Source: Rhizobium sp. NZLR1 (lineage in GTDB: Bacteria; Pseudomonadota; Alphaproteobacteria; Rhizobiales; Rhizobiaceae). Taken from it: DNA of 64,000 nt. The notes beneath the pieces are model-generated. The model ran no database searches and was not told the DNA's origin. It was given only the letters and a program-made list of their open reading frames with translations. Each line of letters opens with the position of its first letter. The first letter of the stretch is position 1. The position numbers and the translations under genes were made by a program. The stretch covers positions 186,001 to 250,000 of the forward strand of contig NZ_CP071633.1 in assembly GCF_017357385.1 (NCBI RefSeq), given 5' to 3'. Shown here one piece after another: positions 1-64,000 of the stretch.

Positions 1-289
1 AACTCAAGCATATCGTTTCCTCTCGGACCATTGGTCGTCGGCTGCAAGAGCCACCGTGATGGATGAATTTCGTCCCGTGCCGCCATCGCAGCCCTCGACG
101 TGTTCCCGGGCTGAGCTTAGCGAAACAGGGCAAGCAGCATGCATCGACTGCGGGTGCCAGAGCGGTGGAAAATAACGTTTTGCGCGAGGCGACAGTCAGA
201 TTCGGTTGTTGCCTTGACGCTTCGGCTGATGGCCTTCAAAGGTCGGGAGGACGTGCAGAAGGAGCCATCGGCCAGCGTTGACGGATGCC
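1..289. other. Left-edge stretch without a recognised gene
   Basis: A short open frame on the plus strand (63-281) is arginine/glycine rich, has no recognisable domain and no convincing ribosome binding site, so I do not call it. The stretch lies downstream of the leftward aldehyde dehydrogenase and shows no strong terminator hairpin. Confidence 0.4.
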
Positions 290-1744
290 CTAGAAGTATC
301 CGAGGATGGATTTGACTTCGAGGTATTCGAGCATGCCCTCAATGCCGAATTCGCGTCCATTTCCAGATTGTTTGAAGCCGCCAAAAGGCGCGTGTGGATC
401 CCAGGCCGGATAGTTGAGATGCACTTGTCCGCAGCGGATCTGTGAGGCGACGTCCTTGACGATGTCTATATTCTTGCCCTGCACATGCGCAGCCAGGCCG
501 TAGACGGTATGGTTGGCGATGGCGATGGCTTCGTCCACCGTGTCGTAGGGAATAAGGCAGAGGACCGGGCCGAAGATTTCCTCCTGGGCGATGCGCATGT
601 CTGTGCGCACGTCCGAGAAAACCGTCGGTTTAACGTAGAACCCGGCATTCAGACCGGCTGGGCGACCCTCTCCGCCGGCAACGAGCGTAGCGCCTTCCGC
701 AATTCCGACGCCGATCATGGTCTGGATCCGATCGAACTGGGCGCGGTTGGCGATCGCACCGTGCGTGGTGGCGTTTGAACGGGGATCACCGACGACGATC
801 TCATCTGCGGCCCTCTTGGCAAGCGACTCGATCTCGGAGAGCCGCGTGCACGGTACGATCATCCGCGTCGGCGCGCTGCATGATTGGCCGAGATTGCGGA
901 AAGCAGCCGCTATGCCTAAGGAAACGGCTCGATCGAGATCGGCGTCCGGCAGGACCACGTTCGGTGACTTGCCGCCAAGCTCCTGCGCGACGCGCTTGAC
1001 AGTCGGCGCGGCAGCCTGAGCCACCGCGATACCGGCGCGGGTTGAGCCGGTAATGGAAATCATGTCGACATCGGGATGCGACGCGAGGACCGAACCGACG
1101 GACGGGCCGTCACCATTGATGAGGTTGAAGACGCCGGAGGGGAAGCCGGCGTCCTCGATCGCCTCAGCAAACAGCAGCGCGTTGAGGGGAGAAAGCTCGC
1201 TGGGCTTCAGCACGACAGTACAGCCTGCGGCGAGTGCCGGCGAAACTTTGGCAGTGATCTGGTAGAGCGGCCAGTTCCATGGCGTGATCAGTGCGCAGAC
1301 ACCGATCGGTTCGTGGGTGATGGCGGTGTGGCCGCGCTGCTTGACGAAGGGGAAGGCTTCCAGGACCTCGCGAGCGACCTTGACATGGGCGACCGCCAGC
1401 GGCACCTGCGCGGTGCGCGAATATCCGATCGCCGCGCCCATTTCGAGGCTCAGGCACTGCGCAAACAGTTCGCTACGGGCTTCGAGCAGCGCCTGCAGGC
1501 GCTCAAGCAGGCCCGCGCGGTATTCCGGTTTGGTGCGGCTCCAGGTGGCGAAGGCCCGTCGGGCGGCGGAAACAGCCGCATCGACATCCTCGGCGTTTCC
1601 GAGCGCAAAGTGGGTCACCACCTCTTCCGTGGCAGGGTTGACCACGACGCCCTTGGCGGTGCCCTTGGGTTCGAGCCATCGACCGTCGATGAAGAACTTG
1701 TCCAGACGACCGTTGCGGGACAGGTGTTCGAGAGGCGTGATCAT
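290..1744 (-). CDS. NAD(P)-dependent aldehyde dehydrogenase
   Basis: About 484 residues, normal for the ALDH superfamily. It oxidises an aldehyde to the carboxylate in the cytoplasm. Visible motifs: the proton-relay WNWPL segment, the catalytic glutamate in QELGGKSP, the catalytic cysteine in NLGQSCSAPTRM, and a typical C-terminal PFGGFKQSGNGRE segment. I start at the ATG at 1744 (MITPLEHLS), which has GAAGGA upstream; an ATG at 1768 would add eight unremarkable residues. It lies 126 bases downstream of, and on the same strand as, an amine-oxidase-like flavoprotein (1871-3148). Flavin amine oxidases release aldehydes, so the pair probably acts in sequence, as PuuB and PuuC do in putrescine catabolism. 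The exact substrate cannot be read from the sequence. Confidence 0.9.
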   Translation of the reverse strand: MITPLEHLSRNGRLDKFFIDGRWLEPKGTAKGVVVNPATEEVVTHFALGNAEDVDAAVSAARRAFATWSRTKPEYRAGLLERLQALLEARSELFAQCLSLEMGAAIGYSRTAQVPLAVAHVKVAREVLEAFPFVKQRGHTAITHEPIGVCALITPWNWPLYQITAKVSPALAAGCTVVLKPSELSPLNALLFAEAIEDAGFPSGVFNLINGDGPSVGSVLASHPDVDMISITGSTRAGIAVAQAAAPTVKRVAQELGGKSPNVVLPDADLDRAVSLGIAAAFRNLGQSCSAPTRMIVPCTRLSEIESLAKRAADEIVVGDPRSNATTHGAIANRAQFDRIQTMIGVGIAEGATLVAGGEGRPAGLNAGFYVKPTVFSDVRTDMRIAQEEIFGPVLCLIPYDTVDEAIAIANHTVYGLAAHVQGKNIDIVKDVASQIRCGQVHLNYPAWDPHAPFGGFKQSGNGREFGIEGMLEYLEVKSILGYF

Positions 1745-1870
1745 CTTACAAGGTCCTTCATGCGGCAATTGCGCGGAGGATCGGCAGGGACCAGGGGTGG
1801 CCGTCCATGACGTCGTCGGCCGTCCCCAGGTGAGGCCGTCTAGCCGCGACCGGGGCGGCGCCAGGATCGG

Positions 1871-3148
1871 TCAGGGCAGCAGGTCCTTCATGCGGTAATA
1901 GGTGCCGACGATCGGCAGGAACCACGGATTCCCGGTATGCATCGGAACGGCGGGCCAGGCGAAGCCGTCGAGTGGATTGGCGTCTTTGCGCCCCATCGCC
2001 ATATTCGCCAGGGCGTTACCCATGAAGGTCGACAACTGGGCTCCGTGGCCGGAATAGCCCATGCTGTAAATCACACCCTCGGCGCTGCCCGCGCGGGGAT
2101 AACGGTCTTGCGTGCAACCGACGAGGCCGCCCCAGCAATAGTCGATCTCGACGTCGGCAAGCTGCGGAAACATGCCGAGCATCTGCTGGCGCAGAAGCTG
2201 GCCAGAGCTGACGTCGGTTTTCTGGTTCGACACAGTCGAAAATCTTGCCCTCCCCCCGAACAGCATGCGGTTGTCGGGCGTCAGGCGGAAATAGTTGGCG
2301 ATGTTGAGCGAGTTGGTGAAGTTGCGGTTGCCCGGAACCGTCGCGGCGACCTCCTGCGGCGTGAGCGGGCGCGTCGCAATGATGAAGGAAGCGATCGGCA
2401 TGAGCCTCCGGCGGAAATAGTTAAAGACGCTTGGCGTATAGGCATCGGTCGCCAGGATGACCTGGCGCGCGGTAAGCGAGCCGGTCGGTGTGGTTAGCCG
2501 CCATCCATTCGGCACGCGTTCGCGGCCGGTGACCGGGTTTCGCTCCCAGATCGCGGCACCATGGCGGCGGGCCGCCTGCGCCACGCCGTTGGCGTAGCGT
2601 CCCATGTGCATCATGGCGGATTTCGGATAGAGAATCCCGCCATGGAAGGCATCCGATAGCACCTCCTTACGGAGGTCCTCACGCGTGAGCCATTCGGCTG
2701 ACGGGTCGACCTCGCGACGGATTTCGTCTGACATCGCCTGCAGCTTGCCGACATGAGAGGGCTTGGAGGCAAGCTTGAGCTTGCCGCCCCTGCGGAAATC
2801 GCAGGCGATCTTTTCTTCCTCGATGATCCGTTCGATCATGTCGATCGAGTCATCATAGGCTCGCCACAAGCGGCGCGCCCGGTCTTCTCCAAGATGCTGC
2901 TTGGCGGCGCTGAAGCTTGCGAAATGACCGCTGTTGAGGTGCCCGCCATTGCGGCCGGAGGCACCATACCCGACGTGCTCGGCTTCCAACAGAGCGACCT
3001 TCACACCGGATTGCGCCAGTGTGCGCGCGGCGTTGAGCCCCGTGAAGCCAGCACCGATCACTGCAACCTCGAAATCTCCCGAGACGGGGTCGACGATGCA
3101 TCCGGCGAATGGGATTGAGGTGTCATGCCAGTAGGAAGCAAATTTCAT
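1871..3148 (-). CDS. FAD-dependent amine oxidase, PuuB/OrdL-like
   Basis: 425 residues of the DAO/glycine-oxidase fold. The FAD-binding GxGxxG (VIGAGFTGLNAA) sits near residue 32, followed by the acidic end of beta-2 (LLEAEHVGYGASGRNGGH) that is typical of gamma-glutamylputrescine oxidase relatives. A conserved C-terminal segment GYSGHGAQLS matches the GxSGHG flavin-contact loop of the family. Such enzymes oxidise an amine or amino-acid derivative with O2 to an aldehyde plus ammonia and H2O2. The downstream aldehyde dehydrogenase (290-1744) is the natural partner. Cytoplasmic, no signal peptide. Assignment to the family is firm; a polyamine-type substrate is inference. Confidence 0.85.
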   Translation of the reverse strand: MKFASYWHDTSIPFAGCIVDPVSGDFEVAVIGAGFTGLNAARTLAQSGVKVALLEAEHVGYGASGRNGGHLNSGHFASFSAAKQHLGEDRARRLWRAYDDSIDMIERIIEEEKIACDFRRGGKLKLASKPSHVGKLQAMSDEIRREVDPSAEWLTREDLRKEVLSDAFHGGILYPKSAMMHMGRYANGVAQAARRHGAAIWERNPVTGRERVPNGWRLTTPTGSLTARQVILATDAYTPSVFNYFRRRLMPIASFIIATRPLTPQEVAATVPGNRNFTNSLNIANYFRLTPDNRMLFGGRARFSTVSNQKTDVSSGQLLRQQMLGMFPQLADVEIDYCWGGLVGCTQDRYPRAGSAEGVIYSMGYSGHGAQLSTFMGNALANMAMGRKDANPLDGFAWPAVPMHTGNPWFLPIVGTYYRMKDLLP

Positions 3149-3526
3149 TGGCGCATGCCCTTATGCTCGTCTGATCCGAAGTATGAAGTATATGCCTGCT
3201 TGCGCTGGAGAGGTGCGGCGCAGGCGGCCTTGTTTCGCAACAATTGCCTGTGTTGGGGGCAGCAAACCACAGGATATTCTGTTTATGCGCCAACTCCGCA
3301 GCCCACCCCTTGAAGCCACAGATTAGGATCTACGCAGAATTCGGTCCCGAGGTGCTTCCAGGAGTAGATCATGCCCAATGATGCTCAGCTGTTGCCGAAG
3401 TGGTGCTGCATCGGGCCGACTCCAAAGGACTGGGAACGAGCCTGGCCTGGCCCGGTAAATCGGCTTGCGGCCCAATCGGCACCAGCACCAGACCTATGAA
3501 TGTCGCACCAAATTGGGAGTCAGACG
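3149..3526. other. Divergent intergenic region, no gene seen
   Basis: 378 bases between the leftward flavoprotein gene and the rightward bicupin gene. It must hold the promoters of both. I see no clear sigma-54 element, long palindrome or RNA gene. GGGAG at 3515-3519 is the ribosome binding site of the cupin gene starting at 3527. Confidence 0.5.
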
Positions 3527-4246
3527 ATGACCGGTAAGACCATCCTCCTCTTCGAGGCGAAAAGCGGATATGCTCCGGAGGGCCAGCGACGCACCTTAGG
3601 GCCAGACGACATATTCGGAGCCGGCCGCGATATCGTCTGGAGCGCTTCCAGCGGGGTTTCCGCTGGATCAGTGCATTGGAACGGAAAAGCCTCCATCGCC
3701 AGTTTTCCCCATACGGAATCCCTGGTTGTCGTGGCAGGGCGACTTGTCCTGCATTCGGGCGGCTCAACGTTTGATCTCACATCCGGCGACAGCGTGGTCA
3801 TCGGCCGGGGCAAGGACGTCACAGCGGAAGCGGAAAAAGGCACCCGCTGGATCTTCTGTGCGACGATCGCGCCAACATTGAGCACGCAAGGCGTCGTGGC
3901 GATCGATAGGCAGGTTGCACTTGCCCCCTCCCCGCCGCCTCCGGCGCAGTTCGTGGAGGGGGACACACCTCAGTGCAGTCACTTCAGGGCATTTTCCGAC
4001 GAGGCGGTCGGCTTTCGAACAGGTGTCTGGGCGACGACGCCGCACGTCCGGCTGTCGCGCCCTCATCCCGTCCATGAATTGATGTATATCCTGGAGGGGC
4101 AGGCTGATGTGACCGATGGAGACGGTACGAAAACGTCAGTCGAGGCGGGAGACGCGATCTTCGTCGGTCGCGGGACGATCAACCGCCTATCGATCCACGG
4201 CAACCTCAAGAAGATCTTCGCCATCGTCGAAGGCCTGGAGATTTAA
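3527..4246 (+). CDS. Two-domain cupin protein
   Basis: 239 residues. Two cupin barrels are visible: an N-terminal one around residues 20-110 (a GDSVVIGRG turn) and a C-terminal one around 140-235 with HPVHELMYILEGQADVTDGDG followed by GDAIFVGRGTINRL. The second keeps the HxH-type cupin motif 1, so it probably binds a metal; the first is degenerate. Bicupins of this kind include small-molecule isomerases, dioxygenases and sensor proteins. I start at 3527 because GGGAG lies seven bases upstream; the in-frame ATG at 3500 has no such site. It is divergent from the amine oxidase and convergent with the next cupin gene. Function not recognised. Confidence 0.8.
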   Translation: MTGKTILLFEAKSGYAPEGQRRTLGPDDIFGAGRDIVWSASSGVSAGSVHWNGKASIASFPHTESLVVVAGRLVLHSGGSTFDLTSGDSVVIGRGKDVTAEAEKGTRWIFCATIAPTLSTQGVVAIDRQVALAPSPPPPAQFVEGDTPQCSHFRAFSDEAVGFRTGVWATTPHVRLSRPHPVHELMYILEGQADVTDGDGTKTSVEAGDAIFVGRGTINRLSIHGNLKKIFAIVEGLEI

Positions 4247-4368
4247 CCGGATCAGCGGCCTCGTCTGCGGATAGAACGCCGAATGTTGAGGCTTACCCTT
4301 CTGCCGGCCTTCGGTGCTTCTATGCGGCAGGCGCGCCCATCTTTCGGGCGAGCGCCGTTGGCAGTCGC

Positions 4369-4725
4369 TCAGTCGTAAACGCAGACGTAGATCTTGCGCA
4401 CGGTCTCGATGGTACGCCAGACGCCGACAAAACCGGGCTTCATCACAAAGCTGTCGCCGGCGCGATAAGTCTTCGTCTCGCCGTCTTTTTCGTCGATTTC
4501 AACGACACCGGAAATGATGTGGCAAAACTCGTAGACCGTGCCCTTGATGGAATGGTGCTCGCCGGGCGTCGCTTCCCAAATGCCGGTCAGCACCTTCTCG
4601 CCTTTTGAGGCATCTTGCGCCCAGGTCTTGTAGGTGGGATTGCCTGAAATCAGCCGTTCTGCGTCCGGCACGGCCTGTTTTGGGGCGAAGTTTGGATCGG
4701 TATCGATGGTCAACAGAAACGACAT
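4369..4725 (-). CDS. Small single-domain cupin (Cupin_3/EutQ-like)
   Basis: 118 residues forming one cupin barrel. Motif region TPGEHHSIKGTVYEFCHIISG is followed by YRAGDSFVMKPGFVGVWRTIE, the signature of the DUF861/Cupin_3 group often annotated as ethanolamine-utilisation-like or (S)-ureidoglycine aminohydrolase-like. It is the last of three co-directional genes (6818 leftward to 4369), 14 bases after the hydroxyacid dehydrogenase, so it should be co-transcribed with the ArgE-like deacetylase and the GhrA-like dehydrogenase. It probably binds a small ligand or metal in that pathway; substrate unknown. Confidence 0.8.
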   Translation of the reverse strand: MSFLLTIDTDPNFAPKQAVPDAERLISGNPTYKTWAQDASKGEKVLTGIWEATPGEHHSIKGTVYEFCHIISGVVEIDEKDGETKTYRAGDSFVMKPGFVGVWRTIETVRKIYVCVYD

Positions 4726-4739
4726 GTCATTTTCCTCGT

Positions 4740-5663
4740 TTAATAACCGCGTGTCCGATCGACCAGGCCGATCAGCTTTTCGCCGGCGCGGTGGCGCCGA
4801 ATATTTTCAGTGACCGATTGCGCCGCCGTTTCCGGTTGCGTGACGGAGGCGGTGTGCGGCGTAATCGCTACTTTCGGATGTTGCCAGAGTGGATGTTCTG
4901 CCGGCAGCGGCTCGGGATCGGTGACATCGAGCATCGCCGCGGCAAGACGGCCGCTATCGAGAGCCTCGATCAAAGCCGCGTGGTCAAGGTGCGGCCCGCG
5001 GCCCACATGCAACAGCCGTGCGCCGGCCGGCAGCTGTGCGAAGAGCTCGGCATTGAGGATGCCGCGCGTCTCGTCGGTCAGCGGCAGCAGACAGACCAGG
5101 ATGTCGGTCTTCGCCAAAAAGGCGGCCAGTCCATCCGTGCCATAGTGGCAGGTAACGCCGTCGATTTGCTTCTCGCTTCGGCTCCATCCTGCGAGCGGAA
5201 ATTGGAAGGGCTTCAAGCGTTCGATCGCCGCCTGCGCCAGAATGCCGAGGCCCAGAAAGCCTATTCGGCGCCGAGCGGCCTGCGGCGCGGCGAGCGTCTG
5301 CCAGACAGACTGTCGCTGCAGCTCCCGGTAAGCGAGCATCTCCCGGTGGAGCGTCAGGACGCCGAGAGTGACGTATTCTTCCATCATCCGGATAATGCCG
5401 TCCTCGACCATGCGGACGACCGCTACATGGTCCGGTAGGCTGCCCTGTTTGAGCTGATCGACGCCGGCGCCGATACAAAACAAAACTTCCAAATTGCGGT
5501 AACGCGAGATATCGCCTGGGATCGTCCATGTCAGAAGATACCGCACCCTTTGCGGATCCACCGGCTGGCCCTGCCCGACGAACTCCAGATCCGGCAGTTC
5601 GCGCGCAAAAATCTCCTGGAAAACCGCACCGCGTGTGGCATCGGAGTTGAAGAGAAACGCCAT
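4740..5663 (-). CDS. D-2-hydroxyacid dehydrogenase, GhrA type
   Basis: 307 residues, the length of GhrA-type glyoxylate/hydroxypyruvate reductases. The Rossmann dinucleotide motif is [12 protein letters not shown], the substrate-binding HVGRGPHLD segment replaces the usual NxGRG, and the catalytic histidine lies in [12 protein letters not shown]. It reduces a 2-keto acid to the D-2-hydroxy acid with NAD(P)H in the cytoplasm. It sits in a three-gene leftward operon, 15 bases from the ArgE-like gene and 14 from a small cupin. The context suggests a product of amino-acid catabolism rather than photorespiratory glyoxylate, but this is inference. Confidence 0.87.
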
Positions 5664-5678
5664 GAAAATCGCCTTCTT

Positions 5679-6818
5679 TCAGCCTTCGGCAAGATGGGTG
5701 CCGAGTTCCTCGATCATCGTCTGGCATGCCGCGAGCTCGCCAACTTCGATGTATTCGTCAGGCCGGTGTGCGCGACCAATATCCCCAGGACCGCAGATGA
5801 TGGAATCGATGCCAGCCTGCTGGTAGAGCCCGGCCTCCGTGCCATAGCTTACGGCGGCAAGCGGCTCCTGCCCCGTCAATTTCATCAGCAGCGTTGCGAG
5901 GTCGCTGCCTTCAGGGAGCGCAAGTCCCGGGTAAGCGCTCAGCTCGTGCCAGCCCACCTCGAAGCCCTGGTCTTTGAGAGCCGCAAGCCTGGCCCTTACC
6001 GGCTCCAGCAGAGATGACGGGGAGATACCCGGCACAGCGCGGACCTCGATATCGGCGGTGCAGCGATCCGGAATGATATTGACCGCCTGGCCGCCAGTAA
6101 TGACGCCAACCTGCAATGACGAGTAGGGAGGCGCGAAATCATGGTGGAAGGGCCCGTTCGTCAGGGACTTGCCGTATTCCGCAATCTCGGTGATCAGATT
6201 GGCCATGGCATGAATGGCGTTAAGCCCCAGATTAGGGCGTGAGGAATGACCCGAGCGCCCGATCACCTCGAGGCGGACAGCCGCCTTGCCTTTGTGCGCC
6301 CGAACGGCCTGCATCCGGCTCGGCTCGCCGATGATCGCCCCCAACGGTGCATTGCACAGGTTTGGCAGCTCGGCGATGAGATGCGGTACGCCGCGGCTGC
6401 CTGCCTCCTCGTCATAGGAGAAGGCAAGGTGAATTGGCCGTCGCAGGTTCATGGCGGCAAGCTTCGGCAATGCGGCCAAGGCGCAGGCGAGAAAGCCTTT
6501 CATGTCGCTGGTGCCACGTCCGTAAAGTCTGCCTTCCTCGGCGCGCAGAACGAAAGGATCCGAACTCCATTCCCGTTCGCCGGCCGGCACGACATCCATG
6601 TGCCCGGACAGAATGTAACCCTGGCCTTCGCGCGGTCCGACAGTCGCGAAAAGGTTGTACCGGTCACCTTCCGGGCCGAGATGGACCGTCACATCGGCTC
6701 CCGCCTTCCGGCAATAGTTACGTATCCAGTCGGCAATCGCGCCATTCGGCGTGCCGACAACGGAGGGAAATGCGATCAACCTTGCGAGAATTTCTTTGAC
6801 GTCCATGGGAGTGACCAA
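5679..6818 (-). CDS. argE: M20 family deacetylase, ArgE (acetylornithine deacetylase)-like
   Basis: 379 residues. Zinc-peptidase M20 landmarks: first metal histidine in LSGHMDVVPAG, bridging aspartate in GRGTSDMKGF, catalytic and metal glutamates in SYDEEAGSRG, a later metal glutamate in IIGEPS, and the dimerisation-domain histidine in GRSGHSSRP. Such enzymes remove N-acyl groups from amino acids. The 6818 start is a TTG with AAGG four bases upstream; an ATG at 6806 (MDVKEIL) is the alternative. First gene of a leftward operon with the hydroxyacid dehydrogenase and small cupin. Because it is not with arginine biosynthesis genes, a catabolic N-acyl amino acid substrate is as likely as N-acetylornithine. 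Confidence 0.85.
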   Translation of the reverse strand: MVTPMDVKEILARLIAFPSVVGTPNGAIADWIRNYCRKAGADVTVHLGPEGDRYNLFATVGPREGQGYILSGHMDVVPAGEREWSSDPFVLRAEEGRLYGRGTSDMKGFLACALAALPKLAAMNLRRPIHLAFSYDEEAGSRGVPHLIAELPNLCNAPLGAIIGEPSRMQAVRAHKGKAAVRLEVIGRSGHSSRPNLGLNAIHAMANLITEIAEYGKSLTNGPFHHDFAPPYSSLQVGVITGGQAVNIIPDRCTADIEVRAVPGISPSSLLEPVRARLAALKDQGFEVGWHELSAYPGLALPEGSDLATLLMKLTGQEPLAAVSYGTEAGLYQQAGIDSIICGPGDIGRAHRPDEYIEVGELAACQTMIEELGTHLAEG

Positions 6819-7048
6819 GTTGCCTTCAGAGTGGTCTAGATGTTACTAAGCCTAAGCGCAGGGATGCGTTTTACCTGCTGAGTAGGGCTTCGGTTCAGCT
6901 GAAGATTTCGAATTGTTGCGATGAACAAGCCAATCCTGCCGGCCTTGGTGTGCAATATTGTGACTTGGTTGCAATCGGCGCATGATCAAAGACACTGTCT
7001 ACCTCCAGTGGAGCTTGGTGATCCGGCGAACGGAGCGGATATCCGAAA

Positions 7049-7924
7049 ATGCAAAAATCAGTGCGCCTGAAATCATTCGAATTGATCGCGCAGGATATAA
7101 ACAGTGTCGATGTCAGCCTGCTTCACGCGCTGTCGATCGGCGTCGGCTGGCCGCACCGGCCCAAAGACTGGGATCTCCTGCGGCGCGCTGGGCTTGGCAT
7201 CGTTGCGGTCGATGGCATAGGACGCGTCTTCGGAAGTGCGATGTGGTTTCCGCATGGCGATGATTTCGCCACGATCGGTCTGGTGATCACCTCGCCTCGC
7301 ACGCAGGCGCAAGGGACCGGGCGATGGCTCATGGACCAAGTGTTCGAGCAGTGCGGCGACCGCAATCTGAGCTTGAATTCGACCCATGCAGCTTACAGAC
7401 TTTATGTTTCGCTCGATTTCACCAAGGAAGCGATTGTCTATCAATACCAGGGAGATGTTGGGCCGAAGCTTCCTCCCCTGCCGGAGCTGAATGGGCAGTT
7501 GAGCGAACTGTCCAGCGACAAAATCGAGGAGATCAACGCTCTCGATACGCGAGCCTTCGGCACCGATCGCGGCAAGTTGATCGCTTTGCTTGCTGAGGGG
7601 GCGTCCATTTGCACACTCCGGCGAGGCGACGAAATCGTCGGCTATTCCATGTGCCGCGAGTTCGGGCGTGGCCATGTGATTGGTCCGATCGTGGCAAGCA
7701 ATGATCAGGACGCGATCAATCTTGCCGCCGTGCATCTCAAGGATTTGGCAGGCGGGTTCGCACGTGTTGATACCCGAGAGAAAGGCCTGTTCGCCGAGTT
7801 CCTTCAACAGAGCCGGCTCGCCGTCTCCGATACCGTTACGACCATGTCCAAGGGGCGTAATTTCTTAAATAGGCAGAGCGGCGAACCGGCGGTTTATGGT
7901 TTGGCCGGCCATGCGCTAAGCTAG
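7049..7924 (+). CDS. GNAT family N-acetyltransferase, two-domain
   Basis: 291 residues. The N-terminal half is a GNAT domain with the acetyl-CoA loop in VITSPRTQAQGTGRWLMDQV (residues about 86-105). The C-terminal half (about 150-285) looks like the degenerate second GNAT module (Acetyltransf_18 type) found in YitH-like proteins, with RRGDEIVGYSMCREFGRGHVIGPIVA. It transfers an acyl group from CoA to an unknown amine. It is divergent from the ArgE-like deacetylase, an opposing activity, with 230 bases between their starts, so co-regulation is possible. The substrate cannot be read from the sequence. Confidence 0.8.
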   Translation: MQKSVRLKSFELIAQDINSVDVSLLHALSIGVGWPHRPKDWDLLRRAGLGIVAVDGIGRVFGSAMWFPHGDDFATIGLVITSPRTQAQGTGRWLMDQVFEQCGDRNLSLNSTHAAYRLYVSLDFTKEAIVYQYQGDVGPKLPPLPELNGQLSELSSDKIEEINALDTRAFGTDRGKLIALLAEGASICTLRRGDEIVGYSMCREFGRGHVIGPIVASNDQDAINLAAVHLKDLAGGFARVDTREKGLFAEFLQQSRLAVSDTVTTMSKGRNFLNRQSGEPAVYGLAGHALS

Positions 7925-8248
7925 TGTAATGGACTGGCGAAATCTAATTTTACGCTGATGGATTACCTTCTCCCCCGTACTGACGGGCAGAAGGGACGTG
8001 CCCTACAAGACCCTGGTGACGGAGAGGCCGCGGCATTCGCCCGTTTACGGGGGTTCGAAGGACGGGTCGAGACCCGTGGCTCGACCCCGGTCGGTCGCCG
8101 CAGCCGGATGGGCAGTTGTCGGCGATCGCGTGCCTGAGGTGTCGAGCGCATTCCCGCAAAATTGTGTGGTGGATTGCACAAACACGAAAAGAGATAGAGC
8201 ATCCCCGCGACTCGAAGAAACAGAAATGGTCTATCTGAGGAGACAGTC
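7925..8248 (+). other. Intergenic region ahead of gabD, no gene seen
   Basis: 324 bases. Around 8063-8088 two overlapping inverted repeats can form (GGGTCGAG...CTCGACCC and CGGGTCGAGACCCG), which may be a terminator for the GNAT gene or a regulator site. GAGGAG at 8238-8243 is a good ribosome binding site for the dehydrogenase starting at 8249. No RNA gene recognised. Confidence 0.4.
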
Positions 8249-9700
8249 ATGGAATTGAAGGACGCAACTTTGTTTCGGCAGGCCGCATTGGTCGGCGGCG
8301 ATTGGATCGAGGCCGGGGACAATGCGATCGCCGTGGATAATCCCGCGACCGGCGAGATCATCGGCCGCGTTCCCAATCTGGGGGCTGCGGAAACCAAGGC
8401 GGCGATTGCCGCAGCCGAGATTGCGCAGAAGGAATGGGCAGCCCGCACCGCCAAAGAACGGTCGGTGATCCTGCGGCGCTGGTTCCAGCTGATGATGGAC
8501 AATCAGGACGATCTCGGCCGCATCCTGACATCAGAACAGGGCAAGCCGCTTGCTGAAGCCAAGGGCGAGATCGCCTATGGCGCGAGTTTCATCGAATGGT
8601 TTGCCGAGGAGGCGCGGCGTGTCTACGGCGACATCGTTCCCGGCCATCAGAAGGACAAGCGCATTCTGGTGATGAAGCAGCCGATCGGCGTCGTTGCCGC
8701 CATCACCCCGTGGAATTTCCCGAATGCGATGATCACCCGCAAGGCGGGGCCGGCCTTTGCCGCCGGCTGCGCCATGGTGTTGAAGCCGGCCTCGCAGACG
8801 CCCTTTTCGGCAATTGCCATTGCCATCCTTGCCGAGCGCGCCGGCTTCCCCAAAGGCCTGTTCAGCGTCTTGACCGGCTCGGCGCGCGCCATCGGTGGCG
8901 AGATGACCGCAAGCCCCGTCGTACGCAAGCTGACCTTCACCGGCTCGACCGAAGTCGGCACCGAGCTTTACAGGCAGAGCGCCGCGACCATCAAGAAGCT
9001 TGGGCTGGAACTCGGCGGCAACGCCCCCTTCATCGTCTTCGACGATGCCGATCTCGATGCGGCCGTGGAAGGTGCTTTGATCGCCAAGTTCCGCAACAAC
9101 GGCCAGACCTGCGTCTGCGCCAACCGCCTCTATGTGCAGGAGGGTGTCTATGACGCCTTTGCCGAGAAGTTGTCGAAGGCCGTCGGAGCGCTGAAGACCG
9201 GCAACGGCTTCGACGAGGGCATCAATCTCGGCCCGCTGATCGACGAGGCAGCACTTGCCAAGGTCGAAGAGCATGTCGCCGATGCGCTTTCCAAGGGCGG
9301 CCGGGTCATTGCCGGCGGGCATCGCCATCGGCTCGGCGGGCGCTTCTATGAGGCGACGGTGCTGGCCGACGTCGCCGCTGGCATGGCTGTGGCGAAGGAA
9401 GAGACGTTCGGACCGGTGGCTCCACTCTTCCGCTTCAAGGACGAAGGCGATGTGATCGCCCAGGCCAACGACACCGAGTTCGGTCTCGCCTCCTATTTCT
9501 ACGCCAAGGATCTCGCCCGGGTCTTCCGGGTCGCCGAAGCGCTGGAATACGGCATGGTCGGCGTCAATACCGGGCTGATCTCGACGGCCGAAGCCCCCTT
9601 CGGCGGCGTCAAGCTCTCCGGCCTCGGCCGCGAAGGCTCGAAATACGGCATCGAGGAATTCACCGAAATCAAATATGTCTGCCTCGGCGGCATCGCCTGA
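8249..9700 (+). CDS. gabD: NAD(P)-dependent succinate-semialdehyde dehydrogenase family (GabD-like)
   Basis: 483 residues, the length of GabD. ALDH motifs: TPWNFPNAMITRKAGPA, the catalytic glutamate in LELGGNAPF, the catalytic cysteine in NNGQTCVCANR (the CVC arrangement is typical of GabD/SSADH enzymes), and the C-terminal FGGVKLSGLGREGS. It would convert succinate semialdehyde to succinate at the end of GABA, putrescine or related pathways. Single transcription unit by spacing. The family is firm; other semialdehydes (for example glutarate semialdehyde) are possible substrates. Confidence 0.88.
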   Translation: MELKDATLFRQAALVGGDWIEAGDNAIAVDNPATGEIIGRVPNLGAAETKAAIAAAEIAQKEWAARTAKERSVILRRWFQLMMDNQDDLGRILTSEQGKPLAEAKGEIAYGASFIEWFAEEARRVYGDIVPGHQKDKRILVMKQPIGVVAAITPWNFPNAMITRKAGPAFAAGCAMVLKPASQTPFSAIAIAILAERAGFPKGLFSVLTGSARAIGGEMTASPVVRKLTFTGSTEVGTELYRQSAATIKKLGLELGGNAPFIVFDDADLDAAVEGALIAKFRNNGQTCVCANRLYVQEGVYDAFAEKLSKAVGALKTGNGFDEGINLGPLIDEAALAKVEEHVADALSKGGRVIAGGHRHRLGGRFYEATVLADVAAGMAVAKEETFGPVAPLFRFKDEGDVIAQANDTEFGLASYFYAKDLARVFRVAEALEYGMVGVNTGLISTAEAPFGGVKLSGLGREGSKYGIEEFTEIKYVCLGGIA

Positions 9701-9951
9701 GGCCAAAACAAGGCCCAAGACAAGCATAGCCCATCCACGATTTCTGTTCTTTTCGAGAAACGGCCGTCATGGCTATGGGCTTGCCGTCGAGGCGGCGTCA
9801 TCGACCTGTCGGCTCACCACGGTGCAAGCTGAGCATCGTGGAGGGTCACCGGCCTTTTGCAGAGCAAACTCCGACGGCGTATCCTCGATTCGATGATGAC
9901 CCTTTGGCAAGTTCATCCAGGCGCTATGGTGCAGGAAAAGCAAGGGCGAGC

Positions 9952-10218
9952 ATGGGACAAGATACAAGCCACGTTCAGGAGCGGATGACGATTGTCGGTG
10001 ATCTCGAGGCTGCGTCCTTTGTCCCCTGGATCCGGCGCCATGCCGCCAAGCTCGGGCTCTCGCACAGCATATCTCATACAAGTTCGATGCGGATTGAACT
10101 CGAGCTTTCAGGACCGGAGGATTTGATCGACATGATGGAGGTGGGGTGCTCGCTGGGGCCAATCGACGTATGGGTCGAGAGCATAGAACGCACGGCGATC
10201 ATCGGAGAAACGGCCTGA
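9952..10218 (+). CDS. Acylphosphatase-fold small protein lacking catalytic residues
   Basis: 88 residues from the ATG at 9952, which has AAGGGCGAG just upstream. The stretch ERMTIVGDLEAASFVPWIRRHAAKLGL, split as a beta strand then a helix, followed by RIELELSGPEDLIDMMEVGC and GPIDVWVESIER, follows the acylphosphatase beta-alpha-beta pattern (RVQGVGFRxxVRRxAxxLGL...GxVEVxxEGP...). The phosphate-binding arginine of the GVGFR loop is replaced (SFVPW) and the catalytic asparagine of the RN motif is not seen. So it is probably not an active acylphosphatase but a binding or regulatory relative. It stands alone between gabD and the Rieske operon. Confidence 0.65.
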   Translation: MGQDTSHVQERMTIVGDLEAASFVPWIRRHAAKLGLSHSISHTSSMRIELELSGPEDLIDMMEVGCSLGPIDVWVESIERTAIIGETA

Positions 10219-10369
10219 CACCAAATGCGGTTTTTTGCGATGTGCATATTATTTAATCAATATTGCCAATGCGAAATAACTATGCAAACGTGAGGCCTTG
10301 AGCGCAACTGCCTTGAGGCCAAGGTGGAGCGTGCTCTACAAAACATAGTATGGTTCAGGAAGTCTAGTC

Positions 10370-11023
10370 ATGCCATCCGATACGACCGGCTTTTGGACGC
10401 CAGTCGCCCTTTCCCGAGATCTGCCGGCCGCAACCGTCATGCCGGCCCGGACGGCATCTGGATCGATAGCCCTCTGGCGCAGCGCTTTGGGGCGTATATC
10501 GGCATCGGCGGATCGCTGTCCGCACCGCGGCATGCGTTTGTCCCATGGCTTCGTGCGCGGCGAGGCACTTTCCTGCATCTATCACGGCTGGAGCTATGGT
10601 CAGGCCGGAAACTGTCTGCGCATTCCCGCCCATCCGGGGCTGGCGCCGCCGGAAACCATCCGTGTCGCCACCCATGACGTCGAGGAAGCGGGCAGCGTGA
10701 TCTGGGTGGCGGTCGGCACGCCCACTTCGAAGCCGCCGAGGCTTGACGGCCTCATGCCCCTGCGCTCGCTGACGGCGTTTGCCGGCACTGCCGCGATCGA
10801 GGCGGCAGCCGGCGTGAAGGCGAACCCTGACGGTCTTATCGAGATCGACGCATCCACGGGCAGCTTCTGTCTGCTATTATCCGCTCAGGAAGATGGGCAG
10901 ACGCTGATCCATGTGCTGCTGAAGGGTGACGTCGGCCCCGCCGTCGCCATCGGCGCTTCGCGGGCCGCCGAAGGCCTGCGCCGCCGGGCTGAAGGTCTTC
11001 AGAAAAAGGAGATCGCGCGGTGA
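10370..11023 (+). CDS. Stand-alone Rieske [2Fe-2S] protein of a ring-hydroxylase-type system
   Basis: 217 residues. The N-terminal 120 residues are an oxygenase-type Rieske domain: C50-P-H52, 16 residues, C69-I-Y-H72, followed by GW. The remaining part (about 135-215) lacks any iron-ligand motif and looks like a short remnant of a C-terminal domain. It would carry electrons to a mononuclear iron site in another subunit. AGGAAG precedes the ATG at 10370. Its stop overlaps the GTG start of the next gene (11020), which encodes an iron oxygenase subunit without a Rieske cluster, so the two most likely form one enzyme. No ferredoxin reductase is encoded nearby, so the electron donor must be elsewhere. 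Confidence 0.82.
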   Translation: MPSDTTGFWTPVALSRDLPAATVMPARTASGSIALWRSALGRISASADRCPHRGMRLSHGFVRGEALSCIYHGWSYGQAGNCLRIPAHPGLAPPETIRVATHDVEEAGSVIWVAVGTPTSKPPRLDGLMPLRSLTAFAGTAAIEAAAGVKANPDGLIEIDASTGSFCLLLSAQEDGQTLIHVLLKGDVGPAVAIGASRAAEGLRRRAEGLQKKEIAR

Positions 11024-11865
11024 GGATGCAGGCGATGATCGACGAATGGTATCCGGTCGGGCTTTTCAGTCAGCTTGAGAGCCCCGGTCGCAGGACGGCG
11101 TTGATGGGCGAGCCGATCGAAGTGGCGAGCGACGCCGATGGCAATGCGCGGGTAACGGCCGGCGACGGCCGTGTTCTGCCGGTGCGCGTACGTTACGGCC
11201 ATGTTTGGTCTTCCCTCGGCGAGCCGAAGAAGGATATTTTCCCGATCCCCGAGGCCGACCAGCCCGGCCGCCGTTTCGTCGACGTCGGCGTGGTGCGGGT
11301 ACGCTGCTCGCCCCTGCGCGCCGTCGAGAACTTCCTCGACATTGCCCATTTCCCCTTCGTCCACACCGACATTCTCGGTGCAGAGCCGCACACGGAGGTT
11401 CAGAACTACAAGGTCGAGATCCGCGAGGAGGAAGACGAAGTCTGGGCAACGCAGGTGAAGTTTTACCAGCCGCAGGCCTCCAAGTCGGCAAGCGGCGGGA
11501 TCACCACGGAGTATATGTACCGCGTGCCGGCACCGACCTGTTCCGTGCTCTACAAGACCTGCCCGCCGCGCCCGAGCGAATGGGATGTCATCACGCTCTT
11601 CGTGCAGCCGCTGGCCGAGGACCTGTGCGACGTCTGGCCGTGGATGGCGCTCTTCGACGACGAAACTGCGATGACCGACCTCATCCACTTCCAGCAGACG
11701 ATCTTCCTGCAAGACCGTTCGATCCTCGAAAACCAGATCCCGCGGCTCCTGCCGCTTGATCCCGGTATGGAAATCCCGACGCGGGCCGATCTGACATCGA
11801 TCGCTTACCGGCGTTGGCTCAAGCGTCACAATTATACTTACGGCGCACAGCTGGTGGCGCAATGA
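11020..11865 (+). CDS. Mononuclear non-heme iron oxygenase subunit that lacks a Rieske cluster
   Basis: 281 residues. The GTG start overlaps the previous stop and has AAGGAG eight bases upstream. Residues 1-70 retain the edges of a Rieske domain (DEWYPVGLFSQL...GEPIEV...YGHVWSSLGEP) but contain no CxH/CxxH ligands. The catalytic domain keeps D107-x2-H110-x4-H115 (ENFLDIAHFPFVHTD), with D232 (FLQDRSILE) as likely third iron ligand, as in the vanillate/NdmA-type O- and N-demethylase branch. The lost cluster is supplied by the preceding Rieske protein. The following GST and deaminase-like amidohydrolase make an N-dealkylase of a purine-like or triazine-like ring the leading idea; that is inference from context. 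Confidence 0.8.
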   Translation: MRMQAMIDEWYPVGLFSQLESPGRRTALMGEPIEVASDADGNARVTAGDGRVLPVRVRYGHVWSSLGEPKKDIFPIPEADQPGRRFVDVGVVRVRCSPLRAVENFLDIAHFPFVHTDILGAEPHTEVQNYKVEIREEEDEVWATQVKFYQPQASKSASGGITTEYMYRVPAPTCSVLYKTCPPRPSEWDVITLFVQPLAEDLCDVWPWMALFDDETAMTDLIHFQQTIFLQDRSILENQIPRLLPLDPGMEIPTRADLTSIAYRRWLKRHNYTYGAQLVAQ

Positions 11866-12524
11866 GGCTCTACGACTACATTCTTTCCCCCAGCTGCTAC
11901 AAGGTGCGCCTGATGGCGGCGCTGACCGGCGTGAAGCTGGAACTTCGTCCGGTGGATTTCCATCCCGGCGCCGAGCATCGCGGCCCCGAGCTTCTCACCC
12001 TCAATCCGGCAGGCTCCATTCCGATCCTGGAGGATGGTGATCTGATCCTGACCGAGTCGTCGGCGATTCTCGTCTATCTCGCCGCCAAGGCAGCACCCGA
12101 ATGGCTTGGTAATGGCGCGGCGCGGGAAGCGGCCCAGGTGCAGCAATGGCTGTCGTTCTCCGGCCGGCTGACGGCAAGCCTCGGCGGCGCGCGACTTCAT
12201 GAGATGCTGCTGCGGCCGGGCGATATCGGCGCGCTGCAGGCCCAGGGTATCGCCGCACTTCGCGAGCTCGAGGCCGGGCTCGTCGAGCAGGGTCTTCGCG
12301 GCGTGCGCTTTCTTGCCGCCGACCGGCCGACAATTGCCGACATCGCCTGCTTTCCCTATGTGGCGCTGGCGCCCGATGGGGGCGTGACGCTGGATGCTTA
12401 TCCCGCCATCCGGCTCTGGTCGCGGGCGCTGCGAGCCCTCGACAAGTTTATCGAAATGCCGGGTATTCACCGGCTGCACGAATTGAAGCCCGAACCTCAT
12501 ATCGAAGAACCGGGCGAGGCGTGA
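11862..12524 (+). CDS. Glutathione S-transferase family protein
   Basis: 220 residues from the ATG at 11862, overlapping the oxygenase stop (ATGA). N-terminal thioredoxin-fold domain with SPSCYKVRLMAAL, the cis-proline region NPAGSIPIL and the glutathione-binding ESSAIL; C-terminal all-helical domain with RPTIADIACFPYVAL (the N-capping box of GSTs). Alone it suggests glutathione conjugation. In the methylxanthine N7-demethylase NdmCDE of Pseudomonas putida CBB5 a GST-like protein (NdmE) holds a Rieske-less oxygenase and its Rieske partner together, and the same gene set sits here. A scaffolding role is therefore plausible but unproven. Confidence 0.88.
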   Translation: MRLYDYILSPSCYKVRLMAALTGVKLELRPVDFHPGAEHRGPELLTLNPAGSIPILEDGDLILTESSAILVYLAAKAAPEWLGNGAAREAAQVQQWLSFSGRLTASLGGARLHEMLLRPGDIGALQAQGIAALRELEAGLVEQGLRGVRFLAADRPTIADIACFPYVALAPDGGVTLDAYPAIRLWSRALRALDKFIEMPGIHRLHELKPEPHIEEPGEA

Positions 12525-12525
12525 C

Positions 12526-13905
12526 ATGACCGGCTATCTCCTGAAGAACTGCGCGGCCGTGATCGTCGACGAGGGCAAGGGGCCGGTCGTCCGTCGCCAT
12601 GTCGATCTCCTGACCGACGGTTCGGCGATTGTGGCGATCGGCGAAAATCTGGCGGCGGACGCGCTTTTCGCCGGCACGACTGTTCAGGATGCTGCCGGCT
12701 GGTTCGTCTATCCCGGCCTCGTCAACACCCATCATCATTTTTTCCAATGCTTCGTGCGCAATCGCGCCGATCTCGACTGGACGAAGCTTTCGGTCATCGA
12801 GTGGCTGGACTGGATCTACCCGATCTTTTCGCAGCTCAACGAGGAGTGTTTTTACCACTCCTCCGTCACGGCGATGGCCGAGATGATCAAACATGGCTGT
12901 ACCACGGCTTTTGACCATCAATACAATTTCCCGCGGCACGCCGGGAAGCGGCTGATCGACCGCCAGTTCGAAGCAGCCGAACTGTTCGGCATGCGCTTCC
13001 ACGCCGGCCGCGGCGGCAATACCCTGCCGAAGTCGGAGGGCTCGACCATTCCCGACGAGATGCTGGAAACGACCGATGAATTCATCGCCGACTGCGCCCG
13101 GCTGATCGACACTTACCACGATGCCAACCCCTTCAGCATGCGCCAGGTCGTGGTGGCGCCCTGCCAGCCGGTGAATTGCTATCGCGAGACCTTTGCGGAA
13201 TCGGTGGCGCTGGCGCGTGATCGCGGCGTCATGATGCACACCCATGTCGGCGAGGGCGAAAGCCCGGTCATTCATGCTCGCCATGGCATGCGCACGGTCG
13301 ATTATCTGGAAGAAGTCGGCTTTGCCGGGCCGGACACCTTCTATGCCCATTGCTGGGAGTTGAGCCACGACGAACTCAGGAAGATGGCGGCGAGCCGCAC
13401 CGGCGTGGCGCACTGCCCGGAGCCGGTCTATCTGGTCGGCGCTGAAGTCACCGACATTCCCGCCATGGCCGCCTTCGGCCTGCGCATCGGCCTTGGTTGC
13501 GACGGGGCCGCCTCCAACGACAATTCCAACCTGATGCACTGCCTGCACTCCGCCTATATGCTGCAGTGCCTGGTCTCCTCCAGCCGCGCCCATCCCGTGC
13601 CGCCGCCCGTCGATTTCCTCGGCTACGGCACGACAGGCGGTGCGAGCCTGCTCGGCAGGCGCGACATCGGCCGGCTGGCGCCCGGCATGGCAGCCGACCT
13701 GTTTGCGATTGACACGCGCCGCATGGATTATGTCGGTACGCGGCACGATCCGTTGAGCCTGATTGCCCGCGTCGGCATCGGCATGGCGACCGACATGACG
13801 ATGATCAATGGCCGCATCGTCTGGCAGAAGGGGGAATTCCCCGGTCTCGACGAGGCCAAGCTTTCTGCCGACGCCGAGGCTGCACTCGCAGCCGTGAAAT
13901 TCTAA
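12526..13905 (+). CDS. Amidohydrolase of the 8-oxoguanine deaminase / AtzB-TrzN group
   Basis: 459 residues, amidohydrolase superfamily (ATZ/TRZ branch). Metal ligands: H69-x-H71 in LVNTHHHFFQ, a histidine in MMHTHVGEGE (H238/H240, E243), H275 in YAHCWELS and D326 in LGCDGAASND. Together with the length this fits cytosolic 8-oxoguanine deaminase and hydroxyatrazine hydrolase relatives. It would remove ammonia or an amine from a purine or triazine-like ring. It follows the GST by one base and precedes a BMP-type importer, so the imported compound probably becomes its substrate after, or without, oxidation by the upstream oxygenase. The exact substrate is open. Confidence 0.88.
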   Translation: MTGYLLKNCAAVIVDEGKGPVVRRHVDLLTDGSAIVAIGENLAADALFAGTTVQDAAGWFVYPGLVNTHHHFFQCFVRNRADLDWTKLSVIEWLDWIYPIFSQLNEECFYHSSVTAMAEMIKHGCTTAFDHQYNFPRHAGKRLIDRQFEAAELFGMRFHAGRGGNTLPKSEGSTIPDEMLETTDEFIADCARLIDTYHDANPFSMRQVVVAPCQPVNCYRETFAESVALARDRGVMMHTHVGEGESPVIHARHGMRTVDYLEEVGFAGPDTFYAHCWELSHDELRKMAASRTGVAHCPEPVYLVGAEVTDIPAMAAFGLRIGLGCDGAASNDNSNLMHCLHSAYMLQCLVSSSRAHPVPPPVDFLGYGTTGGASLLGRRDIGRLAPGMAADLFAIDTRRMDYVGTRHDPLSLIARVGIGMATDMTMINGRIVWQKGEFPGLDEAKLSADAEAALAAVKF

Positions 13906-13924
13906 AAACCAAAAAAGGGAACCC

Positions 13925-15028
13925 GTGAACATGACCAAATTGACCCGCAGAAACCTGATGACGGCCGCTGCCGCCACCGGCCTTGCCGGCGCGCTCGGCC
14001 GCCGTCTTGCCTTCGCCGCCGACCAGCCGCTCGGCATCACCCTCGTCGTCCCTTCGCCGATCGGCGACGTAGGCTGGGGGCACGCCCTTGCCGCCGGTCT
14101 CGAGCCGATCAAGGCCGCTTACGGCGACAAGGTGAAGGTCACGGTGCTTGAGAATATAGCCGAAGGCCCGGACGCCGACCGCATCATGACCAAGACCGTC
14201 GCCGACGGAAATAAGTTCCTGATTGCCGGCTCCTTCGGCTATCAGAACGGCGCCCTGCAGATCGCCCGCCGTGATCCGAGCGTGACGGTCCTGCATGCCT
14301 CCGGCTTCCAGGTTGCTCCGAATTTCTCGCCGTTCGCCGCCAAATATTTCCAGGGCACCTATCTGCTCGGCATGGCCGCGGCGGCGCTTTCCAAGACCGG
14401 CAAGCTCGGCTCCGTCTCGGCCTTTGCCATTCCCGAGCTCATTACCTCGATCAACGCCTTTACGCTCGGCGCCCAGGCGGTGAAGCCGGATATCGAAGTC
14501 TCCGTCGTCTGGGTCAATTCCTGGTTCGACCCGGCCAAGGAGCAGGAGGCAGCCAAGGCGCTGATCGCGCAGAAGTGCGACGTGATCTTCTCCAATGCAC
14601 AGGACACGCCATCCGTCATCTCTGCCTGTGAGGACGCCGGCGTCTACGCCTTCAACCTCAATTCGTCGATGAAGAAGTATGCGCCGAAAACCTATCTCGG
14701 CTGCATCTCGACGGACTGGTCGCCCTTCTTCAAGGCTTCGGTCGATGCCCATCTCGCCGGTACGTTCAAGGGGGCCAATACGTTCCTCGGCGTCGCCGAC
14801 AAGGTCGTCGAAGTGGTCGACTGGAACCCAGATATTCCGGCCGACGTAATGACCAAGATCAAAGAGGTCGAGGCAAAGATCGCCGACGGCAGCTTCTCGC
14901 CCTTCACCGGGCCGATCACCAAGGCCGACGGCAGCGAAGGTGCCGCCTCGGGCGCAACCATGGCCGACCCTGAGATCATAGCCATGAATTGGCACGTCAA
15001 GGGCGTCTCGACGCCGCTGCCGAAATAA
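13925..15028 (+). CDS. BMP-family (Med/PnrA-like) ABC substrate-binding protein
   Basis: 367 residues. An N-terminal LTRRNLMTAAAATGLAG stretch is a twin-arginine-like export signal ending near AFAADQP. The mature part matches basic membrane protein (BMP) family lobes: GDVGWGHALAAGLE near the start, AGSFGYQNG, KYFQGTYLLGMAAA. BMP proteins of importers with a NupA/YufO-type double ATPase bind nucleosides or purine-like compounds. GTG start at 13925 with AAGGGAA upstream; ATG at 13931 is the alternative. It heads the transport half of the operon and is followed by an ATPase and two permeases. Confidence 0.88.
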   Translation: MNMTKLTRRNLMTAAAATGLAGALGRRLAFAADQPLGITLVVPSPIGDVGWGHALAAGLEPIKAAYGDKVKVTVLENIAEGPDADRIMTKTVADGNKFLIAGSFGYQNGALQIARRDPSVTVLHASGFQVAPNFSPFAAKYFQGTYLLGMAAAALSKTGKLGSVSAFAIPELITSINAFTLGAQAVKPDIEVSVVWVNSWFDPAKEQEAAKALIAQKCDVIFSNAQDTPSVISACEDAGVYAFNLNSSMKKYAPKTYLGCISTDWSPFFKASVDAHLAGTFKGANTFLGVADKVVEVVDWNPDIPADVMTKIKEVEAKIADGSFSPFTGPITKADGSEGAASGATMADPEIIAMNWHVKGVSTPLPK

Positions 15029-15031
15029 TTC

Positions 15032-16552
15032 ATGACCACCCCGCTCCTGTCGCTGCGTGGCATTTCGAAAAGCTACGGCCAGATCCATGCCAATCAGGCA
15101 ATCGATCTGGACGTGGCTCCGCAATCGATCCATGCGATCCTCGGAGAAAACGGGGCGGGAAAATCGACGCTGATGAAGCTGATTTACGGTGTCGAGCAGC
15201 CGGACGACGGAGATGTCGTCTGGGAAGGAACACCCTTGCGCCTCGCCTCCCCCGGGGAGGCGAGGCGCAAGGGTATCGGCATGGTCTTCCAGCACTTTTC
15301 GCTGTTCGAGACATTGACGGTCATCGAGAATATTCAGCTGGTGGTGCCGGGTCGCAAAGCTGATCTCAAGGAACGTATCCGGACGCTTGGACGGGAGTTC
15401 GGCCTCGAAGTCGATCCGCTTGCCCATGTGCATGCGCTGTCGGTCGGCGAGCGGCAACGGGTGGAGATCATCCGAAGCCTGATGACCAATCCGAAGCTGC
15501 TGATCCTTGACGAGCCCACCTCCGTCCTGCCGCCGCAACTGGTGGAGAAACTCTTCGACACCCTGCGTCGGCTGCGCGACGGCGGCGTTTCCATCCTGCT
15601 GATTTCCCACAAGCTCGAAGAAATTCGGGCGATCTGTGACCGCGCGACGATTCTGCGGAGCGGACGCGTGACCGGAGATATCGACCCGCGCGATCACGAC
15701 GCCCATGACCTTGCCCGGATGATGATCGGCCGCGATATGCCGGCACCCATCTCGGCGCTGCCGCTGTCTGGCGGGGAAAAGCGGCTGGAGATCATCGGTT
15801 TGGACCACCAGCCCGACGATCCCTTTGCGGTGCCGCTCTCCGGCCTCAGTCTCGAAGTGCGTTCCGGCGAAATCCTTGGGATCGCCGGTATTTCGGGCAA
15901 CGGCCAAAGTGAGCTTGCCGCGCTGATTTCGGGCGAGACCATGCTGGGGCGCGAACAACGCGACCGGATCTACATGATGGGAATGGATGTCGGCAGGCTC
16001 GATGCCGCCGCGCGGCGGCAGCTCGGATTTGCCTTCGTTCCGGAAGACCGGCTCGGACGCGGCGCCGTGCCGGAAATGTCGCTCGTCCTCAACAGCTTGC
16101 TGACGGCCCATCCACTCAAGCTTTTACGGCGTGGTCTCATCGAAAGGGCACGAGCGATGACATTCACCAAGGATTGTATCCGTCAGTATGATGTCCGCAC
16201 ACCCGGTCCGGATGCGGAAGCCGGCACCCTGTCCGGCGGCAACCTGCAGAAGTTCATCGTTGGCCGCGAAATCATGCTGTCTCCGAAATTGCTTTTCGTG
16301 GCGCAGCCGACCTGGGGCGTCGATGTCGGCGCTGCATCCGCCATCCGCAGCCGCCTGGTCGCATTGCGCAATCAGGGCATGGCGATCCTCGTCATTTCCG
16401 AGGAACTGGAAGAACTGTTCGAGCTCTGCGATTCCATCCAGGTGCTGCATCACGGCCGGCTCAGCCCGCCGCTCGCAACGCGGGACACGAAGCCCGAGGA
16501 GATCGGCCGATACATGATCGGGGCACATACCTCGCCCGAGAAAGTCCAGTGA
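15032..16552 (+). CDS. ABC importer ATPase with two nucleotide-binding domains (NupA/YufO-like)
   Basis: 506 residues. First NBD: Walker [10 protein letters not shown] near residue 36, Q-loop VFQHFSLF, signature ALSVGERQRVEI, Walker B LLILDEPTS. Second NBD: degenerate Walker [11 protein letters not shown], signature LSGGNLQKFIVGREI and a Walker B-like LLFVAQPTWGVD, where the usual DEP is replaced by AQP. This asymmetry is normal for carbohydrate/BMP-type ATPases. It energises the two permeases that follow. The gene carries a 41-base perfect palindrome (15233-15273) within the first NBD, noted separately. Start is three bases after the binding-protein stop. Confidence 0.9.
   Translation: MTTPLLSLRGISKSYGQIHANQAIDLDVAPQSIHAILGENGAGKSTLMKLIYGVEQPDDGDVVWEGTPLRLASPGEARRKGIGMVFQHFSLFETLTVIENIQLVVPGRKADLKERIRTLGREFGLEVDPLAHVHALSVGERQRVEIIRSLMTNPKLLILDEPTSVLPPQLVEKLFDTLRRLRDGGVSILLISHKLEEIRAICDRATILRSGRVTGDIDPRDHDAHDLARMMIGRDMPAPISALPLSGGEKRLEIIGLDHQPDDPFAVPLSGLSLEVRSGEILGIAGISGNGQSELAALISGETMLGREQRDRIYMMGMDVGRLDAAARRQLGFAFVPEDRLGRGAVPEMSLVLNSLLTAHPLKLLRRGLIERARAMTFTKDCIRQYDVRTPGPDAEAGTLSGGNLQKFIVGREIMLSPKLLFVAQPTWGVDVGAASAIRSRLVALRNQGMAILVISEELEELFELCDSIQVLHHGRLSPPLATRDTKPEEIGRYMIGAHTSPEKVQ
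15233..15273. repeat. 41-base perfect palindrome inside the ABC ATPase gene
   Basis: Left arm 15233-15252 is the exact reverse complement of 15254-15273; the single base 15253 is the centre. The arms begin CCCTTGCGCCTCGCC. It is read through in frame (TPLRLASPGEARRKG) just before the Q-loop. The encoded residues fit the family, so the hairpin is laid over working coding sequence. Confidence 0.85.
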
Positions 16553-17652
16553 TGAGCGCTTGGTTACCCGCTTCCGTTCCCACCCTGGTCCGCCGGGAGC
16601 GTGCCTCGCTGGCTGCGGCCCTCTGCGCACCCGTCATCGCGCTCGGGGGGGCGATCGCACTTAATCTTTGCCTTTATGTCTTGATGGGCCGCGACCCCGT
16701 CGCGGTCGTCTATGCGATGCTTTTCGAGCCCTTCCTCTCCTGGGCTTCATTTTCGGAAGTGCTCTTAAAGGCTGGGCCCCTCCTCCTCATCGCCCAGGGG
16801 CTGGCAATCGGCTTTCGCGCCAAGGTTTTCAATATCGGCGCCGAAGGCCAGTTTATCCTTGGGGCGATCTTCGCCTCCGCCATTCCGGTCTGGTTTCCCC
16901 AGGCGACGGGCCAGTGGATCTGGCCGGCGATGCTGCTGCTCGGCGCCATCGGCGGCGCACTCTGGGCTTCTCTTACCGCCTTCTGGCGCGTACGCCTCAA
17001 CGCCAACGAGATCCTCGTTTCGCTGATGCTGAGCCTCGTTGCCGCGCAACTGTTGAACTATCTGCTGCTCGGCCCCTGGAAGGATCCGAACGGCTTCAAT
17101 TTCCCGCAGTCGGTGATGTTCCAGTACGATGCGATGGTGCCGACCCTGATTGCCGGTACTCGTGTCAACGTCTCCTTCCTCATCACCCTCGTTTTGTCGG
17201 TTGCGGCCTGGGTCTTCATGCAGAAGAGCTTCATCGGCTATAAGCTGCAGGTCGGCGGCCTGGCGCCGAGGGCTGCCGGCTACGCCGGCTTCAGGGAAGG
17301 TTGGGCGATCTGGCTTTCGCTGCTGATCGGCGGTTTTGCTGCCGGCCTTGCCGGCGCCGCCGAAGTTGCCGGTCCGCTCGGCCAGCTGCAGCGTTCGGTC
17401 GCGAGCGGCTATGGTTATGCGGCCATCATCGTCGCCTATCTCGGCGGCCTGCATCCAATCGGCATCGTGGTCTCGGCGCTGGTCATGGCGGTCATCTATA
17501 TCGGCGGCGACAATGCCATGGTCTCGGCCGGCCTGCCGATCGCCGCCGTCCGTGTCTTCCAGGGCAGTCTGCTGCTCGCCTACCTGATCGCCGTCGCCTT
17601 CGTGCGCTACCGTCTTGAATGGCGCCGCACCGCCCAGCGGAGCCTGCCATGA
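16549..17652 (+). CDS. ABC importer permease (BMP-associated, BPD_transp_2)
   Basis: 367 residues with about ten hydrophobic segments. The segment GFRAKVFNIGAEGQFILGAIF is the hallmark of YufP/NupB-type permeases, and an EILVSLMLSLVAAQLLNY helix follows. Start is a GTG overlapping the ATPase stop (GTGA). It forms the transmembrane path with the next permease in the inner membrane. Family certain; substrate is inferred from the operon to be a purine-like or other N-heterocyclic compound. Confidence 0.9.
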   Translation: MMSAWLPASVPTLVRRERASLAAALCAPVIALGGAIALNLCLYVLMGRDPVAVVYAMLFEPFLSWASFSEVLLKAGPLLLIAQGLAIGFRAKVFNIGAEGQFILGAIFASAIPVWFPQATGQWIWPAMLLLGAIGGALWASLTAFWRVRLNANEILVSLMLSLVAAQLLNYLLLGPWKDPNGFNFPQSVMFQYDAMVPTLIAGTRVNVSFLITLVLSVAAWVFMQKSFIGYKLQVGGLAPRAAGYAGFREGWAIWLSLLIGGFAAGLAGAAEVAGPLGQLQRSVASGYGYAAIIVAYLGGLHPIGIVVSALVMAVIYIGGDNAMVSAGLPIAAVRVFQGSLLLAYLIAVAFVRYRLEWRRTAQRSLP

Positions 17653-18560
17653 ACGCCATCGAGTTCATTCTTGCCGGCATGCTTGCTGCCGCGACACCGT
17701 TTCTTCTGGCAGCACTCGGCGAACTGGTGGCCGAGCGCGCCGGTGTCCTCAACCTCGGGGTCGAGGGATTGATGGCGCTTGGCGCCGTGCTCGCCTTCAT
17801 CGTCGTTTATCATGGCGGCGGACATTTTCTCGGCTTCATCGCCGCAGGGCTCGGCAGCGCTGCCCTTTCCCTGCTTTTTGCCTTCGTCACGCTCGGGTTC
17901 CGGGCAAACCAGGTGGCCGCCGGCCTTGCCATCGGCATCCTTGGCCAGGGCCTCTCGGCGCTTTTCGGCAAGACCTATGAAAGCCTGACGGTCAAAGGTC
18001 TTTCAAAGCTTGCTCTTCCAGGGCTGTCGGAACTCCCGGTCATCGGCGGTCTTTTCGTCCAGGACATCGTCGTGTGGATTTCGCTCGCCGCGACCCTCGC
18101 TCTCTGGGCCATACTTGCCTACACCAAGCTTGGTCTCATCGTCCGGGCCGTTGGCGAGAACCCGAAGGCCGCCCACGCTATCGGCTATTCGGTCATATCG
18201 GTCCGTATCCTCGCCATCGCCTTCGGCGGCGCGATGGCCGGCTTCGCCGGCGCCTACGCGGCGGTCGTCTACACACCACTTTGGGCCGACGGAATGATCG
18301 CCGGACGCGGCTGGATCGCCGTCGCTCTGGTCGTCTTCGGGACCTGGCTCACCGGTCGCATCTTCCTCGGCGCCTGCCTCTTCGGTGCGGTCTCGCTGAT
18401 GGGGCTTGCAGCCCAGGCAAGCGGGCTGGACGTTCCCTCGCAATTGCTCTCGAGCCTGCCTTATCTCGTCACGATCATCGTGCTCGGCATCATCTCCGCC
18501 GACCGCCGCCTGCTGAAACTGAACGGCGTCGCTTCACTGGGCGAACCATTCGAGCGATAG
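17649..18560 (+). CDS. ABC importer permease, second subunit (NupC/YufQ-like)
   Basis: 303 residues from the ATG at 17649, overlapping the upstream stop (ATGA). Eight to nine hydrophobic segments; the conserved ERAGVLNLGVEGLMALGAV segment and RAVGENPKAAHAIGYSV cytoplasmic loop identify the YufQ/NupC class that pairs with YufP-like permeases. Last gene of the operon that began at 10370. Downstream is a 26-base convergent gap to the NUDIX gene. Confidence 0.9.
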   Translation: MNAIEFILAGMLAAATPFLLAALGELVAERAGVLNLGVEGLMALGAVLAFIVVYHGGGHFLGFIAAGLGSAALSLLFAFVTLGFRANQVAAGLAIGILGQGLSALFGKTYESLTVKGLSKLALPGLSELPVIGGLFVQDIVVWISLAATLALWAILAYTKLGLIVRAVGENPKAAHAIGYSVISVRILAIAFGGAMAGFAGAYAAVVYTPLWADGMIAGRGWIAVALVVFGTWLTGRIFLGACLFGAVSLMGLAAQASGLDVPSQLLSSLPYLVTIIVLGIISADRRLLKLNGVASLGEPFER

Positions 18561-18587
18561 AGCATCGTGCGGAAAGGTGTCAGCGGT
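18559..18587. repeat. Partial copy of a rhizobial intergenic repeat (tentative)
   Basis: AGAGCATCGTGCGGAAAGG and the following GTGTCAGCGGT resemble one arm of the AGAGCATGATGCCGAAAAGTG-type palindromic repeats I remember from Rhizobium intergenic regions. Only one arm is present here, between two convergent genes. Identification is from memory and weak. Confidence 0.3.
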
Positions 18588-19120
18588 CAGCCGCGATCGC
18601 GTTTCTTGCGACTGCGCACTTCAAATTGGACGAGCAGCGACTTGAGTTCGATCTCGCGAACGCGTCGTGCCGCTTCATCCGGGCTGACCCATTCGAGAAT
18701 ACGCTGATCCCGCTCCTTGAAATCGCCGCTGATTTCCGTGACCTCAATCTGAAACATGTCGACGATACAGGGGGCCACATCGCCATTGTCGAATTCTTTG
18801 AGATAGGTATAGCGTCCGACCGGCTTCTTCTTCACCAGCCCGCGCACGCCTGCCTCCTCCCATGCTTCGATTGCTGCTGCTTCGAAAGGCTTTTTCCCCT
18901 TCATCGGCCACCCTTTCGGGATGACCCAGCGTGCGCTCTCGCGCGATGTGATCACCAGGATTTCGACCTCGGATCCGGCATTGCAATGGCGGAAGCAAAT
19001 AGCGCCATATTGTTGGCGGAATGCGCCGGCGAACAGCGTTTCAGGAACAGCAGCGAGCTGCCGCAGTAGTGGCTGGGTTTTGTCCAGTCTAGGCTTCCTG
19101 CCTTTTTTGCTAGGCGTCAT
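18587..19120 (-). CDS. NUDIX hydrolase with an altered Nudix box
   Basis: 177 residues. The core reads WVIPKGWPMKGKKPFEAAAIEAWEEAGV. The metal-binding EAWEEAG glutamates are kept, but the usual arginine before the first of them is isoleucine and the early glutamate of Gx5E is lysine. The WVIPKGWPMKGK form is typical of the alphaproteobacterial group related to diphosphoinositol/dinucleoside polyphosphate hydrolases. It probably cleaves a nucleoside diphosphate linked to another group. It is divergent from the phosphate transport genes, and the Pho box at 19171-19188 lies within 70 bases of its start, so it could share their regulation. Confidence 0.82.
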   Translation of the reverse strand: MTPSKKGRKPRLDKTQPLLRQLAAVPETLFAGAFRQQYGAICFRHCNAGSEVEILVITSRESARWVIPKGWPMKGKKPFEAAAIEAWEEAGVRGLVKKKPVGRYTYLKEFDNGDVAPCIVDMFQIEVTEISGDFKERDQRILEWVSPDEAARRVREIELKSLLVQFEVRSRKKRDRG

Positions 19121-19170
19121 AGCGATGGAGTAGCCGATTTGCTTGTTGCTTCAATTGCCTGAGCGTGTTT

Positions 19171-19188
19171 ATGACACATTTATGACAG
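19171..19188 (-). promoter_or_regulatory. Pho box (PhoB binding site) at orfA-pit
   Basis: On the minus strand this reads CTGTCAT-AAAT-GTGTCAT: two 7-base repeats with a 4-base spacer, one mismatch from the CTGTCAT-N4-CTGTCAT consensus. It lies 28 bases before the orfA start. In Sinorhizobium meliloti PhoB represses orfA-pit when phosphate is low; the same is expected here. It could also serve the divergent NUDIX gene. Confidence 0.75.
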
Positions 19189-19215
19189 TCGGCCGCACGA
19201 GGAAGGTTCGCAGGC

Positions 19216-19860
19216 ATGATGAGCATTTTTCGCAAGCTGATGCCACGGGAAGACAGATTCTTTGAAATGTTTTCCAAGCATTCGAAGACCGTCGTTGCCG
19301 CGGCGCACGCCCTCGATCAACTCCTGAAGGGCAATGACGTTCAGAAAAACTGTGAACGTATCGTCACATTGGAAAACGAGGCCGACGACGTCACGCGTGA
19401 GGTTCTTCTTGCCGTTCGGCGAAGCTTCATCACGCCCTTCGACCGGGGGGACATCAAAGACCTTATTCAGTCGATGGATGATGCGATCGACATGATGCAC
19501 AAAACTGTCAAGACGATCCGCTTGTTCGAGCAATCCTGCTTCGATCCGCTCATGCAGCAGATGGGCAGTGAAATCGTCAAGGCGGCAAACCTTGTCGCCG
19601 AAGCGATACCCCTCCTCGACAAATTGGGAGCCAATGCGCAACGTCTCGCAGCCATCGCGGAGGAGGTCACCCGAGTGGAGGGACGTTCCGATGAGCTCCA
19701 CGACCAGGGCTTGAAGGAGCTGTTTGTGCGTTATGGCGCCAGCGGCAATGCGATGGCCTACATGATCGGAAGCGAAATCTACGGAGAGCTGGAGAAAGTC
19801 GTCGACCGCTTCGAGGATGTCGCCAACGAGATCAGCGGCATTCTCATCGAGAACGTCTGA
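19216..19860 (+). CDS. DUF47 / PhoU-like Pit accessory protein (OrfA)
   Basis: 214 residues, almost entirely helical, of the DUF47 (TIGR00153) family related to PhoU. Repeated heptad-like helices carry acidic metal-binding motifs such as VTLENEADDVTREV and QSMDDAIDMM. In S. meliloti the orthologue orfA is co-transcribed with pit and is needed for or modulates low-affinity phosphate uptake. Here its stop overlaps the ATG of pit (TGATGG), confirming the operon. ATGs at 19216 and 19219 are both possible. Expected to be cytoplasmic, at the inner face of the transporter. Confidence 0.92.
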   Translation: MMSIFRKLMPREDRFFEMFSKHSKTVVAAAHALDQLLKGNDVQKNCERIVTLENEADDVTREVLLAVRRSFITPFDRGDIKDLIQSMDDAIDMMHKTVKTIRLFEQSCFDPLMQQMGSEIVKAANLVAEAIPLLDKLGANAQRLAAIAEEVTRVEGRSDELHDQGLKELFVRYGASGNAMAYMIGSEIYGELEKVVDRFEDVANEISGILIENV

Positions 19861-20864
19861 TGGATGCCTCCCTCGCTTTGCCGCTGTTCGTCGGCCTGGT
19901 CGTTGTCGCCCTGTTCTTCGACTTTCTCAACGGTCTGCATGATGCGGCCAATTCGATCGCCACGATCGTCTCGACCCGCGTCCTGCGGCCACAATATGCG
20001 GTCGCCTGGGCGGCGTTCTTCAATTTCATCGCATTCCTGTTCTTCGGTCTGCATGTGGCCGAAACGCTGGGAACCGGCATCATCGATCCTGCGATCGTTT
20101 CGCCTCAAGTGATCTTCGCCGCACTGATGGGCGCTATCATTTGGAATATTCTCACCTGGATTTTCGGGATTCCGTCCAGTTCGTCGCATGCGCTTGTCGG
20201 TGGGCTGGTGGGGGCCGGCCTGGCAAAGGTGGGTTTCAGTTCGATCGTCTGGAACGGCCTCCTAAAGACCGTCGGTGCCATTTTCCTTTCGCCAGCCATC
20301 GGCTTCCTGCTCGCCCTCGTGCTGGTGCTCGCCGTCTCCTGGTTATTCGTCCGGCAAACGCCGTTTGCGGTGGATCGGACATTTCGCGTCATGCAATTTG
20401 TGTCCGCTTCGCTCTACTCGCTTGGCCACGGCGGGAACGATGCGCAGAAGACGATGGGCATCATTGCGGTACTCTTGTTCAGCCAAGGATATCTTGGCCC
20501 GACATTCTACGTGCCTTTCTGGGTGGTCATTTCCTGCCAGTCGGCAATGGCTCTCGGTACGCTCTTTGGCGGATGGCGGATCGTTCATACCATGGGGTCG
20601 AAGATCACTCGGCTCAACCCCATGCAAGGTTTCTGCGCAGAGACGGGCGGAGCGTTGACACTCTTCGGAGCGACGTGGCTCGGTATTCCCGTTTCGACGA
20701 CGCATACCATCACTGGAGCAATCGTTGGAGTGGGCGCGGCTCGTCGTGTTTCAGCCGTGCGCTGGGGATTGGCCGGCAACATCGTGATAGCCTGGATCGT
20801 AACGATGCCGGCGGCTGCGGCAATATCCGCAGCGTTCTACGGCCTCGTATCTTTGCTGCAATGA
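19860..20864 (+). CDS. pit: PiT family low-affinity inorganic phosphate transporter
   Basis: 334 residues, about ten membrane segments. Both PiT signature repeats are present: FLNGLHDAANSIATIVSTR near the N-terminus and SLGHGGNDAQKTMGII in the second half, plus GIPSSSSHALVGGLVGAGL and GIPVSTTHTITGAIVGVG. It imports phosphate, probably as a metal-phosphate complex with protons. Overlaps orfA by one base. Expression probably falls in phosphate starvation through the Pho box upstream of orfA. Confidence 0.95.
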   Translation: MDASLALPLFVGLVVVALFFDFLNGLHDAANSIATIVSTRVLRPQYAVAWAAFFNFIAFLFFGLHVAETLGTGIIDPAIVSPQVIFAALMGAIIWNILTWIFGIPSSSSHALVGGLVGAGLAKVGFSSIVWNGLLKTVGAIFLSPAIGFLLALVLVLAVSWLFVRQTPFAVDRTFRVMQFVSASLYSLGHGGNDAQKTMGIIAVLLFSQGYLGPTFYVPFWVVISCQSAMALGTLFGGWRIVHTMGSKITRLNPMQGFCAETGGALTLFGATWLGIPVSTTHTITGAIVGVGAARRVSAVRWGLAGNIVIAWIVTMPAAAAISAAFYGLVSLLQ

Positions 20865-20885
20865 AATGAGGTGACGGCGAGGCAA

Positions 20886-21104
20886 TCACCTCGCATTGAC
20901 CCTCCCCTCTTGAGCTTTGCCAGTGGCAATACCGACGAATAGGGCGGGCAGAATCCATTCCCCCGTCCTCGTCATCGCGACTTCCATATTGCGTGCACTG
21001 CACAAATAGAGCGCTCCCATGGCTGCGGCCACAGCAGTAATCGCACAAAACGGAAGCAGAAAATAACAAAGCCCAAAAAATAGGCATTTATCAATTCTTC
21101 GCAT
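20886..21104 (-). CDS. Possible small membrane protein
   Basis: 72 codons with two hydrophobic stretches (FFGLCYFLLPFCAITAVAAA near the N-terminus and EWILPALFVGIATG near the C-terminus). AAAAGGAG lies directly upstream, but only two bases from the ATG, which is too close for an ideal site. No family recognised. It is convergent with pit and divergent from the nrt promoter. It may be real or a chance frame. Confidence 0.3.
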   Translation of the reverse strand: MRRIDKCLFFGLCYFLLPFCAITAVAAAMGALYLCSARNMEVAMTRTGEWILPALFVGIATGKAQEGRVNAR

Positions 21105-21144
21105 TTCTCCTTTTGCTTCATGCCGTTACCAACTCTTCTTGAAA

Positions 21145-21161
21145 TTGGCACGCTGCTTGCA
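21145..21161 (+). promoter_or_regulatory. Sigma-54 promoter of the nrt operon
   Basis: TTGGCACGCTGCTTGCA is a full match to the sigma-54 consensus, with the -24 GG at 21147-21148 and the -12 GC at 21159-21160 exactly ten bases apart. Transcription would start near 21172, giving a leader of about 160 bases before nrtA. Such promoters need an enhancer protein; NtrC is the natural candidate for a nitrate-type importer. Confidence 0.88.
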
Positions 21162-21171
21162 AGTCCTGAGA

Positions 21172-21300
21172 CGCACCGGTCAACGGCGACCGGTGCGGAT
21201 AGGCGCGGCATAAGCGCCTACATCAGACACCGACGTCGCAAGGTCTTTGCTCTCCGGGATGCTCCCATCCCCTGGACGCAATTTCCAGCGGCGTTTTTTT
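21172..21300 (+). promoter_or_regulatory. Putative ANTAR/NasT-responsive leader RNA with attenuator
   Basis: Stem 1 is ten perfect base pairs (21172-21181 with 21188-21197) closing the six-base loop AACGGC, which has A at loop position 1 and G at position 4 as in ANTAR target hairpins. A second stem (21200-21206 with 21214-21220) has a seven-base loop, which is not ideal. A third hairpin GGGATG-CTCC-CATCCC lies at 21256-21271, and an imperfect hairpin is followed by seven Ts at 21294-21300, like an intrinsic terminator. NasT-type antitermination of nitrate genes works through such leaders. nasS/nasT are not in the window. Confidence 0.55.
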
Positions 21301-21334
21301 GTGTCCAAATTCAGCCAGCAGAGGGAACCTGCGC

Positions 21335-22648
21335 ATGACAACGAATTTGAAGACTGGGATTTCGACAATAGGCATAACCCGCCGCAGCATGCTCAAGACG
21401 ACCGCAGCGGCTGCCCTCATCGGCGCCGTCAAAACTGCCTTTCCGTCCGGCGCCTTCGCAGCCGGAGCAGGCCCTGAAGTGAAAGGCGTCAAGCTCGGCT
21501 TTATCGCTCTCACGGATTCCGCGCCGCTGATCATCGCTAGAGAGAAGGGCTTTTTCGACAAGCATGGCCTTCCGGAAACGGATGTGGCCAAACAGGCATC
21601 CTGGGGCGCGACCCGCGACAATCTCGTGCTGGGCGGCGCAGCAAACGGTATCGACGGTGCCCATATCCTCTCGCCGCTGCCCTATCTCATGCATACCGGC
21701 AAGGTGACGCAGAACAATAAGCCGGTGCCGATGGCGATCCTCGCCCGCCTCAACCTCGACAGCCAGGGCATTTCCGTCGCCAAGGAATATGCCGAAACCG
21801 GCGTGCAGCTCGATGCCTCGAAGCTGAAGGCCGCGTTCGAGAAAAAGAAGGCAGAAGGCAAGGAGATCAAGGCCGCCATGACCTTCCCGGGCGGCACACA
21901 CGACCTCTGGATACGCTATTGGCTCGCCGCCGGCGGCATCGATCCAAACAAGGACGTTTCGACCATCGTCGTGCCGCCGCCGCAGATGGTTGCCAATATG
22001 AAGGTCGGCAACATGGACGTCTTCTGTGTGGGCGAACCGTGGAACGAGCAGCTCGTCAACCAAGGCATCGGCTTCACCGCGGCTACCACCGGCGAGCTCT
22101 GGAAGGGTCATCCCGAAAAGGCGCTGGGGCTCCGCGCCGAATGGATCGAAAAGAATCCCAATGCGGCCAAGGCCTTGCTGATGGCTGTCATGGAGGCCCA
22201 GCAGTGGTGCGAGAGCATGGATAACAAGGCGGAGATGGCGGACATTCTCGGCAAGCGCCAATGGTTCAACGTTCCGACGAAGGACGTGCTCGGCCGCCTC
22301 AAGGGAGACATCAATTATGGCAACGGCCGCGAGGTCAAGGCCACCGACCTCTACATGAAGTTCTGGAAAGACGGCGCCTCCTATCCGTTCAAGAGCCACG
22401 ATACCTGGTTCATGACGGAAAACATCCGCTGGGGAAATCTGCCGGCGAGTACCGACATCAAGGCGCTGGTCAACCAGGTGAACCGTGAAGATATCTGGCG
22501 CGAGGCCGCCAAGGATCTCGGTGTCGCGGCGGCCGATATTCCCGCCTCGTCTTCCCGTGGCAAGGAGACCTTCTTCGACGGCAAGATCTTCGACCCTGAA
22601 AATCCTTCCGCCTATCTCGACAGCCTTTCGATCAAGGTTGTCTCCTAA
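21335..22648 (+). CDS. nrtA: Nitrate/bicarbonate-type ABC substrate-binding protein (NrtA/CmpA family)
   Basis: 437 residues from the ATG at 21335. A twin-arginine signal (ITRRSMLKTTAAAALIGAVK) leads to cleavage near FAAGAGP. The mature protein has the NrtA/CmpA layout: GFIALTDSAPLIIAREKGFF at the start of lobe 1, the ASWGATRDNLVLGG turn, TFPGGTHDLWIRYWLAAGG, and MDVFCVGEPWNEQLV. These regions line the anion pocket in the family. First gene of a three-gene importer behind a sigma-54 promoter and a probable ANTAR leader, both consistent with nitrate or nitrite uptake. Confidence 0.9.
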   Translation: MTTNLKTGISTIGITRRSMLKTTAAAALIGAVKTAFPSGAFAAGAGPEVKGVKLGFIALTDSAPLIIAREKGFFDKHGLPETDVAKQASWGATRDNLVLGGAANGIDGAHILSPLPYLMHTGKVTQNNKPVPMAILARLNLDSQGISVAKEYAETGVQLDASKLKAAFEKKKAEGKEIKAAMTFPGGTHDLWIRYWLAAGGIDPNKDVSTIVVPPPQMVANMKVGNMDVFCVGEPWNEQLVNQGIGFTAATTGELWKGHPEKALGLRAEWIEKNPNAAKALLMAVMEAQQWCESMDNKAEMADILGKRQWFNVPTKDVLGRLKGDINYGNGREVKATDLYMKFWKDGASYPFKSHDTWFMTENIRWGNLPASTDIKALVNQVNREDIWREAAKDLGVAAADIPASSSRGKETFFDGKIFDPENPSAYLDSLSIKVVS

Positions 22649-22666
22649 CCCCGCCTCCGGCGCGCC

Positions 22667-22689
22667 ACGGGCGCGCCGGCCTTTCGTTC
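22667..22689 (+). other. Strong stem-loop between nrtA and nrtB
   Basis: Ten perfect GC-rich base pairs, CCGGCGCGCC (22667-22676) with GGCGCGCCGG (22680-22689), closing the loop ACG. No long T-run follows. Stem-loops in this place commonly protect the binding-protein mRNA from 3' decay and raise its level over the permease. Confidence 0.7.
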
Positions 22690-22706
22690 ATGTGAGGAGC
22701 GCGTCG

Positions 22707-23600
22707 ATGTCCGCCCTGGCAAATAAAGCAAATCCCTCCACTGCCGTCTCTGCCAAGCCGGCGGCAAAAATTCTGCCATTATCCGGCAAGCAAAGATCAC
22801 GGATCGATTTTCGTCATGCGGCAACCGCCACGTTTCGCAACGTCGTTCCGCCAGCCGTGGTGCTGGCACTCATCCTGCTCTTCTGGCAGGCGCTCTGTTC
22901 ATCGCCGGATGCGTCCTTGCCCTCGCCGCATCGGGTCTGGCAGGAGAGCTACGACCTGATCGCCTATCCGTTCTTCAACAACGGCTCCCAGGATATCGGG
23001 CTTGGCTGGCGCGTGCTCGTTTCGCTGCAACGCGTGCTCTATGGTTTTGGCTTGGCCTCCGTCACCGGCGTTATCGTCGGAGCGATCATCGGCCAATCGG
23101 TCTGGGCAATGCGCGGTCTCGATCCGATCTTCCAGGTGTTGCGAACGGTTCCGCCGCTCGCCTGGTTGCCGCTATCGCTCGCAGCCTTCCAGGATTCCAA
23201 CCCTTCCGCGATTTTCGTCATCTTCATCACCTCGATCTGGCCGGTGATTATCAACACCGCCGTCGGCGTACGTAATATCCCGCAGGACTACCGCAACGTT
23301 GCCGAGGTGCTGCGGCTCAATCAGTTCGAGTTTTTCTGGAAGATCATGCTGCCATCGGCGGCCCCCTACATCTTCACCGGCCTGAGGATCGGAGTCGGCC
23401 TCTCCTGGCTCGCCATCGTCGCGGCCGAAATGCTGACCGGCGGCGTCGGCATCGGTTTCTTCATCTGGGACGCATGGAATTCGTCGCGCCTGCCGGACAT
23501 CATCGTCGCGCTCGCCTATATCGGTATCGTCGGCTTCGCACTCGACAAGCTGGTGGCTGCGCTCGGCAAACTCATCACGCGCGGCGCCACCGCCAACTAA
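22707..23600 (+). CDS. nrtB: Nitrate-type ABC transporter permease (NrtB)
   Basis: 297 residues from the ATG at 22707, with GAGGAG eight bases upstream; upstream in-frame codons overlap nrtA and are not needed. Six hydrophobic segments, with the cytoplasmic EAA loop in VAEVLRLNQFEFFWKIMLPSAAPYIFTGLRIGVGLSW, typical of the NrtB/SsuC/TauC group. The SLQRVLYGFGLASVTGVIVG and LRTVPPLAWLPLSLAAF segments are also family hallmarks. Second gene of the operon. Confidence 0.9.
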   Translation: MSALANKANPSTAVSAKPAAKILPLSGKQRSRIDFRHAATATFRNVVPPAVVLALILLFWQALCSSPDASLPSPHRVWQESYDLIAYPFFNNGSQDIGLGWRVLVSLQRVLYGFGLASVTGVIVGAIIGQSVWAMRGLDPIFQVLRTVPPLAWLPLSLAAFQDSNPSAIFVIFITSIWPVIINTAVGVRNIPQDYRNVAEVLRLNQFEFFWKIMLPSAAPYIFTGLRIGVGLSWLAIVAAEMLTGGVGIGFFIWDAWNSSRLPDIIVALAYIGIVGFALDKLVAALGKLITRGATAN

Positions 23601-23611
23601 GGAACGTCCCG

Positions 23612-24409
23612 ATGAATGCCTATCTGAAGCTCGATCATATCGACAAACATTTCGATCGCAGCGGCGTGCGCGCCGAGGTTTTGAAAGACATCAACCTGAC
23701 GATCTCCGCGGGCGAATTCGTCTCGATCATCGGCCATTCGGGCTGTGGCAAATCCACTCTGCTCAACCTCATTGCCGGCCTGACCCCGGTTTCCGCCGGC
23801 GCCGTGCTCCTCGAAAATCGTGAGGTCAACGGACCCGGTCCCGAACGCGCCGTCGTTTTCCAGAACCACTCCCTGCTGCCTTGGCTGACGGTTTACGAGA
23901 ACGTCAATCTGGCCGTCTCCAAGCTCTTCAACCGAACGAAGACCAAGGCCGAGCGGCATGACTGGGTCATGGCCAACCTCGACCTTGTGCAAATGGCGCA
24001 TGCGAGGGATAAGCGGCCTTCGGAAATTTCCGGTGGCATGAAACAGCGCGTCGGCATTGCCCGCGCGCTTTCGATGGAGCCGAAGATCTTGCTGCTCGAC
24101 GAGCCTTTCGGTGCGCTGGATGCGCTGACCCGCGCCCATCTTCAGGACGCAGTGATGGAAATCCACGCCCGGCTCGGCAACACGATGGTGATGATCACCC
24201 ATGACGTCGATGAGGCGGTGCTGCTCTCCGACCGCATCGTGATGATGACCAACGGCCCGGCGGCCCGCATCGGCGAAGTGCTCGATGTGACCATGTCTCG
24301 TCCCCGCAATCGCATCGAACTCGCCTCCGACCGGACATATCTCAAATGCCGGGAGGCCGTGCTGAAGTTCCTTTACGAACGCCACCGCTTCATCGAAGTC
24401 GCGGAGTAG
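23612..24409 (+). CDS. nrtD: Nitrate-type ABC transporter ATPase (NrtD)
   Basis: 265 residues. Walker A GHSGCGKST, Q-loop VFQNHSLLPW, signature EISGGMKQRVGIARAL, Walker B ILLLDEPFGALD, H-loop ITHDVDEAV. The C-terminal MTNGPAARIGEVLDVTMSRPRNR tail is that of NrtD/CmpD and SsuB relatives. Eleven bases after nrtB. It lacks the binding-protein-like extension of cyanobacterial NrtC. Convergent with the gntR gene. Confidence 0.9.
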   Translation: MNAYLKLDHIDKHFDRSGVRAEVLKDINLTISAGEFVSIIGHSGCGKSTLLNLIAGLTPVSAGAVLLENREVNGPGPERAVVFQNHSLLPWLTVYENVNLAVSKLFNRTKTKAERHDWVMANLDLVQMAHARDKRPSEISGGMKQRVGIARALSMEPKILLLDEPFGALDALTRAHLQDAVMEIHARLGNTMVMITHDVDEAVLLSDRIVMMTNGPAARIGEVLDVTMSRPRNRIELASDRTYLKCREAVLKFLYERHRFIEVAE

Positions 24410-24449
24410 AGACCGGAAACAACGGCGTGATTGACCGGTCGCAGCCTGC

Positions 24450-25124
24450 TTACTCCTCGGCCGTTGCAAATACCGCGCTGGCATCGCTGACAATTTCCAC
24501 GTGGGAATATGCCGCCTGCCCCGCGGCGGCTGCGTCCGCGCGCATGATTGCGGTCACGATCCGGCCGTGCTCTTCATAGGATTTCGCCAGACGTCCGGGC
24601 AGACGGAACTGCGCCCGCCGAAAAGCCGCGAGCCGCGCCCGCGTCTGAGTCACCATCTCGAAGACATGATCGTTATGCGCGCCGCGATAAAGCCGGGTGT
24701 GAAATTCGGTGTTGTGAGCCGAATATTCCTCTTCCGCGCCGGCATGCACGAGCTTCACCGATCCCCGATGATCCAGTTCCAGCGCCCGCCGCTCATCGAC
24801 CGTCATACGCTCGGCCGAGAGCCTGGCACAGATCGCTTCGAGTTCCGCCATCGCCTCGAACATCGAATGCAGATAAGCCTCGGTGACATTGGTAACGACG
24901 GCACTGCGGTTTGGTTCGCGCGCAACCAATCCCATGGCGCTGAGCTCACGCAAGGCTTCTCTGACCGGTGTGCGCGAAACGTCGAAACGAACCGCGAGCG
25001 ACACCTCGTCCAGCTTTCCGCCCGGCAGGATTTCGCCTGTGACGATCATGTCGGAGATCGCCCTCACCATCTGTTCGACGGTGGTTCCGGTGCGGATGAT
25101 TTCTCTGCGTTTGGCCTGCTTCAC
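24450..25124 (-). CDS. GntR family regulator, FadR (FCD) subgroup
   Basis: 224 residues. N-terminal winged helix with the typical ILPGGKLDEVSLAVRFDVSRTPVREALRELSAMGLV (residues about 35-70), then an all-helical FCD ligand domain with the metal-site residues E..D...H (FEAMAELEAICARLSAE, HNTEFHTRLYRGAHN). Divergent from the biuret operon, so it is the likely local regulator of it. Two copies of TGCATGCACTTTA in the shared region (25328 and 25408) are candidate operators. Confidence 0.9.
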   Translation of the reverse strand: MKQAKRREIIRTGTTVEQMVRAISDMIVTGEILPGGKLDEVSLAVRFDVSRTPVREALRELSAMGLVAREPNRSAVVTNVTEAYLHSMFEAMAELEAICARLSAERMTVDERRALELDHRGSVKLVHAGAEEEYSAHNTEFHTRLYRGAHNDHVFEMVTQTRARLAAFRRAQFRLPGRLAKSYEEHGRIVTAIMRADAAAAGQAAYSHVEIVSDASAVFATAEE

Positions 25125-25327
25125 GATACGAATCTGCTCACGTCAACACTCTGCATACAGATGCCGCTCAGCACGCCATAAGTCAAACTACGTGGCGAAG
25201 ATATTGTTAGATTTTCACTTTCCGATGCAAGGCACAGTCCGCAACAGCTTGTCGACTCGCTGACTGCGCACCTAGATTGAGCAAAAAACAGTTCATGATT
25301 ATTTTTTATGCGTTACTGCGGTCAATC

Positions 25328-25340
25328 TGCATGCACTTTA
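25328..25340. repeat. Direct repeat copy 1, candidate GntR operator
   Basis: TGCATGCACTTTA, identical to 25408-25420 and 80 bases from it. The first eight bases, TGCATGCA, are self-complementary. Placement between the divergent gntR gene and the operon suggests an operator. Confidence 0.5.
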
Positions 25341-25394
25341 AACAATACAGGCTGCTACTCCAAAAATAATATATAAAAAACAATAAATTGGGTT

Positions 25395-25411
25395 CTGGCA
25401 TGAGCATTGCA
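25395..25411 (+). promoter_or_regulatory. Sigma-54 promoter of the biuret/BMP operon
   Basis: CTGGCATGAGCATTGCA matches the sigma-54 consensus YTGGCAYG-N4-TTGCA, with -24 GG (25397-25398) and -12 GC (25409-25410) exactly ten bases apart. Predicted transcription start is near 25422, 44 bases before the gene. It fits NtrC control of a nitrogen-source operon. Confidence 0.82.
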
Positions 25412-25420
25412 TGCACTTTA
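25408..25420. repeat. Direct repeat copy 2, candidate GntR operator
   Basis: TGCATGCACTTTA, overlapping the -12 element of the sigma-54 promoter. A regulator bound here would block RNA polymerase. Confidence 0.5.
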
Positions 25421-25465
25421 CTGTCCTGTTTCGCAAACCGGCCCAGCGCCGCAAGGAGCATTCCA

Positions 25466-26593
25466 ATGACCAAACTCCTTTCCATGAACCGCCGCAATTT
25501 CCTGCAGGCTTCCGCTGCCGGAGCGCTGGCCAGCGCCATACCGGGCCTGATCGGCTCCTCCGCAGCGGCCCAAACCGCGCTGACCATCGGCTTCATCTAT
25601 GTCGGCCCCAAGGACGACTACGGCTACAACCAGGCGCATGCGGAAGGCGCCGCCGTGGTCAAGGCGCTGCCGGGCGTGACGCTGGTCGAAGAAGAGAACG
25701 TTCCGGAGACCGTCGATGTTCAGAAGACCATGGAGTCGATGATCAATCTCGACGGTGCGACCCTGCTGTTTCCGACCTCCTTCGGCTATTTCGACCCACA
25801 CATGCTGGCCATGGCCGCTAAACATCCCGACGTTCAGTTCCGCCATTGCGGCGGCCTCTGGCAGGAAGGCAAGCACCCGGCCAATACGGGCTCCTATTTC
25901 GGCTATATCTTCCAGGGCCAGTATCTGAACGGCATCGCCGCCGGCCATGCGACGAAGAGCAAGAAGATCGGCTTTGTCGCCGCCAAGCCGATCCCGCAGG
26001 TTCTGCAGAACATCAACGCCTTCCTGCTCGGCGCGCGCGCAGTCGACCCTGCTATCACCTGCCAGGTAATCTTCACCGGCGAGTGGTCGCTCGCCGTCAA
26101 GGAGGCCGAAGCCACCAACGCCTTGGTCGACCAAGGCGCCGACGTCATCACCTGCCACGTCGATAGCCCGAAAGTGGTTGTCGAGACGGCCGCGGGCCGC
26201 GGCGCCTTCGTCTGCGGCTATCACGCCAACCAGAGCCCGCTCGCTCCCGAAAAGTACCTCACGGGCGCCGAATGGGCCTGGGGCAACGTCTATGGCGACT
26301 TCGTCAAGAAGGCGCAGGCCGGCGAAAAGCTCGGCAATTTCGTGCGCGGCGGCCTGAAGGACGGCTTCGTCAAGATGAGCGCGCTCGGCCCCGGCGTGTC
26401 CGCAGAGGGCCGCAAGGCCTTCGAAGCCACGCAGGCGGACATGATGAAGGGCGGCTTCTCGGTTTTCAAGGGACCGTTGAAGGACAACAAGGGCGACACC
26501 GCCGTGGCTGCAGACAAGAGCTACGCTGAAGACGCGATCGAGCTCGAAAGCATGAATTATCTGGTCGAGGGCGTCGTCGGGTCCACATCGTAA
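25466..26593 (+). CDS. BMP-family ABC substrate-binding protein of the biuret operon
   Basis: 375 residues from the ATG at 25466, with AAGGAG eight bases upstream. Twin-arginine-like signal MNRRNFLQASAAGALASA, cleavage near AAAQTAL. BMP-family features: IGFIYVGPKDDYGYNQAHAEG, LFPTSFGYFDPHMLAMA, NTGSYFGYIFQGQYLNGIAAG, and a C-terminal DNKGDTAV loop. Paralogue of the binding protein at 13925, but in a separate operon. Because biuret hydrolase is in the same operon, biuret or triuret is the likely cargo, an unusual ligand for a BMP protein. Confidence 0.88.
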   Translation: MTKLLSMNRRNFLQASAAGALASAIPGLIGSSAAAQTALTIGFIYVGPKDDYGYNQAHAEGAAVVKALPGVTLVEEENVPETVDVQKTMESMINLDGATLLFPTSFGYFDPHMLAMAAKHPDVQFRHCGGLWQEGKHPANTGSYFGYIFQGQYLNGIAAGHATKSKKIGFVAAKPIPQVLQNINAFLLGARAVDPAITCQVIFTGEWSLAVKEAEATNALVDQGADVITCHVDSPKVVVETAAGRGAFVCGYHANQSPLAPEKYLTGAEWAWGNVYGDFVKKAQAGEKLGNFVRGGLKDGFVKMSALGPGVSAEGRKAFEATQADMMKGGFSVFKGPLKDNKGDTAVAADKSYAEDAIELESMNYLVEGVVGSTS

Positions 26594-26613
26594 ACCGCGA
26601 AGGGAGAAGCGCC

Positions 26614-27738
26614 ATGACCATCGAGGCCAATCCTGCAATATCGATCGCGGGAAAACCGGCTTCACTGCGCCCGGTCCTCGAATGGACCGCGCGGCGAGCC
26701 GAGCCGATCGTCATCGGCCTCGCGGCCATCCTGATCGGTCTTGCGCTTTTCTCCCTCTTCATCCTGGCGGTCGGCAAGTCGCCGGCCACCCTCTTCCAAC
26801 TGATGTACACCGGCGGCTTCGGCAGCTGGTTTTCGGTGCAAAACAGCCTAAGCCGTGCCGCACCCCTTCTCCTGACGGCACTCTGCGTCGCCCTGCCCGC
26901 CCGTCTCGGCCTCGTCATCATCGGCGGGGAAGGAGCGGTTGTGTTGGGCGGCGTTGCTGCCGCAGCCATGGCTCTGCCGCTCGCCGGCACCGCGCCGGTC
27001 TTCCTCACCCTCGTTCTGATGGCGATGGCGGCCATGGTGGTCGGCGGCATCTGGATCGGCCTCGCCGGGTTCCTGCGCCACTACCGCGGCGTCAACGAAA
27101 CCATATCGTCGCTGCTGCTCTCCTATATCGCCATTGCCCTGATGAACCAGTTCGTCGAAGGGGTGCTCCGCGATCCGGCAAGCCTCAACAAGCCGTCGAC
27201 CAGGCCGCTGCCGGCGGAATACATGCTCGGCAATATACCCGGCATGGACGTGCATTGGGGTCTTGTCATCGGCATCCTCGCCTGCATGGTCTCGTGGATC
27301 GTGATCGAGGCGACGAGCTACGGTTTTGCCGCCCGCATCGCCGGCGGCAACGTGCGAGCCGCCCAGATCCAGGGGCTGCCGGTCGGCAAGCTGATCGCGG
27401 GATTTACCGCACTTGCCGGCAGCTTTGCCGGTCTGGCGGGCATGATCGAAGTGGCGGCGGTGCAGGGAAGTGCCAATGCTTCGCTTGCGGCGGGCTACGG
27501 TTATACCGGCATCCTCGTCGCCTTCCTCGCCAGGCACAATCCGCTGGCGATCATTCCAGTGGCGATCCTGCTCGGCGGCATCGAAGCCTCGGGCGGCCTC
27601 ATCCAGCGGCGCATGGGCCTGCCGGATGCGACCGTTCTGGTGCTGCAGGGAACGCTCTTCATCGTTATTCTTTTCTGCGAGACATTCTACGGCCGCTTTA
27701 AGATCTTCAATCCCGATCTCTGGAAAAGGAGCCTCTGA
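26614..27738 (+). CDS. ABC importer permease (BMP type) of the biuret operon
   Basis: 374 residues, about ten hydrophobic segments. LFQLMYTGGFGSWFSVQNSL near residue 55-75 and FLRHYRGVNETISSLLLSYIAIAL are those of YufP-like permeases. In the place of the usual NIGAEGQ there is VIIGGEGAVVLGGVAAAAM. Paralogue of the permease at 16549. AAGGGAG precedes the ATG. Stop overlaps the next ATG by one base (TGATGG). Confidence 0.88.
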   Translation: MTIEANPAISIAGKPASLRPVLEWTARRAEPIVIGLAAILIGLALFSLFILAVGKSPATLFQLMYTGGFGSWFSVQNSLSRAAPLLLTALCVALPARLGLVIIGGEGAVVLGGVAAAAMALPLAGTAPVFLTLVLMAMAAMVVGGIWIGLAGFLRHYRGVNETISSLLLSYIAIALMNQFVEGVLRDPASLNKPSTRPLPAEYMLGNIPGMDVHWGLVIGILACMVSWIVIEATSYGFAARIAGGNVRAAQIQGLPVGKLIAGFTALAGSFAGLAGMIEVAAVQGSANASLAAGYGYTGILVAFLARHNPLAIIPVAILLGGIEASGGLIQRRMGLPDATVLVLQGTLFIVILFCETFYGRFKIFNPDLWKRSL

Positions 27739-28664
27739 TGGAAGAGACAGGCATCGGCATCTGGGGCGTGCCGCTGGCGATCTTTGCAGGCGCCATCCGC
27801 GTTTCCACCCCGTTCATCTTCGTTAGCCTCGGCGAGACGATCACCGAACGCTCCGGCCGCATCAATCTCGGCCTGGAAGGCACGCTGGTCTTCGGCGCCA
27901 TGACGGCTTATGCGGTGGCCGTCATGACTGGCTCACCGACCCTCGGCGTGGTGGCCGCGATGATGGCCGGCGCGATCTTCGGCGTCATCCACGGCTGGAT
28001 CTGCAAATTCCCCAAGGTCAATGACATCGCCATCGGCATTGCGATGATGCAGTTCGGTCTCGGCATGGCGTTCTTCCTCGGCAAATCCTTCATTCAACCC
28101 GTGGCGCCGAAACTGCCCTCGATCGCGCTCGGAGGCTGGTCGAGCATGCCGCAGCTACAGGCGGCGCTCAATATCAACGTGCTGTTCTTCATCGGCGCCG
28201 CACTTGCTCTCTTCCTGTTCTGGGCCTTCAAGAACACCCGCATCGGTCTGATCCTGCGCGTCGTCGGCGATAGCACCGACGCGGCCCGGGCCATGGGCAT
28301 CGACCCTGACCGGGTTCGCCTGCTGGCGACGGCCGCGGGCGGCTCGCTGGCGGCGATCGGCGGCGCCTACCTTTCGCTCTATTATCCGGGCTCGTGGAAC
28401 GAAGGCATCTCGTCGGGTCAGGGCCTGATGGCCGTGGCCCTAGTGATCTTCGCGCGCTGGAACCCAATCGGCTGCTTCCTCGCCGCCCTGCTTTTCGGCG
28501 GTGCCGGCGCGCTCGGCCCGGCGCTGCAATCGGTCGGCGTCACACAAGGCTACTACCTCTTCTACGCTGCCCCTTATGTCCTCACCCTCATCATCCTGAT
28601 TGCCACCTCCTCGCCCACCCGCTCGCTCGCCGGTGCGCCGGGCGCGCTGTCGCTGACGAAATAA
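27738..28664 (+). CDS. ABC importer permease, second subunit, of the biuret operon
   Basis: 308 residues with eight to nine hydrophobic segments. [23 protein letters not shown] is the conserved YufQ-class motif, and [21 protein letters not shown] the conserved cytoplasmic loop. Overlaps the preceding gene by one base. Pairs with the permease at 26614 in the inner membrane. Confidence 0.88.
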
Positions 28665-28729
28665 CGGAGCCTTGTGATGAACGGACTTGGCGGTCTCAAC
28701 AAATCTGCCGCGGAATAGGAGAGAGAATG

Positions 28730-29431
28730 ATGGACGCGATGGTCGAAACCAAAGGGCGTTTTATCGACGCCGATCCGTATCCGTGGCCCTATAACGGCGC
28801 TCTCAGGCCTGATAACACCGCCCTCATCATCATCGACATGCAGACGGATTTCTGTGGCAAAGGCGGCTATGTCGACCACATGGGCTACGACCTGTCGCTG
28901 GTGCAGGCGCCGATCGAACCCATCAAACGCGTGCTTGCCGCCATGCGGGCCAAGGGCTACCACATCATCCATACGCGCGAGGGCCATCGCCCCGACCTCG
29001 CCGATCTGCCGGCCAACAAACGCTGGCGCTCGCGGCGGATCGGCGCCGGCATAGGGGATCCCGGCCCCTGCGGCCGCATCCTGACGCGTGGCGAACCCGG
29101 CTGGGACATCATCCCCGAACTCTACCCGACCGAAGGCGAGACAATCATCGACAAGCCCGGCAAGGGTTCGTTCTGCGCCACCGATCTTGAGCTCATCCTC
29201 AACCAGAAGCGCATCGAGAACATCATCCTCACGGGAATCACCACCGATGTCTGCGTCTCGACGACGATGCGCGAGGCGAACGACCGCGGCTACGAATGCC
29301 TGCTGCTGGAGGACTGCTGTGGGGCGACGGACTATGGAAACCACCTCGCCGCCATCAAGATGGTGAAGATGCAGGGCGGCGTCTTCGGCTCGGTCTCCAA
29401 TTCCGAAACCTTTGTGAGCCAGCTGTCATGA
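28730..29431 (+). CDS. biuH: Biuret hydrolase (isochorismatase-fold cysteine hydrolase)
   Basis: 233 residues. It hydrolyses biuret to allophanate and ammonia. Counting from the ATG at 28730, the catalytic triad falls at D36 (IIIDMQTDF), K142 (DKPGKGSF) and C175 (TDVCVSTT), with Q215 (KMQGG). These are the positions I recall as published for the R. leguminosarum bv. viciae 3841 enzyme, and the flanking sequence looks nearly the same from memory. An ATG one codon earlier (28727) is possible; AGGAGAG lies upstream. It sits inside a BMP-type importer operon, and its stop overlaps the ATPase ATG. Allophanate hydrolase, needed for the next step, is not in the window. Confidence 0.9.
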
Positions 29432-30978
29432 GCACCGTTCGCGACACGCCCCTTCCCAAGGCCGGCAAGGCGATCGGTATCGATACGCTCGGCATGACCA
29501 TGCGCTTCGGCAGCTTTACCGCGCTCGACAACGTCTCGATCGCCGTTCCGGCCGGCTCTTTTCACGCGCTTCTCGGCGAAAACGGCGCCGGCAAGTCGAC
29601 GCTTGTCAAATGCATCATGGGCTTCTATCACGCCACGTCAGGCTCGCTGTCGGTCGACGGCCGCGAGGTAGCGATCGGCTCACCCAAGGATGCCGCGGCC
29701 TACGGGCTCGGCATGGTCTACCAGCATTTCACACTGGTTCCCTCTCTGACCGGCGCGGAAAACCTGGTCATCAGCCGTGCCGAAGTACCCGCCGTGATCA
29801 ACTGGGCGGGGGAACGCAAGGATCTGGCGGGTTTCATGGAGCGCATGCCGTTCAAGATTCCGCTGGACAGGCCGGTGAGCCAGCTTGCCGCCGGCGAAAA
29901 ACAGAAGCTCGAAATCGTCAAGCAGCTTTATCTCGGCCGCTCCTTCCTCGTTCTCGACGAGCCGACCTCGGTGCTGACGCCGGCGGAGGCAGACGAGATG
30001 CTCGGCATCGTGCGCGGGATGACCGAGCGCGGCGAACTCACCGTGCTGATGATTTCTCACAAATTCCACGAAGTGACGAAATTCGCCGATGCCGTCTCGA
30101 TCCTGCGGCGCGGCAAACTGGTCGGCGCCGGCAAGGTCGGTGAGCTCTCCACATCAGATATGGCGGCGATGATGATCGGCGACGTCAAGCTCGCCGAACT
30201 CGACAGCCGCCTGCCGGTGGCGGAAGCGGCAAGGCCGGTGCTGTCCGTAAGCCGGGTGAAAGCCCCGGATCGTTCCGGCCTGAAAACGATCGAAATCGAC
30301 GAGCTTACGGTGCGCTCCGGCGAGATCGTCGGCATCGCCGGCATATCGGGCAATGGCCAGAAGGAACTGACGGAAATCCTCGCCGGCCAGCGCCCGACCG
30401 ATAGCGGCCAGGTCATGGTCAATGGCGAGGCTTACGGCGCAACCCGCGACGAGACCCGCAAGAACAGGGTGCGTTTCATCCCCGAGGAGCCGTTGCAGAA
30501 TGCCTGCGCGCCGAAGATGACGGTGAGCGAGAACCTTGCGTTCCGCACCTTCGACTTGAAGCCGGACGGCAAGGACGCGATCTGGTTGAACAGGGCCAGC
30601 ATGAAGAAGCGTGCGTCGGCGCTGATCTCCGACTTCAAGGTCAGGACCGCCTCTTCCTCCTCGCCGATTGCAGCGCTTTCAGGCGGCAACGTGCAGCGGG
30701 CGGTGCTCGCCCGCGAGCTGACCGGCGACGTCGATCTGCTCATCGTCTCCAACCCGTGTTTCGGCCTCGATTTCTCGGCCGTTGCCGAAATCCGCGCCCG
30801 CATCATGAAGGCGCGCAATTTGGGTGCTGCCGTGCTGCTGCTCTCCGAAGACCTCGACGAACTGCTCGAAATGTCCGATCGCATCATGGTCATTTCGGAA
30901 GGCAGGCTGGTTTACGAGACACCGGCGCGTTCGGCCGATATCGGCGTGATCGGCGCCCACATGGCGGGGCATCACTGA
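29428..30978 (+). CDS. ABC importer ATPase with two NBDs, biuret operon
   Basis: 516 residues from the ATG at 29428 (ATGA overlap with biuH). First NBD: Walker [11 protein letters not shown]-loop [10 protein letters not shown], signature [12 protein letters not shown], Walker [10 protein letters not shown]. Second [13 protein letters not shown] in place of Walker A, signature [16 protein letters not shown], and a degenerate Walker [13 protein letters not shown]. Paralogue of the ATPase at 15032. It powers permeases 26614 and 27738. Confidence 0.9.
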
Positions 30979-31646
30979 TGGTGGGGATTAAAGCCGAACC
31001 TTTCGCCTTTCCGGTGAGGCACGATGAACTCGCCCTTATCGTCATCGACATGCAGCGCGATTTCGCCGAAGCCGGCGGCTTCGGTGCAAGCCTTGGTAAC
31101 GATGTCAGCCGCATCACCCGCATCGTGCCTGATGTCAAACGCCTGATCCAGGGCTTCCGCAATGCCGGCCTGCCTGTGATCCATACGATGGAGTGCCACC
31201 GGCCGGACCTGTCCGACCTGCCGCCGGCGAAACGCGACCGCGGCAATCCTTCGCTCAGGATCGGCGACGAAGGCCTGATGGGCCGCATCCTGATCTCAGG
31301 CGAACCCGGCACGGCGATTCTTCCGGAACTTGCTCCTGTGAAGGGGGAAATCATCATCGAAAAACCCGGCAAGGGCGCCTTCTACGCTACCGAGCTTGGC
31401 GCCATGTTGCAGCAGAAGGGCATCAGTCAGCTCGTCTTTGCCGGCGTCACCACCGAAGTCTGCGTGCAGACGACCATGCGCGAAGCAAACGACCGCGGCT
31501 ATGAATGCCTGCTCGCCGAGGAGGCGACGGAAAGCTATTTCCCCGAATTCAAAGCCGCAGCCATCGCCATGATCCGCGCCCAGGGCGCTATCGTCGGCTG
31601 GACCGCCCATGTCGACGACATTCTGGAAAGCATTGCCAATGCCTGA
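30978..31646 (+). CDS. Isochorismatase-fold cysteine hydrolase, possible triuret hydrolase
   Basis: 222 residues. The catalytic triad is D24 (VIDMQRDFA), K129 (EKPGKGAF) and C162 (TTEVCVQTT), so the enzyme should be active on an amide or imide. It is clearly related to the nearby BiuH but distinct (E160 rather than D before VC, and different loops). One-base overlap with the ATPase gene and eight-base overlap with the following cupin gene. Triuret hydrolase TrtA, described from Herbaspirillum, belongs to this fold and feeds biuret to BiuH. That makes triuret a reasonable substrate guess; other ureides such as ureidoacrylate (RutB-like) are possible. Confidence 0.82.
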   Translation: MVGIKAEPFAFPVRHDELALIVIDMQRDFAEAGGFGASLGNDVSRITRIVPDVKRLIQGFRNAGLPVIHTMECHRPDLSDLPPAKRDRGNPSLRIGDEGLMGRILISGEPGTAILPELAPVKGEIIIEKPGKGAFYATELGAMLQQKGISQLVFAGVTTEVCVQTTMREANDRGYECLLAEEATESYFPEFKAAAIAMIRAQGAIVGWTAHVDDILESIANA

Positions 31647-31992
31647 AACGACCCGCGAACTGCTGACATCGGGCGGCTGGAAGGAAGTGGAATTCGGCCC
31701 TTTCCGCGAGAATGTCACCATTCACTGGATCCGCCCCTTCGAGGGCGACCAGCCGGGCGTGGCGCTGTTGAAATATGAGCCCGGCGCCTCCGTTCCCCGC
31801 CATCTCCACGAGGGGCTCGAGACCATCCTGGTGCTCGATGGTGTTCAATCCGACGAGACGGGCGATTACATCAGCGGCAGTTATATCGTCAATGCACCCG
31901 GCAGCGAGCATTCGGTCTGGAGCGATACCGGCTGTGTCGTGCTGATCCAGTGGGACCGGCCGGTGAAGATACTCGAAGAGGAAATCGCATGA
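31639..31992 (+). CDS. ChrR-like cupin protein, last gene of the biuret operon
   Basis: 117 residues from the ATG at 31639, overlapping the hydrolase by eight bases. One cupin barrel: EPGASVPRHLHEGLETILVLDG carries the histidine/glutamate metal motif, followed by GSYIVNAPGSEHSVWSDTGC. This is the ChrR cupin-like pattern seen in anti-sigma C-terminal domains and stand-alone cupins beside RutB-like hydrolases. It may bind a pathway intermediate or metal. No enzymatic assignment. Confidence 0.82.
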   Translation: MPETTRELLTSGGWKEVEFGPFRENVTIHWIRPFEGDQPGVALLKYEPGASVPRHLHEGLETILVLDGVQSDETGDYISGSYIVNAPGSEHSVWSDTGCVVLIQWDRPVKILEEEIA

Positions 31993-32107
31993 TTCCGTTC
32001 TTCGCCGCTGCATGGCAACGACAGCAGCGTCGAGCTAATTGAAGCGGTCTCACCCACTGGGGCGATTTCCATCAGGCAAGCGGCGTGACGCTGGGTGCGA
32101 CGCGCTT

Positions 32108-32722
32108 TTAAGCAACGCCTCTCAAAAACTCCTCGGTCTCCATGAGTTCAAGCTGCACGGAAAACCGATCGTGCAGGAGTTCCAGTGAGGCGTCATGCGT
32201 ATCGTCGGCGCCACTGCAGACGGCATCCTTCAGCACGATGACTCGATAGGCGAGATCGATGGCGCCGAGTGTCGTGGCAAGCACGCAGACGTCCGTTTCA
32301 CCGCCGGTGATGACGAGGGTATCGACCCGCTCCGACTGAAGGATCGGATGAAGACGCCCGTCGATCCAAGGGGAATAGGTGCGTTTGTCGAAGTGCCTTG
32401 CCGGCGGAACCAGCGACGCCAGCGATGAGGCGAGATCGATGAAGCTGCGGGGAAGATGTTCGCCCGTCATCATCCACCATTTCTGGTAATAATCCCTCCA
32501 TTTTCCCGTCATGTCGTCGGCATGTGCGGGTGGTACGAAACGGGTAAAGATCGTTCGGGAAGGGTGCCGCCCGGCCAGCTCTTCGATCTGGGGAGAGACC
32601 CGTGCCATCCAGGGAACGTGCCACGGCGTGTCCTCGGCAAACATCCGCTGCATGTCGACACAAAGATGCCGCCACTCCCCGACCTCGCCCATCACATCCT
32701 CCATTCGGTTTTCAGGCGTCAA
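32108..32722 (-). CDS. Third isochorismatase-fold cysteine hydrolase
   Basis: 204 residues. Catalytic residues D23 (CVDMQRMFAED), K113 (HFDKRTYSP) and C146 (ETDVCVLATT). It belongs to the same superfamily as BiuH but to a different branch (nicotinamidase/pyrazinamidase-like or generic cysteine hydrolase). It is convergent with the biuret operon, 115 bases away, so not in the same transcript. Substrate unknown. Confidence 0.85.
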   Translation of the reverse strand: MTPENRMEDVMGEVGEWRHLCVDMQRMFAEDTPWHVPWMARVSPQIEELAGRHPSRTIFTRFVPPAHADDMTGKWRDYYQKWWMMTGEHLPRSFIDLASSLASLVPPARHFDKRTYSPWIDGRLHPILQSERVDTLVITGGETDVCVLATTLGAIDLAYRVIVLKDAVCSGADDTHDASLELLHDRFSVQLELMETEEFLRGVA

Positions 32723-32772
32723 CCGCCGCGCTGGGCGAAAGTTCCTCTAACCAGCGGAAGAGCAGAAGCCTT

Positions 32773-35163
32773 TCAGGCAACGGCGCCCGGAGCGATCGTC
32801 AGTAATCGAGTGGTGCTTTCAGGTTCCCGGAAACAATCGAGTTCACGAAGAGGAACTGGTTTGGAGAAGAAGTAGCCTTGGAGGTCGGTGCAGCCGAGGG
32901 CGGCCAGAAAGTCGCGTTGATATTCGGTTTCAACCCCTTCCGCCGTCGTCGAGATCCCGAGGTTGCGGCTGAGCGCGACGATAGCGCCAATGATAGCTGC
33001 CCCGTTGGCTTTTGTGCCGAGCAGCGAGACGAAGGAACGATCGATCTTGATGCGGTCGATATCGAAGCGCATCAGGTGGCTGAGGCATGAAAATCCGGTC
33101 CCGAAATCGTCGAGCGAAATCTGAATACCCCGACTGCGCAGCGACTTCAGCACCGAATAGACGTCCGAGTTATCCTCGATGAGCGAGGATTCGGTGAGCT
33201 CGAGTTCGAGCCGGGATGGCGGCAGCCCGCTCTCCTGAAGCACGGCGAAGACTTCCTCGGCAAAATTCGGTCTTCTTAACTGGGCGGGAGATACATTGAC
33301 GGCAACGAACGTATCTTCAGGCCATTTGCAGGCGGCTCGGCAGGCTTCGCGCAATACCCAGAAACCGAGAGCGTCGATGAGACCACCCTCCTCGGCGACA
33401 GGGATGAAGCTGGCAGGCGTCAACAGTCCACGCTGACTGTGACGCCAGCGCACCAGAGCTTCCGCGCCCGACGCCGAGTATCCGCCCTCGGCACGATGCA
33501 CGGTTTGGTAATAGACCTCGAGCGATCCGAAATCCGGCCTGTTTGCAGCCGGATCTGAGCGTGGACCGTCGCCGGATGAGGCCATGCTTTTAGCCAGAAC
33601 TTCGCGCAATTCGTTTTTGAGAATGTCGCGCGCATTCCTGCCGCCGTCCATGGACGGCGAATAGACGCGCCATTGACCTCTCCCGCCCATCTTGGCCTCG
33701 TAAAGCGCGACGTCGGCGTAGCGCATGATGTCGTCGGCATTCCGGCCGGCATCCGGAACAACGGTTACGCCGATCGAGCCGCCGACGCGGGCGACCGCCT
33801 CGCCTCGCAAAAGCGGGAAGGGCTTGCCAAGTTCGGCAACGATCGCTTCGCAGATTGCCGGCAAAACTTGATCATGGTCTTTGATGTCCCGGAGAAGCAG
33901 GGCAAATTCGTCCCCTCCGAGCCGGGCAAGCGTGTCGCCTGGACGCAGTATGGAGCGGATCCGCTCCGCAGCCATCCTGATGAGTTCATCGCCGGCCGCA
34001 TGGCCGAACGTGTCGTTCACGGCTTTGAAGCGGTCGAGGTCGAGAAGCGCAACTGCCGAGCGCTCGGCCGAATTTTTTGTCTCGGCCAGGCACTCGTCGA
34101 ACCGGATGGCGAACAAGGCGCGATTGGGAAGGTCGGTCAGCACATCATGCAGGGCAAGCTGCCGTGCATGCAGCTCGCTTTTCTTCAATTCGCCGAGACT
34201 GCTTCGCAGGCGCACCAGCAGGACCGAGAACAGGATGGCGATCACCAGGGCGGCAATCGAAAGCGCCGGCATCAAGCGGCCGATCACTCTTGAACCCGGA
34301 AGATCGGGCCGCCAGACGATGAAGCCGATCGGTTCGCCGTTTGCCGTGGCGTCGATCTGAAACGCAACCTCGTTTTCGTCCGCATCGGCGGTGCGCGCGA
34401 AGCGCGCGCCGTTGAGACCTTGTTGCCGGCTCAATTCGTCCAGCGCCGCACCATCGATAAACCGAACGACGATCAGGAATTGCCGCGTCGGCTGCTGCTG
34501 TCCCTGGTCGGCCTCGTTGATGGCGACGACGCCGACGATCGTCGGCCGGCCTTCCAGCCGCATCAGATTGGCCAAGGCACGGTTGGAGCGGGTTGCGTTC
34601 GCAAGGCGGCTTTCCATCGAGGACGGCGTTCGTTCGGAAACCGTCCCTTGTCTCACCCCAAGGCGGGCATCCTGAAGGAGAGGCAAAAAGAGAGGCTTCA
34701 TCCAGCGATAACGCTTTTCCGTCTGGGCGTCCGCCAGCATGAGCAGTTGAGCCTTCTCGTCGACGACGAAAGCCTGGTCGTAGCCGAAGGCGGACATTGC
34801 GGTCTGGCTGATCGCACTTCCGGCCGCCGCCGTCAGTACTGCCTCGAGGCTTGAGGAGCCTCCGGTTGATCGGGCGGCAGGATAAACACGTGTGAGGTAG
34901 CCATTGCCGAACTGACCGATAACATGCGCGACCTGATCGACCTGTTCGCGCAGGCGCGCATTTACAAGCTGGCGTTGGCGATCAAGGGCGGCAGCGTCAC
35001 TCTCGGTTCCTGCCCACAGCGCCGAAAGCACGACAAGTCCAATCGCTCCAAGGCCGCTGACGGCGATCAGAAAGAGAATTCTTCCCGAGGCGATCCAGGA
35101 TTGCTGAAACGTATTGGAGCTGGAAGGAACAACGATTTGCAAGCCTAGACCCCTGGACACCAC
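32773..35163 (-). CDS. Membrane CHASE4-GGDEF-EAL cyclic-di-GMP protein
   Basis: 796 residues. TM1 about 28-50, periplasmic CHASE4-like sensor about 55-295, TM2 about 298-318, GGDEF domain about 335-500 with intact GGDEF at 416-420 and the RxxD inhibitory site (RPGD, 407-410), EAL domain about 545-790. The EAL domain keeps EAL at 568-570, the metal/catalytic motifs NVSPAQL, ELTESSLIED, DDFGTGFS, KIDRSFV and AEGVET. Both domains therefore look active, so it may make and degrade c-di-GMP in response to a periplasmic signal. The 35163 start is a GTG; a TTG at 35142 after AGGGG is an alternative. Confidence 0.9.
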   Translation of the reverse strand: MVSRGLGLQIVVPSSSNTFQQSWIASGRILFLIAVSGLGAIGLVVLSALWAGTESDAAALDRQRQLVNARLREQVDQVAHVIGQFGNGYLTRVYPAARSTGGSSSLEAVLTAAAGSAISQTAMSAFGYDQAFVVDEKAQLLMLADAQTEKRYRWMKPLFLPLLQDARLGVRQGTVSERTPSSMESRLANATRSNRALANLMRLEGRPTIVGVVAINEADQGQQQPTRQFLIVVRFIDGAALDELSRQQGLNGARFARTADADENEVAFQIDATANGEPIGFIVWRPDLPGSRVIGRLMPALSIAALVIAILFSVLLVRLRSSLGELKKSELHARQLALHDVLTDLPNRALFAIRFDECLAETKNSAERSAVALLDLDRFKAVNDTFGHAAGDELIRMAAERIRSILRPGDTLARLGGDEFALLLRDIKDHDQVLPAICEAIVAELGKPFPLLRGEAVARVGGSIGVTVVPDAGRNADDIMRYADVALYEAKMGGRGQWRVYSPSMDGGRNARDILKNELREVLAKSMASSGDGPRSDPAANRPDFGSLEVYYQTVHRAEGGYSASGAEALVRWRHSQRGLLTPASFIPVAEEGGLIDALGFWVLREACRAACKWPEDTFVAVNVSPAQLRRPNFAEEVFAVLQESGLPPSRLELELTESSLIEDNSDVYSVLKSLRSRGIQISLDDFGTGFSCLSHLMRFDIDRIKIDRSFVSLLGTKANGAAIIGAIVALSRNLGISTTAEGVETEYQRDFLAALGCTDLQGYFFSKPVPLRELDCFREPESTTRLLTIAPGAVA

Positions 35164-35264
35164 GACACGGGCGTATTCGCCGACGCTAACAAAGAAGCGT
35201 TCACGTAGAATTAAAAGCTACGGCGCATTATGGGCGAGATCGAATACGCCCCAAGGAGCTCCCG

Positions 35265-36071
35265 ATGCTGCGCATATCCCTTCAGACTATGTTGCGCGGA
35301 GCACTGATTGCGGGGGGCTTGGGTATGTTATTGATCGCGGCCGCGCCAATCCAGGCGACCGCGCAAGATCGTACGCCGATGAGGATTGCCGTCGAAGGGG
35401 CATTTCCGCCCTTTAATTACGTCGATGCAAACAACAAGCTTCAAGGCTTCGACATCGATGTTGCCAACGCCCTTTGCGAGGTCGGCAAGTTCGAATGCCA
35501 GTTCATCATCGAGAAGTGGGACGACATAATTCCCGATCTCGTTGCCGATAAATACGACGCGATCATCTCATCCATGTCGATGAGCCTCGAGCGGCGTCAA
35601 AAGGTTGCTTTCACTGAAAAATACTACAACAGCCCGTCCGTGTTCATCGCTCGGAAAGATTCGCCGATCAGCGATGTCAGCCCCGCCGCCCTCAGCGGCA
35701 AGATTCTCGGGGTGACGTCGTCGACAGCGCAGGAATCCTACGCCAACCATCTCTATCCGGAGATGAAAAAGAAGGTCTTTCGGTCTTCGCCTGAATTGTA
35801 CAAGGGGCTGTCGGACGGCAGTGTCGATATCATTCTGGAAGACAAACTCGCCATCTACGACTGGATCGCCAATACGAAGGCTGGAACCTGCTGCGAGTTC
35901 AAAGGACCGGATCTGGTCGACGTCACATACTTCGGTGAAGGTGCCGGCATCGCGTTGCGCCTGGATGACAAGGAACGTCTTACGCGCTTGAACGAAGCGT
36001 TGAAGAGCATCAAGGCGGACGGGACCTATGACATGATCAACGCAAAATATTTCCCGTTCAGCATCCAGTAG
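35265..36071 (+). CDS. Amino-acid ABC substrate-binding protein (SBP family 3)
   Basis: 268 residues. Sec signal peptide at residues 1-35 (hydrophobic core LRGALIAGGLGMLLIAAA, cleavage near ATAQ). Mature part matches lysine/arginine/ornithine-binding proteins: IAVEGAFPPFNYVDANNKLQGFDIDVA at the N-terminus, SMSLERRQKVAFTEKYYNSP, and VDIILEDKLAIYDWI. No permease or ATPase genes adjoin it, so it must use a transporter encoded elsewhere or act as a sensor partner. Divergent from the c-di-GMP gene (101 bases between), which might sense the same ligand. Confidence 0.88.
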   Translation: MLRISLQTMLRGALIAGGLGMLLIAAAPIQATAQDRTPMRIAVEGAFPPFNYVDANNKLQGFDIDVANALCEVGKFECQFIIEKWDDIIPDLVADKYDAIISSMSMSLERRQKVAFTEKYYNSPSVFIARKDSPISDVSPAALSGKILGVTSSTAQESYANHLYPEMKKKVFRSSPELYKGLSDGSVDIILEDKLAIYDWIANTKAGTCCEFKGPDLVDVTYFGEGAGIALRLDDKERLTRLNEALKSIKADGTYDMINAKYFPFSIQ

Positions 36072-36098
36072 TTTCGCAGTAAATGCTTGATAAATGAA

Positions 36099-36125
36099 GG
36101 ATGGCCGGTTTGCGGCCGACCATCC
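36099..36125. terminator. Imperfect hairpin between convergent genes
   Basis: GGATGG (36099-36104) pairs with CCATCC (36120-36125), with GGCCG/CGGCC as a competing inner stem. It lies between the convergent binding-protein and fdhA genes. No T-run is seen, so it is a weak call. Confidence 0.4.
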
Positions 36126-36151
36126 CATCAGGGCTATCTTCGATCGTGCCG

Positions 36152-37342
36152 CTATGCGGCTTTCGCGACGTCTCCATGCGGATCGAGGACATATTTCATC
36201 GCGGCTCCATGGTCGAAGCTCTCATATCCAGCGGCGGCATCGTCGAGCGGGATGACCTTGGCATTGACGATATCGGCAATGGGCAGCCGGTCGTGGAGGA
36301 TCGCCTGCATGAGCTGACGATTGTATTTGAGCACCGGCGTCTGGCCGGTGTGGAAAGATTGCGCCTTGGCCCAGCCGAGACCGAAGCGGAGCGCAAGATT
36401 GCCGTGTTTGGCGGCATTGTCGACGGCGCCCGGATCCTCGGTGACGTAGAGGCCGGGAATACCGATCGAGCCTGCGGCTCGGGTAATCTCCATCATCTGG
36501 TTGAGCACGATCGCAGGCTGTTCGCCGCCCGAATGGCCGCGTGCCTCGAAGCCGACCGCATCGATGGCGCTATCCACCTCGTTGCTGCCGACGACCTGGG
36601 CGATCATGTCGCCAAGACGGTCGCTCTTGGAGAGATCGATCGGTTCGAAACCGACCCTCGCCGCATGCGCCAGACGATCCTTGTTGAAGTCACCGATCAT
36701 GACGACCGCGGCGCCGAGGATGCGTGCCGAAGCCGCAGCCGCAAGGCCGACAGGGCCGGCGCCAGCGACGTAGACGGTCGAGCCGACCCCGACACCGGCG
36801 CGCACTGCGCCATGGAAACCGGTGGGCAGAATATCGGAGAGCATGGTGAGATCGCGGATCTTCGCCATCGCCTTGTCCCGATCGGGGATTTTCAGCAGGT
36901 TGAAATCCGCATAGGGGATGGTGACGTAGCGCGCCTGTCCGCCGATCCAGCCGCCCATGTCGACATAACCATAAGCGCCACCGGCGCGGGACGGGTTTAC
37001 GGTGAGGCAGACACCGGTATCCTGGGACTTGCAGCAGCGGCAACGGCCGCAGGCGACATTGAAGGGTACCGAGACGATATCGCCGATGTCGAGCATCTCG
37101 ACGTCGATGCCTTTCTCGATGATCTCGCCGGTGATCTCGTGGCCGAGGACCAGACCCGGCATTGCCGTGGTACGGCCACGGACCATGTGCTGGTCGGAGC
37201 CGCAAATGTTGGTCGATATTACCTTCAGAATGACGCCGTGTTCGATGCGGCGGCCATCGGGCGCTTCCAGTTTCGGATCGTCGAGATCGCGAACCTCGAC
37301 CTTGCCCGGCCGCAAATAAACGACGCCTCTATTCTTGCTCAT
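36152..37342 (-). CDS. fdhA: Glutathione-independent formaldehyde dehydrogenase
   Basis: 396 residues from the ATG at 37342, with GGGAGGA upstream. Zinc-dependent alcohol dehydrogenase family, formaldehyde dismutase/FdhA branch. Catalytic zinc site STNICGSDQHMV and GHEITGEI; structural zinc cysteines in NVACGRCRCCKSQDTGVC; Rossmann motif GAGPVGLAAAASA. It oxidises formaldehyde to formate with tightly bound NAD. An oxidative demethylase (10370-12524) or betaine catabolism would produce formaldehyde, so it may serve as a detoxification step, though it is not linked in an operon. Confidence 0.92.
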   Translation of the reverse strand: MSKNRGVVYLRPGKVEVRDLDDPKLEAPDGRRIEHGVILKVISTNICGSDQHMVRGRTTAMPGLVLGHEITGEIIEKGIDVEMLDIGDIVSVPFNVACGRCRCCKSQDTGVCLTVNPSRAGGAYGYVDMGGWIGGQARYVTIPYADFNLLKIPDRDKAMAKIRDLTMLSDILPTGFHGAVRAGVGVGSTVYVAGAGPVGLAAAASARILGAAVVMIGDFNKDRLAHAARVGFEPIDLSKSDRLGDMIAQVVGSNEVDSAIDAVGFEARGHSGGEQPAIVLNQMMEITRAAGSIGIPGLYVTEDPGAVDNAAKHGNLALRFGLGWAKAQSFHTGQTPVLKYNRQLMQAILHDRLPIADIVNAKVIPLDDAAAGYESFDHGAAMKYVLDPHGDVAKAA

Positions 37343-38105
37343 GGATTCCTCCCACTTGTTGATGCCTCGAGCTGCAACCGATGCAGTCGATGGCAACCTT
37401 TCCTTCGGCCTGCCTCCTCTGCAGCCCGGTATTCACAACGCGCCGGATATCGCCGCATCGGGCGATATTCGAATTTCACGAATGGACAGATTGGATGGAG
37501 GGAGAGAGTAAACACGATAGGTCTTGCCTGTCGTTCCGCTCGTCATCGCCGATCTGCTGCGTAAGCGCCAGTTTCGGGCTCCAGAACCTCCTTCGATCCA
37601 TCTCGATATCCTTCCGGAACTCTCTCCGGCGATCTCCTTGCGGATTCAGTTCTTATAACAGCTGCCGAGCGGCCGGACCGGCCTTTCAATGGTTCATGTC
37701 GCCAGCTTGCAAGGCGGCGCCTTGAATACCACAAGAAAACCACGCCCGGCGGAAAACAGCGCCCAAAAAAACGACATGGGTGCAATTCAAAGACGACGTC
37801 GGCGAAGCCGCGGCGGCATGCCGCTCCAGCGGATAAGTTGGCCCCTCGAATAGGGCGGTTTTCCGGATCGCTTCAGAAATTTGATCGTAGGCCTCTGATC
37901 AAATAGTTTGAGCATGATGTCGCCCACTGTCGAGCCTCAGTTTGTGCTCTGGAGCCTGATTTGGCTAATTGGCTGTCGCGCTGTGATCACATCTCCTCGG
38001 CCCGCAGCAGATGACGTTTTCAATCGTGATTGGACATCGGCTTCGACCTGAGCCACGCTATTGTTGGGAGCGGACCATCTATTTTTGCGAAGATAGGAGG
38101 CCGGA
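37343..38105. other. 763-base stretch without a recognised gene
   Basis: Contains only short frames with no recognisable motif or ribosome binding site. TTTGAGCATGATGTCG at 37909-37924 resembles the core of common rhizobial intergenic repeats. AGGAGG just before 38106 is the ribosome binding site of the next gene. It could hold the fdhA promoter and possibly an unrecognised small RNA. Confidence 0.45.
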
Positions 38106-38540
38106 ATGGAACAGTATGCACTGGAGCAACTGAAAGCAGTTGCAAAGGTCAGCACGACCTGTAAGCGCCTTGAACTAACGCGGCGCGAACGCATTGAACG
38201 CTGGGCTGAATGTCTCGAACGCAGCCCCAGACCGTATCTTAGAACGCTTCACGAAACCGAATATCAGCCGATCGCAGATCGGTTTGCCTTGCGGGATGAC
38301 GACACCCCGATCTCTGTTGCATTCGCTGATCCCATCCTGCGGGCGGCAGGAATGGAAAATGACAGCTATGGAGAGGCCAGACGGTTCTTCGAACTCAGCG
38401 ACGAGCAGTTGCACGATGTTGTCTGCTTCTGCCATTTTGGTGAACGCGTCAGCGCGGCGACAGTCGCTCGTCGCGTGCGAAAGATGGCAGATCGCAGTCC
38501 AGGCGGTTTTTTCGCTCAGCTCCGTGCGTTCTTTGGCTAG
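38106..38540 (+). CDS. Hypothetical protein
   Basis: 144 residues with a very strong ribosome binding site (AGGAGG seven bases before the ATG). Predominantly helical and charged; an N-terminal segment CKRLELTRRERIERWAECLER and a C-terminal FCHFGERVSAATVARRVRKM resemble short DNA- or protein-binding helices. No signal peptide or membrane segment. No known family recognised. It is isolated, with 763 bases before it and a convergent DMT gene after it. Confidence 0.65.
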   Translation: MEQYALEQLKAVAKVSTTCKRLELTRRERIERWAECLERSPRPYLRTLHETEYQPIADRFALRDDDTPISVAFADPILRAAGMENDSYGEARRFFELSDEQLHDVVCFCHFGERVSAATVARRVRKMADRSPGGFFAQLRAFFG

Positions 38541-38640
38541 CGGCCAGTAGCGCTACGCGCTGTCTGCTGGTTGTGAATGGTCAACCTATTGTTTTGGCAC
38601 GCCTTGTTGCGTGGCGTCTCGTGTTGCGGCCACCTGACAT

Positions 38641-39543
38641 CTAGTCACGTGACCACCGGCCCAGGTTGAAGTCGATCGCCGTGTGCCAGAACACGGCGCC
38701 GAGGATGATCGCCCCGCCGAAATAGGTGGCGACGGGCGGCTGCTCCGAAAACAGCAGCCAGACCCAGAAGGGCGTCAGCACGATTTCCATCGTGCCGATC
38801 AGCGCTGCCTCGGCCGGCGGCATCCGCTTCGCGCCGGCAAGGAATAGCACCAGCGCGAGGGAGAAGTTAGTCGCGCCGAAGGCGGCAAGGACGATCCAGT
38901 TGTGCAGGTCGAGTGAGCCGACCGAACCGAACGGCGCGAAGATGACGAGGGTCAGAAAAGCGCTGACGACAGTCGGCGGCAGGCTCGGCACGCCGGGATT
39001 GATACGCGGAATGATGATAACAAGCGCAAACGACGCGGTCATGCCGAGCGCCAGCAGGTCGCCCCAGCCGGTGCCCCCGCCGATCGACGAGGCGACGATG
39101 ACCGCAACGCCGAAGAGCGAGACGCCGCCGGCAATCAGCGTCCGCCTGGCGACCCTCTCCTTGAGGATGAGCCAGCCGAACAAGGCTGCGATGAACGGCG
39201 TCGTAGCATAGATCATCGTCACATTGGCGACGGTGGTCATATAGAGCGCCCCGATGAAGCAGCCCTGACTGAAGGTCTGGCACGCGATCATCGCAAGTCC
39301 CGAGGGATGGAAAACGGAACGCCATTGCCGCCGCGAGATGCCCCCTTCGAGGAAAAGGCAGGGGATCAGCAGAAACAGGCCGCCGAACAACGACCGCCAG
39401 GCGATCGCCGTCCATACGTCGGTGGTCAGGAGCCGCGCGTAAACGCCGCTCGCACTCCAGGCGAGCGTCGCGGCAACGATGAGAAGCACACCCTTCTCGT
39501 GCTCGCTGCCTGCGAGGCGTGTGGTCGGATTTTCAATGGTCAC
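38641..39543 (-). CDS. DMT superfamily (EamA) transporter
   Basis: About 300 residues with ten hydrophobic segments in two EamA repeats (ATLAWSASGVYARLL... in the first, LLALGMTASFALVIIIPR and LFLAGAKRMPPAEAALIGTMEIVLTPFWVWLL in the second). Probably an exporter of a small metabolite in the inner membrane. I prefer the GTG at 39543 (VTIENPTTRL). An ATG at 39633 would leave only 21 bases to the divergent lysR start and adds residues without a membrane segment. Divergent from the LysR regulator, its likely controller. Confidence 0.82.
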   Translation of the reverse strand: MTIENPTTRLAGSEHEKGVLLIVAATLAWSASGVYARLLTTDVWTAIAWRSLFGGLFLLIPCLFLEGGISRRQWRSVFHPSGLAMIACQTFSQGCFIGALYMTTVANVTMIYATTPFIAALFGWLILKERVARRTLIAGGVSLFGVAVIVASSIGGGTGWGDLLALGMTASFALVIIIPRINPGVPSLPPTVVSAFLTLVIFAPFGSVGSLDLHNWIVLAAFGATNFSLALVLFLAGAKRMPPAEAALIGTMEIVLTPFWVWLLFSEQPPVATYFGGAIILGAVFWHTAIDFNLGRWSRD

Positions 39544-39654
39544 GCAGATGGTCTCAAAGAAGGAAGTCGAACGCGATCCTGTTCTGCGCCGAGAATTGAC
39601 ATTCGACAAACGAATAGTAGAGATGGCAATCATCGATTTTTTCTATGGCTAGCA

Positions 39655-40530
39655 ATGCACCAGCCGATCGAAAGCGACCTGTTGAGAACCTTCCTGGTCG
39701 TCGCCGAGACGTCGAACTTCTCCGTTGCTGCCCAGCGCATCGGGCGGACGCAATCGGCCGTCAGCACCCAGGTCAAGAGGCTCGAGGAGGCGATCGGCGA
39801 AAGTCTTTTCGAACGCGGCGCCCGCGGCGTGCTGCTCACTCGCCAGGGCATGCAACTGGTGCCTTATGCCCGCAGGGTGATCGATCTCCTGAACGAGGCC
39901 GCCGCGACGATCCGCAGTAAGCCTCTCGACGGGCCGGTGCGCATCGGAATTCCCGAGGAATACAGCCAGACGGTGCTGCCGGCCGCCCTTGCGGCTTTTG
40001 CCGTGCGCCATCCTGCGGTCGAGGTCACGGTGTCCTGCGACTACACGGTCCGCAACCTTGCCGCCCTGGAACGGGACGAACTCGATCTCGCCGTCGTTTT
40101 CGACTGGAGCGACCAGAACAAAGGCGAAGTCCTCTGCGTCGATCCGACAGTCTGGGTCACATCGATGGTTCACCGGCTGCACGACATCGATCCGCTGCCC
40201 GTTGCGACCTATCGCAACTCCACGTGGTCACGCGATTTTGCGCTCCGGTCGCTGGAGCAGATCGGCCGCAACTACCGGATCGCCTTCATCGCCGATACCG
40301 GCTCGGGGCTGAAGAATGCCGTGACCGCGGGCCTTGCCGTCACGACGCTTTCCCGCAGCAGCATCCCGCTCGGCTGCCGGGAGCTGACCGCCGAAGACGG
40401 TTTTCCGCCGGTCGATTCCTCGAAGGTCGTGCTTCGCCGGAGCACTTTCCGTTCCAGCGAAGCCGTACGGGAGCTTGCCGAAATGGTGCGCGAAGCCTTC
40501 CAGCCTATGGCGGCGCCGGCGATGGTGTGA
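39655..40530 (+). CDS. LysR family transcriptional regulator
   Basis: 291 residues. The N-terminal winged helix is typical: LLRTFLVVAETSNFSVAAQRIGRTQSAVSTQVKRLEEAIG (residues 8-47), followed by the linker helix and a periplasmic-binding-protein-like effector domain starting at GPVRIGIPEEY. It is divergent from the DMT transporter gene, the usual layout for a LysR regulator and its target. Its 3' end overlaps the convergent CdhR-like gene by 26 bases. Confidence 0.9.
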   Translation: MHQPIESDLLRTFLVVAETSNFSVAAQRIGRTQSAVSTQVKRLEEAIGESLFERGARGVLLTRQGMQLVPYARRVIDLLNEAAATIRSKPLDGPVRIGIPEEYSQTVLPAALAAFAVRHPAVEVTVSCDYTVRNLAALERDELDLAVVFDWSDQNKGEVLCVDPTVWVTSMVHRLHDIDPLPVATYRNSTWSRDFALRSLEQIGRNYRIAFIADTGSGLKNAVTAGLAVTTLSRSSIPLGCRELTAEDGFPPVDSSKVVLRRSTFRSSEAVRELAEMVREAFQPMAAPAMV

Positions 40531-41497
40531 TGCGGCGGCGCAGTCGGCGCCTCGTCTCGGAGGGGCTCTCGGAGAAACTCGCCCGGTAGCTTCTCGCAAA
40601 GGCCGAAGCCGAATTGAAGCCGGTCGCTGCGGCGATGTCGGCGAAGGAGGCTGTCGTCTCGATCACCTTGCGGCGCGCTGTGTTCAGGCGTAGCGCCAAA
40701 TAATGCACATGCGGCGGTGCGCCGATGCTCTGCTGGAAAAGATCCTGCAGATGCCGGGCGCTGATGCCCACCCTGCGGGCAAGCCGCGCGAGCACCAATG
40801 GCTGCTCGATATGCTCCTCCATCAGCCGCACCGCCTGCGTCACGCGGGAATCCTGCATGCGCAGTCCCGCCGAGGCCGCGGCAAGCGGCTCGTCCGCATG
40901 GAAAGACGGATGCTCGTAGCGGAACAGCCGGCTGACTTCGAGCGCCAGCGAATAGCCTTGCCGTTGCCTGATCACCTCCAGCATCAGATCGACGGTCGGA
41001 AGCGATCCCGATGTCGTCAGCCGCTTGCCGTCGATGACGAAACGATCCTTGACGGCCCGCACCTCAGGATAGGCCAGCGCAAAATCCTCATAGTCTTCCC
41101 AGTGAACGGTTGCCGACAGGCCGTCGAGCAGGCTTGCCTCGGCCAGCAGCCAGGTACCGGACTCGATGCCGGCGATTGTCGTACGGTAGCGGGCGGCCTG
41201 CGACAGCTGCATCTTCAGCGCCGGCGTCGCGCTGCGGCGCCAATTATAACTCGCAAGCACGAACAGCGGCGCCTCGTCCCGCGTCGCCTGGAATATCCCC
41301 TGGGCCGGGATGGCGATATCGCTGGTGGTCGGGACCGGCGCTCCATCCGGCGTCAGCAGCCGCCAGCGATAGAGTTCACTGCCGGCGATGCGGTTGGCGC
41401 CGCGCAGCGGCTCGATGACAGACGCGATCAGGATCAGGTTCGCATCCGGCAGGACGAGAAGGTCGATATCAAGCCGTTCAGTCGATCGCTGCAGCAA
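40505..41497 (-). CDS. cdhR: GlxA/CdhR-type AraC family regulator
   Basis: 330 residues. N-terminal DJ-1/PfpI-like (GATase1) domain about residues 1-190, with ASYNWRRSATPALK and ESGTWLLAEASLLDGLSATVHWEDYEDFALAYPEV (the WED motif typical of GlxA and CdhR regulators); C-terminal AraC domain with two helix-turn-helix motifs (PLVLARLARRVGISARHLQDLF and SFADIAAATGFNSASAFARSYR). In Pseudomonas aeruginosa CdhR activates carnitine genes. Here it is divergent from a carnitine operon. Start is probably a TTG at 41497, six bases after AGGGAGG; a GTG at 41503 overlaps that site. Confidence 0.85.
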   Translation of the reverse strand: MLQRSTERLDIDLLVLPDANLILIASVIEPLRGANRIAGSELYRWRLLTPDGAPVPTTSDIAIPAQGIFQATRDEAPLFVLASYNWRRSATPALKMQLSQAARYRTTIAGIESGTWLLAEASLLDGLSATVHWEDYEDFALAYPEVRAVKDRFVIDGKRLTTSGSLPTVDLMLEVIRQRQGYSLALEVSRLFRYEHPSFHADEPLAAASAGLRMQDSRVTQAVRLMEEHIEQPLVLARLARRVGISARHLQDLFQQSIGAPPHVHYLALRLNTARRKVIETTASFADIAAATGFNSASAFARSYRASFSESPSETRRRLRRRITPSPAPP

Positions 41498-41602
41498 GGC
41501 CACCTCCCTGTTGTTCCGATAATGTATCGTTGAGTTCCGAGAATGCAAAGCATCTCCGCCGATCCTGCCGCGTAATGGTTGGTAAGACGGGGAGAAAAAA
41601 AC

Positions 41603-42505
41603 ATGCCTCTTGCGATGAACCGCGATGTTTTCATCACCTGCGCCGTCACCGGCGCCGGCGATACGATTTCCAGATCCAGCCATGTTCCCATTACTCCCAA
41701 GCAGATCGCCGCCTCCGCGATCGACGCCGCCAAGGCTGGGGCGGCTGTTGTTCACTGCCATGTCCGCGATCCTGAAACGGGGGCCGCCAGCCGCCGCAAC
41801 GATCTCTATAGGGAAGTCACCGACCGCATCCGCTCGGCGGATATCGACGTCGTCCTCAATCTCACCGCCGGCATGGGCGGGGATATGATTTTCGGGGATG
41901 TCGAAAGCCCCCTTCCCCTCAATCCGAAGGGCACGGATATGGCAGGGGCCACCGAGCGCGTCAGCCATGTCGCCGAATGCCTGCCGGAGATCTGCACGCT
42001 CGACTGCGGCACCATGAATTTCAACCTTGGCGACTATGTCATGACCAACACGCCTGCCATGCTGCGGGCGATGGCGAAGAAGATGACGGATCTCGGCGTG
42101 CGGCCGGAGATCGAAGCTTTCGACACCGGCCATCTCTGGTTCGCCAAACAGCTTGCCGAGGAAGGCCTCATCGAAGACCCGGTGCTGATCCAGCTCTGCA
42201 TGGGCATTCCGTGGGGCGCGCCCGACGATCTCAATACCTTCATGGCGATGGTCAACAACGTGCCCGATAGCTGGACCTTCTCGGCCTTCTCGATTGGCCG
42301 CAACGCCATGGCCTACCCGGCGGCAGCGGTTCTTGCCGGCGGCAATGTGCGCGTCGGCCTGGAAGACAACCTCTTCGTCGGCAAGGGCCAGCTCGCCACC
42401 AATGCGCAGCTCGTCGAAAAGGCCGTGCAGGTGGTCGAAGGCATGGGGGCGCGGATCATCGGCCCGGAAGACGTGCGCAAGAAACTCAAACTGACGAAGC
42501 GCTGA
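41603..42505 (+). CDS. BKACE family 3-dehydrocarnitine cleavage enzyme
   Basis: 300 residues of the beta-keto acid cleavage enzyme (DUF849) family. Zinc histidines in VVHCHVRDPETG, and conserved SRRNDLYREVTDRIR, LNLTAGMGG, LDCGTMNF, GRNAMAYPAAAVLAGGNVRVGLEDNL. With acetyl-CoA such enzymes cleave 3-dehydrocarnitine to betainyl-CoA and acetoacetate. Substrate is inferred from the next gene, L-carnitine dehydrogenase, seven bases away, and the divergent CdhR-like regulator. First gene of a long operon. GGGGAG precedes the ATG at 41603. Confidence 0.88.
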   Translation: MPLAMNRDVFITCAVTGAGDTISRSSHVPITPKQIAASAIDAAKAGAAVVHCHVRDPETGAASRRNDLYREVTDRIRSADIDVVLNLTAGMGGDMIFGDVESPLPLNPKGTDMAGATERVSHVAECLPEICTLDCGTMNFNLGDYVMTNTPAMLRAMAKKMTDLGVRPEIEAFDTGHLWFAKQLAEEGLIEDPVLIQLCMGIPWGAPDDLNTFMAMVNNVPDSWTFSAFSIGRNAMAYPAAAVLAGGNVRVGLEDNLFVGKGQLATNAQLVEKAVQVVEGMGARIIGPEDVRKKLKLTKR

Positions 42506-42512
42506 GGACGGC

Positions 42513-44003
42513 ATGACAAGGATCAGCAAGGCGGCTTGTATCGGCGGCGGCGTCATCGGCGGCGGGTGGATCGCCCGTTTCCTGCTGGCCGGCATCGACG
42601 TTGATGTGTTCGACCCGCATCCGGAAGCGGGCCGCATCGTCGGCGAGGTGATCGCCAATGCCGAAAGAGCCTATGCCATGCTAACCGGCGCACCGCTGCC
42701 GCCGCGCGGCAGGCTTAGCTTCACCAAGACGCTAGAGGAAGCCGTCACAGATGCGGACTGGATCCAGGAAAGTGTGCCGGAAAGGCTCGATCTCAAGCGC
42801 CGCGTGCTGACCGAGATCGATGCCGTAGCGCGTCCGGATGCGCTGATCGGCTCTTCCACGTCAGGGCTGCTGCCAACCGATCTGCAGCGCGACATGAAGC
42901 ATCCCGAACGCCTGTTCGTCGCTCACCCTTATAATCCCGTCTATCTGCTGCCGCTCGTCGAAATCGTCGGCGGAGAGAAGACCTCGGCGGCGACCATCCA
43001 TGCGGCGATGGAAAAACTGGTCCCGATCGGCATGAAGGGCGTTCATATCGCCAAGGAGATCGAGGCCTTCGTCGGCGACCGGCTGCTCGAAGCACTCTGG
43101 CGCGAGGCCTTGTGGCTCATCCACGACGATATCTGCACCGTCGAGACGCTCGACGACGTCATCCGCTATTCCTTCGGCCTACGCTGGGCGCAGATGGGTC
43201 TGTTCCAGACCTACCGCATCGCCGGCGGCGAGGCCGGGATGCGCCACTTCCTCGCCCAGTTCGGTCCCTGCCTTGCCTGGCCCTGGACCAAGCTCACCGA
43301 TGTCGTCGATCTCGACGATGCACTGATCGAAAAGATCGGCCGGCAATCCGACGAACAGGCGGCCGGTCTCTCGATCCGCGAACTCGAACGCATCCGCGAC
43401 GAAAACCTCGTCGGCGTCCTGCAGGCGCTGAAAGGCGGCGATGGCGGCAAGGGCTGGGGCGCCGGCAAGCTGCTGAAGGATTTCGAGCAATCGCTCTGGG
43501 CAGAAGGCGGCGGTGCGACCGCGTCTTTCGACCCATCGAAACCGCTGCGGCTCATCGAGGCAAAAGTCAGCCCCGCCTGGGTCGACTATAACGGCCATAT
43601 GACCGAGCACCGCTACCTCCAGGTTTTCGGCGACACCTCCGACGCATTGCTGCGCCTCATCGGCGTCGATCTCGCTTATGTCGAGGCGGGGCAGAGCTAT
43701 TACACGGTGGAAACCCACATCCGTCATCTCGGCGAGGCGAAGCTCGGCCAGGCAATCCATGCGACCTGCCGGATTCTGTCCGTCGACGAAAAGCGGCTGC
43801 ATCTCTTCCATACTCTCTACGACACGGCGACGGACGAAGCTCTGGCAACCGCCGAGCACATGCTGCTGCACGTCGACAGCAAGGCCGGCAAGGCTGTGCC
43901 AGCGCCGGCCGCCCTGCTCGACAAGGCGAAGGCGATCGCGAACGCCCATGCGGCGTTGGCGCTGCCTGAAGGCGTCGGCCGCCACATCGGCCAGAAGCGC
44001 TAG
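42513..44003 (+). CDS. lcdH: L-carnitine dehydrogenase fused to a 4HBT thioesterase
   Basis: 496 residues. Residues 1-320 are a 3-hydroxyacyl-CoA dehydrogenase-type enzyme: Rossmann motif CIGGGVIGGGWIARFL, ESVPERLDLKR, SSTSGLLPTDLQ, and AHPYNPVYLLPLVEIVGG with the catalytic histidine. Residues about 345-480 are a hot-dog thioesterase: AWVDYNGHMTEHRYLQVFGDTSDA, where the aspartate in VDYNGHM is the usual catalytic residue. The dehydrogenase converts carnitine to 3-dehydrocarnitine with NAD; the thioesterase can release glycine betaine from betainyl-CoA produced by BKACE. Such a fusion is known in rhizobia, while P. aeruginosa has separate cdhA and cdhB genes. Confidence 0.92.
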   Translation: MTRISKAACIGGGVIGGGWIARFLLAGIDVDVFDPHPEAGRIVGEVIANAERAYAMLTGAPLPPRGRLSFTKTLEEAVTDADWIQESVPERLDLKRRVLTEIDAVARPDALIGSSTSGLLPTDLQRDMKHPERLFVAHPYNPVYLLPLVEIVGGEKTSAATIHAAMEKLVPIGMKGVHIAKEIEAFVGDRLLEALWREALWLIHDDICTVETLDDVIRYSFGLRWAQMGLFQTYRIAGGEAGMRHFLAQFGPCLAWPWTKLTDVVDLDDALIEKIGRQSDEQAAGLSIRELERIRDENLVGVLQALKGGDGGKGWGAGKLLKDFEQSLWAEGGGATASFDPSKPLRLIEAKVSPAWVDYNGHMTEHRYLQVFGDTSDALLRLIGVDLAYVEAGQSYYTVETHIRHLGEAKLGQAIHATCRILSVDEKRLHLFHTLYDTATDEALATAEHMLLHVDSKAGKAVPAPAALLDKAKAIANAHAALALPEGVGRHIGQKR

Positions 44004-44012
44004 AGGATCAAC

Positions 44013-45173
44013 ATGGATTTCGGTCTCAGCCAAGAACAGGAAATGATCGTCGAGACGGTCCGCACCTTCGTTGAAACCGAAATCTATCCGCATGAGAACG
44101 AGGTCGAGCGGACCGGCATCGTCCCGCCGGAACTCGGCCGCGATATCCAGCGCAAATGCGTCGATCTCGGCTTCTACGCCTGCAATTTCCCCGAGGAGGT
44201 CGGCGGCGCCGGCATCGACCATGTCACCTTCACGCTGGTCGAGCGCGAGCTCGGGCGCGGCTCGCTCGGGCTGACGGTTTTTTTCGGTCGGCCCTCGGGC
44301 ATTCTGATGGCCTGCGAGGGCGAGCAGCGCGAGCGTTACCTGCTGCCCGCGGTGCGTGGCGAGAAGATCGACGCGCTTGCCATCACCGAGCCGGACGCCG
44401 GCTCTGATATGCGCGGCATGAAGTGTGCTGCCCGCCGCGACGGCGGCGATTTCGTCTTGAACGGCACGAAACATTTCATCTCCCATGCCGACGTCGCCGA
44501 TTTCGTGATCGTCTTTGCCGCGACGGGCGAAGAGGAAACGCCGAAGGGCATCAAGAAGAAGATCACCGCTTTCCTGGTGGACCGCGGCACGCCGGGGTTT
44601 GAAATCCTGAAGGGCTACGATTCCGTTTCGCATCGCGGCTACCACAACTCGACGCTCAACTTCGCAGATTGCCGCATCCCCGAAGCCCAAGTGTTGGGCG
44701 AGGTGCATCGCGGCTTCGATATTGCCAATCAATGGCTTTACGGCACGCGGCTGACGGTTGCCGCCACCTGCGTCGGCCGGGCGCGGCGTGTCTTCGAGAT
44801 GGCCCTGCCCTATGCCGCCGAGCGCAAACAGTTCGGCAGGCCGATCGGCGCCAATCAGGGCGTGTCGTTCAAGCTCGCCGATATGATCACCGAGATCGAC
44901 GCGGCCGAATGGCTGACGCTTTCAGCCGCCTGGCGGCTCGATGCCGGCCTGTCGGCCGACCGGCAGATCGCTTCGGCCAAGCTCTACGCCTCCGAAATGC
45001 TGGCGAGGGTGACGGATGAGGCGATCCAGATCTTCGGCGGCATGGGGCTGATGGACGATCTGCCGCTTGCCCGCTTCTGGCGCGATGCCCGCGTCGAGCG
45101 CATCTGGGACGGCACATCGGAAATCCAGCGGCATATCATCAGCCGCGACCTGCTTCGGCCTCTGGGAGCATGA
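44013..45173 (+). CDS. Acyl-CoA dehydrogenase (probable gamma-butyrobetainyl-CoA/crotonobetainyl-CoA type)
   Basis: 386 residues. ACAD motifs: ALAITEPDAGSDMRGMK, the C-terminal QIFGGMGLMDDLPLARFWRDARV and DGTSEIQRHI. Medium-chain-type enzymes carry the catalytic glutamate in YEGTSEIQ; here that position is aspartate (WDGTSEIQ). An FAD enzyme forming a 2,3-enoyl-CoA. Placed between carnitine dehydrogenase and a CoA ligase, it fits oxidation of gamma-butyrobetainyl-CoA to crotonobetainyl-CoA, the CaiA-like step. Substrate by context only. Confidence 0.88.
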   Translation: MDFGLSQEQEMIVETVRTFVETEIYPHENEVERTGIVPPELGRDIQRKCVDLGFYACNFPEEVGGAGIDHVTFTLVERELGRGSLGLTVFFGRPSGILMACEGEQRERYLLPAVRGEKIDALAITEPDAGSDMRGMKCAARRDGGDFVLNGTKHFISHADVADFVIVFAATGEEETPKGIKKKITAFLVDRGTPGFEILKGYDSVSHRGYHNSTLNFADCRIPEAQVLGEVHRGFDIANQWLYGTRLTVAATCVGRARRVFEMALPYAAERKQFGRPIGANQGVSFKLADMITEIDAAEWLTLSAAWRLDAGLSADRQIASAKLYASEMLARVTDEAIQIFGGMGLMDDLPLARFWRDARVERIWDGTSEIQRHIISRDLLRPLGA

Positions 45174-45177
45174 GCCG

Positions 45178-47232
45178 ATGACAGCGAGCCCTCTCGACCG
45201 CCTGCTTAGACCGCAAACGATCGCCGTCTTCGGCGGCCGTGAGGCGCGCAGGGTGATCGAGCAGTGCGACCGCATGGGCTTTTCAGGCAAGATCTGGCCC
45301 GTCCATCCCAAACTCGACGAGGTGCTTGGACGGGCCTGCTATCGCTCGGTCTCCGATCTGCCGTCGGCGCCGGACGCCGCCTTCGTCGGCGTCAACAGGA
45401 CGCTGACCGTCGAGATCGTGCGCAGCCTTTCTGCGGCCGGTGCCGGCGGCGCGGTCTGTTATGCCTCCGGCTTCAGCGAGGCGACCGGCGAACTCGGCGA
45501 CGGCGCCGAGCTGCAGCAAGCCCTGCTGGAAGCGGCTGGCGATATGCCGATCCTCGGGCCGAACTGCTACGGGCTGATCAACGGTCTCGACGGCGCGCTG
45601 CTGTGGCCCGATCAGCACGGCATGCAGCGGATCGAACGGGGTGTGGCGATCCTCACGCAATCCTCCAATATCGCCATCAACCTGACCATGCAGACCCGTG
45701 GGCTGCCGATCGCCTATGTGGTCACGGCCGGCAATCAGGCGCAGACATCGCTTGCCGATATCGCCTGCGCGCTGATCGACGATCCGCGCGTCACGGCGGT
45801 CGGCCTCCATGTCGAAGGTTTCGGCGATCTTGCTTCCCTGGAACACTTGGCTGCCGCTGCCCGCCGATCGAGGAAGCCGGTGGTCGTGCTGAAGGTCGGC
45901 AGGTCCGAGCAGGCAAAACGCGCGGCGGTGTCGCACACTGCCTCGCTTGCCGGCAGCGATGCCGTGGCAGACGCCGTACTCGCTCGTCTCGGCCTCGGCC
46001 GCGTCCAGAGCTTGCCGGCGCTGTTGGAAATCCTGAAGCTGCTGCATGTCGCCGGCCCGCTCGCAAGCCGTTCGATCTCGTCGATGAGCTGCTCGGGCGG
46101 CGAGGCTTCGCTGATGGCCGATGCCGCCGTCGGCCGCAATGTCGAATTCCCACCCCTGCGGCCGCAACAATTACCGCGTCTGCGGCGGGTCCTCGGCGAG
46201 ATGGTGACGCTTTCCAATCCGCTCGACTACCACACCTTCGTCTGGGGTGATCTCGCGCGCCAAACCGAAGCCTTCAGCGCCATGTTCGAAGGCGGTTATG
46301 CCCTCAATCTCGTGGTCCTCGACTTCCCGCGCGGTGACCGCTGCGATGCCTCCGAATGGGCGATGACGGCCGACGCGGTCATCACTGCCGCCTCCGCCAC
46401 CGGCGCGCTGGCCGGTATTCTGGCGACACTTCCGGAAAATATGCCCGAGCCGATCGCCAATCGACTGATGGCAAATGGAATCATTGCCTTCTCAGGCATC
46501 GACGAAACCATCACCGCTGTGGAAGTCGCGGCCGGCATCGGCCAAGCTTGGGGAGCACCACCTGCCCTGCCGCTGCTCAACGTGTCGTGCTTGGGCGGCG
46601 AGATCGAGACGCTGACGGAAGCCGATGCGAAGACCGAACTTGCTGCCTGCGGCCTCCCTGTTCCCCGGGGGCTGCAGGCTTTTTCTCCCCGCGATGCCGG
46701 CGAACAGGCCGAACGGCTCGGTTTTCCCGTCGTCCTGAAGGCTCTCGGCATCGCTCACAAGACCGAGGCCGGGGCTGTCGCGCTCAACCTTAAGGATGTT
46801 GAAACGGTTTCGAACGCGGCGGCGGCCATGCCGCTAAATGCCGGTTATCTCGTCGAGAAGATGATCGATCCGCCGGTCGCCGAGCTCATTGTCGGCGCCG
46901 TCCGCGACCCTGTCTTCGGATTGTCGCTCACGCTCGGAGCGGGAGGAATCCTCGTTGAATTGCTTGAGGATTCGGTCATTCTTCCGCTTCCCGCGACGAA
47001 AACCGAGATTTACGCGGCGATTTCTCGTCTCAAACTTGCAAAATTGATCTATGGCTATCGCGGGCGGCCAAAAGGCGATCTCGACGCCGCGGTCGTCGCT
47101 ATCGCAGCAGCGGCAGATTTTGTCGTAACGAACGCGGCATGGCTGGAGGAACTGGACATTAATCCATTGATGGTTCTTCCCGAAGGGCAAGGCGTTGCAG
47201 CAGTCGATGCGCTGATACGGCGGAGGAGGTAG
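45178..47232 (+). CDS. NDP-forming acyl-CoA ligase (acetyl-CoA synthetase ADP-forming family)
   Basis: 684 residues from the ATG at 45178. Order: CoA-binding Rossmann domain (TIAVFGGREARRVIEQCDRMG), succinyl-CoA-ligase-like domains with AILTQSSNIAINL, phosphohistidine-type loop VSHTASLAGSDAV, then an ATP-grasp domain from about residue 470 (LTEADAKTELAACGLPVP, FPVVLKALGIAHKTEAGAV). It joins CoA to an acid using ATP. In this operon the probable acid is gamma-butyrobetaine, crotonobetaine or carnitine, the role played by CaiC in Escherichia coli but with an unrelated enzyme. Four bases after the dehydrogenase. Confidence 0.87.
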   Translation: MTASPLDRLLRPQTIAVFGGREARRVIEQCDRMGFSGKIWPVHPKLDEVLGRACYRSVSDLPSAPDAAFVGVNRTLTVEIVRSLSAAGAGGAVCYASGFSEATGELGDGAELQQALLEAAGDMPILGPNCYGLINGLDGALLWPDQHGMQRIERGVAILTQSSNIAINLTMQTRGLPIAYVVTAGNQAQTSLADIACALIDDPRVTAVGLHVEGFGDLASLEHLAAAARRSRKPVVVLKVGRSEQAKRAAVSHTASLAGSDAVADAVLARLGLGRVQSLPALLEILKLLHVAGPLASRSISSMSCSGGEASLMADAAVGRNVEFPPLRPQQLPRLRRVLGEMVTLSNPLDYHTFVWGDLARQTEAFSAMFEGGYALNLVVLDFPRGDRCDASEWAMTADAVITAASATGALAGILATLPENMPEPIANRLMANGIIAFSGIDETITAVEVAAGIGQAWGAPPALPLLNVSCLGGEIETLTEADAKTELAACGLPVPRGLQAFSPRDAGEQAERLGFPVVLKALGIAHKTEAGAVALNLKDVETVSNAAAAMPLNAGYLVEKMIDPPVAELIVGAVRDPVFGLSLTLGAGGILVELLEDSVILPLPATKTEIYAAISRLKLAKLIYGYRGRPKGDLDAAVVAIAAAADFVVTNAAWLEELDINPLMVLPEGQGVAAVDALIRRRR

Positions 47233-47238
47233 CATAGG

Positions 47239-48021
47239 TTGAGCGACCAAATTCGCGTACGACATCACGGCGGCATCCTCGAAGTCGTCATCGACCGGCC
47301 GAAGGCGAACGCCATCGACCTGGCGACCAGCCGTGCCCTGGGATTGATCTTCCGGGATTTCCGCGACGATTCTGAATTGCGTGTCGCCATCGTCTCGGGC
47401 GCGGGCGAGAAGTTCTTTTGCGCCGGCTGGGACCTCAAGGCGGCTGCATCAGGCGATGCGGTCGACGGCGATTATGGCGTCGGCGGCTTCGGCGGGCTGC
47501 AGGAGCTGCGCGATCTCAACAAGCCCGTCATCTGTGCGGTCAACGGCATCTGTTGCGGCGGCGGACTGGAGATCGCGCTCTCAGCCGACCTGATCATCGC
47601 CGCCGAACATGCGACCTTCGCGCTGCCGGAAATCCGCTCCGGTACGGTTGCCGATGCGGCCTCGATCAAGCTGCCGAAACGCATTCCCTACCATATCGCC
47701 ATGGACATGCTTTTGACCGGACGCTGGCTCGACGTTCACGAGGCGCATCGCTGGGGTTTCGTCAACGAGGTCTTGCCAGCCGGGCGGCTGATGGAGAGAG
47801 CCTGGGAGCTTGCCCGCCTGCTCGCGAGCGGGCCGCCGCTCGTCTATGCGGCCATCAAGGAAATCGTGCGCGATGCGGAGGGTTCGACGTTCCAGACTGC
47901 CATGAACAAGGTCACCAAGCGGCAGTTTGCAACGGTCGACAGGCTCTATTCGAGCCAAGACCAATTGGAAGGCGCGCGGGCCTTCGCCGAGAAGCGAAAC
48001 CCTATCTGGAAAGGACAATAA
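47239..48021 (+). CDS. Enoyl-CoA hydratase/isomerase family, CaiD (crotonobetainyl-CoA hydratase)-like
   Basis: 260 residues. TTG start at 47239, nine bases after GGAGGAGGT. Crotonase motifs: oxyanion hole FFCAGWDLKAAASG and ICCGGGLEIALSADLIIAAEHATFALPEI, with the catalytic glutamate region RSGTVADAAS. W rather than A in CAGWDLK is typical of CaiD-like enzymes. It would hydrate crotonobetainyl-CoA to carnitinyl-CoA. Last of the five enzyme genes; a 118-base gap with two hairpins separates it from the transporter genes. Confidence 0.88.
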   Translation: MSDQIRVRHHGGILEVVIDRPKANAIDLATSRALGLIFRDFRDDSELRVAIVSGAGEKFFCAGWDLKAAASGDAVDGDYGVGGFGGLQELRDLNKPVICAVNGICCGGGLEIALSADLIIAAEHATFALPEIRSGTVADAASIKLPKRIPYHIAMDMLLTGRWLDVHEAHRWGFVNEVLPAGRLMERAWELARLLASGPPLVYAAIKEIVRDAEGSTFQTAMNKVTKRQFATVDRLYSSQDQLEGARAFAEKRNPIWKGQ

Positions 48022-48047
48022 CGAGGCGGCGGCAACCGCAATGTTTT

Positions 48048-48088
48048 CCCGCATGATGCGGGCACCGAAGGCGGAGAGGAAACCGCCT
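48048..48088 (+). other. Two small hairpins between enzyme and transporter genes
   Basis: CCCGCA-TGA-TGCGGG (48048-48062) and AGGCGG-AGAGGAAA-CCGCCT (48069-48088). No T-run. They may mark an RNA-processing or attenuation point inside the long operon. Confidence 0.4.
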
Positions 48089-48139
48089 GCGGATCTGCCC
48101 GGAAGTTCTGTCAACGCACAATAAAGAAGGAACTGGGGA

Positions 48140-49729
48140 ATGAACGACTATACCAAATTTCTCGCAAGCCGCGTCACCGCAGGCGGGCTCAGCCGCCGCG
48201 AATTCATGGGACGCGCCATGGCGGCAGGCATCACACTTGCCGTCGCCGACAAGCTCTTCACCGAGAGTGCCGAAGCCGCCGAACCGAAACGCGGCGGCCA
48301 CCTGAAGCTCGGCCTCGAAGGGGGGGCGGCCACCGATTCCAAGGATCCGGCGAAATTCCTGTCGCAGTTCATGTTCTGCGTCGGCCGCTGCTGGGGTGAC
48401 ATGCTGGTCGAATCCGACCCGCTGACCGGTGCCGCCGTACCGGCGCTCGCCGAATCCTGGGAGCCGTCGAAGGACGCGGTGACCTGGACCTTCAAGATCC
48501 GCAAGGGTGTCAAGTTCCACGATGGCAAGGAACTCACGATCGACGACGTCGTTGCGACGCTGAAGCGCCACACCGATAAAAAGTCGGAATCCGGCGCGCT
48601 CGGTGTTCTCGGGTCGATCAAGGAGGTCAAGGCTGACGGCGGCAATCTCGTGCTGACGCTGAGCGAAGGCAATGCCGACATGCCGTTGCTGCTGTCCGAT
48701 TACCATCTGGTCATCCAGCCGAACGGCGGCGTCGACGATCCGCTCGCCTCGATCGGCACCGGTCCCTATAAGCTGACGAGCTTCGAGGCCGGCGTTCGCG
48801 CCACCTTCGAAAAGAACAAGGACGACTGGCGCAGCGACCGGGGTTATGTCGATTCGATCGAAGTGATCGGCATGAATGACGCGACCGCCCGCATCGCGGC
48901 CCTGTCGTCCGGCCAGGTGCACTATATCAACCGCGTCGACCCGAAGACGGTCAACCTCTTGAAACGCGCCCCCAACGTCGAGATCCTCTCGACCGCCGGC
49001 CGCGGCCATTACGTCTTCATCATGCACTGCGACAAGGCGCCGTTCGACAATAACGACCTGCGCTTGGCCCTCAAATACGCCATGGACCGCGAAACCATGG
49101 TGCAGAAGATCCTCGGCGGTTACGGCAAGGTCGGCAACGACTTTCCGATCAACAGCACCTATGCGCTATTCCCCGAGGGCATCGAGCAGCGCGTTTACGA
49201 TCCCGACAAGGCCGCCTTCCACTACAAGAAATCGGGCCATAGCGGCTCGGTCCTCTTGCGCACCTCGGAAGTCGCTTTCCCCGGCGGCGTCGATGCGGCC
49301 GTCCTCTATCAGGAAAGTTGCAAGAAGGCCGGGATCGAGATCGAGGTGAAGCGCGAACCGGGCGACGGCTACTGGACCAACGTCTGGAACGTCCAGCCCT
49401 TCTCGACCTCCTACTGGGGTGGCCGGCCGACGCAGGACCAGATGTATTCCACCGCCTATCTCTCGACGGCGGATTGGAACGACACCAAGTTCAAGCGTCC
49501 CGACTTCGACAAACTGCTGCTACAGGCCCGCTCCGAACTGGATGAAGCCAAGCGCAAGGACATGTACCGCGCCATGGCGATGATGGTGCGCGACGAAGGC
49601 GGGGTGATTCTGCCGATGTTCAACGACTTCGTGAACGCCTCCACCAAGCAGGTGAAGGGTTATGTCCACGACATCGGCAACGACATGTCGAACGGTTATG
49701 TCGCAACCCGCGTCTGGCTGGACGCCTGA
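48140..49729 (+). CDS. ABC substrate-binding protein, family 5 (Opp/Dpp type)
   Basis: 529 residues. Twin-arginine-like signal LSRREFMGRAMAAGITLAVA, cleavage near AEAAEP. Family 5 features: PKRGGHLKLGLEGG, PALAESWEPSKDAVTWTFKIRKGVKFHDGKELTIDDVVATLKRH, IGTGPYKL, and late YMYRAMAMMVRDEGG-like helix. Ligands of this family are peptides, opines, nickel, or other small compounds. Its place after the carnitine enzymes suggests a carnitine-related or quaternary-ammonium compound, but only by context. GGAAC upstream is a weak ribosome binding site. Confidence 0.9.
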   Translation: MNDYTKFLASRVTAGGLSRREFMGRAMAAGITLAVADKLFTESAEAAEPKRGGHLKLGLEGGAATDSKDPAKFLSQFMFCVGRCWGDMLVESDPLTGAAVPALAESWEPSKDAVTWTFKIRKGVKFHDGKELTIDDVVATLKRHTDKKSESGALGVLGSIKEVKADGGNLVLTLSEGNADMPLLLSDYHLVIQPNGGVDDPLASIGTGPYKLTSFEAGVRATFEKNKDDWRSDRGYVDSIEVIGMNDATARIAALSSGQVHYINRVDPKTVNLLKRAPNVEILSTAGRGHYVFIMHCDKAPFDNNDLRLALKYAMDRETMVQKILGGYGKVGNDFPINSTYALFPEGIEQRVYDPDKAAFHYKKSGHSGSVLLRTSEVAFPGGVDAAVLYQESCKKAGIEIEVKREPGDGYWTNVWNVQPFSTSYWGGRPTQDQMYSTAYLSTADWNDTKFKRPDFDKLLLQARSELDEAKRKDMYRAMAMMVRDEGGVILPMFNDFVNASTKQVKGYVHDIGNDMSNGYVATRVWLDA

Positions 49730-49762
49730 GGGGCGCAACGCCCTTTGATCTCCGACGAAGCC

Positions 49763-49790
49763 GGGACCGCGGGATGAAACCTGCGGTCCC
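49763..49790 (+). other. Stem-loop between binding-protein and permease genes
   Basis: Eleven base pairs with one G-T pair: 49763-49773 (GGGACCGCGGG) with 49780-49790 (CCTGCGGTCCC), loop ATGAAA. No T-run, so more likely an mRNA stabiliser of the binding-protein message than a full terminator. Confidence 0.65.
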
Positions 49791-49818
49791 TCCTGACGTT
49801 TTACGAGAGGCCCTCGCC

Positions 49819-50826
49819 ATGACCAATCCAGTCCCGAGCAATATCTTGCCGGGCTTGAGGTTCCGGCAGCGTTTTCCGCTGCTCGCCCTCATCCTCGAGC
49901 GCTTCGTGCTCAGCATCGTGCTGCTTTTCGCCGTTTCCATCCTGATTTTCGGCGGGCTCGAAGCCCTGCCCGGCGATTTTGCCACCACCTATCTCGGCCA
50001 GTCGGCCACACCGCAGGCTGTCGCCAATATTCGTCAGGATCTCGGGCTGAACCGTCCGGTCACGACGCGCTACGTCGAATGGCTCGGCAACGCCGTTCAA
50101 GGGAACTTCGGCACATCCTGGGCCAGCAAAAATTCGGTGAGCGAGCAGATCGGCAAGCGCCTTGGCAATTCGCTCTTCCTGGCGGGTTTCGCCGCGGTGA
50201 TATCAGTGCCGCTCGCCGTCGGCCTCGGCATGTTCTCGGTGCATTTCCGCAACCGGCTGCCGGACAAGATCATCAATGTGATCTCGCTTGCGGCGATCTC
50301 GCTGCCGGAATTCTTCATCGGCTATCTGCTCATCCTCTTCTTCGCGGTGAACCTCGGCATCGCCACCTTTCCGGCGACGGTCTATGACAGCATGGGCTTC
50401 GTCGAGCGGTTGAAGGCGATCGCCTTACCGACGGCCACCCTGGTGCTCGTCGTGCTCGCCCACATGATGCGGATGACGCGGGCCGCCATCCTCTCGGTGA
50501 TGTCTTCCGCCTATATGGAGACCGCCGAGCTGAAAGGCCTCAGCGCCTTCCGCTCGATCGTCAAGCACGCGGCGCCCAATGCGCTGGCGCCGATCATCAA
50601 CGTCGTCGCGCTGAACCTCGCCTATCTCGTCGTCGGCGTCGTCGTTGTCGAAGTGGTCTTCGTCTATCCCGGCATGGGGCAATATATGGTCGATGCGGTC
50701 ACCGTGCGCGACATGCCGGTCGTGCAAGCCTGCGGCCTGATCTTCGCGGCGGTCTACATCTTCCTCAATATGACGGCCGATATCCTCGCGATCGTCGCCA
50801 ATCCCCGGCTGAGGCATCCGCGATGA
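49819..50826 (+). CDS. ABC permease, DppB/OppB type
   Basis: 335 residues from the ATG at 49819, GAGAGG upstream. Six hydrophobic segments; DppB features include the N-terminal FVLSIVLLFAVSILIF helix, the LPGDFATTYLGQSATPQAVANIRQDLGLNRPV periplasmic segment (split by family as GDP..../R..LGLD) and the EAA-type loop METAELKGLSAFRSIVKHAAPNAL. Overlaps the next permease (ATGA). Confidence 0.9.
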   Translation: MTNPVPSNILPGLRFRQRFPLLALILERFVLSIVLLFAVSILIFGGLEALPGDFATTYLGQSATPQAVANIRQDLGLNRPVTTRYVEWLGNAVQGNFGTSWASKNSVSEQIGKRLGNSLFLAGFAAVISVPLAVGLGMFSVHFRNRLPDKIINVISLAAISLPEFFIGYLLILFFAVNLGIATFPATVYDSMGFVERLKAIALPTATLVLVVLAHMMRMTRAAILSVMSSAYMETAELKGLSAFRSIVKHAAPNALAPIINVVALNLAYLVVGVVVVEVVFVYPGMGQYMVDAVTVRDMPVVQACGLIFAAVYIFLNMTADILAIVANPRLRHPR

Positions 50827-51650
50827 GATTGAGAGACATCCCCATCACCGCCTGGATCGGCATCACCGGCATCGCCATCGCCTTCATCTTTGCGCTCTTT
50901 GCACCTTGGCTCGCCCCCTATGGCGAGACGCAGGTCGTCGGCGACGTCTGGCAACTGCCGGATGATCACTATATCTTCGGCCTCGACAACCTCGGCCGCG
51001 ACATCTTCTCGCGGCTGATCTACGGCGCGCGCACGACACTGCTGGTCTCATCCGCGGCCACCATCATCTCCTTCTCGCTCGGTATCATCCTGAGCTTCAC
51101 CGCCGCGGTTTCGCGCGGCATCATCGACACGGTGTTCTCGCGCTTCAACGATCTGATGATGTCGATCCCGACGCTGATCTTTGCGCTGGTGGTTCTTGCG
51201 GTCCTGCCGCAGAACATCATCGTCCTGATCCTGGTGATGGCGATCCTCGATTCCACCCGCGTTTATCGCCTCGGCCGCGCCGTGGCGCTCGATGTCGCGG
51301 TGATGGAATTCGTCGAGGCGGCCAAGCTACGCGGCGAAGGCAGGCTCTGGATCATCTTCCGCGAAATCCTGCCGAACACGCTGTCGCCTCTGCTTGCCGA
51401 GTTCGGGCTGCGCTTCGCCTTCTCGATCCTGTTCCTCTCGACGCTTTCCTTCCTCGGCCTCGGCATTCAGCCGCCGGCGGCCGATTGGGGCGGCATGGTC
51501 AAGGACAACAAGGACGGCATCATCTTCGGCATCTCCGCCGCGCTGGTGCCGGGCACGGCGATCGCCGTGCTTGCCGTCTGCGTCAACCTCGTGGTCGACT
51601 GGCTCCTGAAACGTACATCCAGCCTCAAGGGAGGGCGCGGCGATGCCTGA
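50823..51650 (+). CDS. ABC permease, DppC/OppC type
   Basis: 275 residues. LDNLGRDIFSRLIYGARTTLLVSSAA and EFVEAAKLRGEGRLWIIFREILPNTLSPLL identify the DppC class; the C-terminal GIQPPAADWGGMVKDNKDG loop is also conserved. Overlaps the upstream permease by four bases and the 5' end of the ATPase gene (ATG at 51643) by eight. Confidence 0.9.
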   Translation: MRLRDIPITAWIGITGIAIAFIFALFAPWLAPYGETQVVGDVWQLPDDHYIFGLDNLGRDIFSRLIYGARTTLLVSSAATIISFSLGIILSFTAAVSRGIIDTVFSRFNDLMMSIPTLIFALVVLAVLPQNIIVLILVMAILDSTRVYRLGRAVALDVAVMEFVEAAKLRGEGRLWIIFREILPNTLSPLLAEFGLRFAFSILFLSTLSFLGLGIQPPAADWGGMVKDNKDGIIFGISAALVPGTAIAVLAVCVNLVVDWLLKRTSSLKGGRGDA

Positions 51651-51720
51651 GCTTCTTTCCGTTCGCAATCTGAAGATCGAAGCAACCAGCTATCCCCCGG
51701 CGAACCGCCCAAGCGGGTGA
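51643..51720 (+). other. Displaced 5' end of the ATPase gene (frameshift)
   Basis: The ATG at 51643 begins MPELLSVRNLKIEATSYPP, a normal start for this ATPase family, but the frame then reads ANRPSG and stops at 51718-51720. The other frame at the same place reads PGEPPKRVTIVDGVSF, its natural continuation. One extra base in the CCCCCGG run at 51694-51700 would join them. So the gene has lost one base there. Confidence 0.85.
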
Positions 51721-53273
51721 CGATCGTCGACGGCGTTTCCTTCGACCTGCAGAAGGGCAAGGTTCTGGGCCTGATCGGTGAATCGGGCGCCGGCAAGTCG
51801 ACGATCGGCCTTGCGGCGCTGGCCTATGGCCGGGGTGGCGCCGAAATCACCGGCGGCGAGGTACGGCTCGACGGCGCCGATATCCTGCCACTCGGCAAGA
51901 ACGGCATCCGAAAAATTCGTGGCGCCCGGGTCTGCTACGTCGCGCAATCGGCCGCCGCCGCCTTCAATCCGGCGCACCGGCTTGGCGATCAGGTGATCGA
52001 AGCGTCGCTCAAACATGGGTTGATGACCAGGGAGGAGGCGCGCAAACGGGCGCTTTATCTGTTCCGGGTCTTGGGCCTGCCCAATCCTGAAACCTTCGGT
52101 GAGCGCTTCGCCCATCAGGTCTCCGGCGGCCAATTGCAGCGGGCGATGACGGCGATGGCGCTCTGTTCCAACCCCGAACTCATCGTTTTCGACGAGCCGA
52201 CCACAGCCCTTGACGTCACCACGCAGATCGACGTGCTGGCGGCAATCAAACATGCCATCGAGGAAACGCACACGGCCGCCCTCTACATCACCCACGACCT
52301 TGCCGTCGTTGCCCAGATATCCGACGACATCATGGTGCTGCGCCACGGCAGGCAGGTGGAATATGGCAGCGTCCAGCAGATCATCGAGGCGCCGCGGGAA
52401 GAGTATACGCGCGCGCTCGTCAATGTCAGGCAGGCCTATCGCGAGGAGGCCGCCGACCAGTCTGCCGCACTTCTCAAGGTGGAAAATGTCAGCGCCGAAT
52501 ATTCCAACGGCTTCAAGGTGCTGCATGATGTCTCGCTGCACGTGCCGAAGGGGCAGACGCTCGCCATCGTCGGCGAATCCGGTTCGGGCAAATCATCCTT
52601 GGCGCGCGTCATTACCGGCCTGTTGCCGCCAAGCGGCGGCCGCATCGTCTTTGGCGGCAAACCGCTGATGCCCCACCTCAAGAGCCGGCCGAACGACGAC
52701 CTCAGGCGCATTCAGCTGATCTACCAGATGGCTGATACGGCGATGAACCCGCGGCAGACGGTCCGTGACATCATCGGCCGCCCGCTGACCTTCTATTATG
52801 GTCTGAGAGGTGCTGAGAAAACCGCCCGGGTGAAGGAATTGCTCGACCAGATCGAGATGAGCAACGGCTTCATCGATCGCTATCCGGCCGAACTGTCCGG
52901 TGGACAGAAGCAGCGCGTGGCGATCGCCAGAGCCCTTGCCGCCAAGCCCGAACTCATCCTCTGCGATGAGCCGACTTCGGCGCTCGACCCGCTGGTGGCG
53001 GAGGGTATCCTCAAGCTGCTGCTCCGCCTACAGGAAGAAGAGCAGCTGTCCTATGTCTTCATCACCCACGACATCGCGATCGTCCGGGCAATCGCCGACA
53101 GCGTGGCGGTGATGCATCGCGGCAGGCTGGTGCGCTTCGGCCCGAAATCGACAGCGCTTTCACCGCCCTTCGACGACTACACCGATCTGCTTTTGAAATC
53201 CGTGCCGGAAATGGAAATCGGCTGGCTGGAACGTGTGCTTGCGACGCGACGCATGGAGAGCGCCGGCCATTGA
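51717..53273 (+). CDS. Fused DppD-DppF ABC ATPase, 5' end frameshifted
   Basis: 518 residues in the open part. First NBD: Walker A GESGAGKST, signature QVSGGQLQRAMTAMAL, Walker B ELIVFDEPTTALD. Second NBD: Walker A GESGSGKSS, Q-loop LIYQMADTAMNPRQT, signature ELSGGQKQRVAIARAL, Walker B ELILCDEPTSALD. It energises the two Dpp-type permeases. The natural start should be the ATG at 51643, but a one-base deletion puts that segment out of frame. The open part begins at a GTG (51717) with no clear ribosome binding site and would lack the first beta strand and the aromatic A-loop of NBD1. The transporter may be impaired unless the base is a sequence error. Confidence 0.85.
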   Translation: MTIVDGVSFDLQKGKVLGLIGESGAGKSTIGLAALAYGRGGAEITGGEVRLDGADILPLGKNGIRKIRGARVCYVAQSAAAAFNPAHRLGDQVIEASLKHGLMTREEARKRALYLFRVLGLPNPETFGERFAHQVSGGQLQRAMTAMALCSNPELIVFDEPTTALDVTTQIDVLAAIKHAIEETHTAALYITHDLAVVAQISDDIMVLRHGRQVEYGSVQQIIEAPREEYTRALVNVRQAYREEAADQSAALLKVENVSAEYSNGFKVLHDVSLHVPKGQTLAIVGESGSGKSSLARVITGLLPPSGGRIVFGGKPLMPHLKSRPNDDLRRIQLIYQMADTAMNPRQTVRDIIGRPLTFYYGLRGAEKTARVKELLDQIEMSNGFIDRYPAELSGGQKQRVAIARALAAKPELILCDEPTSALDPLVAEGILKLLLRLQEEEQLSYVFITHDIAIVRAIADSVAVMHRGRLVRFGPKSTALSPPFDDYTDLLLKSVPEMEIGWLERVLATRRMESAGH

Positions 53274-53300
53274 ATGGGCCGATCACTGAAAGGAATGAAC

Positions 53301-55304
53301 ATGGGCTCGCGCGGCTTTGCCACGATCGAAAATGAATGGATCACGCTAAAGGATGGAACACGGCTTGCCGCGCGCATCTGGATGCCCGACGGCGCGGAGC
53401 AGGATCCCGTTCCCGCCGTCTTCGAATTCCTGCCCTATCGCAAACGCGATGGAACCTGCCTCAGGGACGAGTCGACCTATCCAGTGTTTGCGGCCGCAGG
53501 CATTGCCGGCGTGCGCGTCGATATCCGGGGATCGGGAGAATCCGATGGCGTCATCGATGGCGAATATACCGAGCGTGAGCTCGCCGATGCCTGCGAGCTG
53601 ATCGCGTGGATTGCCGCCCAGCCATGGTCGAACGGCTCGGTCGGCATGATGGGCATCTCCTGGGGCGGGTTCAACAGCCTGCAGGTCGCAGCTCTGCGCC
53701 CGCCGGCGCTGAAAGCCGTCATCTCGCTCGCCTCGACCGTCGACCGCTACAATGACGATATCCACTACAAGAACGGCTGCCATCTCTCCGCCCAGCTCTC
53801 CTGGGCGGCGACGATGCTCGGCTACCAGTCGCGCCCGCCCGATCCGGCGCTGGTCGGCGAGCGCTGGAAGGAAATGTGGTTGGAGCGCCTGGCAGGCGAA
53901 CCCTTCTTCATGGAGGAGTGGCTGGCCCACCAACGGCGCGACGATTTCTGGCGTCACGGCTCGATCGCAGAGGATTTTTCAAGCGTCGAGATCCCGACGC
54001 TGGTGATCGCCGGCTGGGCGGATGGCTACCGCAATACGCCGCTGATGGCGGTCGAGGGCTTGGGCGATAAAGCCAAGGCGTTGATCGGCCCTTGGGTGCA
54101 TAAATACCCGCACTTCGCCTGGCCGAAACCCCGCACGGATTTCCATGGCGAAGCGATCGCCTGGTGGAACAAGTGGCTGCGTGGCGAGGACAATGGCATC
54201 GACCGCTTGCCGCAGGCCCGCGCCTATATTCTCGATGCCATCCGCCCTGCGCCCCGCCGCGATAGTGATCGGGGTTTCTGGATCGCCAAGGATGTCTGGA
54301 CGCCGCCGCACATGCAATGCTTCTATGTCGAGCAATTCGGCAGGTTGACGGAGGGCATGCCGATCCCGCATGCGCCCGAGCATCCCGTCTATGTGAGCTC
54401 TCGGCTCGACATCGGGACGGCATCGGGTGAATATTTCACGCTGAAGCCGGATGCCGAAATGGCGATCGATCAGCGCTCGGACGATGCCGGCTCATTGGTT
54501 TTCGATACGATGCCGCTTGCCGGCGATTGCGACTATCTCGGCCGGCCGGTGCTGACGCTTGCGCTACGTCCCGGCGCGGCGGGTGGGAATCTCTGCGCCC
54601 GGCTCGTCGACGTCCATCCGGATGGCACGGCAACGCGTGTCGCCTTCGGCGTTGTCAATCTTACCCACCGTGACGGCAATGCCGATCCCAAGCCGCTGAT
54701 TCCAGGCGAGACAGTGTCGATCCGGCTCGCGCTCGACGCCTGCGGTTATCGCTTCCGCAAGGGGCATCGCATCCGTCTTTCGCTTTCGACGGCCTATTGG
54801 CCGATGATCCTTCCGCCGCCTGAGGATGAAGGGGTAGAGATCGATATGGCATCGCTCGGCCTGGGGCTGCCGGTGCTCGGCGACCATCGCAGGATTGAAA
54901 TCGAGGAACCGGCCAATCCCGATCCTCTGCCAAAATATATTGAACATGCGGCGGCTGCGACGAAACGGCAGGTCGTCCGCGACCTGTCTGCCAACCGGAC
55001 GGATTATCGCATCCACGAGGATACCGGGCTCCACGAACATCCGCAGACGGGCCTGTCAACCCGGCAATTGCGCGAGGAAGTCTGGTCGATTTCACCGGAT
55101 GATCCGCTGTCGATGACAGGAACATCGACCTGGACCTGCGACATGCGCCGCCCCGGCTGGTTCGTCCGCACAGTCTCAACGGCGCGGATTGCCTGCACTG
55201 CGACCGATTGGATCATCAGCGCCGTCGTCACCGCTTTCGAGGACGACGTGCAGATCTTCGAAAAGGTCTTTGCGGAAAAGCGGATCCGACGCGACCTGAT
55301 GTGA
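53301..55304 (+). CDS. CocE/NonD family hydrolase (X-Pro dipeptidyl-peptidase S15-like)
   Basis: 667 residues from the ATG at 53301 (AAAGGA six bases before); in-frame ATGs at 53274 and 53295 are less likely. Alpha/beta hydrolase core with the N-terminal DGTRLAARIWMPDG, FLPYRKRDGT, and the nucleophile serine in GMMGISWGGFNSLQVAAL; histidine in IGPWVHKYPHFAW. A C-terminal jelly-roll domain (PETBR type) covers about residues 385-640. Family members cleave esters or amides of small acyl compounds such as cocaine or glutaryl-7-ACA. As the last gene of a carnitine operon it could release carnitine from an O-acyl ester, but this is inference. Confidence 0.88.
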   Translation: MGSRGFATIENEWITLKDGTRLAARIWMPDGAEQDPVPAVFEFLPYRKRDGTCLRDESTYPVFAAAGIAGVRVDIRGSGESDGVIDGEYTERELADACELIAWIAAQPWSNGSVGMMGISWGGFNSLQVAALRPPALKAVISLASTVDRYNDDIHYKNGCHLSAQLSWAATMLGYQSRPPDPALVGERWKEMWLERLAGEPFFMEEWLAHQRRDDFWRHGSIAEDFSSVEIPTLVIAGWADGYRNTPLMAVEGLGDKAKALIGPWVHKYPHFAWPKPRTDFHGEAIAWWNKWLRGEDNGIDRLPQARAYILDAIRPAPRRDSDRGFWIAKDVWTPPHMQCFYVEQFGRLTEGMPIPHAPEHPVYVSSRLDIGTASGEYFTLKPDAEMAIDQRSDDAGSLVFDTMPLAGDCDYLGRPVLTLALRPGAAGGNLCARLVDVHPDGTATRVAFGVVNLTHRDGNADPKPLIPGETVSIRLALDACGYRFRKGHRIRLSLSTAYWPMILPPPEDEGVEIDMASLGLGLPVLGDHRRIEIEEPANPDPLPKYIEHAAAATKRQVVRDLSANRTDYRIHEDTGLHEHPQTGLSTRQLREEVWSISPDDPLSMTGTSTWTCDMRRPGWFVRTVSTARIACTATDWIISAVVTAFEDDVQIFEKVFAEKRIRRDLM

Positions 55305-55307
55305 TCG

Positions 55308-56219
55308 TCAGGGCGCCGCGAAATGCCGGACGGCCTCGCAGACGGCATGGAAACCATCGCGTGCGCCATCGCTGATGTGGCGGGCGCGCAGCCAAGCATG
55401 CACCATTTGCGGCTCCTCCCGAAACCAGACTTCGACGCCCTCCGCGGTAAGCCGGGCGGCATAGTGCCGGCCGTCGTCGCGGAGAGGATCGAAATGCGCG
55501 ACCGTGATGAAGGCCGGCGGCAGCCCGGCCAGCGAGGCTGCCTGCAGCGGCTCAGCGATCTCACTGTCTGCCGTCGCCTGCAGGATGTCGCGATAATAGG
55601 CGACATCCGCCGTCGTCAGCCCTGGGGCCTCGGCCATCTCGACGTAAGAGCCTGCCGTAAGGTCCCCGCCGAGCGCGGGGTAGATCAGGACCTGGCCAAT
55701 GAGGCCGGACAGGCCCTCGTCGCGTGCACGCAATGCAAGGCCCGCCGCAAGATTGCCGCCGGCGCTGTCGCCGATCAGCACGACCTTGCTGTTGGCGGAA
55801 AGCAGATGCTTCAACACGGTAAAGCCGTCATCCGTCTGTGCCGGCCAGCGATATTCCGGGGCCAGCCGGTAATCGACGGAAACGAGTTCCGCGCCGGCAA
55901 AATCGGCAATCTCGGCGCAGATGGCATGGTGGCTCTCGAGCGAACCGACAACGAAGCCGCCGCCATGCAGATAGAGCAGGATGGTCCGCGTGACGATCTT
56001 CCGTGGGCGGTAGCGCCGAATCGGTATGCGCTGGAGCATGCCGTCCGCAAAGATCATCTCCGGGGGCAACGGTCGGTCGAAGCGGGCGCAAAGAGCGTCG
56101 TACCAATGCCGCTGCTGCTCGGCCGACGCGTCAACGGCGTCCGCGGGATAGAAGCTATCGCAGATCTCAAGAAACTGCAGGATGCCCTTTTCGGTGGGCG
56201 CAGGCGATGGAGCGGACAT
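55308..56219 (-). CDS. Alpha/beta hydrolase, HSL (GDXG) esterase family
   Basis: 303 residues from the ATG at 56219, which has AAAGGA upstream. Oxyanion motif LYLHGGGFVVGS, nucleophile serine in IGDSAGGNLAAGLAL, aspartate in TVAHFDPLRDDG, and histidine near MVHAWL. This is the bacterial hormone-sensitive-lipase group acting on short acyl esters. It is convergent with the CocE-type hydrolase (stops 3 bases apart), placing two ester hydrolases side by side. Divergent from the ECF sigma gene, with tandem GTCGCGAC palindromes between. Confidence 0.88.
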   Translation of the reverse strand: MSAPSPAPTEKGILQFLEICDSFYPADAVDASAEQQRHWYDALCARFDRPLPPEMIFADGMLQRIPIRRYRPRKIVTRTILLYLHGGGFVVGSLESHHAICAEIADFAGAELVSVDYRLAPEYRWPAQTDDGFTVLKHLLSANSKVVLIGDSAGGNLAAGLALRARDEGLSGLIGQVLIYPALGGDLTAGSYVEMAEAPGLTTADVAYYRDILQATADSEIAEPLQAASLAGLPPAFITVAHFDPLRDDGRHYAARLTAEGVEVWFREEPQMVHAWLRARHISDGARDGFHAVCEAVRHFAAP

Positions 56220-56309
56220 TGAAGGTCCTTTCGATTTGGGACATGCAGACCCATGTCCCTGGCCGACTCTGCGCTCATCATGCGTCAAGGTGACGGAGGC
56301 AATCTGTCT

Positions 56310-56335
56310 GGTCGCGACCCATAAATGTCGCGACA
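56310..56335. promoter_or_regulatory. Tandem GTCGCGAC palindromes between divergent genes
   Basis: GGTCGCGACC at 56310-56319 and TGTCGCGACA at 56326-56335, two perfect 10-base palindromes whose centres are 16 bases apart. They sit about 90 bases before the hydrolase start and 147 before the sigma factor start. Likely binding sites for a dimeric regulator of one or both genes. Confidence 0.5.
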
Positions 56336-56481
56336 CTCGATTATTTTGAACCCGCATTTCCAGATTTCGGCTTTTTTTCAAAAATCCGATATTTTTTCGT
56401 CATCGACCCAAGGAAAGCCTTCGGAGAAACGTCTCAATTCCGAAATAGCATCTTGCTGGATAGCTTGGGGGTAGGTGCGCA

Positions 56482-57006
56482 TTGGATGCGGAGCTCATAG
56501 AACGAGCACAGGGCGGCGACCGGGAGGCCTTCGGGCAACTGGTTTCGCGCCACTATGATTTCGTCCATGCGGCGGCATGGCGGTGGTCGGGCAGTTCCAC
56601 CGACGCGGACGATATTGCCCAGGAGGTTTGCGTCAAACTCGGCGCAGCCATTCGCGGCTTTCGTGGCGCCAGCCGCTTCAGGACATGGCTCTATACGCTG
56701 ACGCTCAACGCGGCCCGCGACCATAGACGGAAGCTTGCGCGAGAAGAGCAGACATTTCGCGCATTCGCCGCCGAACCGCGGCAGGATGCGCCGGCCGCAA
56801 ACGACGACGAGTTATCGAGTGAATTATGGGCAGCCGTGCGCGCCTTGCCGGAAAGGCAATGCGACGCCGTGCTGCTCGTCTATGGCGAAGGCCTTAGCCA
56901 TTCCGCTGCCGCCGATATCATGGGCTGTTCGGAAACGACCGTGTCCTGGCAGGTGCATGAGGCGCGCAAAAGGTTGAAGGCCATGCTCGGCAAGGAAGAG
57001 GTATGA
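56482..57006 (+). CDS. ECF RNA polymerase sigma factor
   Basis: 174 residues with a TTG start. Region 2: AFGQLVSRHYDFVHAAAWRWSGSSTDADDIAQEVCVKLGAAI and FRTWLYTLTLNAARDHRR; region 4: LPERQCDAVLLVYGEGLSHSAAADIMGCSETTVSWQVHEARKRL, a helix-turn-helix for the -35 element. Its stop overlaps the ATG of a membrane-anchored von Willebrand A protein (ATGA), which occupies the place where an anti-sigma factor is normally encoded. Confidence 0.92.
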   Translation: MDAELIERAQGGDREAFGQLVSRHYDFVHAAAWRWSGSSTDADDIAQEVCVKLGAAIRGFRGASRFRTWLYTLTLNAARDHRRKLAREEQTFRAFAAEPRQDAPAANDDELSSELWAAVRALPERQCDAVLLVYGEGLSHSAAADIMGCSETTVSWQVHEARKRLKAMLGKEEV

Positions 57007-59141
57007 CCGTGGACAAGGAACTTGAAAAGCTCTCCCGCCTCACCCCGCCGGCAGCCGATCCGGAGGCGCGCGTACGCGCCCTTGCCGCGGCGATGCAGGC
57101 CTTCGACGGCGCAGAAAATAATGTGGCGGCAGCCCAAGGAAATGCGAGAGGCTGGCGTCAAAGCTCCGTCATCAACTGGATATGGAGCCCAGCCATGAAC
57201 AAGAAATTCCTTGCCGGTTCAGCGCTTGCGACGCTGCTTGTCATTCCCGCCGCCGGTTATCTCGTAGTCGAGCTGACCCGAAACGGATTGCCGATCATCG
57301 ACCAGACTGAGATCGCCGGCAATCTTTCGCAGAATGGGACGTCGAAACCGGCCGAACCGGCAGGCAAGCCGGCAGACCCAGTTGCGGCTGCGCCTCAACT
57401 TCCCGAGGCAGCGGCCGAAGAGAACAAACTGGCTCGATCGTCAGCGGCCGGCAACGCCGAAGCGTTGCAGGACAAGGAGCAGCAAGCTGCCGCGAAAGCC
57501 AAGGCGCCGCAGACCTCTGAGTTCGATGCCGATGAAATGTCGACTCTTCTGAATAAGTCGGAGGGTTCCGCCACAACGCTCGGCGAAGCCAAACGCTCCA
57601 TTGCACCCGGCATCGCCCCCCAACAGCAGCCAGCCGAACCGATGGCTGCTGTCGCCCCTTCCCCTGCTCCGCCGGCGGATGGACGTGTCCAGCTTCAGCT
57701 CGATCCCAGCCACGAGCGCTTTGCCAATGCCGCGGCTAATCCGATCAAGAGTGTCGCGACCGATCCGGTCTCGACTTTCTCAGCCGATGTCGACAGCGCA
57801 TCCTATTCCTTCGTCCGCCGGTCGTTAACGGGCGGGGCGATGCCCGATCCGCAATCGGTCCGCGTCGAGGAGATGATCAATTATTTCCCCTATGACTGGC
57901 CGGGTCCCGATAAGGCCGAGCAGCCCTTCAAGGCGACTGTGACGGTGATGCCGACGCCGTGGAACCACGACACGGAATTGATGCATGTGGCGATCAAGGG
58001 CTATGACATCGCGCCGGCGACTGCGCCGCACGCCAATCTGGTCTTCCTGATCGACGTCTCGGGCTCGATGGACGAGCCGGATAAGCTGCCGCTGCTGAAA
58101 AGCGCCTTCCGCCTTCTGGTCAACCGGCTGAAGGCTGACGATACAGTCTCGATCGTCACCTATGCCGGCAATGCCGGGACCGTGCTTCAGCCGACGCGCG
58201 TGATGGAGAAGTCAAAGATCCTGTCGGCAATCGACAGGCTGGAAGCTGGAGGTTCGACCGGCGGCGCCGAGGGCATCGAGGCAGCTTACGACCTTGCCAA
58301 ACAGGCATTCGTCAAGGACGGCGTCAATCGGGTGATGCTGGCGACGGACGGCGACTTCAATGTCGGCCCATCAAGCGACGAGGATTTGAAGCGCATCATC
58401 GAAGAGAGGCGCAAGGACGGCATCTTCCTCACTGTTCTTGGCTTCGGACGCGGCAATCTCAACGACTCGCTGATGCAGACGCTGGCGCAGAACGGCAATG
58501 GCAGCGCCGCCTATATCGACACCTTGGCGGAGGCGCAGAAGACGCTCGTTGAAGAGGCCGGGTCGACGCTGTTTCCGATCGCCAAGGACGTCAAGTTCCA
58601 GGTCGAGTTCAATCCGGAACGGATCGCCGAATACCGGCTGATCGGCTACGAGACACGCGCCCTCAACCGCGAGGATTTCAACAATGACCGTGTCGATGCC
58701 GGCGATATCGGCTCCGGCCACAGCGTCACGGCGATCTACGAGATTACCCCCAAAGGAAGCCCTGCGGTCATGAATGACGACCTGCGTTATGGCGCAGCCG
58801 ACAAGGCGCCGGCACAGGCCTCCGATAGCGCTCATGGCGGCGAGCTTGCCTTCGTCAAGATGCGCTACAAGCGGCCGGGCGAGGATAAGAGCGCCCTCAT
58901 CACCACACCTGTCGACAACGGCAACGTGGTCGCCACTGTCGACGCCGCGCCTCAGGATGTCCGTTTCTCGGTGGCCGTCGCCGCCTTCGGCCAGAAACTG
59001 AGCCGCAGCGCCGCCCTCGATGCCTATTCCTATCAGGCGATTGTCGATCTCGCGGCGGCGTCGCGGGGCACGGATCCGTTCGGCTATCGATCGGATTTCC
59101 TCGGGCTGGTCCGGCTGGCGGATGGCCTCAGCCAACGATAA
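57003..59141 (+). CDS. Membrane-anchored von Willebrand factor A protein (YfbK-like, DUF3520)
   Basis: 712 residues. A short N-terminal cytoplasmic part (1-60; LEKLSRLTPPAADPEARVRALAAAM), one membrane segment about 67-90 (FLAGSALATLLVIPAAGYLVV), a proline/alanine-rich low-complexity linker about 110-235, a YfbK-type N-terminal domain (DPVSTFSADVDSASYSFVRR), a vWA domain about 345-530 with MIDAS motif LIDVSGSMD and ATDGDFNVG, then a DUF3520-type tail. The cytoplasmic stub resembles the C-terminal half of short anti-sigma N-termini. Overlap with the ECF sigma gene suggests it senses an envelope state and controls sigma, but no zinc-binding ZAS motif is visible. Confidence 0.88.
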   Translation: MTVDKELEKLSRLTPPAADPEARVRALAAAMQAFDGAENNVAAAQGNARGWRQSSVINWIWSPAMNKKFLAGSALATLLVIPAAGYLVVELTRNGLPIIDQTEIAGNLSQNGTSKPAEPAGKPADPVAAAPQLPEAAAEENKLARSSAAGNAEALQDKEQQAAAKAKAPQTSEFDADEMSTLLNKSEGSATTLGEAKRSIAPGIAPQQQPAEPMAAVAPSPAPPADGRVQLQLDPSHERFANAAANPIKSVATDPVSTFSADVDSASYSFVRRSLTGGAMPDPQSVRVEEMINYFPYDWPGPDKAEQPFKATVTVMPTPWNHDTELMHVAIKGYDIAPATAPHANLVFLIDVSGSMDEPDKLPLLKSAFRLLVNRLKADDTVSIVTYAGNAGTVLQPTRVMEKSKILSAIDRLEAGGSTGGAEGIEAAYDLAKQAFVKDGVNRVMLATDGDFNVGPSSDEDLKRIIEERRKDGIFLTVLGFGRGNLNDSLMQTLAQNGNGSAAYIDTLAEAQKTLVEEAGSTLFPIAKDVKFQVEFNPERIAEYRLIGYETRALNREDFNNDRVDAGDIGSGHSVTAIYEITPKGSPAVMNDDLRYGAADKAPAQASDSAHGGELAFVKMRYKRPGEDKSALITTPVDNGNVVATVDAAPQDVRFSVAVAAFGQKLSRSAALDAYSYQAIVDLAAASRGTDPFGYRSDFLGLVRLADGLSQR

Positions 59142-59155
59142 GTGGAGAAGCGCAA

Positions 59156-59187
59156 AGGAGAGGCCGCCCGGAAAGGCGGCCTCTCCT
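59156..59187. terminator. Bidirectional terminator hairpin
   Basis: A perfect 13-base-pair stem, AGGAGAGGCCGCC (59156-59168) with GGCGGCCTCTCCT (59175-59187), loop CGGAAA, between the convergent vWA and SMP-30 genes. Confidence 0.8.
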
Positions 59188-59196
59188 GCTTGGTGT

Positions 59197-60123
59197 TTAG
59201 CCGGGTCTTGATCCATTGGCCGTAAGGTAGACAGCATAAAGGGACGTTGTTGCCGTGATGAACAGGCGATTCAATTTCTCGCCGCCGAAGGCGACATTGG
59301 AGACGATCTCGGGAATATGGATTTTGCCGATCAGCGTGCCATCCGGATCGTAAGCGTGCACACCGTCGCCGGCGCTCGTCCAGATCCTTCCCTTCCGGTC
59401 GACACGAAAACCGTCGAAAAAGCCCGAGGTGCATTCGGCGAAAATACCGAGATCGGTCAGCTTTCCAACGTCGGATACAGCAAGCTTTCGTATATGGCGC
59501 GGACCGCCTGATAGATGCGTACCTCCGGTGTCGGCGACATAGAGCAGCTTTTCGTCGGGGGAAAAAGCCAGCCCGTTCGGCTTGACGAAATCGGACGTCA
59601 TCTGGTCTGTCGTGCCCGTTGACGGGTCATGCCGGTAGACGTGGCATCCGCCGATTTCCTCTTCGCCGTAGTCGCCTTCATAGTCGTGAAGGATGCCGTA
59701 GCTCGGGTCGGTGAACCAGATAGTTCCATCGGATTTGACGGTGACGTCGTTTGGAGAGTTGAGCCGGTTGCCGGCAATTCGGTCGGCCAGAATGCTGATC
59801 TGGCCGTTGAAGTCGGTTCGCGTGACGCGACGCGTCAGATGCTCGCAGGTGATGAGCCGGCCCTGAGTGTCGACGGTATTGCCGTTCGAATTGTCGCTGG
59901 GGGCGCGGAAGACCGACGTATGGCCGCTGGTATGGTCGTAGCGCATCATTCGGTTATTGGGGATATCCGAGAAAACCAGATAACGCCCGGCGGCAAACCA
60001 GGCTGGCCCCTCCAGCCAGCGGCCGCCGGTCCAAAGCCGCTCGACGCGTGCGTGACCGACGAAGCAGCTTTCAAAGCGCGGGTCGAGAACCTCAAAACCT
60101 GTACCGTCAATTTCCCCGAACAT
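59197..60123 (-). CDS. SMP-30/gluconolactonase family lactonase
   Basis: 308 residues, six-bladed beta propeller. Metal-binding and repeat motifs: WLEGPAWFAAGRYLVFSDIPNNRM, SPNDVTVKSDGTIWFTDPSYGI, KPNGLAFSPDEKLLYVADTGG, and FRVDRKGRIWTSAGDGVHAYDPDG. It hydrolyses a sugar lactone (for example glucono- or idono-lactone) to the acid, needing a divalent metal. GGAGGA precedes the ATG. A LacI-type operator lies 22 bases upstream, and the rest of the sugar-acid genes follow the repressor. Confidence 0.9.
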   Translation of the reverse strand: MFGEIDGTGFEVLDPRFESCFVGHARVERLWTGGRWLEGPAWFAAGRYLVFSDIPNNRMMRYDHTSGHTSVFRAPSDNSNGNTVDTQGRLITCEHLTRRVTRTDFNGQISILADRIAGNRLNSPNDVTVKSDGTIWFTDPSYGILHDYEGDYGEEEIGGCHVYRHDPSTGTTDQMTSDFVKPNGLAFSPDEKLLYVADTGGTHLSGGPRHIRKLAVSDVGKLTDLGIFAECTSGFFDGFRVDRKGRIWTSAGDGVHAYDPDGTLIGKIHIPEIVSNVAFGGEKLNRLFITATTSLYAVYLTANGSRPG

Positions 60124-60144
60124 CTGTTCCTCCGTTACTTTTGA

Positions 60145-60160
60145 ATGTTATCGATATCAT
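60145..60160. promoter_or_regulatory. LacI-type operator 1 (SMP-30 gene)
   Basis: ATGTTATCGATATCAT, one base from the perfect palindrome ATGTTATCGATAACAT at 63475. It lies 22 bases upstream of the lactonase start. Confidence 0.7.
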
Positions 60161-60282
60161 AATGTCGTGTTTCGCAGGCTTCGTACAGCCATCCGACCTG
60201 ACGTCGTTCCTGTGTATTGCACCAGGAACGCAGGTTTTTGCCGGGGGAAGTGGCGCATTCTTGTGAAAATATCGATTGTGCG

Positions 60283-60298
60283 ATGATAGCGATAACTT
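60283..60298. promoter_or_regulatory. LacI-type operator 2 (repressor gene)
   Basis: ATGATAGCGATAACTT, 13 of 16 bases matching the palindrome at 63475, and with an intact GATAAC half. It is 52 bases before the repressor start, so autoregulation is likely. Confidence 0.5.
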
Positions 60299-60349
60299 TA
60301 TCGTGTCTGGATTGTCGAGCGCAGGAAGCGTGTTTGAAAGCGGAGACCA

Positions 60350-61417
60350 GTGAAAAACGAGGATGAGCCGAAAGACAAGCGTCTGAAGCCGGGGGACGCT
60401 CAAAAGCTGACGATGGCGGAGGTTGCCAAATATGTCGGCGTATCCGCCATGACCGTTTCGCGGGCCTTCCGCCAGGATGCAAGCGTTTCCGAGGAGACGC
60501 GAAAGCGCATCATGGAAGCTGTCGACGCGCTCGGCTACGTGCTCGACCTGTCGGCCGGCAGTCTCTCGTCAAGGCGCAGCGGCTTCATCGCCGCGCTGGT
60601 GCCCTCCATCAACAATTCGAATTTTTCCGACACCGCGCGCGGCATTACCGATGCGCTGGAGAATACCGGCCTTCAGCTTCTTCTCGGCTATACCGACTAT
60701 GCGGCGGAGAAAGAAGAAGAGCTGATCGAGGCGATGCTGCGCCGTCGCCCTGAAGGCATTATCCTGACCGGTGGTTCGCACACGGCGCGGGCCCGGCGGA
60801 TGCTTGCAAAAGCCAGCATTCCTGTTGTCGAGACCTGGGAGCTTCCAGAAGACCCGATCAATCATGTCGTCGGCTTTTCCAACAGCGAGGCGATGGCCCT
60901 GCTGGTGCGGGCGCTCGCCGGCCAGGGATACCGGAAGTTCGGCTATATCGGCGGAACGACGGCACGTGATACGCGCGGCAGCCAGCGGCGAAGCGGTTTC
61001 CAGAAGACTGTCGAAGAACTCGGCCTAGGACCGGGACGGATGATTTCCTTCGGCGTACCGCCGATCACCATGGAGCAGGGGGGCCAGGCGATCGTCAGCC
61101 TCTTGGAGCGTTGGCCGGACACGGAAGTCGTTCTCTGCGTCTCCGACCTTTCCGCTTTCGGCGCGATCATGGAATGCAAGCGCAGGGGAATGAAAGTGCC
61201 GGGTGATATCGCCATTGCCGGTTTCGGCGACTACGAGATATCGTCGATCTGTCATCCCAGCATCACGACTATCAATGTCGACTGTTACGGCATCGGCCGT
61301 CAGGCCGCCGCCCGCCTGCTGGACGCGCTGCAGGGCAGCGGCGAGGCGACCGGCGACGAGATCACATTGACCGGCTACAGGGTGGTCCTGCGCGAAAGCA
61401 CGCGCCGCAGCGCCTAG
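60350..61417 (+). CDS. LacI family repressor of the sugar-acid regulon
   Basis: 355 residues. GTG start with GGAG upstream. Helix-turn-helix TMAEVAKYVGVSAMTVSRAFRQDASVSEETRKRI (residues about 22-56), hinge helix region, then a periplasmic-binding-protein-like effector domain (GFIAALVPSINNSNFSDTARGI, VPGDIAIAGFGDYEISSI). It is of the GntR/IdnR gluconate-repressor type. Three palindromic sites near its target genes fit the ATGTTAnCGnTAACAT operators of that group. Confidence 0.9.
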   Translation: MKNEDEPKDKRLKPGDAQKLTMAEVAKYVGVSAMTVSRAFRQDASVSEETRKRIMEAVDALGYVLDLSAGSLSSRRSGFIAALVPSINNSNFSDTARGITDALENTGLQLLLGYTDYAAEKEEELIEAMLRRRPEGIILTGGSHTARARRMLAKASIPVVETWELPEDPINHVVGFSNSEAMALLVRALAGQGYRKFGYIGGTTARDTRGSQRRSGFQKTVEELGLGPGRMISFGVPPITMEQGGQAIVSLLERWPDTEVVLCVSDLSAFGAIMECKRRGMKVPGDIAIAGFGDYEISSICHPSITTINVDCYGIGRQAAARLLDALQGSGEATGDEITLTGYRVVLRESTRRSA

Positions 61418-61439
61418 AGCCTTTTCCTGGAATTGCTCT
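61416..61439. terminator. Weak hairpin between convergent genes
   Basis: AGAGC (61416-61420) can pair with GCTCT (61435-61439) around TTTTCCTGGAATT. The motif also resembles an arm of rhizobial intergenic repeats. Low confidence as a terminator. Confidence 0.3.
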
Positions 61440-61458
61440 GATAGTTGGGGCGCCGATA

Positions 61459-62490
61459 TCAGAAGGCGATCTGCACTTTCATCGATTTGCTGCGGTCACC
61501 TGCCAGCTCGAAGGCGGCAACGGCCTCGTCGATTGCAAAAACGCCCGTCAGCAGCGGTTTCAGATCGACGCGGCGCGCGTTGATCAGCTCGACGGCGAGC
61601 GCGAATTCCTCGTGAAAACGGAACGTCCCGCGCATCTCGATTTCTTTGGCGACGATCATGTTCTGTGGGATGGAGACATCACCGCCGAGGCCCAACTGCA
61701 CCAGAATGGCGCGGGGCTTCAGCGTTTCCAGGCCAGCGCGCACGGCCCGCTCGTTGCCCGACGCCTCGAACATGACGTCGAAGTATCCCTTTTCGGCACT
61801 GTAAGCCGCAAGGTCGGAAGTATGGGTGGCAACATTGATCGTTCGATCCGCGCCGCTGGTGCGGGCGATGGCCAGAACGCTATCCGTCACGTCAGTCGCG
61901 ACGATTTCGCGGGCGCCGAGAACGCGCGCCGCAATGATTGCCAACATCCCGATCGGGCCGCAGCCGGTGACGAGCACCCGTTTGCCCAGCAGCGATCCGG
62001 CGCGGTTTGCCGCATGTAAAGTTACAGCAAAGGGTTCTGCGAAGGCGGCCTCATGAATGGAAATGCCCTCAGTGACCTTGTGGCATTGCCAGCGCTCCGC
62101 CACCAGTCGCTGGCGAAAACCGCCCTGAATATGCGGCATCGGCATGGCGCTGCCATAAAACCGCATGTTGAGGCAGTGGTTCTGCTGTCCCTTCAGGCAA
62201 TATTGGCAATGATTGCACGGCCGGCTTGGGGAAACCGCAACACGGTCTCCCATGGCAAGATCGGCAACGCCGGCGCCCCGTGCCTTGACCGTCCCGGCAA
62301 TCTCATGGCCGAGAATCATCGGTTCGCGCAGACGAACGGTGCCGAAGCCGCCGTGATTGTAATAGTGCAGGTCGGAACCGCAGATGCCGCCGGCTTCGAT
62401 GGCAATCTCAACCTGCCCCGCGCCTACAACCTCCGGCTCTCGCTCTTCGATCCTCAGATCCTTGGCGGCATGAATGACGATGGCTTTCAT
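61459..62490 (-). CDS. idnD: L-idonate 5-dehydrogenase-like zinc alcohol dehydrogenase
   Basis: 343 residues from the ATG at 62490 (MKAIVIHAAKDLRIEERE). Catalytic zinc GGICGSDLHYYNHGGFG and GHEIAGTVKARGAG; structural-zinc cysteines in PSRPCNHCQYCLKGQQNHC; Rossmann motif GCGPIGMLAIIAARV. SDLHYYxHGGFG is characteristic of IdnD, which oxidises L-idonate to 5-ketogluconate with NAD. Ten bases after the hydroxyacid dehydrogenase on the same strand. Confidence 0.9.
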   Translation of the reverse strand: MKAIVIHAAKDLRIEEREPEVVGAGQVEIAIEAGGICGSDLHYYNHGGFGTVRLREPMILGHEIAGTVKARGAGVADLAMGDRVAVSPSRPCNHCQYCLKGQQNHCLNMRFYGSAMPMPHIQGGFRQRLVAERWQCHKVTEGISIHEAAFAEPFAVTLHAANRAGSLLGKRVLVTGCGPIGMLAIIAARVLGAREIVATDVTDSVLAIARTSGADRTINVATHTSDLAAYSAEKGYFDVMFEASGNERAVRAGLETLKPRAILVQLGLGGDVSIPQNMIVAKEIEMRGTFRFHEEFALAVELINARRVDLKPLLTGVFAIDEAVAAFELAGDRSKSMKVQIAF

Positions 62491-62500
62491 ATCGAAATCC

Positions 62501-63442
62501 TTACACGACGGGAGTTGGAAGTGGGCGACCGGCAAAATGCGCAGCGAGATTGTCTCTGACCAGTTGGCCCATTGCCTTGCGTGTCTCGACGGTACCGGAG
62601 CCATGATGGGGCTGCAACACAACGTTTTTGAGCGTCAGGAAACGCGCATCGATCTTGGGTTCGTTCAGGAAGACATCGAGGCCTGCAGCCTGAATGCTAC
62701 GGTCTTGCAGTGCGGCGATCAGCGCCTCTTCGTCGACGGTCGTCCCGCGCGAAACATTGATCAAAATGCCGTTGGGGCCGAGGGCTTTAAGCACATCGGC
62801 GTCGATGATCTTCACAGTCGCCTCCCCTCCCGGAACGATGACGATCAGAAAATCGGCCCAATCGGCAAGCGCCACCAGGTCCGGCTGGTAGGCATAGGCG
62901 ACATCCGTGTGCTCGTGGCGAGTGAAATAGGCGATGTCGCAGCCGAAACCGGCAGCCCTTCTGGCGATTGCCTGGCCGATCCGGCCCATGCCGATGATCC
63001 CGACCTTCTTGCCGGAGACGCGCGTCACCAGCGGCATGGCGACACTGCCCCATTGGCCGGAGCGGACGAAAACGTCGGCCTGCGGAACCTGTCTCGCCGT
63101 GGCAAGCAGCAGCCCGATGGCGATGTCGGCGACATCTTCGGTGAGCACATCGGGGGTATTGGTCACGCGAATGCCATTGGCGCGGGAAAAGGACAGGTCG
63201 ATCGCGTCGGTGCCGACGCCGTAACAGGAGACGATCTCCAGCTTCGGCAGTTGCTTCATCAGCTCGGCGGAGGCGCCGAGTTCACCACGCGTCGCGATGG
63301 CGCGAATATCCCTGCCGACCCTTACGATCAGTTCTTGCCGGTCTGCCGCTTCCCACAGGCGATGGATGCGATACTTCGCCTCCAGATCCACCATGTCCCA
63401 CTCCGGATAGGCTCCGGTCATCAAGATTTCTACCTCAGGCAT
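62501..63442 (-). CDS. 2-hydroxyacid dehydrogenase (gluconate/hydroxypyruvate reductase type)
   Basis: 313 residues from the ATG at 63442, five bases after GGAG; an upstream ATG at 63460 is less likely. Rossmann motif VGIIGMGRIGQAIARRA, substrate arginine in LINVSRGTTVDEEALI, catalytic glutamate in DVFLNEPKID and histidine in LQPHHGSGTVETR. It reduces 2-keto acids; in this neighbourhood 2-ketogluconate or 5-ketogluconate-related acids are likely. First gene of the leftward pair with idnD. Divergent from idnO. Confidence 0.9.
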   Translation of the reverse strand: MPEVEILMTGAYPEWDMVDLEAKYRIHRLWEAADRQELIVRVGRDIRAIATRGELGASAELMKQLPKLEIVSCYGVGTDAIDLSFSRANGIRVTNTPDVLTEDVADIAIGLLLATARQVPQADVFVRSGQWGSVAMPLVTRVSGKKVGIIGMGRIGQAIARRAAGFGCDIAYFTRHEHTDVAYAYQPDLVALADWADFLIVIVPGGEATVKIIDADVLKALGPNGILINVSRGTTVDEEALIAALQDRSIQAAGLDVFLNEPKIDARFLTLKNVVLQPHHGSGTVETRKAMGQLVRDNLAAHFAGRPLPTPVV

Positions 63443-63474
63443 TCCGTCTCCATCCGGCATTTTGACAGTTGATT

Positions 63475-63490
63475 ATGTTATCGATAACAT
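63475..63490. promoter_or_regulatory. LacI-type operator 3 (idnD/idnO divergent promoter)
   Basis: ATGTTATCGATAACAT, a perfect 16-base palindrome 33 bases before the hydroxyacid dehydrogenase start and 88 before the SDR start. It closely resembles gluconate repressor operators. Confidence 0.8.
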
Positions 63491-63577
63491 ATAATTCGAA
63501 GGCGGGATGTCAAGTGAGTTTCACCGCGAGTGGCGGTATAAGCGGTCATTCGCAGCGACACTGGAGGAGTTATTTGC

Positions 63578-64000
63578 ATGAAGAACCTGTTTGATCTGAC
63601 CGGACGGCTTGCCCTGATCACCGGCTCGAGCCAGGGGATCGGCTATGCCCTGGCGGAAGGCCTGGCCCAACACGGCGCCGAGGTCATCATCAACGGCCGC
63701 ACGCCCGAAAGCGTCAAGCGCGCAGTCGAGAGCCTCAAGGCTCAGGGCCTGTCTGCCCATGCGGCGATCTTCGACGTGACCAGCAAGGATGCGGCCAAAC
63801 AGGGCATTGACGCGGTCGAAGCCGATATCGGGTCGCTCGACATCCTGATCAACAATGCCGGCATGCAGTTTCGAAGCCCGCTGGAAGATTTTCCGGCGGA
63901 CAAATGGGAACTGCTGTTGACCACCAATATTTCGAGCGTGTTTTACGTCGGCCAGGCAGCCGCCAAAGCCATGATCGCCCGCGGCAAGGGCAAGATTATC
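63578..64000 (+). CDS. idnO: Short-chain dehydrogenase, gluconate 5-dehydrogenase-like (partial)
   Basis: 141 codons before the window edge; the 3' end is missing. GGAGGAG at 63562-63568 precedes the ATG. SDR motifs: cofactor loop TGSSQGIGYALAEGL near residue 14, FDVTSKD, and NNAGMQFRSPLEDF. The NxGR segment (INGRTPESV) suits NADP(H). IdnO-type enzymes reduce 5-ketogluconate to D-gluconate, completing the route from L-idonate started by idnD. The catalytic YxxxK lies beyond the edge and cannot be seen. Confidence 0.85.
   Translation, partial: MKNLFDLTGRLALITGSSQGIGYALAEGLAQHGAEVIINGRTPESVKRAVESLKAQGLSAHAAIFDVTSKDAAKQGIDAVEADIGSLDILINNAGMQFRSPLEDFPADKWELLLTTNISSVFYVGQAAAKAMIARGKGKII

Follow-up and report, generated by a model that had tools for sequence, protein, structure and literature searches.

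Gene organization of the locus

The analyzed window, a 64,000-nt stretch of the Rhizobium sp. NZLR1 genome, contains an apparent operon of eight genes (positions 10370-18560) that starts with a Rieske protein gene and ends with the second of two ABC transporter permease genes (Table 1). The first three genes are tightly coupled: with the GTG start taken for Cat, the Rsk-Cat and Cat-GST junctions are overlaps of 4 bases each, the latter overlap having already been noticed in a first-pass annotation of this DNA. In related loci, with gaps counted up to where the profile match begins, the median distance is 5 bases between the Rieske and Cat genes (89 same-strand pairs) and -1 between the Cat and GST genes (90 pairs). 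The Rieske gene is encoded on the strand opposite to the Cat gene in 19 of the 154 classified loci, 15 of them GST-adjacent and 4 without a GST gene in the stretch; thus, the two genes do not always form one operon. Directly upstream of the operon, a small ORF (9769-10218) occupies the place that in Rhizobium sp. C104 is held by an annotated acylphosphatase gene.

Table 1. Genes of the apparent operon, with the features of the two oxygenase-like products
Gene product	Position	Strand	Length	Similarity and features
Rieske subunit (Rsk)	10370..11023	+	217 aa	Similar to the NdmD N-terminus, unfused; Rieske [2Fe-2S] site C50/H52/C69/H72; predicted shrunken, ligand-less catalytic-domain fold at about residues 125-217
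Catalytic subunit (Cat)	11020..11865	+	281 aa	NdmC-like; GTG start, later ATG at 11026; putative mononuclear iron site H110/H115 and D232; presumed bridging Asp D107; N-terminal Rieske-fold shell with cluster loops deleted
GST-like subunit	11862..12524	+	220 aa	NdmE-like; PF02798, 1.2e-16
Amidohydrolase, probable purine-type deaminase	12526..13905	+		PRK08203, 368 bits; PDB 7ww2, 1.6e-83; 3hpa, 2.1e-81
BMP/PnrA-type substrate-binding protein	13925..15028	+		PF02608, 2.7e-40
ABC transporter ATPase	15032..16552	+		PF00005, 1.2e-46
ABC transporter permease 1	16549..17652	+		PF02653, 7.5e-38
ABC transporter permease 2	17619..18560	+		PF02653, 4.8e-31

Division of the metal centres between two proteins

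In Pfam, Rsk matches a Rieske domain (PF00355, 1.5e-18, residues 9-91) and no catalytic domain, and Cat matches VanA_C (PF19112, 6.9e-20, residues 94-269) and no Rieske domain. The complete Rieske site previously read in Rsk is identical in all 99 dereplicated homologues, fused ones included, and the catalytic iron motif is missing from this protein, as had been proposed. The N-terminus of Cat, described at first pass as a Rieske remnant with no ligands, is indeed recognizable as a Rieske fold. Residues H110, H115, D232, and D107 of Cat are each identical in 61 of 61 homologues. The catalytic histidines are H110 and H115, as originally assigned, and the third ligand is most likely D232; D107, formerly counted in the triad, we take to be the bridging Asp that lies beside the neighbouring Rieske site and outside the facial triad.

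The same division is observed throughout the analyzed loci. The Rieske motif is present in 139 of 139 Rieske proteins and in none of the 156 catalytic proteins, whereas the D-x2-H-x3-5-H motif occurs in 155 of the 156 catalytic proteins (the single exception is cut by a contig end) and in none of the 139 Rieske proteins. Both motifs are found in all 11 full-length oxygenases from the same loci. Since the Rieske and full-length sets were chosen by profile matches to those domains, the absences are more telling than the presences. The two sites that a classical Rieske oxygenase holds on one polypeptide are therefore distributed over two, and Cat appears to resemble NdmC in combining a mononuclear iron site with the lack of a Rieske cluster.

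Rsk had been regarded as a small separate Rieske part. It is unfused, but a shrunken catalytic-domain fold lacking the two-His motif is predicted for its last ~90 residues, so it probably comprises more than a Rieske domain. The predicted models of both Rsk and Cat align with full-length oxygenases almost from end to end, so that each would adopt the overall alpha-subunit fold of a classical single-chain enzyme. Comparison of the Rsk C-terminus with catalytic domains by hhalign gave a weak result (score 19, probability 8%; 0.8% for the catalytic half alone); among 40 column-permuted controls, 39 scored at most 6.9 and one was an unexplained outlier at 127. In the alignments of 48 rows only the N-terminal 41 columns were aligned, and the 11/13-row comparison reached 96% over both parts together. 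As this sequence-only test is weak, our reading of the C-terminus rests on the predicted fold.

Phylogenetic spread and pairing of the two subunits

A protein search with Cat returned 3016 homologues at E <= 0.001; the 120 listed among them are 253-296 aa long and match PF19112 only. In genome searches, with full-length matches included, Cat had matches in 17 of 385 genomes sampled from the class at E <= 1e-10; at E <= 1e-30, matches came from 24 of 398 phylum genomes and from 50 of 297 order genomes, and in the order sample this threshold covers 21 of the 122 genera, a few of them by full-length matches only. The phylum and order searches show a clear gap between the Cat family (E of about 1e-95 or lower) and full-length oxygenases (about 1e-65 or higher). 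A quick tree built from 67 catalytic domains separates 62 that are Rieske-less from 5 that belong to full-length proteins, with an SH-aLRT support of 100; the catalytic ORF of locus L197, which is N-terminally short, has a long branch. The Rhizobium sp. RCAM05350 locus was left out of the tree and of the counts of catalytic motifs on account of its broken frames: its catalytic, GST, hydrolase, and ABC genes are each split into several frames, possibly by assembly errors.

The Cat and Rieske-subunit families occur in identical sets of 46 of the 297 genomes of the order, 251 genomes having neither (Fisher p ~4e-55, with related genomes being non-independent and scoring limited to the 8 or 10 top first-look candidates of each genome). 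These sets were obtained by subtracting full-length proteins, recognized by score and frame length, from 50 Cat genomes (4 subtracted) and 49 Rieske genomes (3 subtracted). The Rieske count was made with an alignment of unfused proteins only; an order-wide search with a fusion-including alignment was dominated by reductases and was used for fusions only. The 11 fetched Cat loci without a nearby Rieske gene represent 9 genomes, and all nine carry a family Rieske gene elsewhere. Among the 13 genomes with two Cat genes, 12 have one family Rieske gene and one has two; thus, a Rieske subunit may be shared between Cat proteins.

The 154 classified loci come from overlapping sources with some genomes repeated, and the counts for their four sets are not independent: (i) 9 loci comprise 7 unfused, 1 fused, and 1 whose fetched stretch lacks a Rieske gene, (ii) 5 plasmid loci comprise 2 unfused and 3 fused, (iii) the best 80 of 532 related loci comprise 77 unfused and 3 without a Rieske gene, and (iv) 60 loci from the genome search comprise 33 unfused, 15 fused, 7 without a Rieske gene, and 5 full-length unsplit. 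A GST gene accompanies 7 of 7, 2 of 2, 74 of 77, and 32 of 33 unfused loci in these sets, respectively.

Fusions of the Rieske part to an NdmD-like reductase occur in 15 of the 46 genomes. On the quick tree, in which 30 of 64 inner branches are open, at least three changes between the fused and unfused states are needed. All 15 fusions match most of the unfused-only profile (the matches range from residues 3-181 to residues 6-214 of its 217), so their N-termini look like the same whole-oxygenase-like unit as Rsk. Taken together, these data make a strong case for the anatomy, antiquity, and pairing of the split oxygenase.

At seven loci (L042, L187-L189, and L204-L206), two different NdmC-like catalytic genes lie close by a single Rieske-reductase fusion and a GST gene, which suggests either that two specificities share an electron donor or that the catalytic oligomer is mixed.

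Relationship to NdmCDE and other Rieske oxygenases

The closest known system is NdmCDE, the 7-methylxanthine N7-demethylase of Pseudomonas putida CBB5, in which a Rieske-less catalytic subunit likewise depends on the Rieske centre of another protein and is accompanied by a GST-like third subunit. We judged this likeness through NdmCDE-like plasmid clusters of P. putida and S. meliloti rather than through the CBB5 sequences themselves. These clusters encode a Rieske-less Cat that is ~45% identical to the window Cat, a Rieske-reductase fusion of 585-588 aa, and a GST that is ~39-40% identical to the window GST (39% over 205 aa for P. putida Tik1); the Tik1 fusion matches the solved NdmD domain (6icm_D, 8.5e-35). 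The kinship with NdmCDE suggested in the first-pass annotation is thereby borne out, and what was there called a possible new type of complex is better described as a variant of the NdmCDE kind. The window system differs in having a Rieske protein that carries no fused FMN/NADH/plant-type-ferredoxin reductase.

The nearest solved relatives of both Rsk and Cat by sequence are the saxitoxin-pathway oxygenases SxtT and GxtA, which are single chains bearing both metal sites. The same holds for NdmA, NdmB, and dicamba monooxygenase, three enzymes that catalyze N- or O-demethylation and whose fold the modelled pair resembles. HpxD, a subunit of the Mo-independent xanthine hydroxylase and a named Rieske subunit of purine catabolism, is found among the distant plasmid matches (~30% identity over ~60% of the query). 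The nearest full-length relatives found are five unsplit oxygenases that share the ENFLD-x2-HF-x-FVH motif and the transporter type with the window system and have no GST match in the fetched stretch; possibly, they are a living picture of the enzyme before the split.

According to a passage of a 2026 paper, the NdmCDE complex is still without a solved structure (PMC13237722). Among open-licence PMC papers we found none that describes an unfused Rieske partner, or that treats 7-methylguanine together with Rieske or 7-methylxanthine.

Source of electrons

No NdmD-like reductase gene was found in the window, where an NdmD-like query matches the Rieske part only. In the fetched flanks of the 119 unfused loci, a search that covers NdmD-type reductases and would miss other types flagged four loci. 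At three of these (L197, L235, and L242, the last on the opposite strand) the reductase gene beside the Rieske gene is convincing, and the weak, partial match at L108 was left uncounted. We rejected the idea of a reductase hidden in the operon, since an NdmD-like match is absent from the window and from most loci. Among three reductase-region matches in the window's genome, none is evidently dedicated to this system: one, with a DmmA-like domain, is read from its sequence context as part of a dimethylamine-monooxygenase cluster, and the other two as a MOSC-like fusion and a protein adjoining a GbcA-like oxygenase. The reductase fusions in 15 of 46 genomes show an electron path into the Rieske part.

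At locus L235 (6109-10354), genes for a full-length Rieske oxygenase, an unfused reductase, a Rieske subunit, Cat, and GST follow one another on a single strand, an arrangement that resembles the caffeine-pathway demethylase set with its shared NdmD, here with all parts unfused.

Genomic neighbourhood and candidate substrate

The two large sets comprise 76 and 30 unfused loci. Of these, 65 and 16, respectively, have three or more of the four transporter genes, and 63 and 12 have the amidohydrolase gene. The transporter accompanies only 5 of 15 fused loci and all five unsplit ones. The window amidohydrolase scores 368.3 bits against the 8-oxoguanine deaminase model PRK08203, below its cut-off of 532; its nearest chain is named 8-oxoguanine deaminase / hydroxydechloroatrazine ethylaminohydrolase, and it also matches triazine hydrolase and 2paj. 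Among 59 dereplicated loci, in which one representative of each recurring neighbour gene was scanned, we found a xanthine-dehydrogenase-like gene at 6, a small gene with a cytidine-deaminase domain at 3, and an amidohydrolase read as guanine-deaminase-like at 3. In addition, guaD is annotated at the R. tumorigenes locus, a xanthine dehydrogenase family gene lies near the S. meliloti cluster, and HpxO and nucleobase symporter genes adjoin both P. putida clusters. Because the transporter type, the deaminase, and some of the recurring neighbours point to purines, we propose, with moderate confidence and by analogy with the NdmCDE kin, N-demethylation of methyl-purines as the function, a methylated purine being a plausible substrate.

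Proposed mechanism and alternative explanations

The three genes probably encode a heteromeric Rieske non-haem iron oxygenase composed of two diverged subunits with complementary losses and a GST-like third subunit. This reading agrees with the complementary metal sites, the matching genome distribution, the tight gene coupling, and the frequent purine-type neighbours, as well as with the predicted folds. A physical complex is likely, and so is the following electron path. A reductase encoded elsewhere would transfer electrons from NAD(P)H to the Rieske cluster of Rsk, from where they would cross the subunit interface, via D107 beside a Rieske-ligand His, to the mononuclear iron of Cat, where O2 would be activated. 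Such an inter-subunit route is normal for Rieske oxygenases, where neighbouring subunits are usually identical and each acts as both donor and acceptor; here the two roles would fall to different polypeptides. The most likely role of the GST is to hold Rsk and Cat together, by analogy with the role proposed for NdmE. The BMP-type transporter would bring in the substrate, and the amidohydrolase would deaminate a related base. The likeliest reaction would be the oxidative N-demethylation of methylated purines, such as a route from 7-methylguanine via 7-methylxanthine to xanthine and formaldehyde.

Rieske ferredoxins commonly occur as stand-alone proteins, and Rsk could be a general ferredoxin that merely neighbours a Cat protein using other donors, a view to which its weak matches to MocE-family and NirD models and the 19 loci with opposite strands would lend some weight. 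It is improbable given that neither family occurs alone in any of the 297 genomes, that the genes overlap in the window, and that NdmD-type fusions exist; moreover, Rsk scores 19.1 bits against TIGR02377 (cut-off 136.15), and its predicted oxygenase-like C-terminal fold distinguishes it from the lone Rieske fold of the MocE / Rieske ferredoxin family. That Cat is a full-length oxygenase recently damaged by deletion of its Rieske domain is scarcely conceivable. Its N-terminal Rieske-fold remnant is what such a deletion could leave behind, but the uniform length and domain content of the listed homologues argue against it, and a recent deletion or pseudogene is ruled out by the single well-supported clade spread over many families with all metal ligands kept. 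The early concern that the loss might be recent is thus dispelled, since the Rieske-less form is one clade across many genera.

The split oxygenase might instead act on an s-triazine, hydantoin, pterin, or other N-heterocycle, or hydroxylate a ring. This is a real possibility, if somewhat short of an even chance: the kin of the operon hydrolase include triazine-type enzymes, a biuret-amidohydrolase-like gene lies ~12 kb downstream beside a second BMP transporter, and the nearest solved relatives of both subunits belong to the saxitoxin pathway. Against it stand the purine-related genes that recur beside some relatives (xanthine-dehydrogenase-like, deaminase-like, HpxO, and nucleobase symporter) and NdmA, the next nearest solved relative of both proteins. 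The GST, finally, might be catalytic rather than a scaffold, for instance by using glutathione to trap formaldehyde or a reactive product or as a source of electrons. The Cys/Ser positions of its N-terminal loop are largely kept (C12 in 106 and S9 in 109 of 130 sequences), and the window has no NdmD-like reductase; as these counts did not reveal a degenerate GST, we do not claim the scaffold role from sequence. A catalytic GST is nonetheless unlikely, since C12 is replaced in 24 of the 130 and the passages on NdmE in two papers propose it to be non-catalytic and structural (PMC13237722, PMC4408171).

Implications of the proposed split oxygenase and its relatives

The heteromeric oxygenase proposed here seems to be a simpler cousin of the caffeine-demethylating NdmCDE complex. 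Because the donor and acceptor roles appear to sit on different chains, the electron hop would be one-way, and each metal site would be separately mutable and measurable (by EPR of the cluster alone and of the iron site alone). Without the large reductase, the unfused assembly may be an easier structural target than NdmCDE. The two predicted whole-oxygenase folds offer a structural insight that may apply to NdmCDE too, and the whole-oxygenase-like Rsk unit may have a bearing on the presence of an 'extra' Rieske cluster in NdmD.

More tentatively, the pair may be viewed as two complementary half-dead paralogues, with Rsk as an exchangeable electron-delivery subunit for more than one Cat per cell that is fed by a shared house-keeping reductase, with NdmCDE as the derived or parallel reductase-fused case, and with N-methyl cleavage of guanines and xanthines from RNA turnover as the function; we found no description of such a salvage route in open-licence PMC papers. 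If the methyl-purine reading is true, rhizobia and roseobacters gain a route for recycling methylated bases.

Elsewhere in the window, positions 25388-31646 hold a second BMP/permease/ABC gene set followed by the biuret-amidohydrolase-like gene (NF050097, 239 bits, below the cut-off of 370), hinting at an island for scavenging nitrogen from N-heterocycles or biuret.
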